A stretch of 64,000 bases of DNA from Croceimicrobium hydrocarbonivorans (GTDB lineage: Bacteria; Bacteroidota; Bacteroidia; Flavobacteriales; Schleiferiaceae). The stretch is taken from positions 2,797,501-2,861,500 of the forward strand of contig NZ_CP060139.1 of assembly GCF_014524565.1 (NCBI RefSeq), written 5' to 3'. This document shows, one piece after another, positions 1-64,000 of this stretch. Numbering within the stretch: the first letter of the stretch is position 1; each line of letters starts with the position of its first letter. A program made the position numbers and the translations under genes. The notes under the pieces were generated by a model. The model was not told where the DNA came from and ran no database searches. It saw nothing but the letters and a program-made list of their open reading frames with translations.

Positions 1-179
1 GGCATCATATCCTCATATTCCGTAAAGCCACGCTTACTCTCAAAGGCCGGGGTGCTAATTTCAATATCAGGATCCGCGAAATAGCGCTCTGTAAGTTCCT
101 TCGGTTGAGGACTAAATTGGGCCCTCAGCGTAAAATGGAAGAGGACTGCAATGATGGATATGGAATAACGCCAAGTCAT
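1..179 (-). CDS. N-terminus of a secreted protein, probable M14 zinc carboxypeptidase (partial)
   Basis: An open frame starts with ATG at 179 and runs off the left edge, so only 59 residues are visible. Residues 1 to about 20 form a signal peptide ending near LRAQ. The following segment contains DPDIEISTPAF and KRGFTEYEDMM. I recall these as typical of the mature N-terminus of large Bacteroidetes M14 zinc carboxypeptidases, but the zinc-binding residues lie outside the window. The start is one base after the stop of the upstream porin gene on the same strand, so the two are almost certainly co-transcribed, with isoaspartyl dipeptidase and a dicarboxylate carrier further upstream. That context favours a peptidase. 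Signal-peptide call is firm, family call moderate. Confidence 0.5.
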   Translation of the reverse strand, partial: MTWRYSISIIAVLFHFTLRAQFSPQPKELTERYFADPDIEISTPAFESKRGFTEYEDMM

Positions 180-180
180 C

Positions 181-1497
181 TTAAAAAGAGAATGTGGTGA
201 TTACCCGAGCGATCCATTCGTCGCCATCCATGGGCAAACTGTAAATATCATTGGAGCCGGCAGCGGCATTCACATAGGTTAGGGAAGCCTGAATTTTAAA
301 GCCATAGCCCTTACCGAAGTATTTGCTCAGGCCCAAAGTATAGTAATTGGGACGATTGTAAAAAGTGCCATTATTCAAGAAGCTGTGTTGATCGGCTTCG
401 ATGTGCGTAAAGCGACCATCAATGGAGTAGCGCGAACGGAACATATAGCCAGCCTGAATATTGAAGGCTTGACCCAACATCAAACGGCCTTTTACATAAT
501 TTTCTATATTCTGCACTCCGTCCACCTCAAAGGTGCGAGATACAGTACCGTCATTTCGTACTCTTTGTGTGATGTCATCCGGCACCGTAGCGCTGGAGGC
601 GGCGTATTCAGCTATCACGGTAATACCACGGTATTTAAACATCAGGTCGGCACCAAACTTGGCATAGTCCGGCAGCGATTCTTCATTGTCATTATTGAGA
701 TAGATGATGTCACCACTTCCACGACCCCGTCTGCTACTCATCCCGTAATTGATATTGTAGTAACCACCAATTACCAGTTTTGGACTGAGCTCTCGCACCA
801 CATCCGCCTGACGGAATTGACCAAAATAGGTGAAGAGACCAAAGGGTAGGTAATCCAAGCGACCGCCAACCTTAAGTCCGCCATGATCATTGCCCACAAC
901 ATTTACTCCATCACCATTGGTTAGGGTGAGGTAGGGACGTAAATAATGTCCGCCATTAATCCACCAGGTCGCATCGGCAAAAAGCCCGAATTCACGAATA
1001 CTGGCAAAGGAAGAGGTGAGTCTGCTCCGTTCAACCAGCATCAGGGTATTGGAACCCATCCACAATTCGCGGTTGTCGGTAGGCGTGGCCTTTTGGCCGA
1101 AGGTGAGTCGTATCCGGCGATTGAAATTATAGGCTACCCAAGCATCGAAAAGGAAGCCTGCAGCTTCATCACCGGTTTCAGAGTTCCCACTAAAATCGGC
1201 TTGAAAGCGGTATTCAATTTTCTGTTGGGCCGCTTCACCCGAAAGGCGTAAACGTAAGCGACGCATACGAAAGCGCTGTACCCCTTGATCGATTGCCGGA
1301 TCGGTAAAGGATTTGTACTCGTAATAAGGCTGGAAGTAACCCCTAAGGTTTACAGTGTAATCCTTATCTCCGGTAAAGGTGAGGCCATCGCCAAGGATAT
1401 ACTGGTTTAAGCGGGGATTCTGTGCCCAGGCTTGAAAGCAGAGCCCGAGCAGCAATAAGGCCGTTCCGCCCAATTTTAGCAAATGGGAACTTTTCAT
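181..1497 (-). CDS. Phosphate-selective porin O/P family outer-membrane channel
   Basis: The 438-residue product starts with a signal peptide ending AQAWAQ-like at about residue 26, then reads as alternating amphipathic strands rich in Tyr, Phe and Arg and ends in TTFSF, a terminal aromatic typical of outer-membrane barrels. RGYFQPYYEYKSF and FRMRRLRLRLSG near the N-terminus match the OprO/OprP (Porin_O_P) family. Phosphate selectivity is only the historical family name. Here the gene lies between a probable carboxypeptidase and isoaspartyl dipeptidase, so uptake of a peptide-derived anion is as likely. Its ATG overlaps the iadA stop by 4 bases, indicating translational coupling. Confidence 0.8.
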   Translation of the reverse strand: MKSSHLLKLGGTALLLLGLCFQAWAQNPRLNQYILGDGLTFTGDKDYTVNLRGYFQPYYEYKSFTDPAIDQGVQRFRMRRLRLRLSGEAAQQKIEYRFQADFSGNSETGDEAAGFLFDAWVAYNFNRRIRLTFGQKATPTDNRELWMGSNTLMLVERSRLTSSFASIREFGLFADATWWINGGHYLRPYLTLTNGDGVNVVGNDHGGLKVGGRLDYLPFGLFTYFGQFRQADVVRELSPKLVIGGYYNINYGMSSRRGRGSGDIIYLNNDNEESLPDYAKFGADLMFKYRGITVIAEYAASSATVPDDITQRVRNDGTVSRTFEVDGVQNIENYVKGRLMLGQAFNIQAGYMFRSRYSIDGRFTHIEADQHSFLNNGTFYNRPNYYTLGLSKYFGKGYGFKIQASLTYVNAAAGSNDIYSLPMDGDEWIARVITTFSF

Positions 1498-2627
1498 TCG
1501 AAAGTGTCTTTTACAGTTAATTGCCCGTTCTCCATCATCATCTGACCCCGCGCGATTACGCTTTGTAATTGGAGTTGATCATCGAGAATGCAGAAGTCGG
1601 CATCAGCGCCTACCTTAATTCGTCCTTTATTGGCCAAGCCCAGGTTTTTCGCCGGACCCGATGTGATTGGCTTTAAGGCTTCTTCCAGCGCTAATCCACT
1701 TTGATGCAAGGCGCGCATTTCGTGGAAGTTCTCCGCAAATGAAGCGGCGCGTACCCCAATAAAGTTTTTGTTTTCATCCAATCGATCTAAGCCGGCATTA
1801 CCATCGCTGCTAAAGGTCATTTGCTCGATAGAGAGCCCCTGGTCCATGGCGTAGATTACTGATTTATGCGGATCAGTATACTTGGATGCTCCGGTGGTGA
1901 TGTCGATCATTCCTCCTAATTTGCCAAAAGCGATCGCCTGGTCGAAGAGGGATTTGGTTCGTCCCACATGGGTTGGGGAAATATGCTGAATGGGGAATTC
2001 ATATTCTTCAACCACTCGGAAGAGTAGGTCCATTTGATCCTTCAAATTTCCGAGGTGGATATGGAGAATACCTTTTTTATTGGCGATCATTCCACCCACT
2101 CGAATTTCGCGTAATAAGCGCAGTAAATCCAGTTCGGAAGGATAAGAGGAGCGGATATCGGCAATGGCTATTTTGCAGCCTAAGACCTTATCGATAAAGA
2201 TCATTTCCTCTTGCATCCGGCTCATGATATGGATGGGATCCAAACCGTAGTAGCCGCTGTACATATAGGCAGAAAGGCCTTCCATTTCCAAGGACCTAAC
2301 CTTGGCATAGAGGCTTTTAATGCTGCGGGTAGAACCATCGGTGCCCAGCAGGCCCACCACGGTGGTAGTTCCGCATTGTACGAGGTCGGTCATTTTTACT
2401 TCGGGAGTCATAGAGGAGAATCCCCGCTTACCACCCGCGCCAATAATATGGATATGCTGATCGATAAACCCGGGGGTCACAATTTGACCCTGGGCATCCC
2501 AGCTTTTAAAATGCTTGTTGGCTTCGATCTTGGAGTCGATGGCCAGTATTTTCCCCTCGCCAAGCAGGATGTCCTGCATGCCTAAATCTTCGGGGGCAAA
2601 TACATGTGCATTACGTATTAGTAACAT
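1494..2627 (-). CDS. iadA: Beta-aspartyl-peptidase (isoaspartyl dipeptidase)
   Basis: This 377-residue amidohydrolase cleaves isoaspartyl dipeptides released from damaged proteins. The known Escherichia coli IadA metal and carbamate ligands (H68, H70, K162, H201, H230, D285) all have counterparts at a constant offset of ten: H58 and H60 in QHIHII, K152 in GCKIAIAD, H191 in ILHIHLG, H220 in HISPTHVG and D275 in FSSDGNAG. The GxDG-type segment LLGTDGSTRS lies near residue 95. All catalytic residues appear present, so the enzyme should be active. It sits between dcuC (2 bases upstream) and the porin (4-base overlap), forming an operon that would turn isoaspartyl peptides into aspartate. Confidence 0.92.
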   Translation of the reverse strand: MLLIRNAHVFAPEDLGMQDILLGEGKILAIDSKIEANKHFKSWDAQGQIVTPGFIDQHIHIIGAGGKRGFSSMTPEVKMTDLVQCGTTTVVGLLGTDGSTRSIKSLYAKVRSLEMEGLSAYMYSGYYGLDPIHIMSRMQEEMIFIDKVLGCKIAIADIRSSYPSELDLLRLLREIRVGGMIANKKGILHIHLGNLKDQMDLLFRVVEEYEFPIQHISPTHVGRTKSLFDQAIAFGKLGGMIDITTGASKYTDPHKSVIYAMDQGLSIEQMTFSSDGNAGLDRLDENKNFIGVRAASFAENFHEMRALHQSGLALEEALKPITSGPAKNLGLANKGRIKVGADADFCILDDQLQLQSVIARGQMMMENGQLTVKDTFE

Positions 2628-2629
2628 AA

Positions 2630-4009
2630 TTAGATAAAATGGTATATCAACATCACCACCAGGGCCAGCCCCAGGGGAATGAGATTTCGTTTCACAATTT
2701 GTAGAGTAGAAACCCCGGCAATATCTGCCGTGGCAATAAGAACCCCGGCTACCGGCGACACGGTGCGGCCCATAGAGGCGGCCAGGTTCATGGGTAAAAT
2801 CATTTGGCTGGCCTTCACTCCAAATTGCTTGGCGATTTCAGGCACCAGCGGGGCAAAAGCAAAAAAGGCGGCATTTCCACTGCCCATGAGCATGGAGGCC
2901 AGGAAGATCATTACGGTCATTACAATGCCCACTCCAATCGCCTCAAAGCCTAAGTTTTGGGAAGCGTAGAGCAAGCCATCAATAAAGCCCATGGCAATCA
3001 GACCCTGCGAGAAGATATCCGCCGCGATAATCAGGGTAACTACCGTCTTGAAAATATTGCCCATTCCATTCCAGAAGGTTTTCAAAGAATCGAGTACTGG
3101 CTTGAGTTTCCGCTGACGAATAAACTCGAATATCAAAGCGATGAACAAACTGATGAACATGGCCGTGGTAGTGTCCAGTACAATGGGTTTAGAAAAGATC
3201 TGAAAGAAGTCGCTAAATACCACTAGCAATATCAATGGCAATACCGGGATAAGAGCATAAATGCGCGGTGCCTTCTTTTCTTCAGCATCAGAATTACTTT
3301 CTGCAGATGCCGCAGTGTTTTCGGCTTCCTCCGGATTCTTGCGATCGAAATAACGGTTCACGAAATAATAGGCCACCGCCACAATCAAAGAGAGGGGGAG
3401 TACCAAGGGTATCTGATGACCGAGGAAAAATTCAATGCTATTGTCTTCCACCAGAGAAACGGCGCTGGCCGTAATCGCCGAGGCAGGACCAATTCCAAAT
3501 GCAGTACAAGCGGTAATCACAGAAACTGCGGATAAGCGGCTTACCCCTAAATTCACCAAAATGGGGAAGATGGAAGCCATTAACAAGAGGCCCAGGCCTG
3601 CCGCTGAGGGAATGCAGACAAAGAGCAATTGCCCGATGGGAATCACTGCTGCTGCTGTAGCGTGTGGATGCTTTCTTAAGAGGGAAAGCGGTTTCATGGC
3701 GATGCGCACCAAAGCTTTGGAAGCGCCAATGGCATCAGAATAGGCCACAAAGCCACCGATCGACATAATCATCAGGCCCACCTTGGCATTGGTTCCGGCA
3801 AAGGATTCTTTAAGTAAACGGAAGAGATCCAGGCCTTTGGAGCCCGTGCTCTTCATGGGTTCGGGAACCGGGAATTGCAGAATTAAAGCCAGGGCCAGCA
3901 TAAGCAAACCGGCAATTAATAAAACTGCATGTGGGTGATATTTACGCAGCAAGAGCCTGGCAACTACCACAATAAAAAGAAGGGCTAATATGGGGCCTAA
4001 GCTATTCAA
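2630..4009 (-). CDS. dcuC: DcuC-family C4-dicarboxylate carrier
   Basis: The 459-residue protein is almost entirely hydrophobic, with about 12 membrane spans broken by a charged cytoplasmic loop around residues 222-250 (KNPEEAENTA onwards). Length and features such as the glycine-rich GIGPASAITASAVSL and the C-terminal half-repeat MGSGNAAFFAFAPLVP fit the DcuC/YfcC-like carriers of the ion-transporter superfamily. DcuC members move C4-dicarboxylates. The gene is first in an operon with isoaspartyl dipeptidase, so aspartate or fumarate is a plausible substrate, but this is inferred from context. A short-chain dipeptide or another dicarboxylate cannot be excluded. Confidence 0.8.
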   Translation of the reverse strand: MNSLGPILALLFIVVVARLLLRKYHPHAVLLIAGLLMLALALILQFPVPEPMKSTGSKGLDLFRLLKESFAGTNAKVGLMIMSIGGFVAYSDAIGASKALVRIAMKPLSLLRKHPHATAAAVIPIGQLLFVCIPSAAGLGLLLMASIFPILVNLGVSRLSAVSVITACTAFGIGPASAITASAVSLVEDNSIEFFLGHQIPLVLPLSLIVAVAYYFVNRYFDRKNPEEAENTAASAESNSDAEEKKAPRIYALIPVLPLILLVVFSDFFQIFSKPIVLDTTTAMFISLFIALIFEFIRQRKLKPVLDSLKTFWNGMGNIFKTVVTLIIAADIFSQGLIAMGFIDGLLYASQNLGFEAIGVGIVMTVMIFLASMLMGSGNAAFFAFAPLVPEIAKQFGVKASQMILPMNLAASMGRTVSPVAGVLIATADIAGVSTLQIVKRNLIPLGLALVVMLIYHFI

Positions 4010-4018
4010 GGTCGACTA

Positions 4019-4978
4019 TTAAAATGGACTACCGTCAGTGCGAGTGCCAGGTGAAAAGAGCACAGGGAAATTAGCGCCATGTTGCTCGAAATCACCGGTA
4101 AGGTCCGGATTTCGGGTATAAGATTCGTTTGGATTATTGGAGAGCGGCTCAATGTCGAAGCTCAAAACCACCTCACCATTGGCATCCTTTAAAGTCATGA
4201 TGTCACCCGCATTGTTGAGGTTTAAGTCTCCACTAGTTGAGGTTTGCACAATAGCGCCACCAAAATTGCCGGTAGGCGTTCCACCACCAAATACAACTAT
4301 AGCTCCTCCCGCCGGTACGATGGTATTCGGAGGGAAGGTGTGATTTGGGGTTCCGGCCGTTAAATTTTCGGTATCAAAAATTTGGTAACCACTGAGGTCC
4401 GCCGCTTGCGAAGAAAGATTAACGAATTCGAGAAATTCATCTTCATTTTGGGCATAGCTGCCATCGCCATTGGCATCACCTTCTAAACCACTATTGGAAG
4501 GATCGTAAAGAATCTCATTTAAAATGATTTGCGATTCCAGGGGCACATCATCATCCTCAATCGTAATGGTGATTCCGGCGGTAGTTCCTGCTGATCCACC
4601 TGAAATAGAGGCGATGCTCACTTCAATACTTTCGTTGCCTTCTTGTAAGGTGTCTTGCACAGCAGTAATCAGAATAGAAGCAGAGAGGCTTCCTGCTGGA
4701 ATACTGATTTCGGTATCACTCAAGAGATAGTCTACTCCATCACCAAAAGCAGTGCCTCCGAATAGCAAGCTAACATTGACATCTTGGCTAGTGGTGGCGG
4801 CCAAAGTAGCGCTCAGATTTATACTTCCATTAGCTTCAATCATGCTTGGCATATCGGCCGAGAGAGCCACTGCCGGACCGGTATAAGGAGCAGGTCCATC
4901 AACATCATCAGTAGCGCAGGAGCTTAATCCAAGGATCAGCGTAGAAAGGCCCAGGCCTGCAAATTTTATAAGGCGCAT
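4019..4978 (-). CDS. Surface lipoprotein with Calx-beta-like and lamin-tail domains
   Basis: The 319-residue product has a lipoprotein signal with lipobox LGLSSC, so the anchored cysteine is at about residue 21. Residues 35-145 resemble a Calx-beta repeat, with an acidic end (TITIEDDDVP). Residues 150-319 are a lamin-tail domain (LTD), recognised by IILNEILYDPSN, FLEFVNLSSQAADLSGYQI and VVFGGG. The LTD segment is closely similar to that of the neighbouring T9SS protein, including the shared ending NPNESYTRNPD and FSPGTR. The two are probably paralogous by domain duplication. A terminator separates them, so this gene is probably transcribed on its own. Function is unknown. LTD proteins are often cell-surface or nuclease-associated, but no nuclease motif is present. 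Confidence 0.75.
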   Translation of the reverse strand: MRLIKFAGLGLSTLILGLSSCATDDVDGPAPYTGPAVALSADMPSMIEANGSINLSATLAATTSQDVNVSLLFGGTAFGDGVDYLLSDTEISIPAGSLSASILITAVQDTLQEGNESIEVSIASISGGSAGTTAGITITIEDDDVPLESQIILNEILYDPSNSGLEGDANGDGSYAQNEDEFLEFVNLSSQAADLSGYQIFDTENLTAGTPNHTFPPNTIVPAGGAIVVFGGGTPTGNFGGAIVQTSTSGDLNLNNAGDIMTLKDANGEVVLSFDIEPLSNNPNESYTRNPDLTGDFEQHGANFPVLFSPGTRTDGSPF

Positions 4979-4989
4979 AGCTTCAAATT

Positions 4990-5024
4990 AAAATGAAAAT
5001 GGGGAGCGAAGCATTCCGCTCCCC
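4990..5024 (-). terminator. Intrinsic terminator of the LTD/T9SS gene
   Basis: GGGGAGCG at 5001-5008 pairs perfectly with CGCTCCCC at 5017-5024 across an 8-base loop. On the minus strand the stem is followed by a T-rich run (ATTTTCATTTT). It lies 8 bases past the stop of the upstream minus-strand gene. Confidence 0.8.
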
Positions 5025-5031
5025 AGGGGTT

Positions 5032-6126
5032 CTAGTGTTTAACGAATAATTGGCTGGCACTTTCGCCCTCGCCAAAGGCACGCAATAAATAGGTGCCAGG
5101 GGCCAGGCCTGAAATATTTAGTGCATTAGCTTGCTTAGTCTCCATCAGCAGCTGGCCGTTCAAGGTATAAAGTTCAATTTGATCAATCTGAACCGGAGAT
5201 TTTACCTGGATTTGATCATGAGCAGGATTGGGGAAAATTTCCATTTGGAAGGCCTGATTTAATTCCTTCAAACCAATATCCTGATTGCTGATGTGAATGG
5301 TGTCGGTTCCACTAATTCCAGTGCCATCATTGGCAGTGGCAGTAACTACTACCGAGCCGTTTGAAACGGCAGTTAATAAACCGGTAGCGCTAATGGTGGC
5401 GATGCCATTTCCGGCGGGTACCGACCAACTTACAGTTGTGTCTGCTGCAAAATTGGGCATAACCATAGCCTCCATTTGAAGGGTGCCGGCTAAAGTGGTA
5501 ATACTGTCTCCGCCCCCCTGGCCCTGAACATCAATGGAAGAAACCACAAAGTTGGTGTCGAATGGCGTGCCATCTACCCGGGTTCCGGGTGAAAACAATA
5601 CCGAGAAATTATCATTATGCTGCTCGAAAGCACCAGTGATATCCGGATTACGGGTGTATGATTCATTGGGATTATTGGATAAGGCATCAGAATCAAAGGT
5701 TAATACTGTAGTGCCATTGGCATCTCTTATGGCAATCACCTCGCCGGAATTGTTGAGGTTTAAACCATCAGCGCTGGTGTCTGCAGATAATACTACAGCA
5801 CCGCCAAAATTCCCCACTAAAGGTCCGGATCCAAATACCACGATTACCCCGTGTGGAGGTACCCAGGTATTGGCTGGGAAAACAAATTTTAAATTTCCAG
5901 AAGTGGTGTCGTCCCAAATTTGATAGCCACTGATATCAAAATTGGTACTGCTCGAATTGTAGAGTTCAATGAAGGCATCATCTTCCTGATCGTAGGTGCC
6001 ATCGCCATTAGCGTCGCCATCCAGAGCATTGTTAGAAGGATCATAAAGCACTTCATTAATAACCAGCTGCGCCTGAGTTTGAATGCCCAGGAAGAGCAGG
6101 CAAGCAAGAGTAAATATTTTTCGCAT
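5032..6126 (-). CDS. Secreted lamin-tail-domain protein with T9SS sorting domain
   Basis: I start the protein at the ATG at 6126 because it gives a clean signal peptide (MRKIFTLACLLFLGIQTQAQ). A longer frame back to 6165 only adds a hydrophilic stub. The 364 residues contain a lamin-tail domain (about 22-180), then a bacterial Ig-like BIG_2-type domain (about 190-280: VQGQGGGDSITTLAG, NGIATISATGLLTAVSNGS), then a type A T9SS sorting domain (about 290-364: MEIFPNPAHDQIQV, APGTYLLRAFGEG). It should be exported to the cell surface by type IX secretion. Together with the adjacent lipoprotein it forms a pair sharing the LTD. The molecular role is unknown. Confidence 0.8.
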   Translation of the reverse strand: MRKIFTLACLLFLGIQTQAQLVINEVLYDPSNNALDGDANGDGTYDQEDDAFIELYNSSSTNFDISGYQIWDDTTSGNLKFVFPANTWVPPHGVIVVFGSGPLVGNFGGAVVLSADTSADGLNLNNSGEVIAIRDANGTTVLTFDSDALSNNPNESYTRNPDITGAFEQHNDNFSVLFSPGTRVDGTPFDTNFVVSSIDVQGQGGGDSITTLAGTLQMEAMVMPNFAADTTVSWSVPAGNGIATISATGLLTAVSNGSVVVTATANDGTGISGTDTIHISNQDIGLKELNQAFQMEIFPNPAHDQIQVKSPVQIDQIELYTLNGQLLMETKQANALNISGLAPGTYLLRAFGEGESASQLFVKH

Positions 6127-6212
6127 AGTATAGAATTTAAGAGGTTTAGAATGAGACAGGGACATTCCTATCCATTTGATTTTTCGAAGGAATCCTAATA
6201 TTGCCTACTTTT

Positions 6213-6246
6213 AGCATACCAATTATGGAATAATAAGCATACCAAT
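6213..6246 (+). promoter_or_regulatory. Candidate MocR autoregulatory operator (direct repeats)
   Basis: AGCATACCAAT occurs perfectly twice, at 6213-6223 and 6236-6246, a 23-base period, directly before the mocR start at 6247. The core ATACCA equals the half-site I recall for the Bacillus MocR-family regulator GabR. The same 11-mer, inverted and with two changes, recurs at identical spacing at 7747-7780. Confidence 0.65.
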
Positions 6247-7746
6247 ATGGAGAGCCTTTTGGAGCGTTTGGAACGGAATTTCAGGGAGAAGTCGCGCAGG
6301 CATGCCAGTCTGAATAAGAATACCAAGCTCTACCAACGTTTGCATAATTTGCTGAAGGATGGGATTATCAATAATGAGATTCCTGCAGGTAGTACCCTGC
6401 CCGCCAGTCGGGTATTGGCAGACCGTTTGGCGATATCTCGCAGCACGGTAGTTAAGGCCTATGAGCTCTTGCGATTGGAAGGCTATACTGAATCCAAAGC
6501 AGGATCGGGAAATCAGGTGAAGCTATTACAGGAACCGCGCAGCCTGCCGGAAAAAGTGGAGATTGATGTACAGGCCTATCCCGAAATATCGAGAATGGGG
6601 CAATCCTTTCAAAAGAACGTAGGTCTTATAAACAGCACTGATGATAAGAGTTTGGCCTTTCGACCAGGCTTACCGCCACTGGATATATTCCCGGTTACGC
6701 AATGGAAGAACCTTTCCAATTTGTACTGGCGGCACATTAAATCTTCGGCTTTATCCTATTCACCTTCTTCAGGGATTGATCAGCTTAAAAGCAATATCGC
6801 CAGCTATCTCAACTTAAGTAGACGCATTAAATGCGAGCCCCATCAGATTATTATCGTTTCGGGTTCTTTGCAGTCGCTGTATCTTTTGGGCTCCACCTTA
6901 TTGAATCCTGGGGATGGCGTTATCATGGAAGAGCCAACTTTCCCTAATGTGCATTCCATTTTTAAGGGCTTGGGAGCCGATATTCAAGCTGTGCCTATTG
7001 ATGATGCGGGAATTCAGGTAGAGGCAATGCCGGAGGGCAGGGAGGCAACAGCAATTAAATTGGTGCATAGTACTCCGTCTTGTCATTATCCCATTGGCAC
7101 TCCCATGAGCCTGGAGCGCAAGCAGGACTTATTGGTCTGGGCTCGTCGCAATAAGGCGATAATTATTGAGAACGATTACGAGCATGAGGTGCATAATTAT
7201 CGGGAATATCGACCTTCTATTTACAGCTTGGATACCGATCAACGCACGGTGTACCTGGGGACCTTTAATCGTTTATTACATCCTTCCATTCGGATTGGAT
7301 ACATGGTCTTGCCCGAGTATTTGCTACCTCCGGTAGAGGCGCTTTTAAAGCACTCGCATCGCTTTGTGCCGCCTTCCATTCAGGTGGTATTAAATCAATT
7401 TATTGAGAAGCATTATTTGCACAACCATATCCATAGCTTGATGCAGGTAGCGGATGAGCGCCTGGCACTTTTTACCGAGCAGTTTGAAAGCAATTTTAAG
7501 GGCAAGCTGCGGCAATTGGCCAATCCGGTTCCCAGTTTGCATACCCTGGCGCTATTACCAAATGGGGTAAAGGATACAGAAGTGGTGGCGCATTTTGCCC
7601 AACACAATATTGTGACCCATGCTTACAGTAAATGCTTTGTGAATAAGGAAAAACAGAATGGATTAATCTTAGGCTATTCCTCTGTGCGTAAGCCCATCAT
7701 TCGCCGAAAGCTTAGTCAAATGGGAGCCTTATATACCAAGCTTTAA
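6247..7746 (+). CDS. MocR/PdxR-type GntR regulator with degenerate aminotransferase domain
   Basis: The 499-residue protein has an N-terminal GntR winged helix (about 26-95: GSTLPASRVLADRLAISRSTVVKAYELL) joined by a linker to a class I aminotransferase-like domain (about 135-495), the MocR architecture. These regulators normally hold PLP through a lysine in GTFSK. Here the segment reads GTFNRLLHPSIRIGY, with Arg342 where the lysine should be. The usual DDY is NDY at 310-312. Covalent PLP binding is therefore doubtful. The operator-like repeats before its own start and before the downstream esterase/SLC13 genes suggest it controls both. The ligand is not predictable. Confidence 0.85.
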   Translation: MESLLERLERNFREKSRRHASLNKNTKLYQRLHNLLKDGIINNEIPAGSTLPASRVLADRLAISRSTVVKAYELLRLEGYTESKAGSGNQVKLLQEPRSLPEKVEIDVQAYPEISRMGQSFQKNVGLINSTDDKSLAFRPGLPPLDIFPVTQWKNLSNLYWRHIKSSALSYSPSSGIDQLKSNIASYLNLSRRIKCEPHQIIIVSGSLQSLYLLGSTLLNPGDGVIMEEPTFPNVHSIFKGLGADIQAVPIDDAGIQVEAMPEGREATAIKLVHSTPSCHYPIGTPMSLERKQDLLVWARRNKAIIIENDYEHEVHNYREYRPSIYSLDTDQRTVYLGTFNRLLHPSIRIGYMVLPEYLLPPVEALLKHSHRFVPPSIQVVLNQFIEKHYLHNHIHSLMQVADERLALFTEQFESNFKGKLRQLANPVPSLHTLALLPNGVKDTEVVAHFAQHNIVTHAYSKCFVNKEKQNGLILGYSSVRKPIIRRKLSQMGALYTKL

Positions 7747-7780
7747 ATTGGACTGCTAAAAATACTTTAATTGGACTGCT
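7747..7780 (+). promoter_or_regulatory. Candidate MocR operator before the esterase/SLC13 operon
   Basis: ATTGGACTGCT is repeated at 7747-7757 and 7770-7780, again 23 bases apart. Its reverse complement AGCAGTCCAAT differs from the mocR-proximal repeat AGCATACCAAT at two positions. The pair starts at the mocR stop and lies about 45 bases before the next gene. Confidence 0.55.
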
Positions 7781-7825
7781 GTTTGGGGCTCTTTCGGCCG
7801 ATATCTTAGCACTTCGAATTTCTCT

Positions 7826-8728
7826 ATGCGACAAGTATTTTTACTATTCTGCTTACTAACAGGTCTTTGGGCCTGCGATAAAAATGAGGTAATCAGTCCA
7901 CAAACCGCGCAGGGTTTGGAAGGTACCGGTTTGTACCATTTTAAGACCTACCCGAATTTGGCCGCAGGTGGACTGCCAGTTTATTACCATGTACCTGCCG
8001 ATTTACCTGCCAATGCTCCGGTGCTTATAGTTTTCCATGGTAATGGTAGGGATGCAGAGTATAGTCGCGATCAACTCATCGCTAAAGCCAATCGCTTAAA
8101 GTTTGCATTAGTGGTGCCTGAGTTTTCTTCCGATGCTTATCCAGGAGGGGATAAATACAATTTGGGGAATATTTTTGAGGATGGAGACCATCCTTCCGAA
8201 TCGACCTTAAATCCTAAAGAGGAGTGGACCTTTTCGGTGATTGAACCTCTCTTCGAAAACTTTAAAACGCGTACCGGTTTAAGAACCACTCAATTTGATG
8301 TATTTGGGCATTCTGCTGGCGCTCAAGTTGCCCATCGTTATTTATTTTTCTGGAATGATGCGCCGGTAAATCGCGTGGTTGCCGCAGCAGCGGGATGGTA
8401 TACCCTTCCGGATACCAGTGTCCAATTTCCCTATGGTTTGGGAGCTAGTCCGGCTGAAAATGCAGACTTGTCTACTTTTTTTAGTCGGCCTTTAACCATT
8501 GTAATTGGCACCGCAGACAATGATCCTAATGCGGCAAGTTTAAGGCAAACTCCGCAGGCAAGAGCCCAAGGTAGCAATCGACTAGCACGTGCCCAATATT
8601 TCTATCAGCAGAGTATCCAGCAAGCCCAGGCTATCGCTTCGCCCTTTAGCTGGCAGTATCGTGAATTGCAAAATGTAGATCACGATTTTGAGGCGACCTC
8701 TGCCTTTGCGGCGGATCTTCTGTATTAA
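7826..8728 (+). CDS. Lipoprotein alpha/beta hydrolase (esterase-like)
   Basis: A lipoprotein signal with lipobox LWAC puts the anchored cysteine at residue 17. The 300-residue chain then shows an alpha/beta-hydrolase order: an oxyanion-type segment VLIVFHGNGRDA near residue 70, the nucleophile elbow GHSAGAQ at about 166-172, and a late histidine in VDHDFE near residue 287. The arrangement resembles the PHB-depolymerase/feruloyl-esterase group, which cleaves ester bonds outside the cytoplasm. It precedes an SLC13 carrier by 12 bases, so the pair may release a carboxylic acid and import it. The substrate is unknown. Candidate MocR repeats lie upstream. Confidence 0.75.
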   Translation: MRQVFLLFCLLTGLWACDKNEVISPQTAQGLEGTGLYHFKTYPNLAAGGLPVYYHVPADLPANAPVLIVFHGNGRDAEYSRDQLIAKANRLKFALVVPEFSSDAYPGGDKYNLGNIFEDGDHPSESTLNPKEEWTFSVIEPLFENFKTRTGLRTTQFDVFGHSAGAQVAHRYLFFWNDAPVNRVVAAAAGWYTLPDTSVQFPYGLGASPAENADLSTFFSRPLTIVIGTADNDPNAASLRQTPQARAQGSNRLARAQYFYQQSIQQAQAIASPFSWQYRELQNVDHDFEATSAFAADLLY

Positions 8729-8740
8729 GTATAGCATTTC

Positions 8741-10195
8741 ATGAACCTAGGTGAGTTAATGAAGAAGCGGGCCGGCTTGGTAGCGGGTCCCCTGGCTTTT
8801 ATATTCCTTAATTATTTCTTCAAGGCTCCTCAATTGGAAGCTGAGGCTCAGGCGGTTTTAGCTTGCAGTGCCTGGATTGCCATTTGGTGGATTACCGAAG
8901 CAATTGCTATTTCGGCCACGGCCTTATTACCCATTGTGCTTTTTCCTTTGAGTGGCGCCATGCCCTTAAAGGAGGCGGTAGGCGGCTATAGTCATCCCTA
9001 TATTTTTCTCTTTATCGGCGGCTTCGTTTTGGCCTTATCCATGGAGAAATGGAATTTACATCGCCGTTTGGCCTTGATGATTATTAAAGCGATTGGCAGC
9101 AGTCCACCTCGAATTATATTGGGCTTTATGTTGGCCACTGCTTTTTTGAGTATGTGGATTTCCAATACGGCGACCACCGTAATGATGTTGCCTATTGGTT
9201 TGGCGATCATTCGCTTGTCTAGCGATCAGAATGATTTTAGCAAGGCCTTAATGTTGGCCATTGCCTATAGTGCTTCGATCGGAGGAATAGCCACCATTAT
9301 TGGAACGCCTCCTAATTTGATATTAGCGGGGGTATTAGAAGAAACTTATGGAGTGGAACTTAGCTTTATGAAATGGTTTGTTTTTGGACTTCCCTTCGCT
9401 TTGATTTTGCTCTTTATCACATGGTATTACATCAGTTATAAGGCCTTTCGCTTAAAGGATCTGAATTTAAGTGGGGTGAGTGAAAATGTGGAGGAGCAAA
9501 TTCAAGCTTTGGGGCCATTGAGCGCTCCCGAGATACGCATCTTGATCATATTTGGATTAACGGCTTTCGCTTGGATTAGTAGATCCTTTTTGTTACAACA
9601 GTGGATTCCCGCTTTGGATGATGCCATAATAGCCATCGTAGCAGCCCTGATTTTGTTTATCGTTCCGTCAAAAATGGGCGCTGGTCCCATCATGGACTGG
9701 GAGGATATGAGAGGCCTCCCCTGGGGTGTCTTATTATTATTTGGAGGGGGAATATCCCTGGCCATAGGCTTTGCCCGTAGTGGCTTAGCCGATTGGCTGG
9801 GGCATCAGCTCAGTAGTTTGGAAGGAACCGGCTTTTTAATGCTACTCTTAATTTTGGTCGTATCGGTAAACTTCTTAACGGAGATTACTTCCAATTTAGC
9901 TACCACTTCAGTCGTGTTACCCATATTAGCGCCTTTGGCCTTAAGCCTCGACTTGCATCCTTTTAGCTTGATGGTAGCGGTAGCTATCGCTGCTTCCTGT
10001 GCTTTTATGCTTCCGGTAGCCACACCACCCAATGCCCTCGTTTTTGGCAGTGGCGTGATTCAATTAAAGGACATGCTGCGCACCGGTATTTGGCTTAACC
10101 TGCTATCGGCTTTCTTGCTGATCTTCTTTGTTTATTTCATCTTACCCTGGTTCTGGGGTTTTGATCCTGGAGTGCATCCTGAAAATTTCGGTTGA
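8741..10195 (+). CDS. SLC13/DASS sodium-coupled anion (dicarboxylate) symporter
   Basis: The 484-residue integral membrane protein carries both Ser-Asn-Thr signatures of the divalent-anion:sodium symporters. The first is WISNTATTVMMLPI near residue 145. The second is a related TEITSNLATTSVVLPIL near residue 380. The proline-rich GTPPNLIL and ATPPNALVFGSG segments are also family hallmarks. Members import succinate, malate, citrate or sulfate with sodium. The residues after the second SNT (LATTSVV) look more like dicarboxylate than sulfate carriers, but I would not fix the substrate. The stop codon at 10193-10195 lies inside a REP-like palindrome. Confidence 0.87.
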   Translation: MNLGELMKKRAGLVAGPLAFIFLNYFFKAPQLEAEAQAVLACSAWIAIWWITEAIAISATALLPIVLFPLSGAMPLKEAVGGYSHPYIFLFIGGFVLALSMEKWNLHRRLALMIIKAIGSSPPRIILGFMLATAFLSMWISNTATTVMMLPIGLAIIRLSSDQNDFSKALMLAIAYSASIGGIATIIGTPPNLILAGVLEETYGVELSFMKWFVFGLPFALILLFITWYYISYKAFRLKDLNLSGVSENVEEQIQALGPLSAPEIRILIIFGLTAFAWISRSFLLQQWIPALDDAIIAIVAALILFIVPSKMGAGPIMDWEDMRGLPWGVLLLFGGGISLAIGFARSGLADWLGHQLSSLEGTGFLMLLLILVVSVNFLTEITSNLATTSVVLPILAPLALSLDLHPFSLMVAVAIAASCAFMLPVATPPNALVFGSGVIQLKDMLRTGIWLNLLSAFLLIFFVYFILPWFWGFDPGVHPENFG

Positions 10196-10210
10196 ATTGC
10201 AATTTCAACC
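10190..10210. repeat. REP-like palindrome A
   Basis: A 7-base arm GGTTGAA and its complement TTCAACC flank TTGCAAT. It belongs to the same family as the palindromes at 10253, 13405 and 13440, all built around GAATT-(3 nt)-AATTC and bordered by CTAG or TAG. It overlaps the end of the SLC13 gene. Confidence 0.6.
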
Positions 10211-10252
10211 TAGCTTCGATCTTATTTTGGAACTGCCTACTCTATACATCCT

Positions 10253-10275
10253 AGATCGAATTTGTAATTCGATCT
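10253..10275. repeat. REP-like palindrome B
   Basis: AGATCGAATT at 10253-10262 and its exact complement AATTCGATCT at 10266-10275 flank TGT. It lies 3 bases beyond the stop of the DUF779 gene. No T-tract follows on either strand, so I class it as a repeat and not as an intrinsic terminator. Confidence 0.7.
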
Positions 10276-10278
10276 TAT

Positions 10279-10650
10279 CTAAATCACCCCTTCCTTGACT
10301 AAGGCTTTATACTCCTCATCACTAAAGAGCCTGGACCGAATTATAAACCTTTCTCCATAAGGGATTTCCAAAGAAAAGCTGGAGCCCCGGCCGCGGGTGC
10401 TGTCTAAGGTGAGGTGGGTATGCTTCCAATACTCATATTGGTCTCGCGACATGTAAAAGGGATGTTCCAGGATATGCCCGAGCAAGACATCGCTTTCGCC
10501 GATTTTAAATTCACCGCGCTCAAAGCACATGGGAGCGGAGCCATCACAGCAGCCACCACTTTGATGAAACATTAAATCACCATACTGCGCTTCGAGTTTA
10601 TGAATGAGGTCTAAAGCCGCTTCTGTAGCACCAATGCGTTCAATTTTCAT
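10279..10650 (-). CDS. DUF779 family protein
   Basis: I start this 123-residue protein at the ATG at 10650 (MKIERIGATEAALDLI). An in-frame GTG at 10683 would lie inside the preceding terminator. The chain has QSGGCCDGSAPMCF, a cysteine-rich segment typical of DUF779, followed by DVLLGH, the motif RDQYEYWKHTHLTLD and an arginine-containing tail. DUF779 genes are regularly found beside AldB-type aldehyde dehydrogenases, as here. Their biochemical role is not established. The CC and C residues suggest metal or redox chemistry, which is an inference. It lies downstream of aldB on the same strand, separated from it by a terminator that may be leaky. Confidence 0.85.
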   Translation of the reverse strand: MKIERIGATEAALDLIHKLEAQYGDLMFHQSGGCCDGSAPMCFERGEFKIGESDVLLGHILEHPFYMSRDQYEYWKHTHLTLDSTRGRGSSFSLEIPYGERFIIRSRLFSDEEYKALVKEGVI

Positions 10651-10670
10651 AAGCTGTTTTTTTGAAATGA

Positions 10671-10696
10671 AAAGCCCCGACACAGGCGGTCGGGGC
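10671..10696 (-). terminator. Intrinsic terminator after aldB
   Basis: GCCCCGAC at 10674-10681 pairs perfectly with GTCGGGGC at 10689-10696 over a 7-base loop. On the minus strand it is followed by TTTTCATTT. It sits between aldB and the DUF779 gene and so sets the DUF779 start downstream of it. Confidence 0.8.
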
Positions 10697-10717
10697 CAGT
10701 ATGAAAATGGCTATCTA

Positions 10718-12241
10718 CTAAAAGAAGCCCAGTTTATTCTTGTCGTAAGAAATCAACATATTCTTGGTTTGGCGATAGTGATTCAGCATCATTTTATGCG
10801 TTTCACGACCAAAGCCTGATTTCTTATAACCACCAAAGGGTGCATGGGCAGGATAGGCATGGTAGCAGTTTACCCAAACCCGACCGGCTTTAATCTCACG
10901 GGGTAGTTTGTAGATCTCATGCGCATCGCGAGTCCAAACGCCAGCTCCTAAACCATATAGGGTATCATTGGCGATTTCAATCGCTTCTTCCATGGTTTTA
11001 AAGGTGGTTACTGAGGTTACAGGACCAAAGATCTCTTCCTGGAAAACTCGCATTTTATTGTGGCCTTTCAAGATGGTAGGCTGAATGTAATAGCCTTCTT
11101 CCAAACCTGAATTAAGATTGGCGGCAGCTCCTCCGCAAAGCACCTCGGCACCTTCTTGCTTGCCAATTTCGATATAGGAAAGGATTTTCTCGTACTGATC
11201 ATTGGAAGCTTGAGCACCCATCATGGTATCTTCCGCTAAGGGATGGCCCATTTTAATCGCTTTGGTACGAGCTACCACGCGCTCCATAAATTTGTCATAG
11301 ATGTCTTCGTGCACCAAAATCCGTGAGGGACAAGTACATACTTCCCCTTGGTTTAAGGCAAACATCACTGCGCCTTCCACACATTTATCGAAGAAGGCAT
11401 CATCGGCATCGGCAATGCTTTTCATGAAGATATTAGGTGATTTACCTCCTAATTCCATGGTAACCGGAATTAGGTTTTCAGAGGCATATTGCATGATCAA
11501 ACGACCGGTAGTAGTTTCACCAGTAAAGGCCACTTTGGCTACTCGTGGGGAGGTGGCGAGGGGTTTTCCGGCTTCAGGACCAAAGCCGCTTACCACATTA
11601 ATTACCCCGGCAGGAACTACCTCGGCAATTAATTCCATTAAAACCATAATGCTGGTAGGAGTTTGCTCAGCAGGCTTTACTACGGTAGTACATCCGGCTG
11701 CCAAAGCAGGGGCAATTTTCCAGGTAGCCATTAAAAGCGGGAAGTTCCAAGGGATAATCTGACCTACCACTCCCAAGGGCTCCTGCAGGTTAATGCTGAC
11801 CGTATTTTCATCATGCTCCGACATGGTGCTTTCATCGGCACGTATAACGCCGGCGAAATAGCGGAAGTGATCAATACAAAGGGGGATGTCGGCAGCACGG
11901 GTTTCGCGTAAAGCTTTACCATTGTCCAGGGTTTCTACCCGCGCCAATAATTCGGCATTGGCCTCCAAAATGTCGGCAATCTTTAAAAGGGTATTGCTAC
12001 GCTCAATAGCGCTGGCCTTACTCCAGGTGGCAAAAGCCTTGTGGGCAGCATCCAGAGCGAGCTCAATATCCTGCGCATTTCCTTGGGCGGCATGGGAGAG
12101 AACTTTACCGTCAACCGGACTAATATTTTCAAAATAGGCACCGCTGCTAGGCTTTATCCACTCACCACCAATAAAGTGATTGTACTGATTTTTAATTTGG
12201 GGGCGCTCCACCGCTTGGTGTGGCGTATTCATTACATCCAT
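10718..12241 (-). CDS. aldB: NAD-dependent aldehyde dehydrogenase, AldB/ExaC type
   Basis: The ATG at 12241 is preferred over an upstream TTG at 12247. This gives 507 residues and places the catalytic cysteine of [11 protein letters not shown] at position 302, the conventional ALDH number. The nucleotide-binding stretch [22 protein letters not shown], the FTGETTTGR loop and [10 protein letters not shown] with the general-base Glu are all present. The sequence resembles AldB/ExaC enzymes, which oxidise acetaldehyde and other short aldehydes to acids. Its divergent partner is an AraC regulator across a 200-base region full of candidate operator repeats, and DUF779 follows. Acetate produced could feed the acs genes at 43-47 kb. 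Confidence 0.92.
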
Positions 12242-12298
12242 GTTCAATGTTTTTTTGATTAGACCCTCTCAAAGTCAAAACATTAAAACAGATTCAAT

Positions 12299-12386
12299 TT
12301 GCTGCGCGTCCCTTTCAATTTGCTCAAAGTCTAAAATTGAAAGCCTTTTTGTCTGCGTCTATACTTTTTTGCTCTGCGTCTAAAAT
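12299..12386. promoter_or_regulatory. Candidate AraC operator array between aldB and araC
   Basis: Four related elements built on TTGCTCTGCGTCTAAAA are seen. The core trimer GTC recurs with its preceding bases at 12306-12310 (gcgtc), 12327-12331 (aagtc), 12355-12359 (gcgtc) and 12376-12380 (gcgtc). Within each pair the distance is exactly 21 bases (two DNA turns), and the pairs are 28 apart. This is what an AraC-family dimer bound to direct repeats would need. Confidence 0.55.
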
Positions 12387-12388
12387 GC

Positions 12389-12417
12389 TTGAGCTACAGT
12401 TAATTATTGTAGATTTG
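12389..12417 (+). promoter_or_regulatory. Promoter of the AraC regulator gene
   Basis: TTG at 12389-12391 and TAGATTTG at 12410-12417 are separated by 18 bases, a good match to the Bacteroidetes consensus TTG-N(17-20)-TAnnTTTG. The nearest operator-like repeat ends immediately upstream. The start codon at 12443 has an AGGAAG sequence ahead of it. Confidence 0.6.
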
Positions 12418-12442
12418 ACAGTATAGCTAAAGGAAGAATTTT

Positions 12443-13366
12443 ATGCCGAACTATTTGCAGCAGCCTTCGCTAACCCAGTCGCGGGATTTAAAGAGCTTGG
12501 TCGAGAACCGCACCACTTACAGCCACAATCAATTTGAATTAAATGTCTTTGAAACACATTTAAAGGCGCATGAGGTGGAGTTGCAGTTTCAAGACTTTGT
12601 TTTTACCTCCATGTTTAGAGGGAAGAAGGTGATGCATTTAGAAGGTAAAGGCGCATTTGATTATCTACCAGGTGAATCGGTAATCATCGCACCCGGTGAA
12701 AAAATGGTCATCGACTTTCCTGAAGCCTGTGAGGAGAATCCCACCCAATGCCTGGCAATTGAAATTGGTGATGATCTGATTTCAAAAACTGCAGATCTTC
12801 TCAATGAGAAATTCAATAAACCCCAGGCTTGTGGCGATTGGAGTTTAGATATGAAAATCCATCATCTTTTAAATGGTGAGGATTTAGCCAATGCCCTCAA
12901 TCGATTGGTACATCTTTCCGTTAATGAGCAGGCCAAGCTTAAAGATGCCTTGCTGGATTTAGCCATGCAGGAAATGATCATCCGATTAATGCAAACTCAG
13001 GCTCGTAGCTTATTGATCCGCGATTATAAGCGTAGTTCGGTATCTAATCCTATGTCTGCGGCTGTGGAGTACCTGTCTCAACATCTCACCGAAAGTATTG
13101 CCATGAAGGATATCGCCGCGAAGGCCTGCATGAGTCGCGCGAAATTCTTTGCCAAGTTTAAAGAGATGTATGGCGAAACTCCCGCCCGCTTCTTACAGCG
13201 TTTACGATTGGAAAAGGCCCGCCAATTACTCCTTAATACCGAAGCCAGCATTAGTGAAGTAGCGATGAGTTGCGGTTTTGAGAATCTATCCCATTTTACT
13301 ACCGCCTTTAAAAAGGAAACCGGCCAAACTCCTGGCCAGTACCGCAAAGTCGATTGGGCTTCTTAA
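12443..13366 (+). CDS. AraC-family transcriptional regulator of the aldehyde module
   Basis: The 307-residue protein has an N-terminal sensing region (about 20-150, including LPGESVIIAPGEKMVIDFPEACEE cut to a cupin-like appearance) and a C-terminal double helix-turn-helix (about 205-300: AMKDIAAKACMSRAKFFAKF, then SISEVAMSCGFENLSHFTTAFKK and the terminal TPGQYRK). It is divergent from aldB, like many AraC-type activators of aldehyde or alcohol oxidation. The shared upstream region holds four 21-base-phased repeats. It most likely activates aldB-DUF779 in response to an aldehyde, but the inducer cannot be read from the sequence. Confidence 0.87.
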   Translation: MPNYLQQPSLTQSRDLKSLVENRTTYSHNQFELNVFETHLKAHEVELQFQDFVFTSMFRGKKVMHLEGKGAFDYLPGESVIIAPGEKMVIDFPEACEENPTQCLAIEIGDDLISKTADLLNEKFNKPQACGDWSLDMKIHHLLNGEDLANALNRLVHLSVNEQAKLKDALLDLAMQEMIIRLMQTQARSLLIRDYKRSSVSNPMSAAVEYLSQHLTESIAMKDIAAKACMSRAKFFAKFKEMYGETPARFLQRLRLEKARQLLLNTEASISEVAMSCGFENLSHFTTAFKKETGQTPGQYRKVDWAS

Positions 13367-13387
13367 TCAAATTTACATTCTGCATCT

Positions 13388-13427
13388 AGCTTGAATTTGT
13401 AACTAGCTTGAATTTGCAATTCAAGCT
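13388..13427. repeat. REP-like palindrome C with truncated tandem copy
   Basis: AGCTTGAATT at 13405-13414 and its exact complement AATTCAAGCT at 13418-13427 flank TGC. A truncated copy of the left arm (CTAGCTTGAATTTGTAA) directly precedes it at 13386-13402. Same family as repeats A, B and D. Confidence 0.7.
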
Positions 13428-13439
13428 AAAGCCATTGTC

Positions 13440-13460
13440 GGTCGAATTGCAAATTCGACC
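13440..13460. repeat. REP-like palindrome D
   Basis: GGTCGAATT at 13440-13448 and AATTCGACC at 13452-13460 flank GCA, followed by TAGG. It belongs to the GAATT-n3-AATTC family that also flanks the left side of the aldehyde module. Confidence 0.7.
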
Positions 13461-13492
13461 TAGGCACTTTCTATTATTGCGGCATCATCTAG

Positions 13493-13527
13493 TCTAGCAT
13501 CTAAAATCTACCGTCTATCGTCTCAAT
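13493..13527. repeat. Degenerate heptamer tract (TCTAnnn)5
   Basis: Five contiguous 7-base units, each opening with TCT: TCTAGCA, TCTAAAA, TCTACCG, TCTATCG and TCTCAAT. A partial unit TCTAG precedes them at 13488. It is a short tandem array in an intergenic region, and its heptameric period resembles the arrays at 24378 and 24819. Confidence 0.5.
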
Positions 13528-13547
13528 ATTTAATCATTTGATTAAAT
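13528..13547. promoter_or_regulatory. Candidate TetR operator 1
   Basis: ATTTAATCATTTGATTAAAT is a perfect palindrome (9-base arms, 2-base centre) just upstream of the tetR promoter elements. Nearly the same sequence, on the other strand, lies between tetR and the efflux operon at 14237-14255, consistent with one regulator acting at both sites. Confidence 0.65.
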
Positions 13548-13550
13548 CTC

Positions 13551-13582
13551 TTGTTTAATTCCTTTTTTCTGCTTTACATTTG
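13551..13582 (+). promoter_or_regulatory. Promoter of tetR
   Basis: TTG at 13551-13553 and TACATTTG at 13575-13582 (consensus TAnnTTTG) are spaced by 21 bases. The start codon follows at 13599. The TetR palindrome ends 3 bases upstream of the first element, well placed for repression. Confidence 0.5.
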
Positions 13583-13598
13583 CCTAAGATTTAAGGTA

Positions 13599-14219
13599 AT
13601 GGCCCCCAAAACGGACGAAAGCACAGAGTTGAAAATCAAGGAAGCAGCACGAAAGGTATTCCATAGCAAGGGATTTGCCGGGGCCAAAACGCGAGATATC
13701 GCAGAGGAAGCAGGTATCAACCTAGCGCTCTTGAATTACTATTTCCGCTCCAAGCAAAAGCTTTTTGAAATCATCATGCTCGAGTCCATGCAGCAGTTTA
13801 TGCATTCGATGTCGGGTGTGTTTAATGATACCGATTCGACTTTTGAAGAAAAGCTGGAGCTGATTGCCGAGCGCTATTTGAATCTCTTTAGTCAGGAACC
13901 CGATCTCCCCATTTTTATGCTTACCGAATTAAGGCAGGGCCAAGGGGCGGAGGTTATTAAGCATATCAATCTAAGATCCATTTTATTGGAATCGTATTTC
14001 GTAAAGCAGTACGCGGAGCTGCAAGGCCAAGGCAAAATTGGGCCCATGCCTTTCCTGCAATTTGTACTCAATTTAATGTCGTTCTGCGTCTTTCCTTTTA
14101 TGGCGGCGCCCATCATTAAGCATATTGGTGGATTAAAGGATGCAGACTTTGCAGCTATGGTGGAAGAGCGAAAGCGCTTGATTCCGATTTGGGTGCAAAG
14201 TATGCTGCGGGCCGACTAA
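13599..14219 (+). CDS. TetR-family repressor of the efflux operon
   Basis: The ATG at 13599 is chosen because it follows a plausible promoter. A longer frame from 13551 would start upstream of it. The 206-residue protein begins MAPKTDESTELKIKEAARKV and has the TetR helix-turn-helix at about 28-58 (GAKTRDIAEEAGINLALLNYYFRSKQKLFE), followed by a helical ligand-binding region. It resembles CecR/YbiH-type regulators that sit before YbhGFSR-like exporters. It is immediately upstream of the six-gene export operon and flanked by two copies of a candidate operator, so local autorepression and control of the exporter are likely. Confidence 0.87.
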   Translation: MAPKTDESTELKIKEAARKVFHSKGFAGAKTRDIAEEAGINLALLNYYFRSKQKLFEIIMLESMQQFMHSMSGVFNDTDSTFEEKLELIAERYLNLFSQEPDLPIFMLTELRQGQGAEVIKHINLRSILLESYFVKQYAELQGQGKIGPMPFLQFVLNLMSFCVFPFMAAPIIKHIGGLKDADFAAMVEERKRLIPIWVQSMLRAD

Positions 14220-14236
14220 TATTTTTTTGACTGTAG

Positions 14237-14255
14237 ATTAAACAAATGATTAAAT
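14237..14255. promoter_or_regulatory. Candidate TetR operator 2
   Basis: ATTAAACAAATGATTAAAT is, on the minus strand, ATTTAATCATTTGTTTAAT, which matches the first 13 bases of the palindrome at 13528 exactly and then diverges slightly. It lies 13 bases before the start of the TolC-family gene. Confidence 0.6.
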
Positions 14256-14267
14256 CAAAATACTAAG

Positions 14268-15530
14268 ATGAATCGAAAAGTGAAGATTAGTTATTGGGGG
14301 CTTCTGCTCTTTTTGCTGTCGATTGGACTGCAAGGGCAGACCTTGTCGCTTGATTCCTGTTTGCAGTGGGCGCGGCAAAATTATCCCTCCATCAAACAAT
14401 TGGATTTAATAGCCCAGTCGGAGAACTATTCCGTTTCCAATGTGCGCAAGGCTTATTTGCCCCAATTTCAGTTGGCGGGTCAGGCGACCTATCAGTCGGA
14501 TGTAACTTCCTTACCGATACAGATTCCCAATATGAATATCCCTGAATTGAGCAAAGATCAGTATCGGGTATACGGGGAGCTCAATCAATCCTTAACTGCG
14601 CTTTTTACAACTTCAGGCAAGGAAGATTTAACCCGCGCCCAAATGGCTGTTCAGGATAAGCAAGTACAAGTGGAGCTTTATAAAATTCGGGAGCGGGTAA
14701 TTCAATTGTATTTCGGGATCATGCTTTTAGAAATTCAGGAGGATCAATTGCAATTGACTCGATCTGATTTGGAGGCCAGACAAAAGGAAATGCAAGCCGC
14801 ATTGGATAATGGAATAATCACTTCCGTGGATTTGGCGCAAATCAAGGCGGAAATGCTAAAGTTGGATCAGAAGCAATTTGACTTGCGGTCTATGGACAAG
14901 GCTTACCGCGCTATGTTTAGCCAGATGATTGGTCGCTCCGCCCAAAATGCTCAGTTCGAAAAACCGGGCAACCGCGAGCAAGCAGTGGAGATTAATCGTC
15001 CCGAACTGCAATTGTTTAGTCAGCAGCAAAGGGCAATCGATTTACAAAGGGATTTGGTGGATCAGCAAAAGCTTCCCCAAATCAGTTTGTTCTTCCAGGG
15101 TGGTTATGGTCGCCCTGCTTTAAATATGCTGAACAATGATTTTGATCTCTATTATATCGGTGGACTGCGCTTGCAATGGAACTTCAGTAGCTTTTATACT
15201 GCCGGCAATCAAAAGAAAATTCTAAAGCTAGAGCAATCAAAGGTTTCTGCTCAGCAAGAGAGCTTTGTGTACCAAACTCAATTGCAATTGGCCCAAGAGC
15301 TGGCCGATTTGGAGCGTCTGGATTCGGTGATGAGCAAGGATCTAAGTCTGCTGGAATTACAAGAAGAAATTCTGGAATCCAGTGCCGTACAATTAAAGGA
15401 AGGTACCCTGCAAACCAGTGAGTATTTACGTCGCTTGAATAATGTGAGTCGTACTCGTCAGGATTTGGAGCTTCATCGCCTGCAAAGGCTGATGGCCGAA
15501 TATCAATATGCCAACACTCAGGGAAACTAA
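14268..15530 (+). CDS. TolC-family outer-membrane efflux channel
   Basis: A signal peptide (LLFLLSIGLQGQ, cleaved near residue 24) leads into a 420-residue chain of long amphipathic helices. LSLDSCLQWARQNYPSIKQ near the start is the usual opening of outer-membrane efflux proteins, and the sequence shows the internal duplication of the family. Residues 120-210 and 330-400 are strongly helical or coiled-coil. It would be the outer-membrane exit duct of the tripartite pump encoded by the next five genes, which follow with 17 bases or less between them. Confidence 0.87.
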   Translation: MNRKVKISYWGLLLFLLSIGLQGQTLSLDSCLQWARQNYPSIKQLDLIAQSENYSVSNVRKAYLPQFQLAGQATYQSDVTSLPIQIPNMNIPELSKDQYRVYGELNQSLTALFTTSGKEDLTRAQMAVQDKQVQVELYKIRERVIQLYFGIMLLEIQEDQLQLTRSDLEARQKEMQAALDNGIITSVDLAQIKAEMLKLDQKQFDLRSMDKAYRAMFSQMIGRSAQNAQFEKPGNREQAVEINRPELQLFSQQQRAIDLQRDLVDQQKLPQISLFFQGGYGRPALNMLNNDFDLYYIGGLRLQWNFSSFYTAGNQKKILKLEQSKVSAQQESFVYQTQLQLAQELADLERLDSVMSKDLSLLELQEEILESSAVQLKEGTLQTSEYLRRLNNVSRTRQDLELHRLQRLMAEYQYANTQGN

Positions 15531-15547
15531 AACAAGAATCTTAAGCC

Positions 15548-16444
15548 ATGAAAAAAATAACACTCTTTATCGCCAGCCTCTTCCTATTCACGAATTGCAG
15601 TAATTCGAAGGCCGAATTTGATGCTACCGGAAATTTTGAAGCCGATGAAATCATTGTTTCTTCCGAGGCCAATGGCGAAATTCAGAAATGGGAATTGCAG
15701 GAAGGTAGCTCTGTTACAGAAGGACAGGTATTAGCATTGATAGACACCACCGCTTTGCATTTACAGAAAAGGCAGTTAATGGCTCAAATCGCGGTGGCCG
15801 AGTCGCATACCCAAGGCGTAGCACAGCAAACCGCCGCCTTACGAGCCACCCTTGGCAATCTATACTATGAAGAAAAACGCCTGAAGAAATTATTGGCAGC
15901 AAATGCCGCTACCCGCAAGCAAATAGATGATATTAATTTTCAGATAATTCATACCAAGGAACAGTTGGTAGCCCTGCAGAATAAACTGGAGGATGCCAAT
16001 GAATCGGTTCGTCGGGAGGTAAGAGCTCTGGAATTACAAATTGAGCAGATTGATTTGAAGATTGATAAAGCCGTGGTTCAAAGTCCTATTGCTGGTCGAA
16101 TCCTACAGACCTATAGCTTTAAAGGGGAATTGGCGGCAGCCGGAAAGCCTCTGTTTAAAGTGGCGGCTCTCGATCCTATTTACCTGCGTGCTTATGTGAG
16201 TGGTGATCAACTGGCGCAAATCAAATTGGATATGCCGGTGCAAGTTTTAACGGATAATGGGGATGGCGATATGCATCAGGCAGAAGGACGGATTAGCTGG
16301 ATTAGCGATCAGTCGGAATTTACCCCTAAGAGTATCCAAACCAAAGATGAAAGAGCCAATCGGGTATATGCCATTAAAGTGCGCGTGCCGAATGACGGTC
16401 GCTATAAAATTGGCATGTACGGCGAAGTAAATTGGACTGACTAA
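15548..16444 (+). CDS. HlyD-family periplasmic adaptor lipoprotein
   Basis: The 298-residue protein has a lipoprotein signal with cysteine in FLFTNCSN (about residue 17). Residues 35-75 form the first half of a biotinyl/lipoyl-like domain (VSSEANGEIQKWELQEGSSV), residues 80-175 are a long coiled-coil hairpin, and the second lipoyl half follows (VVQSPIAGRILQTYSFKGEL) with a beta-barrel end. This is the membrane-fusion adaptor that links the ABC transporter to the TolC-like channel. It overlaps the next gene by one base (TAATG), showing tight coupling. It corresponds to YbhG in Escherichia coli. Confidence 0.87.
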   Translation: MKKITLFIASLFLFTNCSNSKAEFDATGNFEADEIIVSSEANGEIQKWELQEGSSVTEGQVLALIDTTALHLQKRQLMAQIAVAESHTQGVAQQTAALRATLGNLYYEEKRLKKLLAANAATRKQIDDINFQIIHTKEQLVALQNKLEDANESVRREVRALELQIEQIDLKIDKAVVQSPIAGRILQTYSFKGELAAAGKPLFKVAALDPIYLRAYVSGDQLAQIKLDMPVQVLTDNGDGDMHQAEGRISWISDQSEFTPKSIQTKDERANRVYAIKVRVPNDGRYKIGMYGEVNWTD

Positions 16445-17376
16445 TGGAAGTGCGCGTAGAACATATTTCCAAGCGCTATCAGAAACCGGAAGTTCAGGCC
16501 TTAAAGGATATTTCCTTCGAAGTAGAGAAAGGCGAGCTCTTTGGTTTGATTGGTCCGGATGGAGCAGGGAAAAGTACCCTCTTTCGTATCCTTACCACCT
16601 TATTACTTCCGGATGAAGGTCAGGCTGAAGTGGCGGGTTTTGATGTACGGAAAGATTTGCGAGCCCTGCGAAGTGCGGTAGGTTATATGCCTGGTAGATT
16701 CTCCTTATATCAAGATTTAAGCATCGAAGAGAATCTACGTTTTTTCGCCACTCTTTTCGGAACCACCATTGAGGCTAATTACGATTTAATCAAGGATATC
16801 TACGTTCAGATTGAGCCTTTTAAAGATCGCAGGGCCGGGCAATTGTCAGGAGGGATGAAACAGAAGTTGGCCCTTTGCTGTGCTTTGATTCATCGACCTA
16901 AAGTCTTGTTTTTAGATGAGCCTACCACCGGGGTGGATGCCGTTTCCCGTAAGGAGTTTTGGCAAATGCTAAAGGGGCTTCAAGCCGAAGGGATAAGCAT
17001 TTTGGTTTCTACCCCTTATATGGATGAAGCCAGTTTATGCGACCGGATTGCGCTTATTCAAGAAGGGCAAATATTGAGTATCGATCAGCCGAAAGGCTTA
17101 CAAGAGAAATATCCACGGCCCTTATTTGCTTTGCGGGCTCAGGGCATGAATCAGCTTTTGGATAGCCTGCGTGATAAGCCTGAACTGGCTTCGGTTTATG
17201 CCTTTGGTGAATATCATCACCTGAGTTTTAAAGAACAGAGTCCACAAGGAATGGAAGCTTTATTGGCAGATTTGAGGGATCAGGGCTTTCAGGATCTCGA
17301 AGCGCATAGCATTGAGGCCGGGGTGGAAGACTGCTTTATTGAACTAATGCAAAAGAGCGATGGAAGTAGTAATTAA
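16444..17376 (+). CDS. ABC transporter ATPase, first of two (YbhF N-half-like)
   Basis: The 310-residue ATPase has Walker A GPDGAGKST (about 36-44), the signature LSGGMKQKLAL (about 138-148) and Walker B VLFLDEPTTGVD, then a C-terminal extension common in drug-export ATPases. In Escherichia coli the two nucleotide-binding domains of this exporter are fused in one polypeptide (YbhF). Here they are separate genes overlapping by 17 bases. All catalytic motifs are intact. Confidence 0.87.
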   Translation: MEVRVEHISKRYQKPEVQALKDISFEVEKGELFGLIGPDGAGKSTLFRILTTLLLPDEGQAEVAGFDVRKDLRALRSAVGYMPGRFSLYQDLSIEENLRFFATLFGTTIEANYDLIKDIYVQIEPFKDRRAGQLSGGMKQKLALCCALIHRPKVLFLDEPTTGVDAVSRKEFWQMLKGLQAEGISILVSTPYMDEASLCDRIALIQEGQILSIDQPKGLQEKYPRPLFALRAQGMNQLLDSLRDKPELASVYAFGEYHHLSFKEQSPQGMEALLADLRDQGFQDLEAHSIEAGVEDCFIELMQKSDGSSN

Positions 17377-18097
17377 AGCCGAAAAGCTCAGCAAGGCCTT
17401 TGGGGATTTCATTGCTACCAATGCTATTTCCTTCGAGGTGTATAAAGGCGAAATATTTGGCTTTTTAGGGGCCAATGGTGCTGGGAAGACCACCGCTATT
17501 CGCATGCTCTGTGGTTTATCTAAACCCAGTTCTGGAGAAGCCACTATTGCTGGATTTGACATTTATCGGGAAACCGAATCCATCAAAAAGAACATTGGCT
17601 ATATGAGTCAGAAGTTCTCGCTTTATGAGGATTTGACGGTGGCCGAAAACCTTCGCTTTTACGGTGGAATTTATGGCTTGGGCCGAAAGGAATTGAAGGA
17701 GGCTTCGGAGGCTGTTATTAAAAATCTGGGCCTGGAGCAGGAGCGCAAAAAGTTGGTGTCCTCCTTACCTCTGGGATGGAAACAAAAGCTGGCTTTCTCG
17801 GTGGCCATTATGCATGAGCCTAAATTGGTTTTTCTGGATGAACCTACCGGAGGAGTAGATCCGGTTACGCGTCGACAGTTTTGGGATTTAATTCATCAGG
17901 CTGCAGCCCGAGGGATTACCGTTTTTGTTACCACACATTATATGGATGAAGCGGAGTACTGCGATCGAATTTCCATGATGGTAGATGGTGAAATGAAGGC
18001 CCTGGATACGCCCCGTAATTTGAAAAAGCAATTTGGGGTAGATAGCATGGATGCGGTGTTTTACGAAATGGCCCGAGGGGCGAAAAGATCCGATTAA
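17360..18097 (+). CDS. ABC transporter ATPase, second of two (degenerate signature)
   Basis: The 245-residue ATPase has Walker A GANGAGKTT (about 37-45) and Walker B LVFLDEPTGGVDP, but its signature loop reads LPLGWKQKLAF in place of LSGGQ. This degenerate signature is, as far as I recall, usual for the second ATPase of YbhF-type exporters, so the two ATPases would form an asymmetric dimer with one composite site altered. It starts inside the preceding ATPase gene (17-base overlap) and is followed by the first permease after one base. Confidence 0.87.
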   Translation: MEVVIKAEKLSKAFGDFIATNAISFEVYKGEIFGFLGANGAGKTTAIRMLCGLSKPSSGEATIAGFDIYRETESIKKNIGYMSQKFSLYEDLTVAENLRFYGGIYGLGRKELKEASEAVIKNLGLEQERKKLVSSLPLGWKQKLAFSVAIMHEPKLVFLDEPTGGVDPVTRRQFWDLIHQAAARGITVFVTTHYMDEAEYCDRISMMVDGEMKALDTPRNLKKQFGVDSMDAVFYEMARGAKRSD

Positions 18098-18098
18098 G

Positions 18099-19205
18099 AT
18101 GAAGCAGTTTAACATATTCATCCGCAAGGAATTCTGGCATGTGTTCCGCGATCCTAAGACGATGCTCTTGCTCTTCGGAATGCCCATTGCTCAAATTGTG
18201 CTCTTTGGCTTTGCCCTCACCAATGAAATTAAGAATGTAAACATTGCTATAGTAGATCAGTCGGGCGATTGGGCCGCTCAGGAGCTTATTCAAAAAATTC
18301 AGGCCAATCGAAGTTTTTCTCAGGGATTGCTATTGAATAGTGAGGCTGAGGTGGAGGAAGCCTTTCGTCGGGGTAAGGTTAAAGTAGCGGTTTTGATCCC
18401 GCCAAATTTTGGTTTAGATCGCCGTCGGCCGGAAGGCAGTCAGATTCAGATTATTGCCGATGCCTCGGATCCAAATACAGCCACCACCTTAACGAATTAT
18501 GCCACTGTCATTATTCAGGATTATCAAAAATCGGATCTACTGCCTGGTCAAGGGCCCTTGCAGATTGAAACCCAAACCAGGATGATTTACAATCCCGAAT
18601 TGAAGGGAGCTACCAATTTTGTGCCGGGGGTAATGGCATTGGTGCTCTTCCTAGTAGGGGTATTAATGACCTCTGTAAGCATTGTGCGCGAGAAGGAAAC
18701 CGGTACTATGGAAGTGCTGCTGGTTTCACCCTTTAATCCCATCTTGGTGATCAGCGCCAAAGCAGTGCCCTATTTCTTTTTATCGCTGGTAAACCTCACG
18801 GTAATATTGATTTTAAGTGTGCTGCTGATGGATATGGAGATCGCCGGAAGTTTAGGCCTGCTCTACCTTTCCAGCGCGCTTTTAATATTGACGGCCCTTT
18901 CACTGGGTTTGCTTATATCCAATTCAACCGCCTCGCAACAAACAGCCATGCTCATTTCCTTAATGGCGATGTTGCTGCCCACCGTAATGTTAACCGGATT
19001 TATGTTTCCCCTGGAAAATATGCCCTGGCCTTTACAGGTGATTTCCAATATCGTGCCTTCTAAATGGTATTACATCATTGTGCAGGCGATTATGATAAAG
19101 GGGCAAGGCTTGGCGTCTGTCTGGCGAGAGATGTTGGTTTTAATGGGGATGACTACCGTCTTTCTCACCCTGAGTATCCGCAAATTTAAAACCCGACTGG
19201 CATGA
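18099..19205 (+). CDS. ABC-2 type permease (YbhS-like)
   Basis: The ATG at 18099 directly follows the stop of the ATPase gene. A longer upstream reading would overlap that gene needlessly. The 368-residue protein has the typical order of exporter permeases: a first membrane span near residues 20-42 after FIRKEFWHVFRDPKTM, a large extracytoplasmic domain (about 45-165), then five or six spans from about residue 170. The FLVGVLMTSVSIVREKETGTMEVLLVSP-type coupling region, with its EKETGT, is characteristic of ABC-2 permeases. It overlaps the next permease by 4 bases. Confidence 0.85.
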   Translation: MKQFNIFIRKEFWHVFRDPKTMLLLFGMPIAQIVLFGFALTNEIKNVNIAIVDQSGDWAAQELIQKIQANRSFSQGLLLNSEAEVEEAFRRGKVKVAVLIPPNFGLDRRRPEGSQIQIIADASDPNTATTLTNYATVIIQDYQKSDLLPGQGPLQIETQTRMIYNPELKGATNFVPGVMALVLFLVGVLMTSVSIVREKETGTMEVLLVSPFNPILVISAKAVPYFFLSLVNLTVILILSVLLMDMEIAGSLGLLYLSSALLILTALSLGLLISNSTASQQTAMLISLMAMLLPTVMLTGFMFPLENMPWPLQVISNIVPSKWYYIIVQAIMIKGQGLASVWREMLVLMGMTTVFLTLSIRKFKTRLA

Positions 19206-20299
19206 GAATTTTGAAGTTTCTCTTACAAAAGGAGTTTAAGCAGATTTTTCGCAATCGCAGTATTCTGGCGATGATCTTGATGATGCCGGTTGTGCAATTG
19301 CTGATCATGCCTTTGGCGGCGGATTATGAAATTAAGAACATCCATATCGCCCTGGTGGATCTCGATAAAAGTCCCTATGCGGAAGATTTACAAGAGGCCA
19401 TATTAGCATCCGGCTATTTTATAAGTGTGGGTGATTTTAACAGCTTCGAAGAGGCTAATCAAGCATTTGAAAAAGGAACGGCGGATCTCATTCTCGAAAT
19501 TCCCGCACATTTTGAGAAGGAGATTTTAGACTTTAAGAAGACTTCTCTAAACATATCAGCCAATGCTATTAATGGCGTGAAAGCCACCGTGGGGAGTGCA
19601 TATCTCAATCAGGTGATAAATCGTTTTGCCCAAAAATTACAGGCTAATATATCAGGTGGTATTCAGGTGGAAAGCCTGAATTGGTATAATCCCTTTTTAA
19701 ATTATCAGGCCTTTATGGTTCCTGGTATTTTGGTGCTTTTGGTAACCATGGTGGGAGTCTATATGACCTCCCTAAATATTGTAAAGGAAAAAGAGGTGGG
19801 AACCATTGAGCAGATCAATGTGAGCCCGATTAAGAAATACCATTTCATTTTGGGTAAGCTTATTCCTTTCTTGATCATTGGCTTCTTTGTTTTTAGTTTG
19901 GGCCTTTTTGGCGTAGCTCGATTGGTCTATGGCATTGTGCCCATCGGTTCCATATTAGCTTTATATAGCTTCTTATTTCTGTATTTGATAGCCGTTTTGG
20001 GGATTGGGATGATGCTTTCTACTTATGCGGAAACCCAGCAGCAAGCCATGTCTTTGGCCTTCTTCATAATGATGATATTCATCTTGATGGGAGGCTTATT
20101 TACGGCAATCGAAAGCATGCCCGAATGGGCCCAATGGGTAGCGGCTTTAAATCCGGTTACCTATTTTATTGAGGTGGTGCGTTTGGTGGTTTTAAAGGGT
20201 TCTGGCTTCAAAGATTTGCTGCCTCAGTTTGGGATTATTGCACTAATGGCTTTGATCTCTAATTCCTGGGCGATTTTAAATTATCGGAAAACTACTTAG
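19202..20299 (+). CDS. ABC-2 type permease (YbhR-like)
   Basis: This 365-residue paralog of the previous gene has the same plan: an N-terminal KEFKQIFRNRSI amphipathic start, one span, an extracytoplasmic domain, then a cluster of spans with the coupling helix NIVKEKEVGTIEQINVSP. Two distinct permeases and two distinct ATPases make a heteromeric exporter. It is the last gene of the tetR-controlled operon. A PadR gene with its own promoter and operator follows 57 bases later. Confidence 0.85.
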   Translation: MRILKFLLQKEFKQIFRNRSILAMILMMPVVQLLIMPLAADYEIKNIHIALVDLDKSPYAEDLQEAILASGYFISVGDFNSFEEANQAFEKGTADLILEIPAHFEKEILDFKKTSLNISANAINGVKATVGSAYLNQVINRFAQKLQANISGGIQVESLNWYNPFLNYQAFMVPGILVLLVTMVGVYMTSLNIVKEKEVGTIEQINVSPIKKYHFILGKLIPFLIIGFFVFSLGLFGVARLVYGIVPIGSILALYSFLFLYLIAVLGIGMMLSTYAETQQQAMSLAFFIMMIFILMGGLFTAIESMPEWAQWVAALNPVTYFIEVVRLVVLKGSGFKDLLPQFGIIALMALISNSWAILNYRKTT

Positions 20300-20309
20300 G
20301 CCTTCCTTT

Positions 20310-20357
20310 TTGGAATTCTGAAAATCGCCTTGTATTTTTACCTCAGTTTCTGAGGTA
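20310..20357 (+). promoter_or_regulatory. padR promoter with overlapping palindromic operator
   Basis: TTG at 20310-20312 and TATTTTTA at 20333-20340 (near-consensus TAnnTTTG) are 20 bases apart. TACCTCAG at 20339-20346 and its perfect complement CTGAGGTA at 20350-20357 flank TTT. The inverted repeat runs from the promoter into the padR ATG (20357), the expected place for autorepression. Confidence 0.6.
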
Positions 20358-20707
20358 TGAGTAAATCTTACATCAAAGGATTTTTAAAGGATATTCTTTT
20401 GCATTTGATCGCCGAGAAAGGGGAGAGCTATGGCTATGAGCTTACGCGGATGGTGGAAGAGCGTACCCAAGGTGTCATCAAACTAAATGAAGGAGCTTTA
20501 TATCCGGTTTTGCATAAACTGGAAGAGCAAGGGCTCTTGGTGTCTGTTTTTAAAACGGATGGGAGTCGGCCGCGGAAATACTATCGTTTGGCCGCCACCA
20601 AGGAGAGCAAGGAATTACTATCTGAAATGGAAAGCCAGGTACAGCTATATATCGGTGCCTTGGCCGCCATTTTTAAAAATGAGCAGGAATGGAAGAGCGC
20701 AGAGTAA
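20357..20707 (+). CDS. PadR-family transcriptional regulator
   Basis: The 116-residue protein is a single winged helix with the PadR features: FLKDILLHLIAEKGESYGYELTRMVEERTQG for helices 1-3, NEGALYPVLHKLEEQGLLVSVF for the recognition helix and wing, and RPRKYYRLAA, followed by a dimerisation helix. PadR regulators generally repress membrane or stress genes. The next gene starts 19 bases before its stop and encodes a membrane protein, a pairing common for PadR genes in this phylum. A palindrome overlaps its start codon. Confidence 0.88.
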   Translation: MSKSYIKGFLKDILLHLIAEKGESYGYELTRMVEERTQGVIKLNEGALYPVLHKLEEQGLLVSVFKTDGSRPRKYYRLAATKESKELLSEMESQVQLYIGALAAIFKNEQEWKSAE

Positions 20708-21414
20708 GTCAGGAAGAGCTTATTGAGATTTACGATTTATGTAAGCGCAAGGATATCCATTATCTCGAATTGCGATTGGAGTTGGTGGATCATATAGCCT
20801 CGCGGGTAGAGGAGCTATGGCAAGAACAGCCCCAATTAAGTTTCAAAGAGGCTTTCCATAAGGTTTATAAATCCTTCGGCATATTCGGTTTGTCCAAGGT
20901 GGCAGACGAACATGAAAAGGTGGTGACCCGTCGATTTTGGTATACAGTGTGGAAAGAATTAAAGCACTGGTTCAAAATACCACAGGTGCTACTTACCCTT
21001 TTGGTTTTTGCGACGCTGTATCTTCTAATGCTAAACTGGCCTGTTTTAAGTCAGATTGTCTACGTGATCAACTATGTAGCCATCATTTCACTGGTCATTT
21101 ATATTTTCTGGGAACGCCGTCAGATGTCGAAAAAATTAGGTGGCGATCAAAGCATGATCATGGGCAGCCTGTATCAATCGGGCTGGTTATTTTACCTGAT
21201 CTATTTTACTCCTTTCAATAATTGGATTCTCTTTAATCAGGATGGTTTTTTCAATCTACTCCTTACAGATAGAGGCATACTAATCAATACACTCTTAAGC
21301 TTCTTTAGTGTTTTAACCATGGTCTGTAGTGCGAAGCTCTTGCGCATGGCTAAGAGTGAAACGGTATCGCTCTTAGAGCGCCAATCTCATTTTCAGAGAA
21401 CTGCTCAAGCCTAA
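20689..21414 (+). CDS. PadR-associated membrane protein, unknown function
   Basis: I do not recognise a named family for this 241-residue protein. Residues 1-70 are a soluble, charged helical domain (LVDHIASRVEELWQEQPQLSF, FHKVYKSFGIFGLSKV). About four to five membrane segments follow, from residue 100 (LLTLLVFATLYLLML, IVYVINYVAIISLVIYIFW, LFYLIYF, LLLTDRGILINTLLSFFSVL). The plan, an amphipathic N-domain with clustered spans downstream of padR and overlapping it by 19 bases, resembles the DUF1700/DUF1129-like partners often encoded with PadR. It probably forms a regulatory membrane unit with PadR. Confidence 0.55.
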   Translation: MEERRVSQEELIEIYDLCKRKDIHYLELRLELVDHIASRVEELWQEQPQLSFKEAFHKVYKSFGIFGLSKVADEHEKVVTRRFWYTVWKELKHWFKIPQVLLTLLVFATLYLLMLNWPVLSQIVYVINYVAIISLVIYIFWERRQMSKKLGGDQSMIMGSLYQSGWLFYLIYFTPFNNWILFNQDGFFNLLLTDRGILINTLLSFFSVLTMVCSAKLLRMAKSETVSLLERQSHFQRTAQA

Positions 21415-21467
21415 ATATTTTAATTAATTTCCAGATCAATTCCAGGAATTTGAAATGCTGCAATTTC

Positions 21468-21481
21468 TTATGCATGCATAA
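21468..21481. promoter_or_regulatory. Candidate MarR operator before marR-fadN
   Basis: TTATGCATGCATAA is a perfect 14-base palindrome 37 bases before the marR start. Its core TATGCATGCATA recurs in a longer perfect palindrome at 34110-34125, before the acyl-CoA dehydrogenase gene. No other copy was noticed in the window. Confidence 0.65.
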
Positions 21482-21517
21482 TTTTTATATCTTAGCGCAG
21501 CTTCAAAATAAAAGCGC

Positions 21518-21967
21518 TTGAAACCCGAAGAAACAGTTGATTTTCACATCAAACGTACCTGGCAAAGTATCGCCAAGATGTACAATGAAGTAGCCGCAGG
21601 ATACGGAGCCACCATGGCCACCGGATATGTGCTACTCAACATAGATAAAGAATTAGGGACTCCCAGTACTGCCCTGGGCCCCAAAATGGGAATGGAGGCC
21701 ACCAGCCTCTCTCGCATTTTAAAGAGCATGGAAGAAAAAGGACTGATTGAACGAAAGCCAAATCCGGCGGACGGGAGATCGGTCCTCGTTTTTTTAACCC
21801 CCTTTGGGATTGAGAAACGCCGTGATGCTAAGGCAGCCGTAATTGGATTTAACCAGCAGGTTTTTGATCGATTCAGTCCCTCCGAATTGGAGACCTTCTT
21901 TAAGGTAATCACCGGAATTGAAACCATGCTGCAGGAGAATAAACTCGCAACTCAAGAACTAAAGTAA
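21518..21967 (+). CDS. MarR-family regulator of fatty-acid degradation
   Basis: I accept a TTG start at 21518, which gives 149 residues (MKPEETVDFHIKRTWQSIAK). The next ATG (21578) would remove part of the first helix. The winged helix is clear at about 55-95 (LGPKMGMEATSLSRILKSMEEKGLIERKPNPADGRSVLVFLT). It is 5 bases ahead of fadN, so it leads the beta-oxidation operon. The identical palindromic core before marR and before a distant acyl-CoA dehydrogenase gene suggests it is the local equivalent of a fatty-acid regulator. The ligand is presumably an acyl-CoA, which is inference. Confidence 0.87.
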   Translation: MKPEETVDFHIKRTWQSIAKMYNEVAAGYGATMATGYVLLNIDKELGTPSTALGPKMGMEATSLSRILKSMEEKGLIERKPNPADGRSVLVFLTPFGIEKRRDAKAAVIGFNQQVFDRFSPSELETFFKVITGIETMLQENKLATQELK

Positions 21968-21971
21968 TTGT

Positions 21972-24377
21972 ATGAAAAAGACTATTAAACACGCAACGGT
22001 AATCGGCTCCGGAATTATGGGAAGCCAGATTGCTTGTCATTTGGCCAATATTGGTGTGCGTGTGCTTTTGCTCGACATTGTTCCGCGCGAATTAAACGAA
22101 AGAGAAGAAAAAGCAGGCCTTAGTTTGGAAGACAAGGCCGTGCGCAATCGGATTGTAAATGAAAGCCTGACTAAGGCAGTGAAGATGAATCCGGCGCCCC
22201 TTTTTGATAAGGCTTATGCCTCTCGTATTGAAACCGGTAACCTCGATGATGATTTGGCCAAGATCGCCAAAACCGATTGGATCATCGAAGTAGTAGTGGA
22301 GCGCTTGGATATCAAGCAAAGCTTATTTGAAAAGGTAGAGCAGTACCGCAAGCCGGGAACCTTTATCTCTTCCAATACCAGTGGAATTCCAATTCACCTG
22401 ATGACGGAAGGTCGCAGTGAGGATTTTCAGAAATTCTTCCTGGGTACTCACTTCTTTAATCCGCCCCGTTATTTGGAATTATTAGAGATTATTCCAACTC
22501 CAAAGACGGATCCGGAAGTAGTAGATTTCTTCATGCACTATGGCGATCGCTATCTAGGGAAAACCACCGTGCTTTGTAAGGATACTCCCGCTTTTATCGC
22601 CAACCGGGTAGGCATTTTCGCCATTATGGATCTCTTCCATAAGGTGGGAGAAATGGGCCTTAGCGTAGAAGATATCGATAAGCTCACCGGACCGTTGATT
22701 GGTCGTCCAAAATCAGCCACCTTCCGTACAGCGGATGTTGTAGGTTTAGATACCTTAATTCACGTGGCCAATGGCTTAGCTCAAGCGGTTCCTCATGATG
22801 AGAAGCAAGAGGTATTTAAACTTCCGGGCTTCTTGCAAAAAATGCAGGAAAACAATTGGTTAGGTTCTAAAACCGGTCAAGGTTTTTATAAGAAAGTAAA
22901 AGGTGAGGATGGTAAGTCGGAAATCTTATCTCTCGATTTAGATACCTTAGAATACATCTCTCAAAAGCGCAGTAAATTCGCTACCCTCGAGCTCACTAAA
23001 ACCATCGATGATGTGCGTGAGCGCTGGAAGGTGCTGATTGGTGGCAAGGATAAGGCAGGCGAATTTTACCGTCGTTCTGTAGCCGGAGTTATGGCTTATG
23101 CAGCTAATCGTATTCCAGAAATTGCCGATGATCTATTCCGCATTGATCAAGGTATGCGGGCTGGTTTTGGCTGGAAACATGGTCCCTTTGAAATTTGGGA
23201 TGCCATTGGTTTCGAGAAGGGAATTAAACTGATTGAAGCCGAAGGATTGAGCCTGGCTCCCTGGGTGAAAGAAATGCAAGCTGCCGGACATACTTCTTTC
23301 TATAGCGTGAAGGAAGGACAGGGCTACTATTACAATATTGGCGATAAGAGCTATCAGGCTTTACCTGGTGGAAAGAGCTTTATCGTATTGGATCATATCC
23401 GCCCCAGCAAAACAGTTTGGAAGAATAAGGAATGCGCCATTGAAGACCTTGGCGATGGAATCCTCAATATTGAGTTCCGCTCCAAAATGAATTCCTTGGG
23501 CAGCGGAGTTTTAGCCGGTATCAATAAAGGTATTGAACTTGCCGAGCAGGATTATCAAGGGGTGGTGATCTCCAACCAAGGGGATAATTTCTCTGTGGGT
23601 GCTAACCTGGCGATGATCTTTATGATGGCCATTGAGCAGGAATATGACGAACTAAACTTTGCGATTAAGTACTTCCAGGATACTATGATGCGGGTGCGCT
23701 ATTCTTCCATCCCTGTGGTGGTGGCTCCTCATCAAATGACTTTGGGAGGCGGTTGTGAGATGTCGCTTCACGCGGATGCGGTACAAGCTGCAGCTGAAAC
23801 CTATATCGGATTGGTTGAGTTTGGAGTAGGTGTAATCCCTGGCGGTGGTGGTACCAAAGAATTGACCCGCAGAGCAGGACTTCGCTACGTGAAAGATGAT
23901 ATTGAAACCAATGCCTATCGTGAGAATTTATTCAGAATCGGTCAGGCGCAGGTAGCTAAGTCGGCGAAAGAAGCCTTTGATATGGGCTTGTTTGTAGAGG
24001 GTCGGGATGGCATTTCTATGAACCGCCATCGTTTGATTGCCGATGCCAAGGAACGTGCTCTGGCTTTAGCGGAAACCGGCTATCAAATGCCTATCCGCGA
24101 ACGCGATATTAAGGTATTAGGTCGCCAGGCCTTAGGAATGTTTACCGTAGGTGCCCACACCATGTTAGAAGGGGGCTATATCACCGAGCATGAAAAGAAA
24201 ATGGTAGAGAAACTCGCTTACGTTATGAGTGGCGGAGACCTTTCGGAACCCACTTTCGTATCAGAGCAATATCTCCTCGACCTTGAGCGTGAAGCCTTCC
24301 TAAGCCTCTGCACCGAAAAGAAAACTCTGGAGCGCATCCAGCACATGTTGAAGACTGGGAAGCCGTTGAGAAACTAG
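21972..24377 (+). CDS. fadN: 3-hydroxyacyl-CoA dehydrogenase / enoyl-CoA hydratase, FadN type
   Basis: The 801-residue bifunctional enzyme runs the middle steps of beta-oxidation. The dehydrogenase domain comes first (NAD-binding GSGIMGSQIACHLANIGV from about residue 12; FFLGTHFFNPPRYLELLEIIPT near 155; C-terminal HAD helices about 190-440). The crotonase domain follows (about 485-720: QGDNFSVGANL oxyanion segment, GGGCEMSLHADAV, FGVGVIPGGGGTKEL). This order is the FadN arrangement and the reverse of FadB/FadJ. Stop at 24375, then a heptamer array and a four-helix-bundle gene before fadA. Regulated in all likelihood by the MarR encoded just upstream. Confidence 0.92.
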   Translation: MKKTIKHATVIGSGIMGSQIACHLANIGVRVLLLDIVPRELNEREEKAGLSLEDKAVRNRIVNESLTKAVKMNPAPLFDKAYASRIETGNLDDDLAKIAKTDWIIEVVVERLDIKQSLFEKVEQYRKPGTFISSNTSGIPIHLMTEGRSEDFQKFFLGTHFFNPPRYLELLEIIPTPKTDPEVVDFFMHYGDRYLGKTTVLCKDTPAFIANRVGIFAIMDLFHKVGEMGLSVEDIDKLTGPLIGRPKSATFRTADVVGLDTLIHVANGLAQAVPHDEKQEVFKLPGFLQKMQENNWLGSKTGQGFYKKVKGEDGKSEILSLDLDTLEYISQKRSKFATLELTKTIDDVRERWKVLIGGKDKAGEFYRRSVAGVMAYAANRIPEIADDLFRIDQGMRAGFGWKHGPFEIWDAIGFEKGIKLIEAEGLSLAPWVKEMQAAGHTSFYSVKEGQGYYYNIGDKSYQALPGGKSFIVLDHIRPSKTVWKNKECAIEDLGDGILNIEFRSKMNSLGSGVLAGINKGIELAEQDYQGVVISNQGDNFSVGANLAMIFMMAIEQEYDELNFAIKYFQDTMMRVRYSSIPVVVAPHQMTLGGGCEMSLHADAVQAAAETYIGLVEFGVGVIPGGGGTKELTRRAGLRYVKDDIETNAYRENLFRIGQAQVAKSAKEAFDMGLFVEGRDGISMNRHRLIADAKERALALAETGYQMPIRERDIKVLGRQALGMFTVGAHTMLEGGYITEHEKKMVEKLAYVMSGGDLSEPTFVSEQYLLDLEREAFLSLCTEKKTLERIQHMLKTGKPLRN

Positions 24378-24454
24378 ATGTGAGATGTGAGATGTGAGAT
24401 GTGAGATGTGAGATGTGAGATGTGAGAATTGAGAATTGAGAATTGAGATGTGAG
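24378..24454 (+). repeat. Left heptamer array, 11 tandem units
   Basis: Immediately after the fadN stop come seven copies of ATGTGAG, three of AATTGAG and one further ATGTGAG, 77 bases without interruption. The four-helix-bundle ATG is at 24457. Complementary units lie on the other side of that gene at 24819-24846. Confidence 0.9.
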
Positions 24455-24456
24455 AG

Positions 24457-24816
24457 ATGCACAAGTACAAGGATTTGAAAATATGGCAAAGAGCGATGGG
24501 GATTTCCGAAAAGGTTTATGAACTAAGCCAAGGTTTTCCTGATGAAGAAAGATTTGGCCTGAAATCTCAGATTCGTCGTGCTGTAGTTTCTATTCCATCA
24601 AACATTGCTGAAGGGGCAGGAAGAAAAACAGATATGGATTTCAGTAGGTTTTTGGATATGGCAAATGGCTCTATCAATGAAGTTGAAACTCAATTGCTAT
24701 TATCTCAGAGATTAAATTTTCTTGAGGAGTCGGAATCCTTTAATTGGATACTTTCAGAATTAGATGAATTGCAGAAAATGATATTCAGTTTCCAATCCAA
24801 ATTAAAGACCCAGTGA
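24457..24816 (+). CDS. Four-helix-bundle protein (23S rRNA intervening-sequence type)
   Basis: The 119-residue protein opens KYKDLKIWQRAM and contains FGLKSQIRRAVVSIPSNIAEGAGR, the signature of the TIGR02436/S23 four-helix-bundle family. Its members occur within rRNA intervening sequences and, as relatives (Avd), in diversity-generating retroelements. It is a lone gene between fadN and fadA, bordered by inverted heptamer arrays, and lacks obvious metabolic meaning there. Base composition is A-richer and codon use less even than in its fad neighbours. The family's molecular activity is unclear; binding of nucleic acid is suspected. It looks like a mobile cassette passenger. Confidence 0.9.
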   Translation: MHKYKDLKIWQRAMGISEKVYELSQGFPDEERFGLKSQIRRAVVSIPSNIAEGAGRKTDMDFSRFLDMANGSINEVETQLLLSQRLNFLEESESFNWILSELDELQKMIFSFQSKLKTQ

Positions 24817-24818
24817 TT

Positions 24819-24846
24819 CTCATATCTCAATTCTCACATCTCAAAT
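24819..24846 (-). repeat. Right heptamer array, inverted, 4 units
   Basis: CTCATAT, CTCAATT, CTCACAT and CTCAAAT are four contiguous heptamers. Two are exact reverse complements of the AATTGAG and ATGTGAG units of the left array, and the other two differ from them by one base or so. They begin 2 bases after the four-helix-bundle stop. Confidence 0.85.
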
Positions 24847-24883
24847 CTGCCTTAATAAAATATAGAACTAAAAACAATATTAG

Positions 24884-26059
24884 ATGAACGCATACATAGT
24901 AGCCGCAAAACGTACTGCCGTAGGTAAAGCTCCTCGGGGTGTATTTCGATTTACGCGTCCGGATAATTTGGCGGGCACCTTAATTCGGGAAATCCTGAAG
25001 GATATGCCCCAATTGGATAAGGACCGCATTGACGATGTGATTGTGGGGAATGCCATGCCGGAGGCAGAACAAGGAATGAATATGGGGCGCCTAGTCTCTT
25101 TAATGGGATTGGATACAGTGAAGGTTCCCGGGGCTACCGTAAATCGTTGGTGTGCCAGTGGATTGGAGTCGATTGCCATTGCCTCTGCTAAGATTCACGC
25201 CGGTATTGCCGATTGCATTATCGCCGGTGGAGTAGAAAGCATGAGCTATGTTCCCATGGGGGGATATAAAGTGGTGCCTAGCTATGAGCTGGCCAAGCAA
25301 CATGCCGACTATTACAATAATATGGGGCTTACTGCCGAAGCGGTAGCCCAACAGTATAAGGTGTCGCGCGAGGATCAAGATCAGTTTGGATACGAATCCC
25401 ACATGAAGGCATTGAATGCCATCGCAGAAGGTCGCTTTAAAGACGATATTGTACCTATCGAAGTCGAGGAAATCTACTTGGATGAAAATGAAAAACGTCA
25501 GGTGCGCACCTATACAGTGGATACAGATGAAGGTCCTCGCAAGGGAACTAATGTAGAAGCCATGGCAAAATTGCGCCCGGTATTCGCGGCGCGTGGTTCT
25601 GTAACTGCTGGTAACTCTTCACAGATGAGTGATGGGGCGGCCTTTGTGGTAGTGATGAGCGAGAAGATGGTAAATGAATTAGGATTGAAGCCCATAGCTC
25701 GCTTATTAAACTATCAGGTGGTAGGCGTTGAGCCGCGAGTTATGGGTATTGGTCCGGTAGAGGCTATTCCTAAGGCCTTGAAGGCAGCAGGCATGAAGAA
25801 GGATGATATCGATTTGATCGAATTGAATGAAGCTTTTGCTTCCCAGTCCTTAGCGGTGATCCGCGAGTTGGACTTAGATCCATCCAAAGTAAATGTAAAT
25901 GGTGGGGCCATTGCGATGGGGCACCCCTTAGGATGTACCGGTGCTAAATTATCGGTGCAGATCTTTAATGAATTGAAAAAACGTGATCAGAAATACGGCA
26001 TGGTAACCATGTGCGTAGGAGAAGGTCAGGGTGCCGCGGGCATCTATGAACTTTTATAG
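24884..26059 (+). CDS. fadA: Acetyl-CoA C-acyltransferase (3-ketoacyl-CoA thiolase)
   Basis: The 391-residue thiolase has the acylated nucleophile Cys90 in VNRWCASGLESI, the GGVESMS region, the histidine of NGGAIAMGHPLGCTGAK and the second catalytic cysteine in MVTMCVGEGQGAAGIYELL at the C-terminus. It carries out the last step of beta-oxidation, releasing acetyl-CoA. It is the partner of FadN, from which it is separated only by the four-helix-bundle cassette, and it ends at a strong terminator. All catalytic residues are present. Confidence 0.93.
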   Translation: MNAYIVAAKRTAVGKAPRGVFRFTRPDNLAGTLIREILKDMPQLDKDRIDDVIVGNAMPEAEQGMNMGRLVSLMGLDTVKVPGATVNRWCASGLESIAIASAKIHAGIADCIIAGGVESMSYVPMGGYKVVPSYELAKQHADYYNNMGLTAEAVAQQYKVSREDQDQFGYESHMKALNAIAEGRFKDDIVPIEVEEIYLDENEKRQVRTYTVDTDEGPRKGTNVEAMAKLRPVFAARGSVTAGNSSQMSDGAAFVVVMSEKMVNELGLKPIARLLNYQVVGVEPRVMGIGPVEAIPKALKAAGMKKDDIDLIELNEAFASQSLAVIRELDLDPSKVNVNGGAIAMGHPLGCTGAKLSVQIFNELKKRDQKYGMVTMCVGEGQGAAGIYELL

Positions 26060-26088
26060 AACCAAGAAGAATACGCTGATTTGTAGGA

Positions 26089-26118
26089 AACCCGGGCTTG
26101 AGATACCCGGGTTTTTTT
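26089..26118 (+). terminator. Intrinsic terminator after fadA
   Basis: AACCCGGG at 26089-26096 pairs perfectly with CCCGGGTT at 26106-26113, followed by a run of seven T. It closes the marR-fadN-fadA operon. Confidence 0.9.
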
Positions 26119-26205
26119 GTGGATAATGAAAAATATTAAGGAAGGGCTGTCCCTTTTGAAGGCTCAGATCCGTATTAGCTAATACAAGAATCAAAATCTC
26201 TTACA

Positions 26206-27738
26206 ATGAAGAAATTAGTATTAGCTCTATTAAGCGTTTTCAGCTTAAGCGTGGCTGCCCAATCTACCCTTACGGTTACCGTAACGGACAATGGTGTACC
26301 CGCACATGGCGTGAACGTATTTTACTATAGTTCGGATGCCAAGTTCTTTGCCAATGGCGGAGCAGCTGGACCAACTATGGAAAACTTTGATTACCCTCTC
26401 TTTACCAGTGGTAATGGTGTAGCCACCTTTAACCTTTGGAATGTGAGCGTAGGTGATACCGTGTTTTATGCAACCAAAGATTGCAATGGTAATGTGATCT
26501 GGGGTGGCAGTGTTTTAACTTCTGCTGGAGCCAATATTACCGGTACTTTAGCTTTAAGCTGTATGCCTGGTGATTGCGATGCGATTTTCAGAACGGATTC
26601 TTTCCCTGGTGGAATGATCCTAGTGGAAGCGTATCCTCTAATGGAATACAATCAAACCAGCTTACCTACTAATGGTCAAAGTATGTGGACCGTAAATGGA
26701 ACTAGTTCTACTGGTTTCCCGGCTGCAAACTATGACAGTATTTCATTTTTCGGTGCTGTAAGTCCGTTTACCCTTACCTACTCTCGTGTAGATAGTGTAT
26801 GTTCTCCAATCACTTATACCTATTCCGGAAACGGCGGTGGTGGTACTACCGTAACTTGTAATGCAGATTTTACTGCTGACACTGTTGGTGCAAGTCCTGC
26901 TGGTTATACTATGATCTATCGTGATGCATCTACTACCAATGGTGCTATTATTAGCTACGATTGGCAGTTTGGTGACGGAACTACTGCTTCTGGTCCAAAC
27001 GCGATTGCTCCTACTCATACTTACAGCGTTACTGGTCCTTATGCCGTATGTTTAAGTATTACTTCGGTATTAGGAAACGATACCTGTACTTCTACTTTCT
27101 GCGATAGTGTGTATGTAGGCGGAAACACCGGTGGCGGTGGTACCCCAATTATGTGTAATGCATACTATGCAGTGGACAGCGTAAACTCTGGTTTATTCCA
27201 AAATCAATTGATTATCTGGGAAAGTTCTTACTCTAACGGAACCATTTTCAGCTACAGCTGGAACTTCGGTGACGGTACTGTAATCAACACTCAGTATCCT
27301 AGTCATACCTATGCCAACACTGGTGTATACAATGTGTGCTTAACCATTATGGCGGTAGACGCTCAAGGTGATTCATGCATGAGTACATTCTGCGACTCTA
27401 TTGGATTCGACTCAAATGGTAACCTGGTATACAAAGGTCAAACTGGTGGATTTACCATCAATGTAATTGATCCTGCAACCGTTGGATTAGAAGAAAACTT
27501 ACTTGATGAAAGTTTAGCTATGTATCCTAACCCTGCTAATGAGAAGGTGACCCTGAGCTGGGATCCTGCTTTGAAGGTGGAAAATGTATCGGTATTATCC
27601 TTAGCCGGTCAAGAAGTGCTTAGTGTTAGTCCTTCCGAAGCAGCTAGCTTAGAGATCAACGATCTTCCCCGCGGAGCTTACCTGGTGCGTGTTCATGCCG
27701 CAACCGCCAGCAAAACGCTTCGATTGATCGTACACTAA
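26206..27738 (+). CDS. PKD-repeat T9SS secreted protein 1
   Basis: The 510-residue protein has a signal peptide ending near VAAQ (about residue 19), a carboxypeptidase-regulatory-like N-domain (about 20-115: TVTVTDNGVPAHGVNVFYYSS), a second beta domain, then two PKD domains with the signature YDWQFGDGTT and YSWNFGDGTV (about 220-310 and 318-405). The C-terminus (about 430-510: MYPNPANEKVTLSWD, LPRGAYLVRV, ASKTLRLIVH) is a type A T9SS sorting domain. Conserved cysteine pairs (CNADF..CDS) recur in each PKD unit. Probable surface adhesin or matrix protein. First of three tandem paralogs. Confidence 0.82.
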   Translation: MKKLVLALLSVFSLSVAAQSTLTVTVTDNGVPAHGVNVFYYSSDAKFFANGGAAGPTMENFDYPLFTSGNGVATFNLWNVSVGDTVFYATKDCNGNVIWGGSVLTSAGANITGTLALSCMPGDCDAIFRTDSFPGGMILVEAYPLMEYNQTSLPTNGQSMWTVNGTSSTGFPAANYDSISFFGAVSPFTLTYSRVDSVCSPITYTYSGNGGGGTTVTCNADFTADTVGASPAGYTMIYRDASTTNGAIISYDWQFGDGTTASGPNAIAPTHTYSVTGPYAVCLSITSVLGNDTCTSTFCDSVYVGGNTGGGGTPIMCNAYYAVDSVNSGLFQNQLIIWESSYSNGTIFSYSWNFGDGTVINTQYPSHTYANTGVYNVCLTIMAVDAQGDSCMSTFCDSIGFDSNGNLVYKGQTGGFTINVIDPATVGLEENLLDESLAMYPNPANEKVTLSWDPALKVENVSVLSLAGQEVLSVSPSEAASLEINDLPRGAYLVRVHAATASKTLRLIVH

Positions 27739-27761
27739 AATCATCAGCCCTTGGAAAGAAG

Positions 27762-27789
27762 GCGTCCCGGGATAACCGGGGCGCTTTTT
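27762..27789 (+). terminator. Intrinsic terminator after PKD protein 1
   Basis: GCGTCCCGG at 27762-27770 pairs with CCGGGGCGC at 27776-27784 (one T-G wobble) over GATAA, followed by TTTTT. It separates paralogs 1 and 2. Confidence 0.85.
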
Positions 27790-27804
27790 CGCTAAAAAAA
27801 ACTT

Positions 27805-27812
27805 TACGTTTG
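27805..27812 (+). promoter_or_regulatory. -7 type promoter element before PKD protein 2
   Basis: TACGTTTG matches the Bacteroidetes TAnnTTTG element, 20 bases before the start codon at 27833 and just after the preceding terminator. No clear TTG was found at the usual distance. Confidence 0.35.
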
Positions 27813-27832
27813 ATTAATCTAAATCCCTGACT

Positions 27833-29632
27833 ATGAAAAGTTTATTTCTCTATTTCTTTTGTTTGATAGGTTTGGCCTCCTTCGCTCAAACTAATCTTTC
27901 AATAACAGTCTCTCAAAATGGTACACCTGTCGAAGGTGTTTCGGTGTTTTTATTTACGGATAAGCAAGAAATATTTCCTTTGGTAATACCTAGAGCTGTT
28001 TTAGGTAAATATGATGCTGTTACTTATTCTGATGCGAATGGACAGGTAGTTTTTTCCTTTGGGAATATGTCTGTTGGCGATACTGTTTATTGGGCCTCCC
28101 ACGATTGCCAGCGAGGTATGGTAACTGATTTTGGAGTGGTAGGATCAAGCTCATCAATGACAGGAGTCTTGGATTTACCTTGTTTGCCCCAAGATTGTGA
28201 CACTCATATTAGGATTGACACATTGGTGTCAGGAACTGTTTTATTCCAATTTATCCCCTTTTTAGAATACAGTCAAACGGGATTAACCAGTGGATCGCAA
28301 AGTCAAATTACGGTGAATGGCATTAGTAGGACAGGTACTGTGCAGTCTAATTATGATTCTGCAAGCTTCAGTCCAGGTAGCTTATCAGCACCGATCAATG
28401 TACAATACACTAGAGCTCAGAATCAGTGCTCAATTATTGATAATGATCCTCAGGTTTACCTAACTACCTATTTTACCGCTGACCCTGTTGGTCCATCCGG
28501 TTCTGGATACACTATGGCTTTTAATGATTCATCTTTTAGTAATGGTGCATTCAGAAGGTATGAATGGGATTTTGGTGATGGAACCACCCTGAACGGTAGA
28601 TACGACTCCGATCCACAACATACCTATGCTTCAACCGGAACCTATCGAGTGCGATTAGGAGTTACTAGTATAAGTGCATCTGGTTGGGGGGCAATGAAGG
28701 AATGGGTAACCAATGTTGTGGTAGGGCCTGGAGGCGGAAGTGTTAAGCGCGGCTTTCTGTGCGAAGTTCAGCAAATTTCGAGTGCTGGTATGCCTGGTAC
28801 AAACATGTATGATATTTATGCTAGTCCTTTCACCACTGGAAATCTGTTTTTTGCAGAATGGGCCATTGAAGATGAAAACGGAGTGATTCACAATATCTCC
28901 GATAATAAGGGGGGTGGACACACTAGCTTCAGTTGGTCTCAAGATGGTGTTTATTCGGTATGTTACACGTTTAAATCCGCTTTTAGAGGCGATACCTGTC
29001 AGCTAACATACTGCGATAGTATCACGGTTTCAAGACAAGCGCAATGTCAAGCCTGGTACAGGGTAGATTCTTTGAATTCAATTGCAGCGCCAAATCAGAT
29101 TGTAATTAGAGAACTCTCCCAATCCAATGGCGATATCTTGCAATATCGTTGGGATTTTGGTGATGGTACCATTAAAACCAACCAATTCCCCAGTCATACT
29201 TATAGCCAAAATGGTGTATATGAGGTATGCTTGGAGATTACAGCCGTCGATTCCTCTCGTATGGATACTTGCATAAGTACTTATTGCGATTCCATCGGTT
29301 TTGATGCCAGTGGAAATATGGTGTTTAAAGATCAGTTAGCGGGATTTACCATTAATGTGGTTGACCCCGCTTCTATTGGCCTGGATGAAAACCTGCTGGA
29401 GGAAAGTTTGAAGATGTATCCAAATCCGGCTACAGAGAAAGTAACTTTAAGCTGGGATCCTGCCCTGAAGGTGGAAAGGGTTTCGGTGTTCTCCTTAGGA
29501 GGTCTGGAATTGCTTAGCGTAAAACCTTATGAGGCATCCAATATGGAGATTAAGGATCTTCCTAAAGGCGCTTACTTAGTGCGAATTCAAGCGAAAGCGG
29601 CCAGTAAAACCCTTCGATTAATTGTGAATTAA
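27833..29632 (+). CDS. PKD-repeat T9SS secreted protein 2
   Basis: This 599-residue paralog starts with a signal peptide ending SFAQ (about 19) and the same regulatory-like N-domain (SITVSQNGTPVEGVSVFLFT). Domain order: N-domain, a beta domain, PKD (YEWDFGDGTTLNGRY, about 250-270), a diverged beta region (about 300-400), PKD (YRWDFGDGTIKTNQF, about 440), and the T9SS sorting domain at the end (MYPNPATEKVTLSWD, LPKGAYLVRIQ, KTLRLIVN). The C-terminal 90 residues are close to those of paralog 1, whereas the middle part has diverged. The middle PKD lacks a clean DGD core. Function as for paralog 1. Confidence 0.8.
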   Translation: MKSLFLYFFCLIGLASFAQTNLSITVSQNGTPVEGVSVFLFTDKQEIFPLVIPRAVLGKYDAVTYSDANGQVVFSFGNMSVGDTVYWASHDCQRGMVTDFGVVGSSSSMTGVLDLPCLPQDCDTHIRIDTLVSGTVLFQFIPFLEYSQTGLTSGSQSQITVNGISRTGTVQSNYDSASFSPGSLSAPINVQYTRAQNQCSIIDNDPQVYLTTYFTADPVGPSGSGYTMAFNDSSFSNGAFRRYEWDFGDGTTLNGRYDSDPQHTYASTGTYRVRLGVTSISASGWGAMKEWVTNVVVGPGGGSVKRGFLCEVQQISSAGMPGTNMYDIYASPFTTGNLFFAEWAIEDENGVIHNISDNKGGGHTSFSWSQDGVYSVCYTFKSAFRGDTCQLTYCDSITVSRQAQCQAWYRVDSLNSIAAPNQIVIRELSQSNGDILQYRWDFGDGTIKTNQFPSHTYSQNGVYEVCLEITAVDSSRMDTCISTYCDSIGFDASGNMVFKDQLAGFTINVVDPASIGLDENLLEESLKMYPNPATEKVTLSWDPALKVERVSVFSLGGLELLSVKPYEASNMEIKDLPKGAYLVRIQAKAASKTLRLIVN

Positions 29633-29648
29633 AATATTAAAGCAGGAG

Positions 29649-29674
29649 TGAAAGCGCCTAAGAAAACGCTTTCA
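29649..29674 (+). terminator. Hairpin after PKD protein 2 (weak terminator)
   Basis: TGAAAGCG at 29649-29656 and CGCTTTCA at 29667-29674 pair perfectly over a 10-base A-rich loop. No run of T follows, so termination would be weak or the hairpin may protect the 3' end. Confidence 0.45.
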
Positions 29675-29738
29675 AAATGAATCTATAAGTAACTGTAAGA
29701 TTTAGGATATCAACTAATTAGATTCAAATTAACCTCTT

Positions 29739-31853
29739 ATGAAAAATTATCTGCTCTTATTAATTGCTTTGATGAGCTTTTCGCTCTCGGCTCAAAATTT
29801 TACTGTTACCGTAAATGAGAATGGTTCGGCAGCTGAAGGGGTGGCCGTGTTTTTTTTCGAAACCCCCGGGCAGTTTTATATTGATGGCTATAATCAACCT
29901 CCTCGCATTTACGACTTTTATGCCCATCGATTTACCGACGTAAATGGACAGGTTACTATATATACTCCATTTAGCGCAAATCCGGGTGATACGGTTTACT
30001 ATGCAGCCAAAGATTGCAATGGAACTCTTTATTACGATTTCTTTATTCGTCAATCAGGTGGTACTACTAATCCGTCCAGTGGTAGTTTAAATATAAGCTG
30101 TAAACCAGGGGATTGCGACTTTGTGCTGGTATCTAATGTATATTCAAATAGCGTTTCAATCGGAACTTATTTCTTAAGACATTTCAGTAATACCAGTCTT
30201 ACCTCAGATACTAATGAGGTTTGGACCGTAAATGGTCAAGCTTTCAGGCCGGCCGAATTTGGCAATGGGGGACATGATACTTTAACCGGAATTAGTACCA
30301 GTCAATTTAGCTTACCATTAACAATAAGTTACTCCAGGCAAGAAGGAGTTTGCAGTCCGGAAACAACGGTTGTGAATAATGGCACTGTTGTACCGGTGCA
30401 ATGTAATGTATCCTTTAGTTCACAACTATTCGGCCCGGGAACTCAGGGATTTGGATTACAGTTGAGCAACCACTCTAGCACCAATGGCACCATTATTAAT
30501 AGTCATTGGGATTTTGGCGATAGCAGTAGTGTAGATGTTAATCATTTAAATCCGATAAGTCATGTTTATGCTGATACTGGATATTATAAGGTTTGTTTAA
30601 CCATTACCTCTGTATTAGGTTCGGATACTTGCGTTTCAACTGCCTGTCATTCTAATATTTATGTAGGCTTGATCCATCATTGTAATGCAGGTTTTTATCT
30701 AGATACAGTTGTGGATGGCAATCCTGGTTACAGTGCGACAATTGTTAATACCTCCAGTAGCAATGGTACAATCATTGGCATGAGATTCTTTGGAACGGGA
30801 AGCAACTTTTCTGCACCTAATTTGGTCCCAACTATTCAAAGTTGGTTTGCGTCTCAAGGAAATTACTACCGTTGTTTGGAGATAACTTCGGTAATGGGGA
30901 CCGATACTTGCGTGTCGGTGTACTGTGATACTTTAGCTGTTTTTCGTGGAGGTGGCTCTGGCCCTTCTCCAATCAACTGTATGGCTAGCTTTACCTATGA
31001 CACCTTGGGTGGACGTGCGATTGGCTATGATATCAGATTCAATAGTTCCTCCGCTACAAACGGGACAGTTATAAATTACCAGTGGGATTTTGGAGATGGT
31101 AATACACTACAAGGAGGCAATGTGTTGAACCCATTATATACCTATTCTTTTCCAGGAACTTATCAGGTATGTCTAACCATTACTTCTGTACTGGGTAATG
31201 ATACCTGTGTTAATACCTATTGCGATAGTGCTGTTGTGGTGCCTAATTTTGGTAATTCCGGAGCCGTAAATTGCTATGCGAATTTTGTGGTAGATACCTT
31301 TAATTCAGGTAGATTCCAAAATCAATTAATAGTTTGGGAACAGTCTATTTCCAATGGGAATATTGTAAGCTATTCCTGGGACTTTGGTGATGGTACCGTA
31401 ATTAATAGTCGATATCCATCCCATACTTACGCCAATAATGGTGTGTACTATGTTTGTCTTAGCATCATTGCTAGCAATCCCGCTGGCGACTCCTGCACTA
31501 GTGTATTCTGTGATTCTATCGGTTATGATAGCACGGGAGCACTCATATATAAAGGACAGGCTGGTTTTACGATCAATATTATCGATCCATCAACCATTGG
31601 TTTAGAGGAAGAAACCCTTTTAAATGAGGTGCAGATGTATCCTAACCCAGCAGCAGAAAAACTTATATTGAGCTGGAAGCCAGCTTTGAAAGTAGAAACC
31701 GTATCTCTGATTTCTTTAACAGGACAGGAAGTAATGCGGATTTTACCCGGAGAGAAACATGAATTAGAAATTAGGGATATCCCTAGCGGAGCTTATTTGG
31801 TTCGTTTAAATACTCAAAGGGCAACAAAAACCTTGCGACTAATTGTACAATAA
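29739..31853 (+). CDS. PKD-repeat T9SS secreted protein 3
   Basis: The 704-residue paralog is the largest. After a signal peptide (about 1-19) and the regulatory-like N-domain come four PKD-type units. Their cores read SHWDFGDSSS, a diverged FFGTGSNF unit, YQWDFGDGNT and YSWDFGDGTV. Each is bounded by paired cysteines such as CNVSF..CLTITSVLGSDTC. The protein ends in a type A T9SS sorting domain (MYPNPAAEKLILSWK, IPSGAYLVRL, TKTLRLIVQ). The extra PKD units relative to paralog 1 imply repeat expansion within the family. The next gene encodes an ECF sigma factor. Confidence 0.8.
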   Translation: MKNYLLLLIALMSFSLSAQNFTVTVNENGSAAEGVAVFFFETPGQFYIDGYNQPPRIYDFYAHRFTDVNGQVTIYTPFSANPGDTVYYAAKDCNGTLYYDFFIRQSGGTTNPSSGSLNISCKPGDCDFVLVSNVYSNSVSIGTYFLRHFSNTSLTSDTNEVWTVNGQAFRPAEFGNGGHDTLTGISTSQFSLPLTISYSRQEGVCSPETTVVNNGTVVPVQCNVSFSSQLFGPGTQGFGLQLSNHSSTNGTIINSHWDFGDSSSVDVNHLNPISHVYADTGYYKVCLTITSVLGSDTCVSTACHSNIYVGLIHHCNAGFYLDTVVDGNPGYSATIVNTSSSNGTIIGMRFFGTGSNFSAPNLVPTIQSWFASQGNYYRCLEITSVMGTDTCVSVYCDTLAVFRGGGSGPSPINCMASFTYDTLGGRAIGYDIRFNSSSATNGTVINYQWDFGDGNTLQGGNVLNPLYTYSFPGTYQVCLTITSVLGNDTCVNTYCDSAVVVPNFGNSGAVNCYANFVVDTFNSGRFQNQLIVWEQSISNGNIVSYSWDFGDGTVINSRYPSHTYANNGVYYVCLSIIASNPAGDSCTSVFCDSIGYDSTGALIYKGQAGFTINIIDPSTIGLEEETLLNEVQMYPNPAAEKLILSWKPALKVETVSLISLTGQEVMRILPGEKHELEIRDIPSGAYLVRLNTQRATKTLRLIVQ

Positions 31854-31865
31854 GCAGACAGATTA

Positions 31866-31908
31866 AGGAATTTGGCAGGATGATAATTACATCATTCTGC
31901 CAAATCCT
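31866..31908 (+). other. Long hairpin between PKD protein 3 and the sigma factor gene
   Basis: The arm from 31866 (AGGAATTTGGCAGGATGAT) folds on ATCATTCTGCCAAATCCT at 31891-31908 with a 6-base loop and only one bulge and one wobble. No T-tract follows. The sigma factor start codon is 10 bases downstream, so it could be a leaky terminator or could control translation of the sigma factor. Confidence 0.6.
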
Positions 31909-31917
31909 AAATACTTA

Positions 31918-32487
31918 ATGAATAGGCCAGTACATAAAATAATAAAGCAGTGTCGAAAGAATGATCGGCAAGCGCAGTTTGATCTGTATCATCACTGCTT
32001 TGACTATTTATTGGCTATTTGTTTCCGCTATAAGAAGCAGAGAGAGGACGCAGTTTCCTTATTAAACGACGCCTTTCTGAAAATTTTATTGAACCTGGAT
32101 TCCTACGATGAGAAGCAAGATTTCTTCCCTTGGATTTCCAGCATAACGGTGCGAACCGCTATTGATGAATACCGACGTGAAAAGCGGTATAAAGAGCAAA
32201 CGGATTTGAAAGAAACCGATGCTGAATTGGAAGAACCCCATTTAAACCCCGGACTGTTTAAGGTGGTCGACGAAATGTCGGCCGAAGAAGTAAAGGAGTT
32301 GATATATCACCTGCCAGAACCGGAACGAATGGTCTTTGTCCTTTTCGAATGGGAAGGATATCAGCATAGGGAAATAGCTTCCAAACTCGAATGCTCTGAA
32401 CGGAGCTCTAAGCGCTATTTAAATAAAGCGAAAGAGTTGCTTAAGAAAGAACTCAGCCATAAACAAGCATTAAAAAAAGTGATCTGA
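31918..32487 (+). CDS. ECF-type sigma factor
   Basis: The 189-residue protein has region 2 at about 15-90 (YLLAICFRYKKQREDAVSLLNDAFLKILLNL, then FFPWISSITVRTAIDEYRRE) and region 4 at about 125-185 (LPEPERMVFVLFEWEGYQHREIASKLECSERSSKRYLNKAKELLKKEL). No region 3 is present, as expected for ECF sigma factors, which direct RNA polymerase to extracytoplasmic-stress or surface genes. The stop codon overlaps the ATG of the next gene by one base, and that gene looks like an anti-sigma or sensor, so the two are a coupled unit. Confidence 0.88.
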   Translation: MNRPVHKIIKQCRKNDRQAQFDLYHHCFDYLLAICFRYKKQREDAVSLLNDAFLKILLNLDSYDEKQDFFPWISSITVRTAIDEYRREKRYKEQTDLKETDAELEEPHLNPGLFKVVDEMSAEEVKELIYHLPEPERMVFVLFEWEGYQHREIASKLECSERSSKRYLNKAKELLKKELSHKQALKKVI

Positions 32488-34019
32488 TGGCCGATTGGGA
32501 TAAATTAAAAAATAAAATTGGTGCAAATGCCGATGGTCCGACCCCTGCGGACTGGGAGGCTATGCAGGCTAAAATTGCAGCCCAGCCGGCTTTAGCTCCG
32601 GTTGCCTCAAAGAATTCTTGGTTTAGCTGGCTGGTTGCCGGATTAATTGGCTTAATGCTGGGCATGGGTTCCTTGTATTTCTGGCCTCGCTCTTCAGGGG
32701 AGAGTGGAGTTGGGAATAGTGAGTCTAGCCTTGAAGCTCCATTACCAGAGAATTCAAATCAAACTACTGTGGGAATACCTGATGCCGACCGAGATGTAGA
32801 AAGGCAGGAAGGACCAAGCATGGGATCGTCTGAATTAGAGATTGATCCAAACCTGAAGGAAGAAGGACAGGAGTCAGGTTATTCCGCAGTAGCTTTTACT
32901 AATGATTCGGAAGCGAATATCATAGAAGCCGATCAAGAGGAAGAGGCAGTGTCTACCCTCAATACGCAAGAGGGAAATGCTCTCAATACTACTTTTGAGG
33001 CTGATAGAAGCAGGGCTGCCGAAAGAACCTTTGAAAATAGGGGTCCCATAAATCAGCAGGCAGAAGAAATGGCCGAAGGCAGTGAACCAATTGCCACGGA
33101 CTTTAATGATCAAGGAGAATTAAATTCTGGAGCAACAATTGGAAAACCAGAAAATAATTCTGCTGCTTCAGATCAAAACTCCGAATTGGATATGCCTAAT
33201 CAAAGTGATTCTTCGCAGGAAGAAGAGACGACTGATGAGATAAAGGCTTCTACTGAAGCAGAGGCTGGAACTAATGAAGAACCCAAGCTTGCTCCTGAAG
33301 AAGAGGAAGATGAGTTTATTCGCAAGGAAAGCGGTTTTGAATTGAATCGCATAAGCCTATTCGCTGGATTACAAAATGATTTGAAATCCAATTCACTTTG
33401 GGCCTATGGTTCTGCAGCCGAACTACAATGGCAAAAGCGTCATCAATTCTTTAGTGTCGGTCTGGGTTATTATAGAGTAGAACAGCCGTATAAACTAAAT
33501 CTGCCCTCTGAAGGAATGCGAATTGATAGTATTTGGCAAACAAATATTCAAGATCGTGAGGTGATTGAAGTGAGTCGCCAATGGGTAATTGATTCCTTTC
33601 AGGCAGGCCACTATGTCTATGACACTACACGTAGAATCGTTAGTGACACTACAATTAATTTAAGAGTAGATACAAACCAATACCGAACGAATATCGTAAA
33701 CCAAAGAGTAAGGGCTTATTATTATGCCGAGCTTCCACTATTGTATGGTTACCAAATGGGTAAAGGCAATTGGCAGTTTCAACTGGCCGGAGGGCTGGCA
33801 TTACAACAGGTTTTGGCCTATTCCGAAGATGAAAGCGGTAGTCAATCCCTATTTGGAATGAGCGCCTTATTACAACCTGGTGCGAGCTGGCGATTTAGTG
33901 ATCGTTGGTCAGTTCTAGGACGCGTACAGCTTCGCTATCCCCTGCAACAAGATTTTGTGCTGTACGACAGGAATGAATTAAGGTATTCTTTCCAGTTGGG
34001 TGTATCCTACCGCTGGTAA
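32487..34019 (+). CDS. Predicted envelope-spanning anti-sigma / outer-membrane barrel protein
   Basis: The 510 residues divide into four parts. Residues 1-45 are a soluble N-terminus (MADWDKLKNKIGANADGPTP) carrying PADWEAMQAKI, a short helix typical of Bacteroidetes ECF-linked proteins. Residues 46-67 are one clear membrane span (WFSWLVAGLIGLMLGMGSLYF). Residues 70-280 are a long, acidic, Ser/Glu/Asn-rich stretch with no cysteine. From about 285 on, amphipathic strands form an outer-membrane beta-barrel-like domain ending in VSYRW. No cleavable signal is seen. It probably holds the sigma factor at the inner membrane while its barrel sits in the outer membrane. This topology is inferred. Confidence 0.65.
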   Translation: MADWDKLKNKIGANADGPTPADWEAMQAKIAAQPALAPVASKNSWFSWLVAGLIGLMLGMGSLYFWPRSSGESGVGNSESSLEAPLPENSNQTTVGIPDADRDVERQEGPSMGSSELEIDPNLKEEGQESGYSAVAFTNDSEANIIEADQEEEAVSTLNTQEGNALNTTFEADRSRAAERTFENRGPINQQAEEMAEGSEPIATDFNDQGELNSGATIGKPENNSAASDQNSELDMPNQSDSSQEEETTDEIKASTEAEAGTNEEPKLAPEEEEDEFIRKESGFELNRISLFAGLQNDLKSNSLWAYGSAAELQWQKRHQFFSVGLGYYRVEQPYKLNLPSEGMRIDSIWQTNIQDREVIEVSRQWVIDSFQAGHYVYDTTRRIVSDTTINLRVDTNQYRTNIVNQRVRAYYYAELPLLYGYQMGKGNWQFQLAGGLALQQVLAYSEDESGSQSLFGMSALLQPGASWRFSDRWSVLGRVQLRYPLQQDFVLYDRNELRYSFQLGVSYRW

Positions 34020-34055
34020 GGATTTGTAGATTACACAAAGGATACTCTGCAATGG

Positions 34056-34091
34056 AGGTGCTTCTTGTAAAAGGGGCACCTTTATTTTTTT
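34056..34091 (+). terminator. Weak intrinsic terminator after the sigma/anti-sigma pair
   Basis: AGGTGC at 34056-34061 and GCACCT at 34076-34081 form a 6-bp stem with a 14-base loop, followed by a T-rich run (TTTATTTTTTT). Confidence 0.6.
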
Positions 34092-34109
34092 CAAAAAGCT
34101 CGATTATAA

Positions 34110-34125
34110 ACTATGCATGCATAGT
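34110..34125. promoter_or_regulatory. Candidate MarR operator before the acyl-CoA dehydrogenase gene
   Basis: ACTATGCATGCATAGT is a perfect 16-base palindrome with the same 12-base core as the site before marR at 21468. It occupies the position where a -33 element would lie, 9 bases before the -7 element at 34135. Confidence 0.65.
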
Positions 34126-34134
34126 AAATTTTAG

Positions 34135-34142
34135 TATTTTTG
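34135..34142 (+). promoter_or_regulatory. -7 promoter element of the acyl-CoA dehydrogenase gene
   Basis: TATTTTTG fits TAnnTTTG, 25 bases before the ATG at 34167. No TTG is found upstream at the expected distance because the palindrome occupies that place. This arrangement would allow repression by a bound regulator. Confidence 0.5.
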
Positions 34143-34166
34143 GGCAAATCCAAAAAAATTCTCGCA

Positions 34167-35969
34167 ATGGCAGATGTCGATACTAAGTCCTTTTTAAAGG
34201 GTGGCGAATTTCTAATTCGTGAGGTAAGCAGTGATGAAGTCTTTATTCCTGAAGAGTTTTCAGAAGAACAGAAGATGATGGCACAGGCCACTTCTGACTT
34301 TATTGATAAGGAAGTAGCTCCGGAGCGCGAGCGCTTTGAAAGCAAGGACTATAAGTTTACCGAAGACATCATGAAAAAGGCCGGCCAATTAGGTCTATTG
34401 GGAATTAGTGTTCCCGAAGAATATGGCGGCCTGGGAATGGATTTTAATACTTCCATGTTAGTTTGCGATCGTATTTCGGGTATATCAGGTTCCTTGTCCA
34501 CTGCCTACGGTGCGCATACCGGAATCGGTACCCTGCCGATTCTACTTTATGGAACGGAGGAGCAAAAGCAGAAGTATCTGCCAGGACTAGCTACCGGCGA
34601 ATTAATGGGGGCCTATTGCCTTACAGAGCCTGGTGCCGGATCGGATGCTAATAGCGGTAAAACCAAAGCCGAATTAAGTGCTGATGGTAAGAGCTATAAA
34701 ATCAACGGACAGAAAATTTGGATTTCAAACGCAGGGTTTGCGAATGTCTTCACGGTATTTGCCCGCATCGAAGACGACAAATATTTAACCGCCTTTATTG
34801 TAGAGAAGGGTAATCCCGGAATGACCTTCGGGGAAGAAGAGAATAAACTGGGTATTCGTGCTAGCTCCACCCGCCAGGTATTCTTTAATGACTGTGAAGT
34901 AGCCGTAGAAGATATGTTGGGAGAGCGCAATGGTGGATTTAAAATCGCCATGAACGCTCTTAATTATGGCCGTATCAAATTATCAGTTGCTTGTTTGGAT
35001 GCCGCCCGTCGGGTTACTACTCACGCGGTATCCTATGCAAACGAGCGCAAGCAATTCGGAACTTCAATATCCACTTTTGGCGCTATCCAGCAGAAGCTGG
35101 CCGATATGGCCACTCGTACTTGGGTTTCAGAATCGGCGACCTACCGTGCCGGTCAGGATGTAGAAAATAATATTGCTCGCTTAATGGAGGCCGGAATGGA
35201 TCAAGGCGAAGCGAAATTGAAAGGTGTAGAGGAGTTTGCTATTGAATGTGCCATATTAAAAGTATTGGGATCTGAGGCGGGAAGTTTTGTTTCGGATGAA
35301 GGCCTGCAGATCTATGGTGGTATGGGCTATAGTGCCGATGCCCCATTAGAAGCCGCCTATCGCGATATGCGCATTGCTCGTATCTACGAAGGTACCAATG
35401 AGATCAATCGCCTGCATTCGGTAGCGATGTTGCTTAAAAAGGCCTTAAAAGGAGAACTCGACTTAATGAGTCCTGCCATGGCTGTTGCTAATGAACTAAT
35501 GGAGATTCCCTCTTTCGATACACCTGATGAGGATATCCTTTTTGCAGAAGAGAAAGAGAGCATTGCTAAATTGAAAAAATCCATTTTAATGGTGGCCGGT
35601 AAAGCCGTAGAGACCTTCGGGATGGATCTGGAAGCAGAGCAGGAGATTATTATGAATGCAGCCGATATGATTATCGAAGTATATGCTGCGGAGTCTGCTT
35701 TGTTGAGAGCAGAGAAATTAGCGAAACAAAAAGGCGAGGAAGCGGTAAAAGTGGAAATCTCCATGGCACGTTTATACTTGCATTGGGCCCAGGAAGCTGT
35801 GGCCAATAAAGGACGTGAAGCTATTTACAGCTTTATTGAAGGAGATGAGCAACGTATGATGTTGATCGGTTTAAAGCGCTTTACTAAGCCAGCTAACCCA
35901 GTAAATGTTAAAGCATTACGTCGCGAAATCGCCGCTAAGCTTATCGATTCGAATAGGTACCCTTTCTAG
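34167..35969 (+). CDS. Acyl-CoA dehydrogenase
   Basis: The ATG at 34167 gives 600 residues. A TTG-start extension to 34140 would lie on the promoter. The flavoenzyme introduces the first double bond in beta-oxidation. N-terminal helical domain (about 35-150: LGLLGISVPEEYGGLGMDF), middle beta domain (about 160-260: GAYCLTEPGAGSDANSGKTKAEL), C-terminal helical domain, and the catalytic-base segment IYEGTNEINRLHSVAMLLK (Glu). An additional C-terminal extension of about 150 residues follows, as in the long-chain members of the family. It completes the fad operon functionally though encoded 8 kb away. Shares a palindromic operator with marR. Confidence 0.9.
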   Translation: MADVDTKSFLKGGEFLIREVSSDEVFIPEEFSEEQKMMAQATSDFIDKEVAPERERFESKDYKFTEDIMKKAGQLGLLGISVPEEYGGLGMDFNTSMLVCDRISGISGSLSTAYGAHTGIGTLPILLYGTEEQKQKYLPGLATGELMGAYCLTEPGAGSDANSGKTKAELSADGKSYKINGQKIWISNAGFANVFTVFARIEDDKYLTAFIVEKGNPGMTFGEEENKLGIRASSTRQVFFNDCEVAVEDMLGERNGGFKIAMNALNYGRIKLSVACLDAARRVTTHAVSYANERKQFGTSISTFGAIQQKLADMATRTWVSESATYRAGQDVENNIARLMEAGMDQGEAKLKGVEEFAIECAILKVLGSEAGSFVSDEGLQIYGGMGYSADAPLEAAYRDMRIARIYEGTNEINRLHSVAMLLKKALKGELDLMSPAMAVANELMEIPSFDTPDEDILFAEEKESIAKLKKSILMVAGKAVETFGMDLEAEQEIIMNAADMIIEVYAAESALLRAEKLAKQKGEEAVKVEISMARLYLHWAQEAVANKGREAIYSFIEGDEQRMMLIGLKRFTKPANPVNVKALRREIAAKLIDSNRYPF

Positions 35970-35999
35970 TATACTTTTTCATAAACAATGGGTATCTAA

Positions 36000-36028
36000 G
36001 CCTCTGCTTCGCGCGGAGGCTTTTTTTT
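36000..36028 (+). terminator. Intrinsic terminator after the acyl-CoA dehydrogenase gene
   Basis: GCCTCTGC at 36000-36007 pairs with GCGGAGGC at 36013-36020 (one wobble), followed by eight T. Confidence 0.9.
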
Positions 36029-36060
36029 GTCCATTATTAAATGTCGGTTCAACACTTAAT

Positions 36061-36096
36061 TGCTAAATTGATATATCTTTGCTAAATAGGTATATC
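36061..36096 (+). promoter_or_regulatory. Direct repeats at the promoter of the InsA-like gene
   Basis: TGCTAAATTGATATATC at 36061-36077 and TGCTAAATAGGTATATC at 36080-36096 differ at two of 17 positions, 19 bases apart. A TATCTTTG (TAnnTTTG) element at 36074-36081 lies between and partly inside them. The second repeat ends 4 bases before the start codon, an arrangement suited to autorepression. Confidence 0.5.
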
Positions 36097-36100
36097 GAAA

Positions 36101-36520
36101 ATGGAAAAGAGAGTTTGTCCAAATTGTGGCGGAGAAGAGTCCACTAAAAGTGGGGTCGTAAAAGGTCGACAACGCTACCGCTGTAAGAACTGCAAATACC
36201 ATTTTACCGTTTCTCGATTAGGTAAAAAGATCGATGACTATTACGTTACCAAGGCCTTACAACTTTATTTAGAGGGTCTTTCCTACCGAGAGATTGAGCG
36301 CATTTTAGGCGTTTCTCATGTGAGTGTAATTAATTGGGTTCGGCAACATAAAGTGAAACGTCCCATGAATTCGAATTACCATCCTACCTACCGAATTTTA
36401 ACCCATGATGAACTGCTTAAGTTTTACCAGAATGCTGATAATTTGAAAGGAGCAGGGATGGTAGTAACAGAATTGGGTGATAAATATATGCTCATACGCT
36501 GGGAGCGTTTCAGAGACTGA
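36101..36520 (+). CDS. InsA-like zinc-ribbon/HTH DNA-binding protein (no transposase domain)
   Basis: The 139 residues contain a zinc ribbon (residues 5-30: CPNCGGEESTKSG then RYRCKNCKYHF) and a helix-turn-helix (about 52-85: LYLEGLSYREIERILGVSHVSVINWVRQHKVK). This is the plan of InsA, the DNA-binding half of IS1 transposases. A tail of about 50 residues of unknown type follows. No DDE domain or second frame is present, and no terminal inverted repeats were seen around it. Its position at the head of an acetate-uptake and activation locus suggests a domesticated InsA domain serving as a transcription factor. Confidence 0.7.
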   Translation: MEKRVCPNCGGEESTKSGVVKGRQRYRCKNCKYHFTVSRLGKKIDDYYVTKALQLYLEGLSYREIERILGVSHVSVINWVRQHKVKRPMNSNYHPTYRILTHDELLKFYQNADNLKGAGMVVTELGDKYMLIRWERFRD

Positions 36521-36647
36521 TACTTAGCGAATCGGAATACTAATCCTTAGCGAAAAACTATACCATTTTTCATTCTGAGAGAGATTTGTAGAACCTTGGC
36601 AATACCAAAGCGCGATGCTATGGTACCCATAACCAAACTCTTAGACG

Positions 36648-37964
36648 ATGAAAAAAACAATACTCTTAGTGCTGCTCCTGATTGGCTCAGGCTCGCTAAT
36701 GGCACAAGGTTTCGCCGATTATAATGGCGGACTGAAGGTTAAGCTAAACGAAGATGGCTCTAAGTATTTCCGACTCTTAACCTGGCATCAGGTGTGGTTA
36801 CGCTACAATCAAAACAATGAAGGGAGTTTGCGCGCAGGCGCTCCTCAAGATGCGACCACCGATGTGGGTTTGCGTCGTTCTCGCTTTCTGATGTTTAGTC
36901 AACTTAATAAGCGTTTCTTAATTGTTACCCATTTCGGAATCAATAACCAAAATGCAGTAAGCGGAGGTTATCTTGGGGTTGATGGTAAGAAGCCTCAGCT
37001 TTATATGCACGATGCCTGGGTAGACTATACCGTAATCCCCAAATATTTAAACCTGGGTGGTGGCTTGCATTATTGGAATGGCTTAAGCCGGATGACCAAT
37101 GCCTCTACCTTAAACTTAATGGCTTATGATGCCCCAATCTTAAACTGGGCTACCATTGAGGCTACCGATCAATTTGCTCGTAAACTGGGCATCTTCGCTA
37201 AAGGTAAAATTGGCAAATTGGCCTATCAAGTAGCGGTGAACGATCCTTTTGAAACTAATACCGGAGGAGCTATCGCGGTAGAACGCGCCAATTACAATCC
37301 TCAGAATAGTGCTAAAGTATATGAGGGTTATTTCCAATATGAGTTCTTCGATGCCGAAGGAAACCTTTTACCCTATCGCGTAGGTACTTATTTAGGTACC
37401 AAGAAGGTATTCAATATCGGAGCGGGATTCATGAGTAATCCTGATGCTATGTGGTATACCAATACTGCGGGCGATACTGTAACCAGCGGAATGAATCTCT
37501 TTTCTGTAGATGCCTTCCTGGATTTACCCTTGAAAAATGGCGGTGCCTTAACTGCTTATGCGGCTGGTTACTTTAATGATTTCGGTCCTAACAATGTGCG
37601 TAGCATTGGTATCCTAAACCCTGCGGATGGATCTACCATTAGCGCAGGTTTACGTGGAAACTCTTTCCCCACCTTAGGAACCGGAACCAGCATCTATACT
37701 CAGGTAGGCTATATGCTGCCTAAAAAACGCGATGATCTGATCTGGCAACCCTATGTAGCTCTGATCTACAACGATTTTGAAGGTGTGCAAGATTCCAATG
37801 GCGATAAGGTGCCGGTAAGTGTTTTCGACTTAGGTCTGAACATGTACATGGCCGGTCACCATTCCAAATTGACCCTCAATTATCGCAGTCGTCCGGATTT
37901 TACCAATCCTGATGATGTGACCCGTAAATCGGAGATCACCCTGCAAGCAATGATTTATCTATAA
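36648..37964 (+). CDS. Outer-membrane porin of the acetate locus
   Basis: A signal peptide ending SLMAQ (about residue 20) precedes 418 residues of alternating strands rich in Tyr and Phe, ending ITLQAMIYL. The segments FRLLTWHQVWLRYNQNN and SRPDFTNPDDVTRKSEITLQ are barrel-like. It is 127 bases downstream of the InsA-like gene and is followed by the DUF4212/SSS symporter, so it presumably admits short-chain carboxylates across the outer membrane. Not close to OprP by eye (contrast the porin at 181). Family assignment beyond porin is uncertain. Confidence 0.7.
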   Translation: MKKTILLVLLLIGSGSLMAQGFADYNGGLKVKLNEDGSKYFRLLTWHQVWLRYNQNNEGSLRAGAPQDATTDVGLRRSRFLMFSQLNKRFLIVTHFGINNQNAVSGGYLGVDGKKPQLYMHDAWVDYTVIPKYLNLGGGLHYWNGLSRMTNASTLNLMAYDAPILNWATIEATDQFARKLGIFAKGKIGKLAYQVAVNDPFETNTGGAIAVERANYNPQNSAKVYEGYFQYEFFDAEGNLLPYRVGTYLGTKKVFNIGAGFMSNPDAMWYTNTAGDTVTSGMNLFSVDAFLDLPLKNGGALTAYAAGYFNDFGPNNVRSIGILNPADGSTISAGLRGNSFPTLGTGTSIYTQVGYMLPKKRDDLIWQPYVALIYNDFEGVQDSNGDKVPVSVFDLGLNMYMAGHHSKLTLNYRSRPDFTNPDDVTRKSEITLQAMIYL

Positions 37965-37988
37965 GGAGCAAAGATTCTGGAGTGATCT

Positions 37989-38026
37989 AATGGGAAAGCA
38001 GGCCGATCTATCACCTGCTTCCCATT
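37989..38026 (+). other. Intercistronic hairpin between porin and DUF4212 genes
   Basis: AATGGGAAAGCAGG at 37989-38002 folds on CCTGCTTCCCATT at 38014-38026 with one bulged A and an 11-base loop. No T-tract follows. It could protect the porin message or lower expression of the downstream genes relative to the porin. Confidence 0.5.
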
Positions 38027-38070
38027 TAACTCCAATCGGCTCTGCCAAAAAATTCTAATACCTATTTAGC

Positions 38071-38331
38071 ATGAAAGATCACACCGAAGCGCATAAATAC
38101 TGGCGCGAAAACCTCAAGCTCCTAGCTATACTATTAAGCATTTGGTTCCTGGTGTCCTATGGGGCCGGAATCATCTTCGTCGATTTCCTTAATCAGTTCC
38201 ACATTGGCGGATTCCCGCTGGGATTCTGGTTTGCACAACAGGGATCCATTGTCACTTTCGTGATTTTGATCTTCGTCTACGTTCGGAAAATGAATAAGCT
38301 CGATGCCAAATACGGCTATACCGAGGAATAA
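38071..38331 (+). CDS. DUF4212 small subunit of sodium/solute symporter
   Basis: The 86-residue protein has two membrane spans (about 18-45 LLAILLSIWFLVSYGAGIIFV and 57-78 WFAQQGSIVTFVILIFVYV) and a charged ending. DUF4212/TIGR03647 proteins accompany SSS-family symporters (TIGR03648), as here with the next gene 17 bases on. They may be stabilising partners. Together they make a two-component uptake system, most likely for acetate given the neighbouring acyl-CoA synthetases. Confidence 0.88.
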   Translation: MKDHTEAHKYWRENLKLLAILLSIWFLVSYGAGIIFVDFLNQFHIGGFPLGFWFAQQGSIVTFVILIFVYVRKMNKLDAKYGYTEE

Positions 38332-38348
38332 TCTAAAAGCTTAAGGAA

Positions 38349-40136
38349 ATGGATATTCAAATTATGACCTACATCATCGTAGGGATCACTTTTGCCTTGT
38401 ATATCGGTATTGCGATTTGGAGTCGCGCCGGTTCTACCAAAGAATTTTATGTTGCCGGTGGTGGAGTTTCACCTCTGGCTAACGGTTTGGCCACCGCGGC
38501 CGACTGGATGAGTGCGGCCTCCTTTATTTCCATGGCCGGTATTATCTCAACCCAGGGCTATGATGGCTCGGTTTACCTGATGGGATGGACCGGAGGATAT
38601 GTGCTTCTGGCCTTACTGCTGGCACCCTATCTCCGGAAATTTGGAAAGTTTACCGTGCCCGATTTTATTGGCGACCGTTATTACAGTAATACTGCTCGTA
38701 CCGTAGCTATCGTCGCAGCGCTCTTCGTGTCCTTTACCTATGTAGCCGGACAGATGCGTGGAGTAGGGGTGGTGTTCTCACGCTTCCTCGAAGTAGACGT
38801 AACTACCGGTGTAATCATCGGAATGGTAATCGTACTGATCTACGCTGTACTCGGTGGTATGAAAGGGATTACCTATACTCAGGTGGCTCAGTACTGTGTA
38901 TTGATTTTCGCCTTTATGGTGCCTGCCTTCTTTATCTCTTGGATGTTGACCGATAACTTCATTCCTCAAATTGGAATGGGGGGTAAACTCGCGGATGATA
39001 CTTATCTGCTGGATAAGCTCAATCAGCTCAACCAAGAACTGGGATTTGCCTCCTATACCGATGGCTCTAAGAGCAAGGTAGATGTATTCTTCATCACCGC
39101 AGCCCTTATGCTGGGAACGGCAGGATTACCCCACGTAATTGTACGTTTCTTTACTGTGCCTAAGGTGCGTGATGCCCGTAAATCGGCTGGATATGCCTTA
39201 TTATTCATTGCCATCCTTTACACTACTGCTCCTGCAATTTCAGTATTTGCGCGTACCAATTTGATTCAAACCGTTGAAGGTAAATCCTATTCAGAATTAC
39301 CACAGTGGGTTTCCAACTGGGAACAAACTCACTTATTGGCCTGGACCGATAAAAACGGAGATGGAAAAGTTCAATACCGTCCTGGTGCCGCAGTTACAGG
39401 CAAGGCTCCTGAGTTTTCCAATGAAGTAGGTGAGCAAGGAAACTTGATTGTAAGCAATCCCGATAACAGCAATGATAATGAGTTATTCGTGGATCGTGAT
39501 ATCATCGTATTGGCCAATCCGGAAATCGCCAACCTTCCCGTATGGGTAATTGCCTTAGTGGCGGCCGGTGGTTTAGCTGCGGCTCTTTCTACTGCTGCTG
39601 GTTTATTATTGGTAATTTCTACTTCTATTTCTCACGATTTATTGAAGAAGCAATGGATGCCCGATATCTCTGAGCGCGGTGAATTACTTTCTGCTCGTTT
39701 CTCCGCCTTCATCGCAGTTTGTGTGGCTGGATATTTCGGAATCAATCCTCCCGATTATGTAGCGGCAGTGGTGGCGCTGGCCTTTGGATTGGCAGCGGCT
39801 TCCTTCTTCCCGGCTATCATTCTGGGAATCTTTATGAAGAAGATGAACAAAGAAGGGGCTGTGGCTGGAATGATCGCCGGCTTAGGCTTAATGATATTTT
39901 ATATTCTTAAATTTAAGTTCGGAGTATTCGACGGCGGCATGTCGGCAACCGCAGGCTTGAAAGAAAGCTGGTGGTTCGGTATTAGTCCTGAAGGATTTGG
40001 AACTATTGCCATGTTGTTTAACCTGGCGGTGAGTTTAATCGTGATGCGATTTACCCCTGAAACCCCAGAAGATGTTCAGGAGTTGGTGGAAGATATTCGT
40101 ATCCCATCCGGAGCAGGAGATGCTCATGCACACTAA
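38349..40136 (+). CDS. SSS-family sodium/acetate-type symporter
   Basis: The 595-residue protein has the 13-14 span plan of sodium:solute symporters. GGGVSPLANGLATAADWMSAASFISMAG near the start and GTAGLPHVIVRFFTVPK near residue 255 are hallmarks shared with ActP (acetate permease). A hydrophilic insertion of about 100 residues (300-380, e.g. KNGDGKVQYRPG) is seen in the VC_2705 group that pairs with DUF4212. Import of acetate or propionate is the most likely role, since propionyl- and acetyl-CoA synthetases follow in the same locus. Confidence 0.87.
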   Translation: MDIQIMTYIIVGITFALYIGIAIWSRAGSTKEFYVAGGGVSPLANGLATAADWMSAASFISMAGIISTQGYDGSVYLMGWTGGYVLLALLLAPYLRKFGKFTVPDFIGDRYYSNTARTVAIVAALFVSFTYVAGQMRGVGVVFSRFLEVDVTTGVIIGMVIVLIYAVLGGMKGITYTQVAQYCVLIFAFMVPAFFISWMLTDNFIPQIGMGGKLADDTYLLDKLNQLNQELGFASYTDGSKSKVDVFFITAALMLGTAGLPHVIVRFFTVPKVRDARKSAGYALLFIAILYTTAPAISVFARTNLIQTVEGKSYSELPQWVSNWEQTHLLAWTDKNGDGKVQYRPGAAVTGKAPEFSNEVGEQGNLIVSNPDNSNDNELFVDRDIIVLANPEIANLPVWVIALVAAGGLAAALSTAAGLLLVISTSISHDLLKKQWMPDISERGELLSARFSAFIAVCVAGYFGINPPDYVAAVVALAFGLAAASFFPAIILGIFMKKMNKEGAVAGMIAGLGLMIFYILKFKFGVFDGGMSATAGLKESWWFGISPEGFGTIAMLFNLAVSLIVMRFTPETPEDVQELVEDIRIPSGAGDAHAH

Positions 40137-40163
40137 TTAAAAAAGCTGACCAAACCTAAGCTT

Positions 40164-40214
40164 AAGAAGATTGCCCGGCCGTACCCCTCTTTTATTGGCC
40201 GGGCGATCCTTCTT
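40164..40214 (+). terminator. Strong hairpin after the symporter gene
   Basis: AAGAAGATTGCCCGGCC at 40164-40180 folds on GGCCGGGCGATCCTTCTT at 40197-40214 with a 16-base loop and minor mismatch. The core GCCCGGCC/GGCCGGGC is perfect. The right side ends in T-rich TTCTTTAT. It is likely a terminator of the porin-symporter operon, so the kinase part of the locus is probably transcribed separately. Confidence 0.6.
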
Positions 40215-40263
40215 TATGATAATTGTCAGCCGCACAGTTTTTGGAATTTGCAATATTTGAAAG

Positions 40264-40440
40264 ATGGAGAAGCTGTTAACTAAAAATGCCCTGATTGTAG
40301 TCCTGAGCCTTACTGTAATTTCTCCGCTCTTTTGGTCCTTCTTCGAAGGATCACTTTCGTTTATCATTTACCTCTTTAGCCTTTTTGTAATCTGGGTTTT
40401 CTTCTTGTATCGAACTGCTAAAAAGATTGAGAACCCCTAA
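40264..40440 (+). CDS. Small membrane protein coupled to the SSS sensor kinase (58 aa)
   Basis: An ATG at 40264 opens a 58-residue frame that closes with TAA at 40438-40440, overlapping the kinase ATG (40440) by one base. The peptide reads MEKLLTKNALIVVLSLTVIS, then two hydrophobic stretches (residues about 9-22 and 31-49) and a basic tail RTAKKIENP. The position and size resemble CbrX, the small protein translationally coupled to the CbrA kinase in Pseudomonas as I recall, but sequence homology cannot be claimed. The overlap suggests it helps translation or folding of the kinase. Confidence 0.7.
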   Translation: MEKLLTKNALIVVLSLTVISPLFWSFFEGSLSFIIYLFSLFVIWVFFLYRTAKKIENP

Positions 40441-43124
40441 TGACACTCTTACTCATTGTCATAGCAACCGCTTACCTGGGCTTCATCTTTGGTGCCGCCT
40501 GGTATTTTGAAAAGCGACTCAGTAATGTAGGCTTCCGCCGATGGATGCCCTATATCTATGCTTTGGCATTGGCAGTATATTGTACCGCCTGGACCTTTTA
40601 CGGTAGCATTGGGCGGGCCGCCGAATCGGGCTTCGATTTCCTCTTAATCTATATCGGGCCTACCCTGGTAATGTTCCTGTGGTATCCCATCGCTCGTAAA
40701 CTCTATTACCTTAAAGTGAATCAAGGGATTGGCTCCCTGGCCGATTTACTTTCATCGCGTTATGGCAAAGATGCCGCCATAGGCAAATTGGTAGCCGCTC
40801 TGTCGCTTATCGGAGTCTTGCCCTATATTTCATTGCAGATCAAGGCCATCAGCGAAAGCTTTACCACCCTGAGTGGAAGTGCCTCTCCTATAAATACAGG
40901 CTTTAGCCTTAGTGATCCGGCCCTCTATGTAAGCCTGATCATGTTTGCTTTTACCATTTTCTTCGGAACTCGTTATGTTCAAAATAACCGACCCAAAGCC
41001 GGGCTTATTGGTACCATCGCTTTTGAAAGTCTTTTTAAGCTTTTAGCCTTTTTAATAGTAGGTCTGATAGGCCTGAACAGCTTTTTAAGGGACGATCGTT
41101 TCTATTCCGCGCTCGATCGATTTAGCCATCAATCCTTCGAGCTACCCACTGCCGATTGGGCTTCTATTTTGTTGATTTCCGGCCTCTCGTTTATGCTGCT
41201 TCCACGCCAGTTTCAAATGGGGGTGGTAGAAAACACCAGCGAAAAAAATATTCCAAAGGCCCTGTGGTTAGTGCCTTTGTACATGCTTATCCTCAACTTA
41301 TTGGTCCTGCCTTTTGCCTTGATGGGCCCTGAATTAGCACCGGGTACTAAAGCCGATTTTTACCTCTTGAGTCTCAGCCTCCAGAGTGGTGGACCGGCCA
41401 CTGCTGCTCTGGCCTTTTTAGGGGGACTTTCCGCAGCTACATCCATGATCATTGTTTCTACACTGGCCCTGGGTAATATGTTTAGCACCCATGTACTGGT
41501 ACCTCAAATTGTTTGGGATAAAGACAAACCCTTGGATCGGCGTATTATCGGCTTAAGGCGATGGGCCATTTTCGGGATCCTCATTTTAGCCTATTTCTAC
41601 TATCACTATATCGCGGTTAAAGAATCGCTGGTAAGCATTGGCATGGTGTCTTTTGTGGCCATTAGTCAATTTGCACCAGCCTTTTTTGGAGCCTTATTTT
41701 GGAAACAAGCGCATCGTAAAGCGGCATTCGCCGGAATCGCCACCGGCTTTGCTATTTGGTTCTATTTCTTGGTATTGCCCGAAATATTGAATCTGGTGAG
41801 TGGTGACCCTCAGCTTTTAGGCTGGGCCTCTCCACAGCTCATTGCCAATTCTATGGGGGTGAGTGTGCTTAGTGCGGCCACCATCTTTAGCTTATTGGTG
41901 AATACCAGCATTTTTATTGCCTGGAGCTTGAATTTGGAAGCCACGCAGGAAGAAGAAAATCAAGCCACCTTATTTGTGAAGGCCAGTAGCCTCTTAAGTG
42001 GAAATGAGGCTCCGGAAATTTATCGAGGCTCAGCACCCTTTCCGGATATTAAAAGTCTGCTCAACAATTTCTTGGGAAATGAACGTACCGAAAAAGTTCT
42101 CGACCGTTATGCCCGCCTCAATAATATTGATTGGAGTGTATCGCCCACTGCCGATAGCCGGGTGATCAGTTATGCCGAGCGCCTGCTTTCCGAGGCTATT
42201 GGTCCGGCCAGCGCGAAGATTATGATCTCCTCGGTAGTGCAGCGGGAAGAATTAAGTCGTTCGGAGGTTTTAGGAATCTTAGAAGAAAGTCAGAAAGTAC
42301 TACGATTAAACCGCGAATTGAGCACCCGAAGTGAGGAACTGCGTAAGGCCACCGAGGATTTACGACAAGCCAATTATAAGCTCCAGGAATTAACCGAATT
42401 GAAGGATGAGTTCTTGTATACAGTAACTCATGAGCTGCGCACACCTTTAACGGCCATTCGCACCCAGGCAGAATTGGTGCACGATGATCCGGAAATGCCC
42501 GAAGAAGATCGCCAGCGCTTTATTGGCAATATGGTGCAAGACTGTGAGCGCCTAACCCGCTTAATTAGCAATGTGCTGGATTTGGAAAAATTTGAAAGCG
42601 GCAGTCAGAAACTTTCTCTGAACCGCTTGGATCTGGGCCAGTTAATAGAGGATACAGTAATGCAGTTTCAGGCTTTGGCAGCCAAAAAAGGACATAGCCT
42701 GCGCTGTGAAATTTCGGCGCCCCTTACCGCTACTTATGCAGATGAAGATCGGATCGCCCAGGTATTACACAATTTAATTGGCAATGCATTAAAATATGCT
42801 CGCCATGATAATGGAGCGGTATGGGTAACAGCCTACCGTTTGGATCAAGACTTAAAGGTGAACATCCATGACAATGGCAATGGAATACCCATAAGTGACC
42901 GGGAACTGGTATTTGATAAATTTTATCAGGTACGAAATCAAACCCGTCGAAAGCCCAGTGGCAGTGGATTGGGCTTAGCAATTAGCAAGAATATTATACA
43001 GATGCATAAGGGGAAAATATGGATAGAAGATAACCCTGGAGGAGGAGCAAAGATTAGCTTTACCCTGCCATTGTATCTGCAAGAGGCGCAAATGAAGAAT
43101 TCGAAACCCCACATTGATGCGTAG
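40440..43124 (+). CDS. CbrA-type hybrid of SSS transporter and sensor histidine kinase
   Basis: The 894-residue protein starts with an SSS-family transporter-like domain of about 13 spans (residues 1-500: GSIGRAAESGFDFLLIYIGP, PRQFQMGVVENTSEKN), then a linker and a histidine kinase. His664 lies in TVTHELRTPL. The ATP-binding motifs NLIGNALKYA, DNGNGIP and GSGLGLAISKNI follow. CbrA-type kinases monitor carbon supply, transport possibly gating signalling. Next come a lone receiver and the two acyl-CoA synthetase genes. No receiver domain is fused. It is likely to sense acetate or a related carboxylate, which is inference from context. Confidence 0.88.
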   Translation: MTLLLIVIATAYLGFIFGAAWYFEKRLSNVGFRRWMPYIYALALAVYCTAWTFYGSIGRAAESGFDFLLIYIGPTLVMFLWYPIARKLYYLKVNQGIGSLADLLSSRYGKDAAIGKLVAALSLIGVLPYISLQIKAISESFTTLSGSASPINTGFSLSDPALYVSLIMFAFTIFFGTRYVQNNRPKAGLIGTIAFESLFKLLAFLIVGLIGLNSFLRDDRFYSALDRFSHQSFELPTADWASILLISGLSFMLLPRQFQMGVVENTSEKNIPKALWLVPLYMLILNLLVLPFALMGPELAPGTKADFYLLSLSLQSGGPATAALAFLGGLSAATSMIIVSTLALGNMFSTHVLVPQIVWDKDKPLDRRIIGLRRWAIFGILILAYFYYHYIAVKESLVSIGMVSFVAISQFAPAFFGALFWKQAHRKAAFAGIATGFAIWFYFLVLPEILNLVSGDPQLLGWASPQLIANSMGVSVLSAATIFSLLVNTSIFIAWSLNLEATQEEENQATLFVKASSLLSGNEAPEIYRGSAPFPDIKSLLNNFLGNERTEKVLDRYARLNNIDWSVSPTADSRVISYAERLLSEAIGPASAKIMISSVVQREELSRSEVLGILEESQKVLRLNRELSTRSEELRKATEDLRQANYKLQELTELKDEFLYTVTHELRTPLTAIRTQAELVHDDPEMPEEDRQRFIGNMVQDCERLTRLISNVLDLEKFESGSQKLSLNRLDLGQLIEDTVMQFQALAAKKGHSLRCEISAPLTATYADEDRIAQVLHNLIGNALKYARHDNGAVWVTAYRLDQDLKVNIHDNGNGIPISDRELVFDKFYQVRNQTRRKPSGSGLGLAISKNIIQMHKGKIWIEDNPGGGAKISFTLPLYLQEAQMKNSKPHIDA

Positions 43125-43473
43125 CAAAATTTTAATAGTTGATGATGAGATCAATATCCTGATGTCGCTGGAATACCTTTTTAAACGCAAAGGCTATGAG
43201 GTGTACATCGCCCGAAATGGCAACGAAGCCAAAAATTTGGCCGATCGTTATGAGCCGGATTTGGTGCTCCTGGATATTATGATGCCGGATGTAGATGGAT
43301 ATGAAGTATGCGACTATCTGAAATCAAAATCTACTCCACCCAAAGTGGTCTTCCTTTCCGCTAAAAGCAAGAAAGACGATGTGCAAAAAGGCTATGGACA
43401 TGGCGCCGATCTCTATCTTCTAAAACCCTTCTCAAACAAAAATTTATTACAACATATAGAAGAACTAATCTAA
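43117..43473 (+). CDS. Single-domain response regulator
   Basis: The ATG at 43117 (MRSKILIVDDEIN) gives 118 residues, only a receiver domain: DD at 9-10, the phosphoacceptor Asp53 in LLDIMMPD, Ser/Thr-type S in VVFLSAKSKK, and the lysine in LLKPFSNKN. It overlaps the kinase gene by 8 bases. There is no output domain, so it cannot bind DNA itself. It must act through another protein, perhaps the InsA-like regulator or a phosphorelay. Five bases separate it from the prpE-like gene. Confidence 0.88.
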   Translation: MRSKILIVDDEINILMSLEYLFKRKGYEVYIARNGNEAKNLADRYEPDLVLLDIMMPDVDGYEVCDYLKSKSTPPKVVFLSAKSKKDDVQKGYGHGADLYLLKPFSNKNLLQHIEELI

Positions 43474-43477
43474 AACC

Positions 43478-45370
43478 ATGTCTTACCAAACCGAATATCA
43501 AAGCAGCTTGCAGGATCCGGAGGGATTTTGGGCCCGGCAAGCGCAGAAATTAGACTGGTATCGCCCAGCCGATGAGGTACTGTCTACCGATGAGGATGGA
43601 CTATATCGCTGGTTTAAAGGTGCGATGACCAATACCGCTTACCTGGCCCTAGATTACCATGTAGAAAACGGTAGAGCCGATCAGGTGGCGATGTATTACG
43701 ATTCACCAGTAACTCAAACTAAAGCTCAGTTTAGCTATCGCCAGATGCGAGATCGGGTGGCGAAAATTGCCGGTGGACTTAAGAAACTAGGGGTTTGCAA
43801 AGGAGATACCGTGATTATCTACATGCCCATGATTCCCGAAGCGGTAATGTCGATGCTAGCCTGCGCGCGCTTAGGAGCCGTGCATTCGGTAGTGTTTGGC
43901 GGCTTTGCTCCTCATGAGCTGGCTATCCGTATTGATGATGCCCGTCCCAAAGTATTAATCACCGCCTCTTCCGGTATTGAGGTAGATCGCATTATTCCTT
44001 ACAAGCCTATGGTAGACAAAGCCATGGAACTGGCGGAGTATAAACCTAAGAAGGTGGTGATCTTTCAGCGGAAGCTTGGCGCATTGGTGCCCAGCAAAGA
44101 TTACGATGTCGATTTCGAGGAAATGGAGGAACAGGCCGAGTATGTAGGTTGTACGCCAGTTTACGCTACCGATCCACTCTATATTCTCTATACCAGCGGC
44201 ACTACCGGAAAACCCAAAGGGGTGGTGCGGGATAATGGCGGTCATGCAGTGGCCCTTCGCTACAGCATGGAAGCTATTTATGGTATTAAGCCCGGTGATG
44301 TGTATTGGGCCGCTTCGGATATTGGTTGGGTAGTAGGGCATTCCTACATTGTTTATGCCCCCTTATTAACCGGAGCAACTACCGTTTTATTTGAGGGTAA
44401 ACCCATCCGCACTCCAGATGCCTCCACCTTCTGGCGGGTGATTTCTGAATATCAGGTGAAGGTGATGTTTACCGCACCTACCGCTATTCGGGCCATACGT
44501 AAGGAAGATCCCAAGGGACAGTTTATTAAGCAATACGATCTGTCATCTTTAAAATTTCAGTTCTTGGCTGGTGAGCGCTGCGATGTCGATACCCTTACCT
44601 GGCTGCAAGGTCAGTTGGGTATTCCCGTAGTGGACCACTGGTGGCAAACTGAAAGTGGATGGCCCATGCTATCAAACTTCCCGGGAATAGAATTGCTCGA
44701 AGTGAAGCCTGGCTCTGTTAGTAAGCCAGTTGCGGGCTACGATTTAAGAATCCTTACCGAAGCAGGCGAAGAATCTCCAGCCGGAGAAGAAGGCTATGTA
44801 GCGGTGAAATTGCCCCTACCTCCCGGATGCTTGCCTACCCTTTGGAATAATGTAGAAGGTTTTAAATCTTCTTATTTAGAGCGCTTCCTTGGCTATTATT
44901 TCAGCGGAGATGGCGGCTTTAAGGATGCTGAAGGATTTACCTATATCACCGGTAGGGTAGACGATATTATCAATGTGGCCGGACATCGATTGTCGACCGT
45001 TGAAATGGAAGAAGTGGTGGCCGCCCATCCTGATGTAGCGGAATGTGCTGTGATTGGTGCGGATGATAGCTTGAAGGGACAAATTCCTTTAGCTCTGGTG
45101 GTTTGTCATCAAACCGGTAGGCCCTTCATTGAAGTAGCGGAAGAAATTGTAGCTTCGGTTCGTTCTGAGATCGGAGCGGTGGCTGCTTTGAAAAAAGTAT
45201 ATCAGGTACCCCGCTTACCTAAAACCCGCTCGGGAAAAATCTTACGAAAATTACTCCGTGCCATTGTAAATGCTGAGGAGTTAAAAATACCTTCAACCAT
45301 TGATGATCCTGCCATTGTAGAGGAGATCAATGATATTGTTCATCCAAGTGTTAAACAAATAACCAGCTAA
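43478..45370 (+). CDS. prpE: Propionyl-CoA synthetase-like AMP-forming ligase
   Basis: The 630-residue enzyme belongs to the ANL superfamily. Phosphate loop YTSGTTGKPKGVVRDNGGH (about 235-253), the adenylate motif WWQTESGW (about 385-392), the hinge-region ITGRVDDIINVAGHRLST and the C-terminal acetylation-site motif PKTRSGKILRK are present. The DNGGH after the P-loop and the QLGIPVVDHWWQTE region resemble PrpE/ACSS3 and not Acs (which has HTCGG). It should activate propionate to propionyl-CoA. It precedes acs by 2 bases, so a two-enzyme operon covers acetate and propionate. Confidence 0.85.
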   Translation: MSYQTEYQSSLQDPEGFWARQAQKLDWYRPADEVLSTDEDGLYRWFKGAMTNTAYLALDYHVENGRADQVAMYYDSPVTQTKAQFSYRQMRDRVAKIAGGLKKLGVCKGDTVIIYMPMIPEAVMSMLACARLGAVHSVVFGGFAPHELAIRIDDARPKVLITASSGIEVDRIIPYKPMVDKAMELAEYKPKKVVIFQRKLGALVPSKDYDVDFEEMEEQAEYVGCTPVYATDPLYILYTSGTTGKPKGVVRDNGGHAVALRYSMEAIYGIKPGDVYWAASDIGWVVGHSYIVYAPLLTGATTVLFEGKPIRTPDASTFWRVISEYQVKVMFTAPTAIRAIRKEDPKGQFIKQYDLSSLKFQFLAGERCDVDTLTWLQGQLGIPVVDHWWQTESGWPMLSNFPGIELLEVKPGSVSKPVAGYDLRILTEAGEESPAGEEGYVAVKLPLPPGCLPTLWNNVEGFKSSYLERFLGYYFSGDGGFKDAEGFTYITGRVDDIINVAGHRLSTVEMEEVVAAHPDVAECAVIGADDSLKGQIPLALVVCHQTGRPFIEVAEEIVASVRSEIGAVAALKKVYQVPRLPKTRSGKILRKLLRAIVNAEELKIPSTIDDPAIVEEINDIVHPSVKQITS

Positions 45371-45372
45371 GA

Positions 45373-47277
45373 ATGGAAGCAAAATTCCGAATTAATTCAT
45401 TCGAAGAATACGAAGAGCAATACAAGCTCAGTACTGAAAGACCTGAAGATTTTTGGGGGCAAATTGCCTCCAACTACCAGTGGCAAAAGCCCTGGGATAA
45501 AACCCTGGAATGGGAATTCGATAGCCCCGATGTAAAGTGGTTCCTCAATGCCAAGCTCAATATTACAGAGAACTGTTTAGATCGTCACCTGGAAAAGCGT
45601 GGCAATAAACTAGCCTTGATTTGGGAACCTAATGATCCCAAAGAACGCTTTGTACGGATGACCTATCGCGAATTGCATGAAGAGGTTTGTCGTACCGCCA
45701 ATGTGTTAAAAAAGCACGGGGTTGGTAAAGGGGATCGTGTAGCGATTTATATGCCTATGATACCCGAATTAACGATTGCCGTTTTGGCTTGTGCCCGCAT
45801 TGGTGCAGTGCATTCCGTGGTATTCGCAGGTTTCTCAGCCCACGCCTTGGCCGATCGCATCAATGACTCATCTTGCAAAATGGTAATTACCGCCGATGGT
45901 ATTTACCGTGGTGCCAAAGAGATCCCTTGTAAGGGAGTGGTAGACGAAGCATTGAAAAGCTGTACCAGCGTGGAAACGGTTTTGGTTACCGAACGTACCC
46001 GTTGGAATGTGCAGATGAAGGAAGGTCGTGATTATTGGATGCATCAGGAATTATTGGACGTAGATCGTTTTTGCCCCGCTGAGCCTATGGATAGCGAGGA
46101 TATGCTCTTTATCCTTTATACTTCCGGATCTACCGGTAAACCCAAAGGGGTAGTGCACACTTGCGGTGGATACATGGTGTATGCCGGATATAGTTTTGCC
46201 AATGTGTTCCAATACGATGAGAGTGATGTGTACTGGTGTACCGCCGATATTGGTTGGATTACCGGTCATTCTTATATCGTTTACGGTCCTCTCTTAAATG
46301 GTGCTACCACTTTGATGTTCGAAGGGGTGCCCACTTATCCTGATGCGGGTCGTTTCTGGCAGGTATGTGATAAGCATGGTGTAAATCAATTCTATACTGC
46401 TCCCACCGCTATTCGGGCTTTAATGGCCAAGGGTGAGGATCATGTATTGAGTTATGGACTCTATTCCTTAAAAGTATTAGGTACCGTGGGTGAGCCCATT
46501 AATGAGGAAGCCTGGGAATGGTACCATATCCACGTAGGGAAAGAGAAATGCCCCATTGTAGATACCTGGTGGCAAACTGAGACTGGTGGAATTATGATTT
46601 CGGGATTAGGTGGACATAGTCCAATGCGACCTTCGCATGCAGGATATCCTTTACCGGGAATTCAGCCTGTGCTGCTCGATCAAGAAGGAAAGGAGATTGA
46701 CGGTAATGATCAGGAAGGCTATTTAGCGATGCGCTTCCCCTGGCCATCTATGTTGCGTACCACCTATGGTGATCATGAACGTTGCAAGAACACCTATTTC
46801 TCTCATTACAATGGCTATTACTTCACTGGTGATGGCGCACGTAGAGATGATAAGGGCATGTATCGGATTATTGGTCGGGTGGATGATGTAATCAATGTAT
46901 CTGGTCACCGATTTGGAACGGCCGAAATTGAAAATGCTATTAATTCCAATGACCATATCGTTTCGGAATCTGCGGTGGTAGGTTATCCTCACGATATTAA
47001 GGGGCAAGGAATTTATGCCTATGTGATTACCAAGGAACCTCCTACAAATCCTGATAAGCTGAGAGCGGAAATCGTGGAAACGGTGGTAGAAGAGATTGGT
47101 AAAATCGCCAAGCCCGATAAAATCCAATTTGTGAGTGGATTGCCTAAAACTCGCTCTGGAAAGATTATGCGTCGTATTCTACGCAAGATTGCAGAAGGAG
47201 ATACCTCTAATTTAGGAGATACTTCAACTTTATTGGATCCAGACGTAGTGGATGAAATCAAAGCCGGGGCTTTGTAG
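45373..47277 (+). CDS. acs: Acetyl-CoA synthetase
   Basis: The 634-residue enzyme has all Acs hallmarks: P-loop YTSGSTGKPKGVVHTCGGY (about 250-268), TADIGWITGHSYIVYGPLLNG, the WWQTETGG adenylate motif (about 398), the RVDDVINVSGHRFGTAEIE hinge and PKTRSGKIMRRILRKIA near the end, whose lysine is the classical acetylation site that inactivates Acs. It activates acetate to acetyl-CoA using ATP. Together with the symporter it allows scavenging of low acetate. A terminator follows. Confidence 0.95.
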   Translation: MEAKFRINSFEEYEEQYKLSTERPEDFWGQIASNYQWQKPWDKTLEWEFDSPDVKWFLNAKLNITENCLDRHLEKRGNKLALIWEPNDPKERFVRMTYRELHEEVCRTANVLKKHGVGKGDRVAIYMPMIPELTIAVLACARIGAVHSVVFAGFSAHALADRINDSSCKMVITADGIYRGAKEIPCKGVVDEALKSCTSVETVLVTERTRWNVQMKEGRDYWMHQELLDVDRFCPAEPMDSEDMLFILYTSGSTGKPKGVVHTCGGYMVYAGYSFANVFQYDESDVYWCTADIGWITGHSYIVYGPLLNGATTLMFEGVPTYPDAGRFWQVCDKHGVNQFYTAPTAIRALMAKGEDHVLSYGLYSLKVLGTVGEPINEEAWEWYHIHVGKEKCPIVDTWWQTETGGIMISGLGGHSPMRPSHAGYPLPGIQPVLLDQEGKEIDGNDQEGYLAMRFPWPSMLRTTYGDHERCKNTYFSHYNGYYFTGDGARRDDKGMYRIIGRVDDVINVSGHRFGTAEIENAINSNDHIVSESAVVGYPHDIKGQGIYAYVITKEPPTNPDKLRAEIVETVVEEIGKIAKPDKIQFVSGLPKTRSGKIMRRILRKIAEGDTSNLGDTSTLLDPDVVDEIKAGAL

Positions 47278-47300
47278 ATTTAAGCTCATTTATAAGGTAA

Positions 47301-47333
47301 AAGCCATTCTGAATTTTCAGGATGGCTTTTTTT
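47301..47333 (+). terminator. Intrinsic terminator after acs
   Basis: AAGCCATTCTGAA at 47301-47313 folds on TTCAGGATGGCTT at 47316-47328 (one mismatch), followed by seven T. Confidence 0.9.
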
Positions 47334-47439
47334 ATGCCACCAAAAAAATTGATCAGCCAACCCACAGAATTTTCCTTCGTATACTAATTAGGTGCTTTAG
47401 GATACATTCTAATAGCATCGCCAGAATTACCTTTGTAAC

Positions 47440-47808
47440 ATGAGATGGCTCTATGCTATACTAATCAGTTTGGGTACCCTCGCCAGCAGCCTCTATAATT
47501 CGATAGTTTGGATGCAGTTTGAGGTACAGCAAGACTATTATGCCACTCAACTCTGTGTGAAAAAGGAAATTAAGGATAATGATTGTCAGGGTCACTGTCA
47601 GCTGAAAGCCTTGCTACAAGCAGATGATGAGCCGGATAAGCCTGCCTTGCCTGAGTATAGAGAAGAGCTTTCTTTATTCTTGACGGACTTTGAGTCGGAT
47701 CAAAATCCAATAGAAATTCATAGCCTTACTTTAGATTATCCTCTAAGCAATCAAGCATTGCTTTCCAGCGGTGCATTGAAAATGATCTGGCGTCCTCCGA
47801 TTGTATAG
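47440..47808 (+). CDS. Small cysteine-motif protein of the MbnP/MbnH operon
   Basis: The 122-residue product has an N-terminal hydrophobic helix (about 3-27). Residues near 40-55 read CVKKEIKDNDCQGHCQL, a C-x9-C-x3-C pattern I recognise from small Bacteroidetes proteins next to metal-handling genes. The rest is polar with no obvious fold. It precedes mbnP by about 50 bases on the same strand, so the three genes probably form a copper-linked operon. A role as thiol metal-binding accessory is an inference. A TACCTTTG box at 47428-47435 is oddly close to the ATG. Confidence 0.55.
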   Translation: MRWLYAILISLGTLASSLYNSIVWMQFEVQQDYYATQLCVKKEIKDNDCQGHCQLKALLQADDEPDKPALPEYREELSLFLTDFESDQNPIEIHSLTLDYPLSNQALLSSGALKMIWRPPIV

Positions 47809-47857
47809 GTTCCCTTCATAGAATCCCTATATAATCAACTCTAAATCAGATCAAATA

Positions 47858-48655
47858 ATGAAACTTAAATATTTCGTAGCTGCCTTAGCGCTTGTTACTT
47901 TCATGACCTCTTGTGAGGACGATACCCCCAGTCAGAATCCTAGTACCACAACTTCTGAAGTTCCCGTAATTCTGCATTATGACTTTAAATACGGAACCAC
48001 AGATTTTGCCTTAAATCAGGAGTTTACCAGCGATAGCGGTTATACCATTCGCTATACTTTGGCCTCTTTCTATTTGGCAAAGCCAGTGATTATGGATGAT
48101 GCGGGAAATTCTACCGCTTTGAATCCTGAGTATTATATCATTCGTCCGGATGTGATGATGAGCAATATGGGAACCATCGAAGCAGGTCATGCCCATATGT
48201 TCAATCTAAGCATCGGTGTAGATGCCGAAACCAATACTGAAACCGGAGGCAATGGAATGCAACCTACCGACTTTAGTGATGTAAACCATCCTTTGGCTCC
48301 TCAGCCGGAAGGCATGTACTGGTCTTGGGCTTCAGGTTATATCTTCGTGAAGATTGAAGGTGAAATCGACTATGAAGGTGATGGTACCTATGATCAAAGC
48401 TTCAAGTATCACTTAGGTACTGATCCTTTCCGTAAAGATCGCAGTACCATGCTTCATACTTCGGTAGAAAAGGGAGATACCTTGGATATCACCATGACCG
48501 TAGATTATCAGCAGTTCCTGCACGGAATCGATTTGCATTCTGAAGTTCTTACCATGTCTATGGGCGATGCTCGTCCTTTGGCAGAGAAAATGATGAATCA
48601 GTTCGATGCCGCTACCAGCTTTGAATTGGGTAGCGATCATGGACACAAAAAGTAA
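47858..48655 (+). CDS. mbnP: MbnP-family copper-binding lipoprotein
   Basis: The 265-residue protein has a lipoprotein signal (FMTSCED, cysteine at about 19) and the MbnP fold signatures: YTLASFYLAKPVI near residue 65 and the conserved Trp-rich GMYWSWASGYIFVKIEGE near 147-165. It ends in a histidine-rich tail GSDHGHKK. In characterised MbnP proteins a tryptophan is oxidised by the diheme peroxidase MbnH to create a copper site. The peroxidase is the next gene. It is probably a periplasmic or outer-membrane copper carrier. The last 17 bases overlap the mbnH frame. Confidence 0.85.
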   Translation: MKLKYFVAALALVTFMTSCEDDTPSQNPSTTTSEVPVILHYDFKYGTTDFALNQEFTSDSGYTIRYTLASFYLAKPVIMDDAGNSTALNPEYYIIRPDVMMSNMGTIEAGHAHMFNLSIGVDAETNTETGGNGMQPTDFSDVNHPLAPQPEGMYWSWASGYIFVKIEGEIDYEGDGTYDQSFKYHLGTDPFRKDRSTMLHTSVEKGDTLDITMTVDYQQFLHGIDLHSEVLTMSMGDARPLAEKMMNQFDAATSFELGSDHGHKK

Positions 48656-49697
48656 AATAGAAATTGGAGCATTCCCCATCGCGAAGATCTTAGTCGCGAT
48701 GGGAATGCTTTTTTTCTTGACTCAGGCTTGTCAGCCGGATACCGAATTAAATATTCAATCGGAGCCTAGCCCGCTACTGATTAGCATCAATCATTTCCCT
48801 GAAATGTCCCTTGAAGAAGGGAAGGAACTTACAGAAGAAGCTATTGCTGCAGGTAAGGCTCTGTTTTTTGATCCTATCTTGAGTCGGAACCGGGATTTAT
48901 CTTGTAGCTCCTGCCACTTAACCCATCTGGCATTTTCGGATGGTAGAGCAGTGGCGATAGGAACGGAGGGAAGGCTACACAATCGTAATTCGCCCACCTT
49001 ATTTAATGTGGCCTGGCAGCCCTATCTATTTATGGATGGGGGGAATCCTACTTTAGAAAGTCAGGTGATTGGCCCTATTGAAGAACATCGGGAAATGGAT
49101 TTGCCCTATTCGGAGGCCATAACTCGGGTGGCAGCGGTAGACTATTATCAAGAACTGTTTCAAAGGGCTTTTAAGGAGGATGTGAATCCGAAGACCCTGG
49201 CATTGGCACTGGCCACTTATGAAAGAGCTTTGGTCTCCTTTAACTCACCTTTCGATCGCTATGAATACGCTGGAGACGCATCGGCCCTGAGCCCAGCCCA
49301 GAAAAGAGGCTTGGCGCTTTTTAAAAGTGCGGAGCTTAATTGTGTAGCTTGCCATGTATTGCCTCTGACCACAGATTTTAGCTTTCAGAATAATGGCCTT
49401 TATGAGGTTTATGAGGATCCCGGTCGGGCCCGAGTGACCAATAATATTCCCGAGCATGAAGGGCAGTTTAAGGTGGCGACTTTGCGCAATATCGCCTTAA
49501 CCGGCCCCTATATGCATGATGGTAGTTTGGGAAGCCTAGAGGAAGTGGTAGATCACTATGCTTCAGGGGGAAGTAATCATCGCTTAAAGAGTTCCCTAAT
49601 TACAGGCTTTAGTATCAGCGCTCAGGAAAAGGCAGATTTAATTTCCTTCTTGGAGGCATTGACCGATACCACTAGCTACAAAGCTTATATGCCTTAA
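48639..49697 (+). CDS. mbnH: MbnH-type diheme cytochrome c peroxidase
   Basis: I start at the ATG at 48639, overlapping mbnP by 17 bases. The 352-residue protein then begins with a lipoprotein signal (lipobox LTQAC, cysteine about residue 31). An ATG at 48699 is an alternative. Two heme-binding CxxCH motifs are seen, CSSCH at about 93-97 and CVACH at about 246-250, plus methionine ligands typical of the CcP/MauG family. It modifies MbnP as in methanobactin clusters, and so belongs with copper uptake. The coding start contains a perfect terminator-like hairpin, discussed separately. Confidence 0.85.
   Translation: MDTKSKIEIGAFPIAKILVAMGMLFFLTQACQPDTELNIQSEPSPLLISINHFPEMSLEEGKELTEEAIAAGKALFFDPILSRNRDLSCSSCHLTHLAFSDGRAVAIGTEGRLHNRNSPTLFNVAWQPYLFMDGGNPTLESQVIGPIEEHREMDLPYSEAITRVAAVDYYQELFQRAFKEDVNPKTLALALATYERALVSFNSPFDRYEYAGDASALSPAQKRGLALFKSAELNCVACHVLPLTTDFSFQNNGLYEVYEDPGRARVTNNIPEHEGQFKVATLRNIALTGPYMHDGSLGSLEEVVDHYASGGSNHRLKSSLITGFSISAQEKADLISFLEALTDTTSYKAYMP
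48669..48715 (+). terminator. Intrinsic terminator inside the 5' end of mbnH
   Basis: GCATTCCCCATCGCG at 48669-48683 folds on CGCGATGGGAATGC at 48695-48708 (one bulged C, 11-base loop), followed by seven T. It lies 14 bases past the mbnP stop and within the predicted signal-peptide coding region of mbnH. Confidence 0.8.
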
Positions 49698-50083
49698 GAA
49701 TCGAGGCGATCTTTAACGTAGGTGATTTCTGTTTTACCGTGAGCGGCCGGTTTGCCTTGATCGTCGAGGTTTACAAAAACCAGTTTATCAATCTTAAGGA
49801 TAGGCTCGCGAGTTAATTTATTGCGGACCTCACAGCGCATGGTAATGGAAGTTTTGCCGAAGTGAGTGGCTTCAATCCCTAGCTCTACGATATCCCCTTG
49901 CTTGGGAGCCGAGATAAAATTGATCTCAGAGATATACTTGGTTACAACATGCTTGTTCTCCAATTGAACGATGGCGTAGATTACCGCTTCTTCATCGATC
50001 CAAGAAAGTAAGCGACCACCAAAAAGGCTTAGGTTAGGGTTGAGGTCTTCGGGTTTTACCCATTTGCGGGTATGGAAATTCAT
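49694..50083 (-). CDS. Acyl-CoA thioesterase (hotdog fold)
   Basis: The 129-residue protein has the hotdog thioesterase pattern: NLSLFGGRLLSWIDEEAVIYA (helix entering the active site, Asp), FISAPKQGDIVELGIEATHFGKTSITMRCEV and the terminal KLVFVNLDDQGKPAAHG. It resembles YciA-type acyl-CoA thioesterases, which release free acids and CoA. It may fine-tune the acyl-CoA pools produced in the fad and acs pathways of the window, but no direct genetic link is visible. Its stop overlaps the stop of the convergent mbnH gene by 3 bases. Confidence 0.8.
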   Translation of the reverse strand: MNFHTRKWVKPEDLNPNLSLFGGRLLSWIDEEAVIYAIVQLENKHVVTKYISEINFISAPKQGDIVELGIEATHFGKTSITMRCEVRNKLTREPILKIDKLVFVNLDDQGKPAAHGKTEITYVKDRLDS

Positions 50084-50097
50084 AATCGTAAAATTTT

Positions 50098-50126
50098 AGG
50101 GAGTCAGGTATTTAACCCAACTCCCT
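50098..50126. terminator. Hairpin between dps and thioesterase genes
   Basis: AGGGAGT at 50098-50104 and ACTCCCT at 50120-50126 form a perfect 7-bp stem with a 15-base loop. T-rich sequence follows on the plus strand, AAAATTTT on the minus strand. It may act as a terminator of dps in the minus direction with modest strength. Confidence 0.4.
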
Positions 50127-50137
50127 TTGCTTTTGTT

Positions 50138-50608
50138 TTATTTCAAAAAGGCGCTGTACATCCAAACGCTTTTTTCTTGTTCGCGGATGTAGTCGCTCAT
50201 TAGGGCATTGGTACCCTCATCATTCATTTCACCGGAAAGGTCAAGGATTTCGCGCTCCAGCTCTAATAAAGTTTTGTAGCCGGAAAGTACTGCTTCTACT
50301 GCCGGACGAGCTTCGCTGATATTAGCGGCTTCGGCAATTTTGGCTTCTTTAAGATAGTCGGTAAAGGTGTGCAGGGGCGTATAACCTAAGGTGAGGATAC
50401 GCTCGGCAATTTCATCCACCTTTTGGAAGGAGTCCATATAGAGCTCTTCGAACTTCACATGTAATTCAAAGAATTTTTCGCCTTTAATGTTCCAATGCAG
50501 GGCACGGCTATTAGCGTAGAAAAGCTGGTAATTGGCAAGGAGGATATTCAGTTTGTCAGCCAGTTTGCTGGCTTCATTGATAGGTAAACCGATTTGATTA
50601 TTGCTCAT
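50138..50608 (-). CDS. dps: Dps-family ferritin-like protein
   Basis: The 156-residue protein is a four-helix ferritin-like chain. The ferroxidase signature is plain: NSRALHWNIKGEKFFELHVKFEELYMDSFQKVDEIAERI, with the His of helix A and the Asp/Glu of helix B at the dimer interface. It stores iron and protects DNA from peroxide. The upstream region (50609-50700) has a TATTTTTG-type promoter element on the minus strand (50639-50632). A peroxide-responsive regulator site is expected but I could not identify one with confidence. Confidence 0.92.
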   Translation of the reverse strand: MSNNQIGLPINEASKLADKLNILLANYQLFYANSRALHWNIKGEKFFELHVKFEELYMDSFQKVDEIAERILTLGYTPLHTFTDYLKEAKIAEAANISEARPAVEAVLSGYKTLLELEREILDLSGEMNDEGTNALMSDYIREQEKSVWMYSAFLK

Positions 50609-50774
50609 GACTATGGTTTTTAAATTCTGTTCAAAAATAGCTATTAATTATCACTATTGTAAAGTTAATAAGGATAGTCGATAACTATATGTTATTGAGC
50701 GATGAATTTTAGGGATAGCCGGAGATCTTTGGCCTAAGAGAATATCAAGGATGCGATTTGTTTTACTTTGAACC

Positions 50775-51329
50775 TCAAGAGGAAATTACAGAAAGCCGTC
50801 CTTTTTTTGAAGTTCTAAAGAAAATGGACATTTCGGCGGACTTGATCCAATCGGTATCCGGTACGATCAGTTCTACATGGAAGAATAATTGATTGGATCG
50901 TACAGCTTTGTATTCAACACTTTTAATAACGGCCTGTTGGTAGAATTCAGGTGGAAAAATATCCTTAAAAATTTCCTTTTTGAGAATTTGCATTAAAAGA
51001 GTGTCTTGTGATCCTGTTAGATAAATTGAGGATTCGTAGTTGTGATAGATATCCTGATAAACCTTTTTCTGATAGGCTTCATTGAATCTATGAATAGAGC
51101 TGTCATTCAGTGAGTAGACGTAGGTGTTCAGTTGGAAATAATCATTATCAATACGGATGCTTATGTCACTTTTAATGGTGTCATATTCACAAGGCCAATA
51201 ATTGGTCAAGGTGTCTATGTTTGTTTCTTCGAGTACCTGTGATGAGTTTTGAACATTGGCATCATTTCCTATTTTCTCATTACAAGCTAATAATAGGCAG
51301 GCTGGGACTAGGAGGAAATAAGGTCTCAT
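50775..51329 (-). CDS. Hypothetical lipoprotein
   Basis: I do not recognise this 184-residue protein. It starts with a lipoprotein signal (LVPACLLLAC, lipobox cysteine at about residue 16) followed by a polar, acidic domain with FQLNTYVYSLNDS and VEYKAVRSNQLFFHVELIVP, suggesting a small beta-rich periplasmic domain. It stands 70 bases from the SIMPL lipoprotein gene upstream on the same strand. The two may be co-transcribed. Function unknown. Confidence 0.55.
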   Translation of the reverse strand: MRPYFLLVPACLLLACNEKIGNDANVQNSSQVLEETNIDTLTNYWPCEYDTIKSDISIRIDNDYFQLNTYVYSLNDSSIHRFNEAYQKKVYQDIYHNYESSIYLTGSQDTLLMQILKKEIFKDIFPPEFYQQAVIKSVEYKAVRSNQLFFHVELIVPDTDWIKSAEMSIFFRTSKKGRLSVISS

Positions 51330-51399
51330 CTATTATGGTCTGTGGATATGGATTAAACTTAGGGATATATGAATGTGTTTAGGCTATTCCTCATAAAAA

Positions 51400-52119
51400 T
51401 TATTTAATCTGATATTCTACATATAAGCTTGCGGTCACTTTTACCGTGCCTTTACTGATGGCTATTGACTTGAACTTAGCAACACTATTAGCGAAATTAT
51501 CCGCTTCTTGTTTAAGGAATTGATTGGCATCAGGCTGAGAGGCCGAGATCTCAACATTGCCAATTTTTAGTATTTCTTTTTTGGTTTCTGGAATTTGCTC
51601 CAATAGTTTATCGGATAGTTCTCCTGCTTTTTTCAGAGCATTGAGATAGGCTTCATTTTTTAAGCTGTCAATCTCGGAATGCGAATAGCTTAATCCGCCC
51701 AAGTCGAGGTTTCGATTCTCTAAGAGCTCAGTATAGATTTCATCCAATTTATCAATATCCTTAACCGTAAGGTAAATCCGGGTAGAGCTCTTATATCCCT
51801 CAAAAATTTGGGAGCTATTTTGCCAGCGGTAGCTCTTATCCAAATCAACTGCGGTGGTGAGAATGTCATCCTGATCTACTCCCAGGGCCAGTAATTTATC
51901 ATTGAGCTCATTCGACTTATCAATTAAACACTGCTTGGATTTTTTAATGGAGAAGTCAAGGCATTCCAGTCTAATATAAAAGGAAGCTTGATTAGGCAGG
52001 GTTTCCACTTCTCCTTCTGATCTAAGGAGAATGGTTTTGAATTTGGAATGGGCAGGTGTTGAGTTGTTTTGACAGCTAACTAAAAGGAGGAGGCTGAATA
52101 AGGCGATGAGGTTTTTCAT
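51400..52119 (-). CDS. SIMPL/DUF541-domain lipoprotein
   Basis: A lipoprotein signal (LLLVSCQNN, cysteine about 16) precedes a DUF541/SIMPL domain. The hallmark stretches are SEGEVETLPNQASFYIRLEC, the helix LIDKSNELNDKLLALGV, IYLTVKDIDKLDEIY, and the closing strand VKVTASLYVEYQIK. SIMPL proteins bind partner proteins or ions in the periplasm. Their function in this phylum is not known. 239 residues, complete. It is co-oriented with the two neighbouring small genes. Confidence 0.82.
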   Translation of the reverse strand: MKNLIALFSLLLLVSCQNNSTPAHSKFKTILLRSEGEVETLPNQASFYIRLECLDFSIKKSKQCLIDKSNELNDKLLALGVDQDDILTTAVDLDKSYRWQNSSQIFEGYKSSTRIYLTVKDIDKLDEIYTELLENRNLDLGGLSYSHSEIDSLKNEAYLNALKKAGELSDKLLEQIPETKKEILKIGNVEISASQPDANQFLKQEADNFANSVAKFKSIAISKGTVKVTASLYVEYQIK

Positions 52120-52154
52120 TATTCTCTTTATTATTGATTCGTTATGGTGGTGCT

Positions 52155-52646
52155 TTAGAAACGATAGGGTTTTGATCTGAGTCTTTCAAACTCTGCCTTG
52201 AGGTATTTCCAATCTTGGAAGTCTTTTTCCACTTCCGTGTGGGGCTTGCCTTCGATTGGAGAGCAATTGATTCCCAATTGCAAGCAATTAATGCGATTCG
52301 ACATATTGCTGTCTAAGGCCTGACTTGATTTGAAAAGTTCTTTTAATGCAAGTTTTAATTCTTCGGGGTATTTCGCTTTTAACAATTCAGCTGCACCTTG
52401 TTGGTTATCGCTAATTTCTGATTCCAAAAGCAAGCTCCATAATTCTTTGAAATTGGGTTCTGGAAAACGGATAAATCCATATTCCTGTCCCCAACCTTTA
52501 TCCCAGAGATAGGCCTGAGTCCATTTGTTTCCGGATTTATCAAGACAATATTCCTCACCCTTTACTTTGGTAAGTTTAAAATCTGCGGGCGTCCTTTTGT
52601 TAAATTGAAAGGAAACCAGAAAGTATCTTTCCTTAAGATCGATCAT
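52155..52646 (-). CDS. Hypothetical protein, 163 aa
   Basis: No family is recognised. The protein has no signal peptide or membrane span. It is mixed-charge and helical, with LLKAKYPEELKLALKELFKS and FQDWKYLKAEFERLRSK. Three cysteines are present (in EYCLD, INCLQ and INCSPIEG). It lies just upstream of the SIMPL gene, with 35 bases between them. Probably cytosolic, or an orphan accessory gene of the small-lipoprotein cluster. Confidence 0.45.
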   Translation of the reverse strand: MIDLKERYFLVSFQFNKRTPADFKLTKVKGEEYCLDKSGNKWTQAYLWDKGWGQEYGFIRFPEPNFKELWSLLLESEISDNQQGAAELLKAKYPEELKLALKELFKSSQALDSNMSNRINCLQLGINCSPIEGKPHTEVEKDFQDWKYLKAEFERLRSKPYRF

Positions 52647-52753
52647 ACTTATGGAGATGTTTCATTCAAGGTGATAATTCTCCTGAAGTATTAGTTCAGG
52701 CTTAAGCTTTGAAGGTCGGGATTTTTAGAATTTAATGAGGTACATATCAAAAC

Positions 52754-52787
52754 AAAAAAAGCCATCAACCTGAAGATTGATGGCTTT
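52754..52787 (-). terminator. Intrinsic terminator of the POT transporter gene
   Basis: AAAGCCATCAA at 52758-52768 pairs exactly with TTGATGGCTTT at 52777-52787 with an 8-base loop. On the minus strand it is followed by seven T. It ends transcription from the transporter gene. Confidence 0.9.
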
Positions 52788-52809
52788 AGAATTTTTAATT
52801 CAATGCATT

Positions 52810-54714
52810 TTATTCTACTCCATGCATAAGCTTTTTCAAAGGCTTATTGAAGATCATAATAACCACTGAGAAACCGATTAGGATAAAACCAATATTTGAG
52901 AATACATCGGTGTATTTGTTTAAGCCAATTTCCATGCGTTCCATTTTATGCTGCTTATAGGCATCGGGTAAACTCAGGCCTGCTCCTTCCATCTCCTCGA
53001 TGGCTTCACGGAAATAGAGCCAGGTTTCAATGTTAATTACATTGGCTTTTGGATCTTGCTCCAATAACTCTTTGTCTGCTTTGAGTATGGAGTCATAAGT
53101 ACTGCCTAACTTATTCCACTGCTCTTTATTTAGCCAATCTTGAGCGGAGGTGAAAGGGCTATTCAAGCTACGTTGGGTTTTCCAATCCACAAAGTTCATG
53201 TCTCCAGCAAATGCTAAACGGAATTCAACCCAATCTTGGATGTCCATATATTTCCCTACTGTGATGTTTACTGGCATTTCCTCAGTTAAGGATTTCCAGT
53301 CGGTAAAGTTTATGCTGGCTACATCATCCGAAGCTTGCATCACTGTGGTAGTCATTGGGAACTCTAATTGAGGGCCTTCCTCAGAACCGTGGGTACCAGT
53401 TAAAGTTGCAATCTGACCACCTAAGAAGTTGCCAATCGCAAAACTTAGGAACCAACCACCCATGGCAGTACCTGAAATTTTAGATGGTGCTAATTTGGTT
53501 ACCATGCTTAATCCAATCGGAGAAAGGAAAAGCTCACCGGTTGTGTGCAGTAAGTAAAGGAAAACCAAGGTTAATAGAGGAACTTGGAAACCATCAGCGA
53601 AGGTTAAGCCGAGTAAGGTTACCAAGAAGCCTAATCCCAATTGCAGGATACCGAAAGCAAACTTCATGGGGATGCTGGGGTTTTTACCCATTTCTGATAG
53701 CTTCACCCACATTACACTAAATATAGATCCAAAGACTACAATGAAGAAGGGGTTGAAGAACTGAGTCATCGAAGCGGGCATCACCCATCCAAAAATTTCA
53801 CGATCTACATTACGATCGGCAAATAGAGTGAGGGAGGTACCAGCTTGCTCAAAGAAGGCCCAGAATACAATATTGATGAGAATGAAAATCACCAATGCAA
53901 TCATACGATCTCTCCAAACCTTACCTTCTTTTGCTCCAGAGCTAATCAAGTTGTAAGAAACCAGTACGAAGAGTCCTAAAAGGAGGTATTGGAGAATTTC
54001 GTTTTTGCTAATAAGTACGTAGCATACCGGTACTAAAGCGATGCTGATCAGAGTGATTAAGAAAACGTAATTGATAGGGCCAACAATTTTTTTCTTTCCT
54101 GCTGGGGTAATGTCCAAACCTTCAGCCTCGGCATAACGATCGCGTCCAAACCAGAATATAAGCATACCGAGAAGCATACCGATACCGGCCAAGCCAAATC
54201 CGTATTTAAATCCATAGGTTTCACCTACATAGGCTACCACAGAAGTGGCTAATAAGGCACCTACGTTAATTCCAATGTAGAATATGGTAAAACCTGAATC
54301 TCGTCGAGGGTCATTTTCCTTATAAAGCTTCCCTACAATGGTGGAAATATTAGCTTTAAAATAGCCATTACCAATAATAATGGCCCCCATTCCTAAGAAT
54401 AGCCAAGACTCCGTTCCGCCCAAAATGAGGAACTCGCCAATTGACATTAATATCGCTCCTAGTATAATGGCAAAACGATAGCCTAAAAATTGATCAGCCA
54501 TACGACCTCCCAAAACAGGGGCGGCATAAACTAATCCGGTATAAGCTCCATAAATAAGAGCAGCATCGGCATCGCCTTTAAAAAGCGCTTTTACTAAATA
54601 TAAGGTTAAGAGGGTCCGCATTCCGTAGTAGCAGAATCGCTCCCACATTTCGGAGAAAAAGAGGATGTACAGACCTCTGGGGTGTCCTTGTTTTGCTAGA
54701 TCAGCGTTTGACAT
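52810..54714 (-). CDS. POT-family proton/oligopeptide symporter
   Basis: The 634-residue protein has the POT signature ExxERFxYYG as EMWERFCYYG near residue 23 and the usual 14-span arrangement of the Bacteroidetes branch, including the periplasmic insertion of about 150 residues between late helices (positions about 445-600, rich in Trp, Asp and Glu) before the last span. POT carriers import di- and tripeptides with protons. It is transcribed in the same direction as, and lies 60 bases from, the DPP IV gene. The two would liberate and import dipeptides. Confidence 0.87.
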   Translation of the reverse strand: MSNADLAKQGHPRGLYILFFSEMWERFCYYGMRTLLTLYLVKALFKGDADAALIYGAYTGLVYAAPVLGGRMADQFLGYRFAIILGAILMSIGEFLILGGTESWLFLGMGAIIIGNGYFKANISTIVGKLYKENDPRRDSGFTIFYIGINVGALLATSVVAYVGETYGFKYGFGLAGIGMLLGMLIFWFGRDRYAEAEGLDITPAGKKKIVGPINYVFLITLISIALVPVCYVLISKNEILQYLLLGLFVLVSYNLISSGAKEGKVWRDRMIALVIFILINIVFWAFFEQAGTSLTLFADRNVDREIFGWVMPASMTQFFNPFFIVVFGSIFSVMWVKLSEMGKNPSIPMKFAFGILQLGLGFLVTLLGLTFADGFQVPLLTLVFLYLLHTTGELFLSPIGLSMVTKLAPSKISGTAMGGWFLSFAIGNFLGGQIATLTGTHGSEEGPQLEFPMTTTVMQASDDVASINFTDWKSLTEEMPVNITVGKYMDIQDWVEFRLAFAGDMNFVDWKTQRSLNSPFTSAQDWLNKEQWNKLGSTYDSILKADKELLEQDPKANVINIETWLYFREAIEEMEGAGLSLPDAYKQHKMERMEIGLNKYTDVFSNIGFILIGFSVVIMIFNKPLKKLMHGVE

Positions 54715-54774
54715 ATACTGGAGTTTAATTTGACCGTCGAATTAACAAAAATTAATCCAAAGGTGATTGGCTTT

Positions 54775-56955
54775 TTAAAGGTTCTCCTCAATGAACTCAG
54801 TCATCTTGGTGTACAGGTGATTACGGGTATTGCCCCCGTAAATCCCGTGATTTTTATCCGGATAAATGAAAAGATCAAATTGCTTATCCGCTTTAACCAA
54901 AGCACTAATCATGCGCATGGTGTTTTGTACATGCACATTATCATCAGCACTACCATGCACCAGGAAGTAAGCGCCTTCTAATTTATCTACGTGATTAATA
55001 GGGCTATTATCGTCATATCCATCAGGGTTTTCCTGAGGCGTACGCATATAGCGCTCGGTATAAATATTATCGTAAAAACGCCAGTTGGTAACCGGTGCTA
55101 CTGCAATAGCCATTTTAAATACATCGGCTCCTTTGGTAATACCTAAGCTGCTCATATAGCCACCATAGCTCCATCCCCAAATGCCAATGCGCTCACCATC
55201 TACATACTTTTGCTTGGCTAACCATTTGGCGGCAGCAATCTGATCTTCAGTTTCTAGCTTTCCTAATTGCTGATAAGTTTGGGTACGGAAATCACGTCCA
55301 CGGGCTCCGGTACCGCGATTATCCACACTTACTACAATGTATCCTTTAGCGGCTAAGGCCTGATACCAGAATCCGTTAAAGGCATCATAGCTGTCTTCCA
55401 CGGTTTGCGATCCAGGGCCACCGTATACAAACATTAATACCGGATAGCTTTTGGAAGCATCAAAATCCTGAGGCTTAATCATCCAGGCATTTAATTGGGT
55501 GCCTTCCTCATTAGGGATTTGAATAAATTCTTTGGGCGACAAACGGAACATTTCCATTCGTTTTTGCGTGCCCTCATTGTCATTAATCACCCGCACTTCT
55601 TTTCCGTTCGAACGATGTAAGGTCTCCAGTGTAGGTGTGCTGGCGCTGGAGTAGCGATTAATGTAAAACTGGAAGCCACTGCTGAAGGTTGCGTCGTTCC
55701 AACCTTTTTTGGTGCTGAGTTTTTCTTTGCCTGTTCCATCTAATTTCACGCGGAAAACGCTGCGGCGGATGGGCGACTCTTCGGCACTTTGATAGTATAA
55801 ATAACCACTGCCAGACTCATAGCCGTAAAACTCGGTTACTTCCCATTCTCCTTTGGTAATCTGACGGATCAGTTTACCATCTTCACCATAGTGGTAAATA
55901 TGATTATAGCCGTCTTTTTCGCTGGTCCAGATAAAACTATTGTCATCTAAAAAACGAAGGTTATCATGGATCTCTAAATAAGCAGGTGCCTTTTCTTCGT
56001 AGAGCTTTTCCACTTCCAGACCCTTCTTTTCTACTTCCACTTCCCATAAGATCAAATGATCCTGATGGCGGTTCAAAGTGGTGATCACCAATTCATCGGC
56101 TTCGCTGGTCCACTTAATACGAGGGTAGTATTCTACTGCCATGGGTAGTTCTACTTTATGGTCTTTCTGACTTTTAAGATCATAAATATGGATGCTCACT
56201 TTGGAGTTCACCTCGCCCGCTTTGGGGTATTTAAATACATCTTGAGAAGGGTATAGGGCTTGTCCGTACACATCCATAGAGAAGGTGGGTACTTCAGATT
56301 CATCAAATTGATAATAGGCGATATACTGTCCGTCTGGCGACCAGTGGAAACCTTTGTGGAAACTAAATTCTTCTTCGTACACCCAATCTACGGCACCGGC
56401 GATTAAGGCATTTTCTTTGCCTTCACCAAAACTGATCGACTCAGATTCTCCATCCAAATCCTGCACATGCATTTTGTTTTGGTATACATAGGCCACCTTG
56501 TTTTCGGTGGGAGAGAGGTCGGCTAATTGTTGTTTGCCTTCCGCATCTACCTTGCTTAAGCTGCCTTGTTTTAAGTCGTAAATGAAATAATAACTCTTGG
56601 AAGAGTGGCGGTAGATGGATTCCGATTCAGTGCCTAGCAATACCTTGTCTTCGGTGGCATTAAACTGGTAGCTATCAAATTGGATGCTTTGACCAGTTTT
56701 CTTTTCAATTTCTTTGGAGGAAAGGAGAGTGGCTACTTTTTCACCACTTTCATAGCTGTATTTATCAATACTGCCATCAGCACCATTTAAAACGGTAAAG
56801 TGCAAACCGTCGTTCATACTGCGTAAACCGCTGGTACTACGTGCGTAAAAAGTACCACGCCAAACATCCTGAACGGTAACATCGCGATTTTGGGCCAGAA
56901 GGCTGCCAGGGGCGATGAGAATTACAAAAACAATAACTAAGTTGCGATAGAACAT
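54775..56955 (-). CDS. Dipeptidyl peptidase IV (S9B)
   Basis: The ATG at 56955 (MFYRNLVIVFVILIAPGSLL) gives a signal peptide ending AQ near residue 22. A longer frame from 57000 is rejected because the extra stub would lie in the short divergent promoter region. The 726-residue enzyme has an N-terminal beta-propeller with the substrate-anchor motif DWVYEEEFSFHKG and a C-terminal hydrolase with the Ser of GWSYGGYMSS, the Asp of GSADDNVH and the His of DKNHGIYGG. It removes Xaa-Pro or Xaa-Ala dipeptides from the N-terminus of peptides outside the cytoplasm. Complete catalytic triad. Confidence 0.93.
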   Translation of the reverse strand: MFYRNLVIVFVILIAPGSLLAQNRDVTVQDVWRGTFYARSTSGLRSMNDGLHFTVLNGADGSIDKYSYESGEKVATLLSSKEIEKKTGQSIQFDSYQFNATEDKVLLGTESESIYRHSSKSYYFIYDLKQGSLSKVDAEGKQQLADLSPTENKVAYVYQNKMHVQDLDGESESISFGEGKENALIAGAVDWVYEEEFSFHKGFHWSPDGQYIAYYQFDESEVPTFSMDVYGQALYPSQDVFKYPKAGEVNSKVSIHIYDLKSQKDHKVELPMAVEYYPRIKWTSEADELVITTLNRHQDHLILWEVEVEKKGLEVEKLYEEKAPAYLEIHDNLRFLDDNSFIWTSEKDGYNHIYHYGEDGKLIRQITKGEWEVTEFYGYESGSGYLYYQSAEESPIRRSVFRVKLDGTGKEKLSTKKGWNDATFSSGFQFYINRYSSASTPTLETLHRSNGKEVRVINDNEGTQKRMEMFRLSPKEFIQIPNEEGTQLNAWMIKPQDFDASKSYPVLMFVYGGPGSQTVEDSYDAFNGFWYQALAAKGYIVVSVDNRGTGARGRDFRTQTYQQLGKLETEDQIAAAKWLAKQKYVDGERIGIWGWSYGGYMSSLGITKGADVFKMAIAVAPVTNWRFYDNIYTERYMRTPQENPDGYDDNSPINHVDKLEGAYFLVHGSADDNVHVQNTMRMISALVKADKQFDLFIYPDKNHGIYGGNTRNHLYTKMTEFIEENL

Positions 56956-57002
56956 TGCCTGAATTTTAAGCGCGCCTAAATTAGAATATTTTAGAGACAC
57001 CT

Positions 57003-58412
57003 ATGGACTATCGCCGGTTGGATAATGAGGATCTGAAACACTTTGCATCCTTTTTGAAGGAGTCGGAAATAATTACAAATCCCGAAGAGCGAGAGCCTTA
57101 TGGGCACGATGAAACTGAAGACTATCAATTTAGTCCTGATTTAGTTTTGAAGCCCTCCAGTGCAGAAGCGGTAGCAAAAATTATAAAGCATTGTAATGAT
57201 CGCCGGATTCCGGTGTATACCAGCGGAGCTCGTACCGGATTAAGTGGTGGGGCTTTACCTGTTTATGGTGGAGTAGTTCTCTCAACCGAAAGGCTGAATC
57301 GCATTATAGAAATCGATGAGCGAAATTTGCAAGCCACCGTGGAACCAGGTGTTATTAATCAGGTTTTTCACGAGGCCTGTAAGGAGAAGGGGCTTTTTTA
57401 TCCTCCCGATCCCAGTAGCTGGGGCTCTTGCAGCTTAGGCGGGAATTTAGCCCTGAATGCTGGTGGGCCTAAGGCCGTGAAGTATGGGGTTACCAATGCC
57501 TATGTTTTGGATTTGGAAGTGGCTTTGGCCGATGGATCATTAATCCGCACCGGAGCTCGGGTATTAAAGAATAGCACCGGCTATAATCTCACCCAATTAA
57601 TGGTGGGCAGTGAAGGAACCCTCGGAGTGATTACCAAGGCTGTATTTCGCTTGATTCCATATCCCCAACAGGATCGCCTAATGTTGATTCCCTTTCAATC
57701 GGCCGAAAAGGCCTGCGAGGCGGTTTCCGCTATTTTTCAAGCCGGAATAACCCCTTCGGCTATGGAGTTTATGGAAAGGGATGCCATTGACTATACTCTG
57801 CAATATGTAGATGATGTAAGCTTGCCTATTGGCCCGGAGGTGCAGGCCCATTTGCTGATTGAAGTAGATGGTAATAATGCCGAAGTGCTAATGCAGGATT
57901 GCATGGCTATTGCCGATATCGTCGAAAACTTTGAGGCCGGGGAAGTACTCTTTGCTGAAAGTGCGCAAGAAAAGGCAGCCCTTTGGAAATTACGTCGTAA
58001 AGTGGGAGAGGCGGTAAAGTCGCATTCCATTTATAAGGAGGAAGATACGGTTGTGCCTCGAGCCGAATTGGCCAAACTTTTACGCGCAGTTAAAGAATTA
58101 GGTTCTCGCTATGGTTTCCATTCGGTATGCTACGGTCATGCTGGTGATGGCAACCTGCACGTTAATATTCTTAAGAATGAAATGAGTGATCAAGCCTGGA
58201 AGGAAGACCTCCCCAAGGGGATTCGCGAATTATTTCAAATTGTAAAAGAATTGGGGGGTACCATTAGCGGGGAGCATGGTATTGGTTATGTACAGAAAGA
58301 CTATATGGATGTAGTTTTTCAAGAGGCAGAACTGCAAATTCAGCGCTCTATCAAAAAGATTTTCGATCCCCAAGAAATTCTCAACCCGGGGAAACTATTT
58401 CCAAATCAATGA
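57003..58412 (+). CDS. FAD-linked oxidase (GlcD/D-lactate dehydrogenase type)
   Basis: The 469-residue flavoprotein begins with an FAD-binding PCMH domain (about 40-220: YTSGARTGLSGGALPVYGGVV, PPDPSSWGSCSLGGNLALNAGGPKAVKYG) and has the GlcD/D2HGDH-type C-terminal domain (AGDGNLHVNILKNEM, ISGEHGIGYVQKDYM). Members oxidise D-2-hydroxy acids such as glycolate, D-lactate or D-2-hydroxyglutarate and pass electrons to the quinone pool. The substrate cannot be set. Start is 48 bases from the DPP IV start on the opposite strand. The two genes diverge and share a short promoter region. Confidence 0.85.
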   Translation: MDYRRLDNEDLKHFASFLKESEIITNPEEREPYGHDETEDYQFSPDLVLKPSSAEAVAKIIKHCNDRRIPVYTSGARTGLSGGALPVYGGVVLSTERLNRIIEIDERNLQATVEPGVINQVFHEACKEKGLFYPPDPSSWGSCSLGGNLALNAGGPKAVKYGVTNAYVLDLEVALADGSLIRTGARVLKNSTGYNLTQLMVGSEGTLGVITKAVFRLIPYPQQDRLMLIPFQSAEKACEAVSAIFQAGITPSAMEFMERDAIDYTLQYVDDVSLPIGPEVQAHLLIEVDGNNAEVLMQDCMAIADIVENFEAGEVLFAESAQEKAALWKLRRKVGEAVKSHSIYKEEDTVVPRAELAKLLRAVKELGSRYGFHSVCYGHAGDGNLHVNILKNEMSDQAWKEDLPKGIRELFQIVKELGGTISGEHGIGYVQKDYMDVVFQEAELQIQRSIKKIFDPQEILNPGKLFPNQ

Positions 58413-58518
58413 GATGGATAGCTTCTAACTAAAAATAAGCTCGTCGAATAAAAGCGACTGAATATCTAGAATTTACAGACTTAGTGTAGTCAAATTTGTA
58501 CTTTAGGGACGGAACTTT

Positions 58519-60468
58519 ATGAAAGCTACTTTACCTCTGGATTCGTCACTGTTGGAACTGCTGGGCGATCTGAATCGTGAATATTGCGCGATTTTGGATG
58601 CTGAGTTTAATTTCCTCTACCTGAATCGCTCCTATCGAAATCTGATGGAGTCGATGGGTTATAATCCTAAGCGTGGTCTTTCCCTATTGGACTTGTTTAA
58701 TAACGACACCGAAGGACATAGTCGTATTTGGCTGGATGCATTTAAAAAATTGAATGCCGCTCATCTGCAATATCAGTTTTCAACCCTTGACCATTGGCCC
58801 AAACAAGAAACTCGTATCGATGCGGAGGTGCAAATGGTAATGGAGTCGGGCGAGGTGAAATATTATGCCATTGGTTTTGATGAGCTCAGCGATACCTTTC
58901 TGGAGCATCGTTTTAATCAATTGAAAATTGAGTTTTTGGCCAAGGCAATCAAAGTTCAGGATGTAGATGAACTGATGTGGGTTGTAGTTGATGAATTGCT
59001 ATCCAAGCTTTATTTGCCGGATGCAATGATACTCCTACGTAAGGGTAATGTTCTGGTTCCGGTGGCCGCTCATGGTAATCAACGTATTGCTGAGCGCGAA
59101 GTAGCGGTGGGGGTAAAAGTGCCTTTCTCAGCCGGTATTACCGGATATGTGGCCACTTCTGCCGTATCGTATATGACGGCCGACAGTCGTACTGATCCAC
59201 GCTATATTCAACAACACTTCGAAGCAGGTTCGGAGGTTGCCGTCCCGATTATGGTAAGAGGGAAGGTTTTTGGAGTGATCGACTGCGAAAGTGATAAACT
59301 CAATTATTTCCGACCCATTCATCAGGATTTATTGGAACGAACCGCCGAAGTGCTCAGTGTTCGTATTGAAGAAATGACCTCACGTGAGGAACTTTCGCAA
59401 TTAGAGCAGCGGCATTTGGCGATTATTAACTCCACGCCTAATAGCTTTTTGCTTTTTAACGATAAGTTCGAATTGATGTCATGCAATTCGGCTGCTTATC
59501 GCGCCTGGCGTAGATTTACCGGAGTTAATATTAAAGAAGGGCGCTCCTTCCGCAGCTTAATTCCCAAGGATTTTAGCGAGCACTTTAAGCAAATGGCCGC
59601 AAAGGCATTGAATGGTAATCACTCCGAAGAGTATTTAAGTTGGAAGCATCGCAATCGTGATTTTCAATTGAAGATCAATTTTGCACCCGCCAAGGATCGT
59701 GAAGGTCAAATTTTTGGCTTAACCATGCTGGTGGAAGATGTATCCGCTCTATACAATGCTAACCGTGCCCTTCGCACTCAGAATTCGGATCTCGAAAAGA
59801 GCAATAAAGAACTCGATCAATTTGTGTACAGTATATCTCATGATTTACGAGCTCCCTTATCCAGCATAATGGGATTGGTTAACCTGATCGAAAATTCGCA
59901 GCATTTACCTGAAACCAAATTGTATGGGAAAATGCTGTTGGATGCGACCGAGAGTATGGATAGTTATATCCGCAATACCCTCGAATATTCACGGAACAAA
60001 CGCTTTGTTATTGAGGAAGAGGAAATTGACCTTGAAGACTTGATAAAGGAAATGGAGCAAAAATTTCGTTTCATACCCGGCTACCGTGAATTAAAATTCA
60101 GTAAAGAATTCGAAGTTTCGACTATAAAAAGTGATTCTTATCGTATTGAAATTATACTTAATAATTTAATCTCTAATGCGATAAAATATAGAGATGTCTC
60201 CAAACCTGAGTCTTGGGTAAAGCTTAAAGTTTCTAGCCGTGAGAATCATTGGGAAATTAGCGTCTCTGATAATGGGCTGGGAATACCTAAAGCAAAGCAA
60301 GCTTATCTTTTTGATATGTTCTTTAAAGTGAAATCTGAACATCCGGGATCTGGATTAGGACTGTACATTTTAAAAGAAGTTATGGATAATTTAAATGGAG
60401 AAATAATTGTAGACTCCAAAGAGAAAAAAGGTAGTACCTTTACTCTCCTATTACCCAAAAAGAACTAA
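58519..60468 (+). CDS. PAS-GAF-PAS sensor histidine kinase
   Basis: The 649-residue cytoplasmic kinase (no membrane span seen) has a PAS-like domain (about 15-130: YCAILDAEFNFLYLNRSYRNLM), a GAF domain (about 145-290: VPFSAGITGYVATSAVSYMTADSRTDPRYI), a second PAS (about 300-400: NSFLLFNDKFELMSCNSAAYRAW), then HisKA with His441 in SISHDLRAPLSSIMG and a HATPase (NNLISNAIKYRD, DNGLGIPKAK, GSGLGLYILKEVM). It is followed by a lone receiver after two bases. A cytosolic sensor for small molecules or redox is likely. The ligand is unknown. Confidence 0.87.
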   Translation: MKATLPLDSSLLELLGDLNREYCAILDAEFNFLYLNRSYRNLMESMGYNPKRGLSLLDLFNNDTEGHSRIWLDAFKKLNAAHLQYQFSTLDHWPKQETRIDAEVQMVMESGEVKYYAIGFDELSDTFLEHRFNQLKIEFLAKAIKVQDVDELMWVVVDELLSKLYLPDAMILLRKGNVLVPVAAHGNQRIAEREVAVGVKVPFSAGITGYVATSAVSYMTADSRTDPRYIQQHFEAGSEVAVPIMVRGKVFGVIDCESDKLNYFRPIHQDLLERTAEVLSVRIEEMTSREELSQLEQRHLAIINSTPNSFLLFNDKFELMSCNSAAYRAWRRFTGVNIKEGRSFRSLIPKDFSEHFKQMAAKALNGNHSEEYLSWKHRNRDFQLKINFAPAKDREGQIFGLTMLVEDVSALYNANRALRTQNSDLEKSNKELDQFVYSISHDLRAPLSSIMGLVNLIENSQHLPETKLYGKMLLDATESMDSYIRNTLEYSRNKRFVIEEEEIDLEDLIKEMEQKFRFIPGYRELKFSKEFEVSTIKSDSYRIEIILNNLISNAIKYRDVSKPESWVKLKVSSRENHWEISVSDNGLGIPKAKQAYLFDMFFKVKSEHPGSGLGLYILKEVMDNLNGEIIVDSKEKKGSTFTLLLPKKN

Positions 60469-60470
60469 CA

Positions 60471-60839
60471 ATGTCGAAAGTTGTCCTCCTCATTGATGAC
60501 AATCCCATTGACCTTATGATCAATGAAAAGACTTTGGAACGCTATGATTCCGAAATCGAGATCTATAAGGCTAATGGAGGAGAACATGCTTTGGAAATGT
60601 TAAAGTCTGGGGCTTGTAAACCCAATTGTATTTTGCTGGACATCAAGATGCCGGTAATGAATGGTTTCGACTTTTTGGATGCTCTTATCACCAGCGGAAT
60701 GAAAGTGGATTTTAATATTCACATGCTTTCTTCCAGTATCGATCCATCCGATTTACAGCAAGCTGAACAAAGCCCCATCGTAAAGAGCTATATCGAAAAG
60801 CCACTATCTGCGCCTAAGCTCGAAAAGATTCAGCTTTAA
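60471..60839 (+). CDS. Single-domain response regulator
   Basis: The 122-residue receiver (LLIDDNPIDLMINEK, Asp57 in ILLDIKMPV, Ser in LSSS, and the lysine in IEKPLS) is paired with the PAS-GAF kinase, 2 bases downstream of it. It has the Rcp1-type form common in Bacteroidetes. No output domain, so the signal passes on to another protein. This is the second lone receiver of the window, after the one at 43117. Confidence 0.88.
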   Translation: MSKVVLLIDDNPIDLMINEKTLERYDSEIEIYKANGGEHALEMLKSGACKPNCILLDIKMPVMNGFDFLDALITSGMKVDFNIHMLSSSIDPSDLQQAEQSPIVKSYIEKPLSAPKLEKIQL

Positions 60840-60959
60840 GTTAATTAATCTTATTTTATTTCCTTGCCTCCAGAATCCTATTATAAGGTCTGGGAATAGA
60901 ATCTCTATTTGTTGGCTTGGATGAATAATTTTAACTTGGAGGGATATTCGCTTTGCTAA

Positions 60960-61748
60960 ATGATAGGTTTTAAGAAAGTTTTATTGGCCCCGCTCATCCT
61001 ACTTCTTCTTGGTGCAGGACTTGGCAAGACTAGGTTAATGACTGTTAATTCCGATTTTAATTCGGATGCTGATTTGATTCAAAAGGAGGAAAGAATCCTT
61101 GGTCGTTTATTAATTCAAGCAAGGTCATCTGTTTTTAATGCAAATGAAAATTGCCATGGGCAGATTGCTCTAAGTCTTGAACCGCATTCTCCGGAGGGTG
61201 AAAATCCGGTCCTTTTTAATGGCGATTTACTCCTTAATTCACATGTGCTTTCATCTGTAAATAAAGTGTTTTCCTATGCAGGGGATTTGTGCGATGTTTT
61301 TGATGGGGATTCTGTTTCCTTGGAATTTAAGATGTCAAACAAGAACTCGAGCGATTCATTATCCCGTGCTAGTATTTCGGTTCTTGGTCCTCAACCATTT
61401 TTAATCCAAGTCCCTTCAGAAATTAAAGAAGGTACAGAGCTTACTTGGGAAAGTGATTCAAGAAATGGAATCGAAGCTCATATTCAATTATGGTATAATG
61501 GAAACAATCCAGCTAATTTTCAGTTTGAAAACCGATCCATTGAAGTTCCAATTGAAGCGGAAAATTCGGGCTCTTACATCATAAAGTCGAGTGACTTGGC
61601 CCAAATTCCAGATGGTGGGGAAATTACCATTTGGATTAGTCAATCTTGTGAACAGCTGGTTTCACTTGGAGGAAACCCAAATCAGAAAATAGCAACTACC
61701 CTAAGTTGGCAAGTAGGCGCTCAAACTAAAGTGCAAAGCCTCAATTAG
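60960..61748 (+). CDS. Hypothetical secreted or membrane-anchored protein
   Basis: The 262-residue protein has an N-terminal hydrophobic stretch (about 4-20, VLLAPLILLLLGAGLG) that may be a signal peptide or anchor. The remainder is polar and beta-rich, with four cysteines (NCHG, LCDV, SCEQ). No family recognised. The pattern of IPDGGEITIWISQSCEQ suggests a repeated Ig-like fold without clear motif. It lies 120 bases after the receiver gene and ends head-on with an aminotransferase gene. Function unknown. Confidence 0.5.
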   Translation: MIGFKKVLLAPLILLLLGAGLGKTRLMTVNSDFNSDADLIQKEERILGRLLIQARSSVFNANENCHGQIALSLEPHSPEGENPVLFNGDLLLNSHVLSSVNKVFSYAGDLCDVFDGDSVSLEFKMSNKNSSDSLSRASISVLGPQPFLIQVPSEIKEGTELTWESDSRNGIEAHIQLWYNGNNPANFQFENRSIEVPIEAENSGSYIIKSSDLAQIPDGGEITIWISQSCEQLVSLGGNPNQKIATTLSWQVGAQTKVQSLN

Positions 61749-61820
61749 TTTTCTAAAGGGAGAGCTTATTAGTACTCTAATCTAATGGATATCTAGTTAT
61801 TGATGTTTCAGATAGAGGTA

Positions 61821-63008
61821 TCAATCGAGCTTCGCAATTTCCTCCTGAATTAGGGCACAAGCCCAGCGAATATCTTCCTCCGAAATATTGAGTGGGGGCG
61901 CAATCCTGAAACTATGAGGACAGCTCAAGAACCAAAAGCTTAAAAGCCCTTTTTTCTGTAATCCTTCCACAATCTGCATTACTTCCTCCGCACTTTCAAA
62001 ATCGATGGCGAAGAAGAGTCCGCGTCGGCGAACTTCTTTGATGCGCGGATTTTGTAGAAGACTTTCAATCAGAGCTCCCTTTGTTTCAATCGAATCTAAA
62101 AGCTTCTCATCTTCAATCACCTTTAAGGTCGCATCCGCCGCAGCGCAGGCTACTGGATTACCGCCAAAAGTGGTGATATGACCTAACATGGGTCTTTCAG
62201 TTAGGCATTGCATAATTTTCTGATCACTGATAAATGCTCCTAATGGTAGACCTCCACCCAAAGCTTTGGCTGTGCAAAGGATATCCGGTACTATATCAAA
62301 TTGCTCAAAGGCAAACCAGGTTCCACAACGACCAATGCCGGTTTGAATCTCATCCAAAATAAGTAATGCACCTACCTCCGTACACCGCGCGCGCAGGGCT
62401 TGCATATAGGCTTTATCAGGAATACGAACCCCTGCATCACCCTGAATGGTTTCCACTAAAACTGCAGCGGTGCGCTCTGTAATCTGCTGCAGGTCCTCCA
62501 TCTTATTGAAATTCAAAAAGCGAACATCAGGGAGTAATGGACGAAAGGCTCTTTTCTTAGTTTCGTTGCCACTTAGGCTTAAAGCGCCATGGGTACTGCC
62601 ATGGTAAGAGCCGCGAAAGCCAATAAGCTCGGTTCTTTCCGTATACCTTTTGGCTAGTTTTAAGGCGCCTTCAATACTTTCAGCACCACTATTTACAAAG
62701 TAGGAACAGTTTAAGGTCTCCGGTAAAATTTTAGCTAAGCGCTCCGCCAGGCGATTGGGCGCCGACTGCACATACTCCCCATAAACCATAATGTGGAGGT
62801 GCTTTTCCACCTGCTCATGGATGGCTTGCTTAATAGCAGGATGACCATGCCCCAGATTACTTACCGATACCCCGGAAATAAAATCTAGGTATTTTTCGCC
62901 CTTCGGCCCATATAACCAGGATCCTTCAGCTTTTTCAATTTCGATGGCAATGGGAAAAGGGGTAGTCATTGCCAGGTGGGTACGGAAAATTTCCTCCTCT
63001 CTGTTCAT
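61821..63008 (-). CDS. Class III PLP aminotransferase (acetylornithine/ornithine type)
   Basis: The 395-residue enzyme has the class III pattern: VNSGAESIEGALKLAKRYT (about 107-125), GFRGSYHGSTHGALSLSG, LILDEIQTGIGRCG with the PLP-binding Asp (about 215-228) and CTAKALGGGLPLGAFIS with the Schiff-base lysine (about 245). It transfers an amino group from an omega-amino substrate such as ornithine, acetylornithine or 4-aminobutyrate to a 2-oxo acid. It is isolated from arginine genes in this window, so the substrate is open. The active-site lysine is present, in contrast to the MocR domain. Confidence 0.85.
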   Translation of the reverse strand: MNREEEIFRTHLAMTTPFPIAIEIEKAEGSWLYGPKGEKYLDFISGVSVSNLGHGHPAIKQAIHEQVEKHLHIMVYGEYVQSAPNRLAERLAKILPETLNCSYFVNSGAESIEGALKLAKRYTERTELIGFRGSYHGSTHGALSLSGNETKKRAFRPLLPDVRFLNFNKMEDLQQITERTAAVLVETIQGDAGVRIPDKAYMQALRARCTEVGALLILDEIQTGIGRCGTWFAFEQFDIVPDILCTAKALGGGLPLGAFISDQKIMQCLTERPMLGHITTFGGNPVACAAADATLKVIEDEKLLDSIETKGALIESLLQNPRIKEVRRRGLFFAIDFESAEEVMQIVEGLQKKGLLSFWFLSCPHSFRIAPPLNISEEDIRWACALIQEEIAKLD

Positions 63009-63059
63009 AAGGCAAATTTAGAACAGAGCACCAATTAGAATGGCCGCCTCCTGAATAAT

Positions 63060-63644
63060 TCAATAGAGGGAATATAGAAAAGTAGCGTAAAGGTAAAAGC
63101 GTAAAATACGGCTTAGGGCCACCAATGCATAACGAGTCCAGGGATAGTCTAGACTACCGGCAATGATCGAAACAGGAGAGAAGGGCAAGGGCGTTAAAGC
63201 CGCCAAAAAGATGGCTAGGGCCCCAAAGGTTCTAAATTCCGTGCTCAATTTGGTGTAGCGTTTATGAACCAGACGATCTATCGCCGGAATGCGATTTAAT
63301 AATCTGCCGATAGCAAAGGAAATTATTCCGCCCGCATAGCTTAAAAGGGCTAATAGGCTGAGGGCAGTCCAGGGATCTGCCAGGGACTTAGACCAAATAA
63401 TGAATAAGTCGGGAGGTAGGATCCCCAATAAGCTTTCGCTGGAGAAGAAAAGCAGGAACACACTCCATACCGGCATTTTTTCATTGAGCCAAAAACTGAG
63501 CTCATTTACATCGATAAAGAAGTAATTCACGGCCCAAATAAGCCCCATGAAAATCACGAATGTCCAGATAAGCTTCGCGATATTTTCACGAATAAATTGC
63601 TTGCTGCTTTTACTGCTTTCGTTTGGTGTGGAATTTTCGGACAT
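63060..63644 (-). CDS. VTT-domain (YqaA/DedA-like) membrane protein
   Basis: The 194-residue protein has four to five spans and the VTT/SNARE-associated pattern: FSSESLLGILPPDLFIIWSKSL, YAGGIISFAIGRLLNRIPAIDRLV and FLAALTPLPFSPVSIIAGSLDYPW near the C-terminus, whose GRLL and PLPFSPVS segments correspond to the conserved re-entrant loops. Members are lipid scramblases or undecaprenyl-phosphate/small-molecule transport proteins. It neighbours the aminotransferase gene (52-base spacing) and faces the following glycan-ligase gene on the other strand. Its role is not known. Confidence 0.82.
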   Translation of the reverse strand: MSENSTPNESSKSSKQFIRENIAKLIWTFVIFMGLIWAVNYFFIDVNELSFWLNEKMPVWSVFLLFFSSESLLGILPPDLFIIWSKSLADPWTALSLLALLSYAGGIISFAIGRLLNRIPAIDRLVHKRYTKLSTEFRTFGALAIFLAALTPLPFSPVSIIAGSLDYPWTRYALVALSRILRFYLYATFLYSLY

Positions 63645-63722
63645 CTGGCGGCAAATTTAGCGCCTCTATGCATCGCTCTGAAAAAGGCGAAAACTTTACA
63701 TTAGCGCAAATTCCAATTATAG

Positions 63723-64000
63723 ATGGCAAAATCCCCAAATTCGAATAAGGCCTTTAGCTGGTTGTTTTGGTTATTGATGTTAGTCTTGCCTTTGTTTCGT
63801 CTGAAAGCCTTGCAAGATGAAACTTTGGTATCGCGCTATTTGCTTTTAGCCGTTTTTGCCGCAGGTATTTTAGTGCTGGATCGTAAGATTCTCAAAAGCA
63901 GCTTTCCACGATTAATCAGCATCTTAGTATTGGTCTTTGGATTCTTGCAATTGGTTAGTCTAAGCTGGGCTTATAACCCTTCTGAAAGTTGGGGAGTAGC
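63723..64000 (+). CDS. N-terminus of a probable O-antigen ligase/polymerase (partial)
   Basis: An ATG at 63723 opens a frame that continues to the window edge (92 codons seen). The protein starts MAKSPNSNKAFSWLFWLLML and has at least three hydrophobic spans, then LVSLSWAYNPSESWGV, a sequence typical of the first external loop of Wzy/WaaL-like O-antigen ligases (often wa-NP-E). The Wzy_C ligase domain should lie beyond the edge. This fits with the preceding lipid-linked-glycan-related VTT gene, but the assignment rests on a short stretch. Confidence 0.5.
   Translation, partial: MAKSPNSNKAFSWLFWLLMLVLPLFRLKALQDETLVSRYLLLAVFAAGILVLDRKILKSSFPRLISILVLVFGFLQLVSLSWAYNPSESWGV

Follow-up and report, generated by a model that had tools for sequence, protein, structure and literature searches.

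In systems of the SusC/FecA-FecR-FecI type, an outer-membrane protein controls a cytoplasmic ECF sigma factor via a TonB-dependent transducer and a separate FecR-type anti-sigma factor. Another class of regulators, the Dma proteins, has been described in the gut bacteria Bacteroides and Phocaeicola in work published from 2022 to 2026 (PMC13088901; PMC9308784). According to the accessible parts of these papers, a Dma protein begins with a sigma-binding domain, continues through a transmembrane helix and a long disordered tether, and ends in a barrel; the genes adjoin ECF21 sigma genes and are restricted to Bacteroidota (PMC13088901). In Bacteroides thetaiotaomicron there are Dma1, Dma2 and Dma3 with the ECF21 sigma factors Das1 and Das2 (Pardue et al. 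PNAS 2024, as cited in PMC13088901). The published relatives are reported to be anti-sigma factors (PMC13088901; PMC9308784). As the signal, the authors of the Dma2 study hypothesise an unknown glycan (PMC13088901), and the authors of the Phocaeicola vulgatus study propose envelope stress (PMC9308784).

Here we describe a locus of Croceimicrobium hydrocarbonivorans (Flavobacteriales, Schleiferiaceae). The window, that is, the whole stretch of DNA that was analysed, is 64,000 nucleotides long, and the features discussed below lie on its forward strand unless stated otherwise. We propose that the locus encodes a sensor of the Dma type together with a sigma factor that drives a dedicated operon of surface proteins of the type IX secretion system (T9SS), its own gene included, and we put the probability of this reading at roughly three in four. 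Its observed part is the gene order, the domain order, the linkage of the genes and a promoter-like site. We found no report of a Dma-type circuit with T9SS cargo in the open-licence literature of PubMed Central. A dedicated T9SS surface-protein operon under a Dma-type switch looks new; the sensor design itself is known. The preliminary description of this DNA had proposed a single-chain sensor, an idea that holds in outline. A novel architecture is ruled out because the class is already published: the accessible description of the Dma family (PMC13088901) matches, as does the P. vulgatus pair (PMC9308784).

The three B. thetaiotaomicron proteins share with the window protein both the domain order and the adjacent ECF sigma gene, as far as the accessible text describes them (PMC13088901). 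Their surroundings differ. The operon partner of Dma2 is a DUF4943 protein, whereas the partners in the window are T9SS-exported PKD proteins with a promoter of their own; Dma1, unlike the window operon, acts through nigD1 and affects vesiculation and PULs; and Dma3 has a sigma domain within the same chain, whereas the sigma factor of the window is a separate gene (PMC13088901). The P. vulgatus EcfO/anti-sigma pair (M0N98_03760-61) is like the window pair in an anti-sigma factor predicted to cross the periplasm and to end in an outer-membrane barrel, in its upstream sigma gene and in its small regulon. It differs in a regulon with nigD and LPS-glycan functions and in its induction by an antibacterial toxin, and the accessible part of the paper reports no T9SS cargo (PMC9308784). 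In Porphyromonas gingivalis, the PorA-PorXY-SigP pathway likewise leads from a T9SS CTD surface protein to an ECF sigma factor, but it runs through a two-component system and controls genes of the T9SS machinery, with no cargo operon described in the text available (PMC7712824). The SM6 promoters of Flavobacterium psychrophilum concern T9SS components, and that paper, in its accessible part, reports no dedicated cargo operon with a barrel anti-sigma factor (PMC9723704).

The sigma gene (31918..32487) encodes 189 amino acids that match Pfam Sigma70_r2 (8e-10) and Sigma70_r4_2 (2.9e-13), and TIGR02937 of NCBIfam above its cut-off. The next gene (32487-34019) encodes the 510-residue Dma-type protein and overlaps the sigma gene by 1 nt (TGATG). 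Coordinates, overlap and profile matches all agree with the ECF sigma gene and overlapping second reading frame that had been claimed. A search of relatives, which the preliminary description had suggested, recovered the same pair in the same domain order: each of the 20 distinct members of the family collected first, the window's among them, has an ECF sigma gene directly upstream of its Dma-type gene. Of 20 further listed loci, 19 have an overlap of 1 or 4 nt between sigma and Dma-type genes, and one has an overlap of 8 nt. Conserved in all 20 members first collected, the gene pair and its layout exceed chance. Unlike the SusC/FecA-FecR-FecI systems, which require a transducer and a FecR-type anti-sigma factor, the operon holds neither: the Pfam and NCBIfam matches of its five genes include no FecR or TonB-receptor family (for the sigma factor, among the best 25 of 92 NCBIfam matches). 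This is in line with the earlier suggestion of a single envelope-spanning chain that works without a SusC/FecR partner. We call the protein Dma-type, a putative assignment, on the strength of its architecture and gene order.

Residues 1-44 of the Dma-type protein (32487..32618) are predicted to be cytoplasmic and presumed to bind the sigma factor; a profile covers them, and a low-confidence model folds them into two short helices. They are followed by the predicted inner-membrane span at residues 45-66 (32619..32684). There is only one strong hydrophobic segment (Kyte-Doolittle 1.64 at residues 45-63; the second-best reaches 0.41), and the low-confidence model places a helix at 45-64. The single span thus stands as described before, but its position is better given as about 45-66 than as 46-67. 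Residues 67-275 (32685..33311) form a tether, recognised by its composition and low pLDDT. It comprises about 210-220 residues, 25% of them acidic, 6% basic and 80% disorder-promoting, and the entire protein, which ends in YRW, contains no cysteine; the acidic, cysteine-free linker of about 200 residues had been read correctly. All 20 members, window included, have the span and a long linker (159-266 residues). In a random-coil estimate based on polymer scaling, a 210-residue tether is about as long as the periplasm is wide, which makes a continuous link plausible. Hence the earlier remark that the linker is long enough to cross the periplasm is plausible too, although such an estimate is no proof of mechanical signalling.

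The profile also matches proteins of about 240 residues that have no barrel and are encoded beside ECF sigma genes (L059, L061-L063, L065). Because these proteins share the module at ECF sigma genes, the comparison suggests that the module is the sigma-binding part. The distances between N-termini correlate with those between sigma factors beyond what the barrel accounts for, albeit weakly (partial r 0.43, p 0.001). The barrel-less proteins carry the N-terminal module together with the span; the class with barrels may have arisen from them, or they may be truncated versions of it. The genome encodes a further Dma-type protein in which the N-terminal module is repeated three times in tandem ahead of the span, with one adjacent sigma gene (minus strand, L058 2143-695, G000:C1 about 1906894-1908342; also L060). 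The triple module recurs in the relative G016, and orthologues in other genera (L068-L071) show one copy. Such a protein could hold several sigma molecules simultaneously.

For the C-terminal part, residues 276-510 (33312..34016), an outer-membrane beta-barrel is predicted, and we infer that it sits in the outer membrane. Pfam PF13568, an outer-membrane barrel family, matches the window protein weakly (E 0.0054, 17.3 bits, cut-off 27). At E up to 1 it matches 14 of the 20 scanned family members, window included, with a best value of 2.9e-14. Structure prediction of 32487-34019, as proposed earlier, was partly successful: the full-length model, built from four sequences, is poor (mean pLDDT 35.3), and the model of the C-terminal 235 residues is moderate (52.8, the other four models reaching 26-37). 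In the latter the strand regions mostly have pLDDT 45-84, the periplasmic turns are short, and one large outer loop separates strands 3 and 4. We read the barrel as having 8 membrane strands, a count that comes from this one model and whose top VIA match is tied with autotransporter barrels of other sizes. In Foldseek the top solved match is NspA (E 0.018, probability 1.00), OmpA also has probability 1.00, and no solved structure scores E below 0.001. In VIA-align, OpcA and NalP share the top place, OpcA with Z 12.2 and an rmsd of 3.9 over 159 residues, and many barrels follow. A single-sequence search of solved structures gave nothing better than OprG (E 1.4). A profile search of solved structures returned a designed repeat protein (0.0011) and lysostaphin (0.0016), both rejected as aligned over the low-complexity part. 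The barrel claimed for residues 285-510 thus stands as a prediction, through the model, the fold matches and PF13568 in relatives, but its start lies at about 276/284. The large predicted external loop 2 (residues ~333-410, 33483..33716, pLDDT <50) holds W366 and G374, two of the family's five invariant columns.

Upstream of the sigma gene lie three genes for PKD proteins. PKD1 (26206..27738, 510 aa) has a signal peptide, recognised by eye, two PKD domains and a Por_Secre_tail in Pfam and NCBIfam, and its orthologue occupies the same place in relatives. PKD2 (27833..29632, 599 aa) and PKD3 (29739..31853, 704 aa) are paralogues of PKD1, with 251/493 and 253/505 identical residues, respectively. 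The relative L002 (Flavobacteriales bacterium UBA7878) has only one PKD gene and lacks PKD2. All three proteins have the C-terminal sorting domain (Por_Secre_tail/TIGR04183) above cut-off, and the genome encodes SprA_N and thus a T9SS, so that the PKD proteins are presumably exported by it.

Adjacency of such a cargo gene to the pair is unlikely to be accidental at any one locus. The genome has 148 Por_Secre_tail matches, and the 140 above cut-off, among roughly 3,500 genes (an estimate), give a chance adjacency of a few percent per locus. Among the matches listed, a gene with a T9SS tail lies immediately upstream on the same strand in 27 of 49 Dma loci of the host's family, window included (L089 is counted as linked by Pfam). 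The 27 comprise the window, 20 of 23 further loci, 6 of 10 more and none of the 15 added last. Linkage at every Dma locus of the family is ruled out by these last 15, again among the matches listed. The other 22 listed loci, which belong mostly to other paralogue clades, lack a T9SS gene directly upstream, two of them (L097, L167) being cut off by a contig end. Such a gene lies two genes upstream in L165 and upstream on the opposite strand in L170. In another Dma group a T9SS-tail gene is found directly downstream (L162 914-3316 in G022; L169 1473-3866 in G021). All 23 upstream proteins checked by Pfam, 20 of the 26 outside the window and the window's three, carry PKD_4 and Por_Secre_tail over cut-off.

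T9SS linkage tracks sigma clades. It is present in 20 of 21 loci of the window's sigma clade, in both rows of the L089/L092 branch and in five of six of the L155 group, where the sixth row, L097, is labelled 'no' and its upstream gene lies beyond the contig end. Mapped on a quick tree of 57 sigma rows, the linkage label needs 4 changes, compared with a mean of 19 in 500 shuffles, a difference to which near relatives contribute; the tree leaves out the 15 last-added loci. L004 (a second copy of L003 from one assembly) and repeat fetches of the same loci were dropped from the rows. The PfkB-linked paralogue group (e.g. L094, L154, L160, L161) has no T9SS linkage. This group is a second conserved module of the family: a PfkB-like gene, an ECF sigma gene and a Dma-type gene, mostly followed by a gene for a protein of about 370 aa that looks like a lipoprotein by eye (L094, L154, L160, L161, L165, L166, L171-L178, which include most of the last-added loci). 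Outside the host's family, none of 23 sigma/Dma loci has a same-strand T9SS-tail gene directly upstream, a count obtained with a tail profile trained on the host's family and in genomes that may or may not encode a T9SS; L149 has a divergent T9SS gene upstream. Loci left out of this count are L131, L135, L136, L139 and L140 (no sigma gene) and L150 and L153 (no Dma match).

About 28 nt before PKD1 lies an ECF-type promoter-like site, TGTCCC-N17-CGTATTA (26148..26177), that is unique in the genome and conserved in relatives. Its consensus, TGTC[C/A]C-N17-CGTA[T/G]TA, stands about 28-50 nt ahead of most cargo genes of the window type. Its CGT box at -10 makes it look like a promoter of the ECF kind. 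The exact pattern occurs once in the 4.04-Mb genome, before PKD1, and its reversed control does not occur. With one mismatch allowed there are 2 matches, as opposed to 9 for the reversed control, and near-matches are uninformative because the control exceeds the pattern. The 27-base form is found once in the window, where 0.09 are expected and 8 of 100 shuffles have at least one. The exact pattern is matched 25 times across the 88 family genomes and its reversed control 7 times. The 19 genomes in which a single-sequence search finds a homologue contain 19 of these matches. Sixteen of them stand ahead of an ORF with a T9SS tail: 14 at the sigma locus, with one site of G016 counted twice, at both ends of one assembly, and two at other places (L101, L121). 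L114, L119 and L123 make up the rest. In the remaining 69 family genomes none of the six exact sites precedes a T9SS-tail ORF.

Scored with the tested locus left out of training, 23 of the 25 regions ahead of cargo genes reach p<=0.03 (500 mononucleotide shuffles); the training set retains close relatives, and the pattern was first read by eye from the same regions. The sites at the loci are partly circular because the pattern was read from them; the uniqueness in the genome and the two trans sites are not. At L086 and L091 the match falls within the longest ORF, by 31 and 22 nt respectively, and counts as upstream only if translation starts at a later codon. L092 has no site at spacing 17 (p 0.216) and one at spacing 16 by eye, and none was found before the outer T9SS gene of L081 (p 0.662). 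Exact sites away from the sigma gene are found at L121 (G030), L101 (G004) and L123 (G031), the T9SS tail of L123 being recognised by eye and not by profile; by sequence they are candidate trans targets of the sigma factor. A promoter common to Dma loci generally is ruled out: TGTC[AC]C-N17-CGTA is missing from most other groups. It precedes none of 22 sigma genes from outside the family, none of 4 in the PfkB clade and none of 7 in the L155 group, and it is absent before 9 of 10 cargo genes in the second batch of loci, the tenth (L157) belonging to the window's clade. The three cargo genes of L089, outside that clade, have weaker but significant forms of the site (p 0.000-0.008). Together with the conserved linkage, the conserved promoter-like site backs the earlier idea that the PKD/T9SS proteins are plausible targets of the sigma factor.

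No promoter site of their own was found before PKD2, PKD3 or the sigma gene of the window, which argues for one autoregulated operon. Predicted RNA hairpins lie in its gaps. One follows PKD1 (27757..27789; fold z -4.37 for the whole gap), and a strong one separates PKD3 from the sigma gene (31867..31907; z -6.87). Among 16 cargo-sigma gaps folded, 12 have z of -2.5 or lower and four have no hairpin. These hairpins probably keep regulator levels below cargo levels. Downstream of the Dma-type gene and before fadE, a terminator-like hairpin of 16 pairs with a T-run (34051..34091) appears in a consensus scan that finds 11 such sites in the region against 7.3 in shuffles.

The circuit that we propose would work as follows. 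The barrel would lie in the outer membrane, the tether would cross the periplasm and, after one inner-membrane helix, the N-terminus would reach the cytoplasm, where it would keep the ECF sigma factor inactive. A change at the surface of the barrel or in the surrounding outer membrane would free the sigma factor, which would then transcribe the operon from TGTCCC-N17-CGTATTA: up to three PKD surface proteins, then the sigma gene, then the anti-sigma gene, with the hairpins between cargo and sigma genes lowering the regulator relative to the cargo. The outer-membrane barrel, the binding and release of the sigma factor and the transcription of the operon are the predicted steps. The putative regulon is a single operon whose promoter is defined and whose product lies at the surface, so that ligand, relay and output can be tested together. 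The circuit connects type IX secretion with envelope signalling through one chain, and it suggests that individual T9SS cargo proteins can be under control of their own.

What the barrel would respond to can be read in more than one way. It may report damage to the outer membrane or a failure of barrel assembly, with the PKD coat as the response and no contact between cargo and sensor. In P. vulgatus, a toxin that damages the envelope induces a pair with this layout, loss of the anti-sigma factor alters only 15 genes, and EcfO of Bacteroides fragilis answers oxidative stress (accessible part of PMC9308784, the last as cited there). The operon, however, contains no stress gene, and for a general response to stress the one exact site in the genome would be a narrow output. 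We give outer-membrane stress somewhat less than an even chance.

A similar weight, again short of even, goes to regulated proteolysis, in which a signal would have the chain cut near the inner membrane and the tether would be a protease target instead of a mechanical link. This concerns the mechanism and is compatible with either a stress or a cargo signal. Such proteolysis is established, as general knowledge, for many ECF anti-sigma factors, and the linker is long and disordered.

A sharper form of the proposed circuit makes the PKD protein the ligand of the external loop: its binding would keep (or free) the sigma factor and so adjust the supply of the coat. Cargo and sigma genes remain adjacent despite deep divergence of the sigma factors and varied neighbourhoods, the large loop carries its two invariant columns, and a T9SS CTD protein upstream of an ECF sigma factor has a precedent in PorA-PorXY-SigP (accessible part of PMC7712824). 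Once the sigma factor is corrected for, cargo distances also correlate with barrel distances (partial r 0.54, p 0.0015, 13 loci, with L084 left out as near-identical to L085 and others as too divergent). This correlation is not specific, however, because the sorting tail, which is expected to be cut off after export, correlates equally with the barrel (r 0.57, p 0.001). Moreover, membership in a regulon does not imply being its ligand. We consider occupancy by cargo unlikely, and slightly less likely still that the barrel gauges its own secreted product, sensing the arrival of PKD protein and relaying it through one polypeptide to a sigma factor whose sole exact site in the genome is that of this product. 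If true, a single protein would give feedback on type IX secretion, or on the density of the surface coat, and a cargo ligand would explain how the cell knows that its secreted coat has arrived at the surface.

That the pair regulates fatty-acid oxidation, as its position between fadA and fadE might indicate, is highly improbable. The window and 12 of 23 other loci have fadA on the upstream side, fadE on the downstream side, or both, but cargo, sigma and Dma-type genes stay together in loci with and without these neighbours, and the operon's own promoter and the terminator-like site before fadE delimit the unit.

A single-sequence search finds a homologue of the Dma-type protein in 19 of 88 family genomes, its own included. 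Profile matches, many of them partial, occur in at least 118 of 393 genomes of an order sample and in 68 of 392 of a phylum sample.

Genes of a beta-oxidation cluster (FadJ-like, FadA and FadE; 21972-35969) surround the circuit in the window. Between the FadJ-like gene and FadA lies an ORF of 119 aa (24457-24816), found by eye at the same place in L002, L003 and L005, which may be a four-helix-bundle protein of the 23S rRNA intervening-sequence type. Another ORF of 139 aa (36101-36520) has a zinc ribbon and HTH and an IS1-like match below cut-off (NF033558, E 3.8e-22). It is kept in position in L002, L003 and L005 with 81-98% identity and is perhaps a domesticated piece of a transposase.
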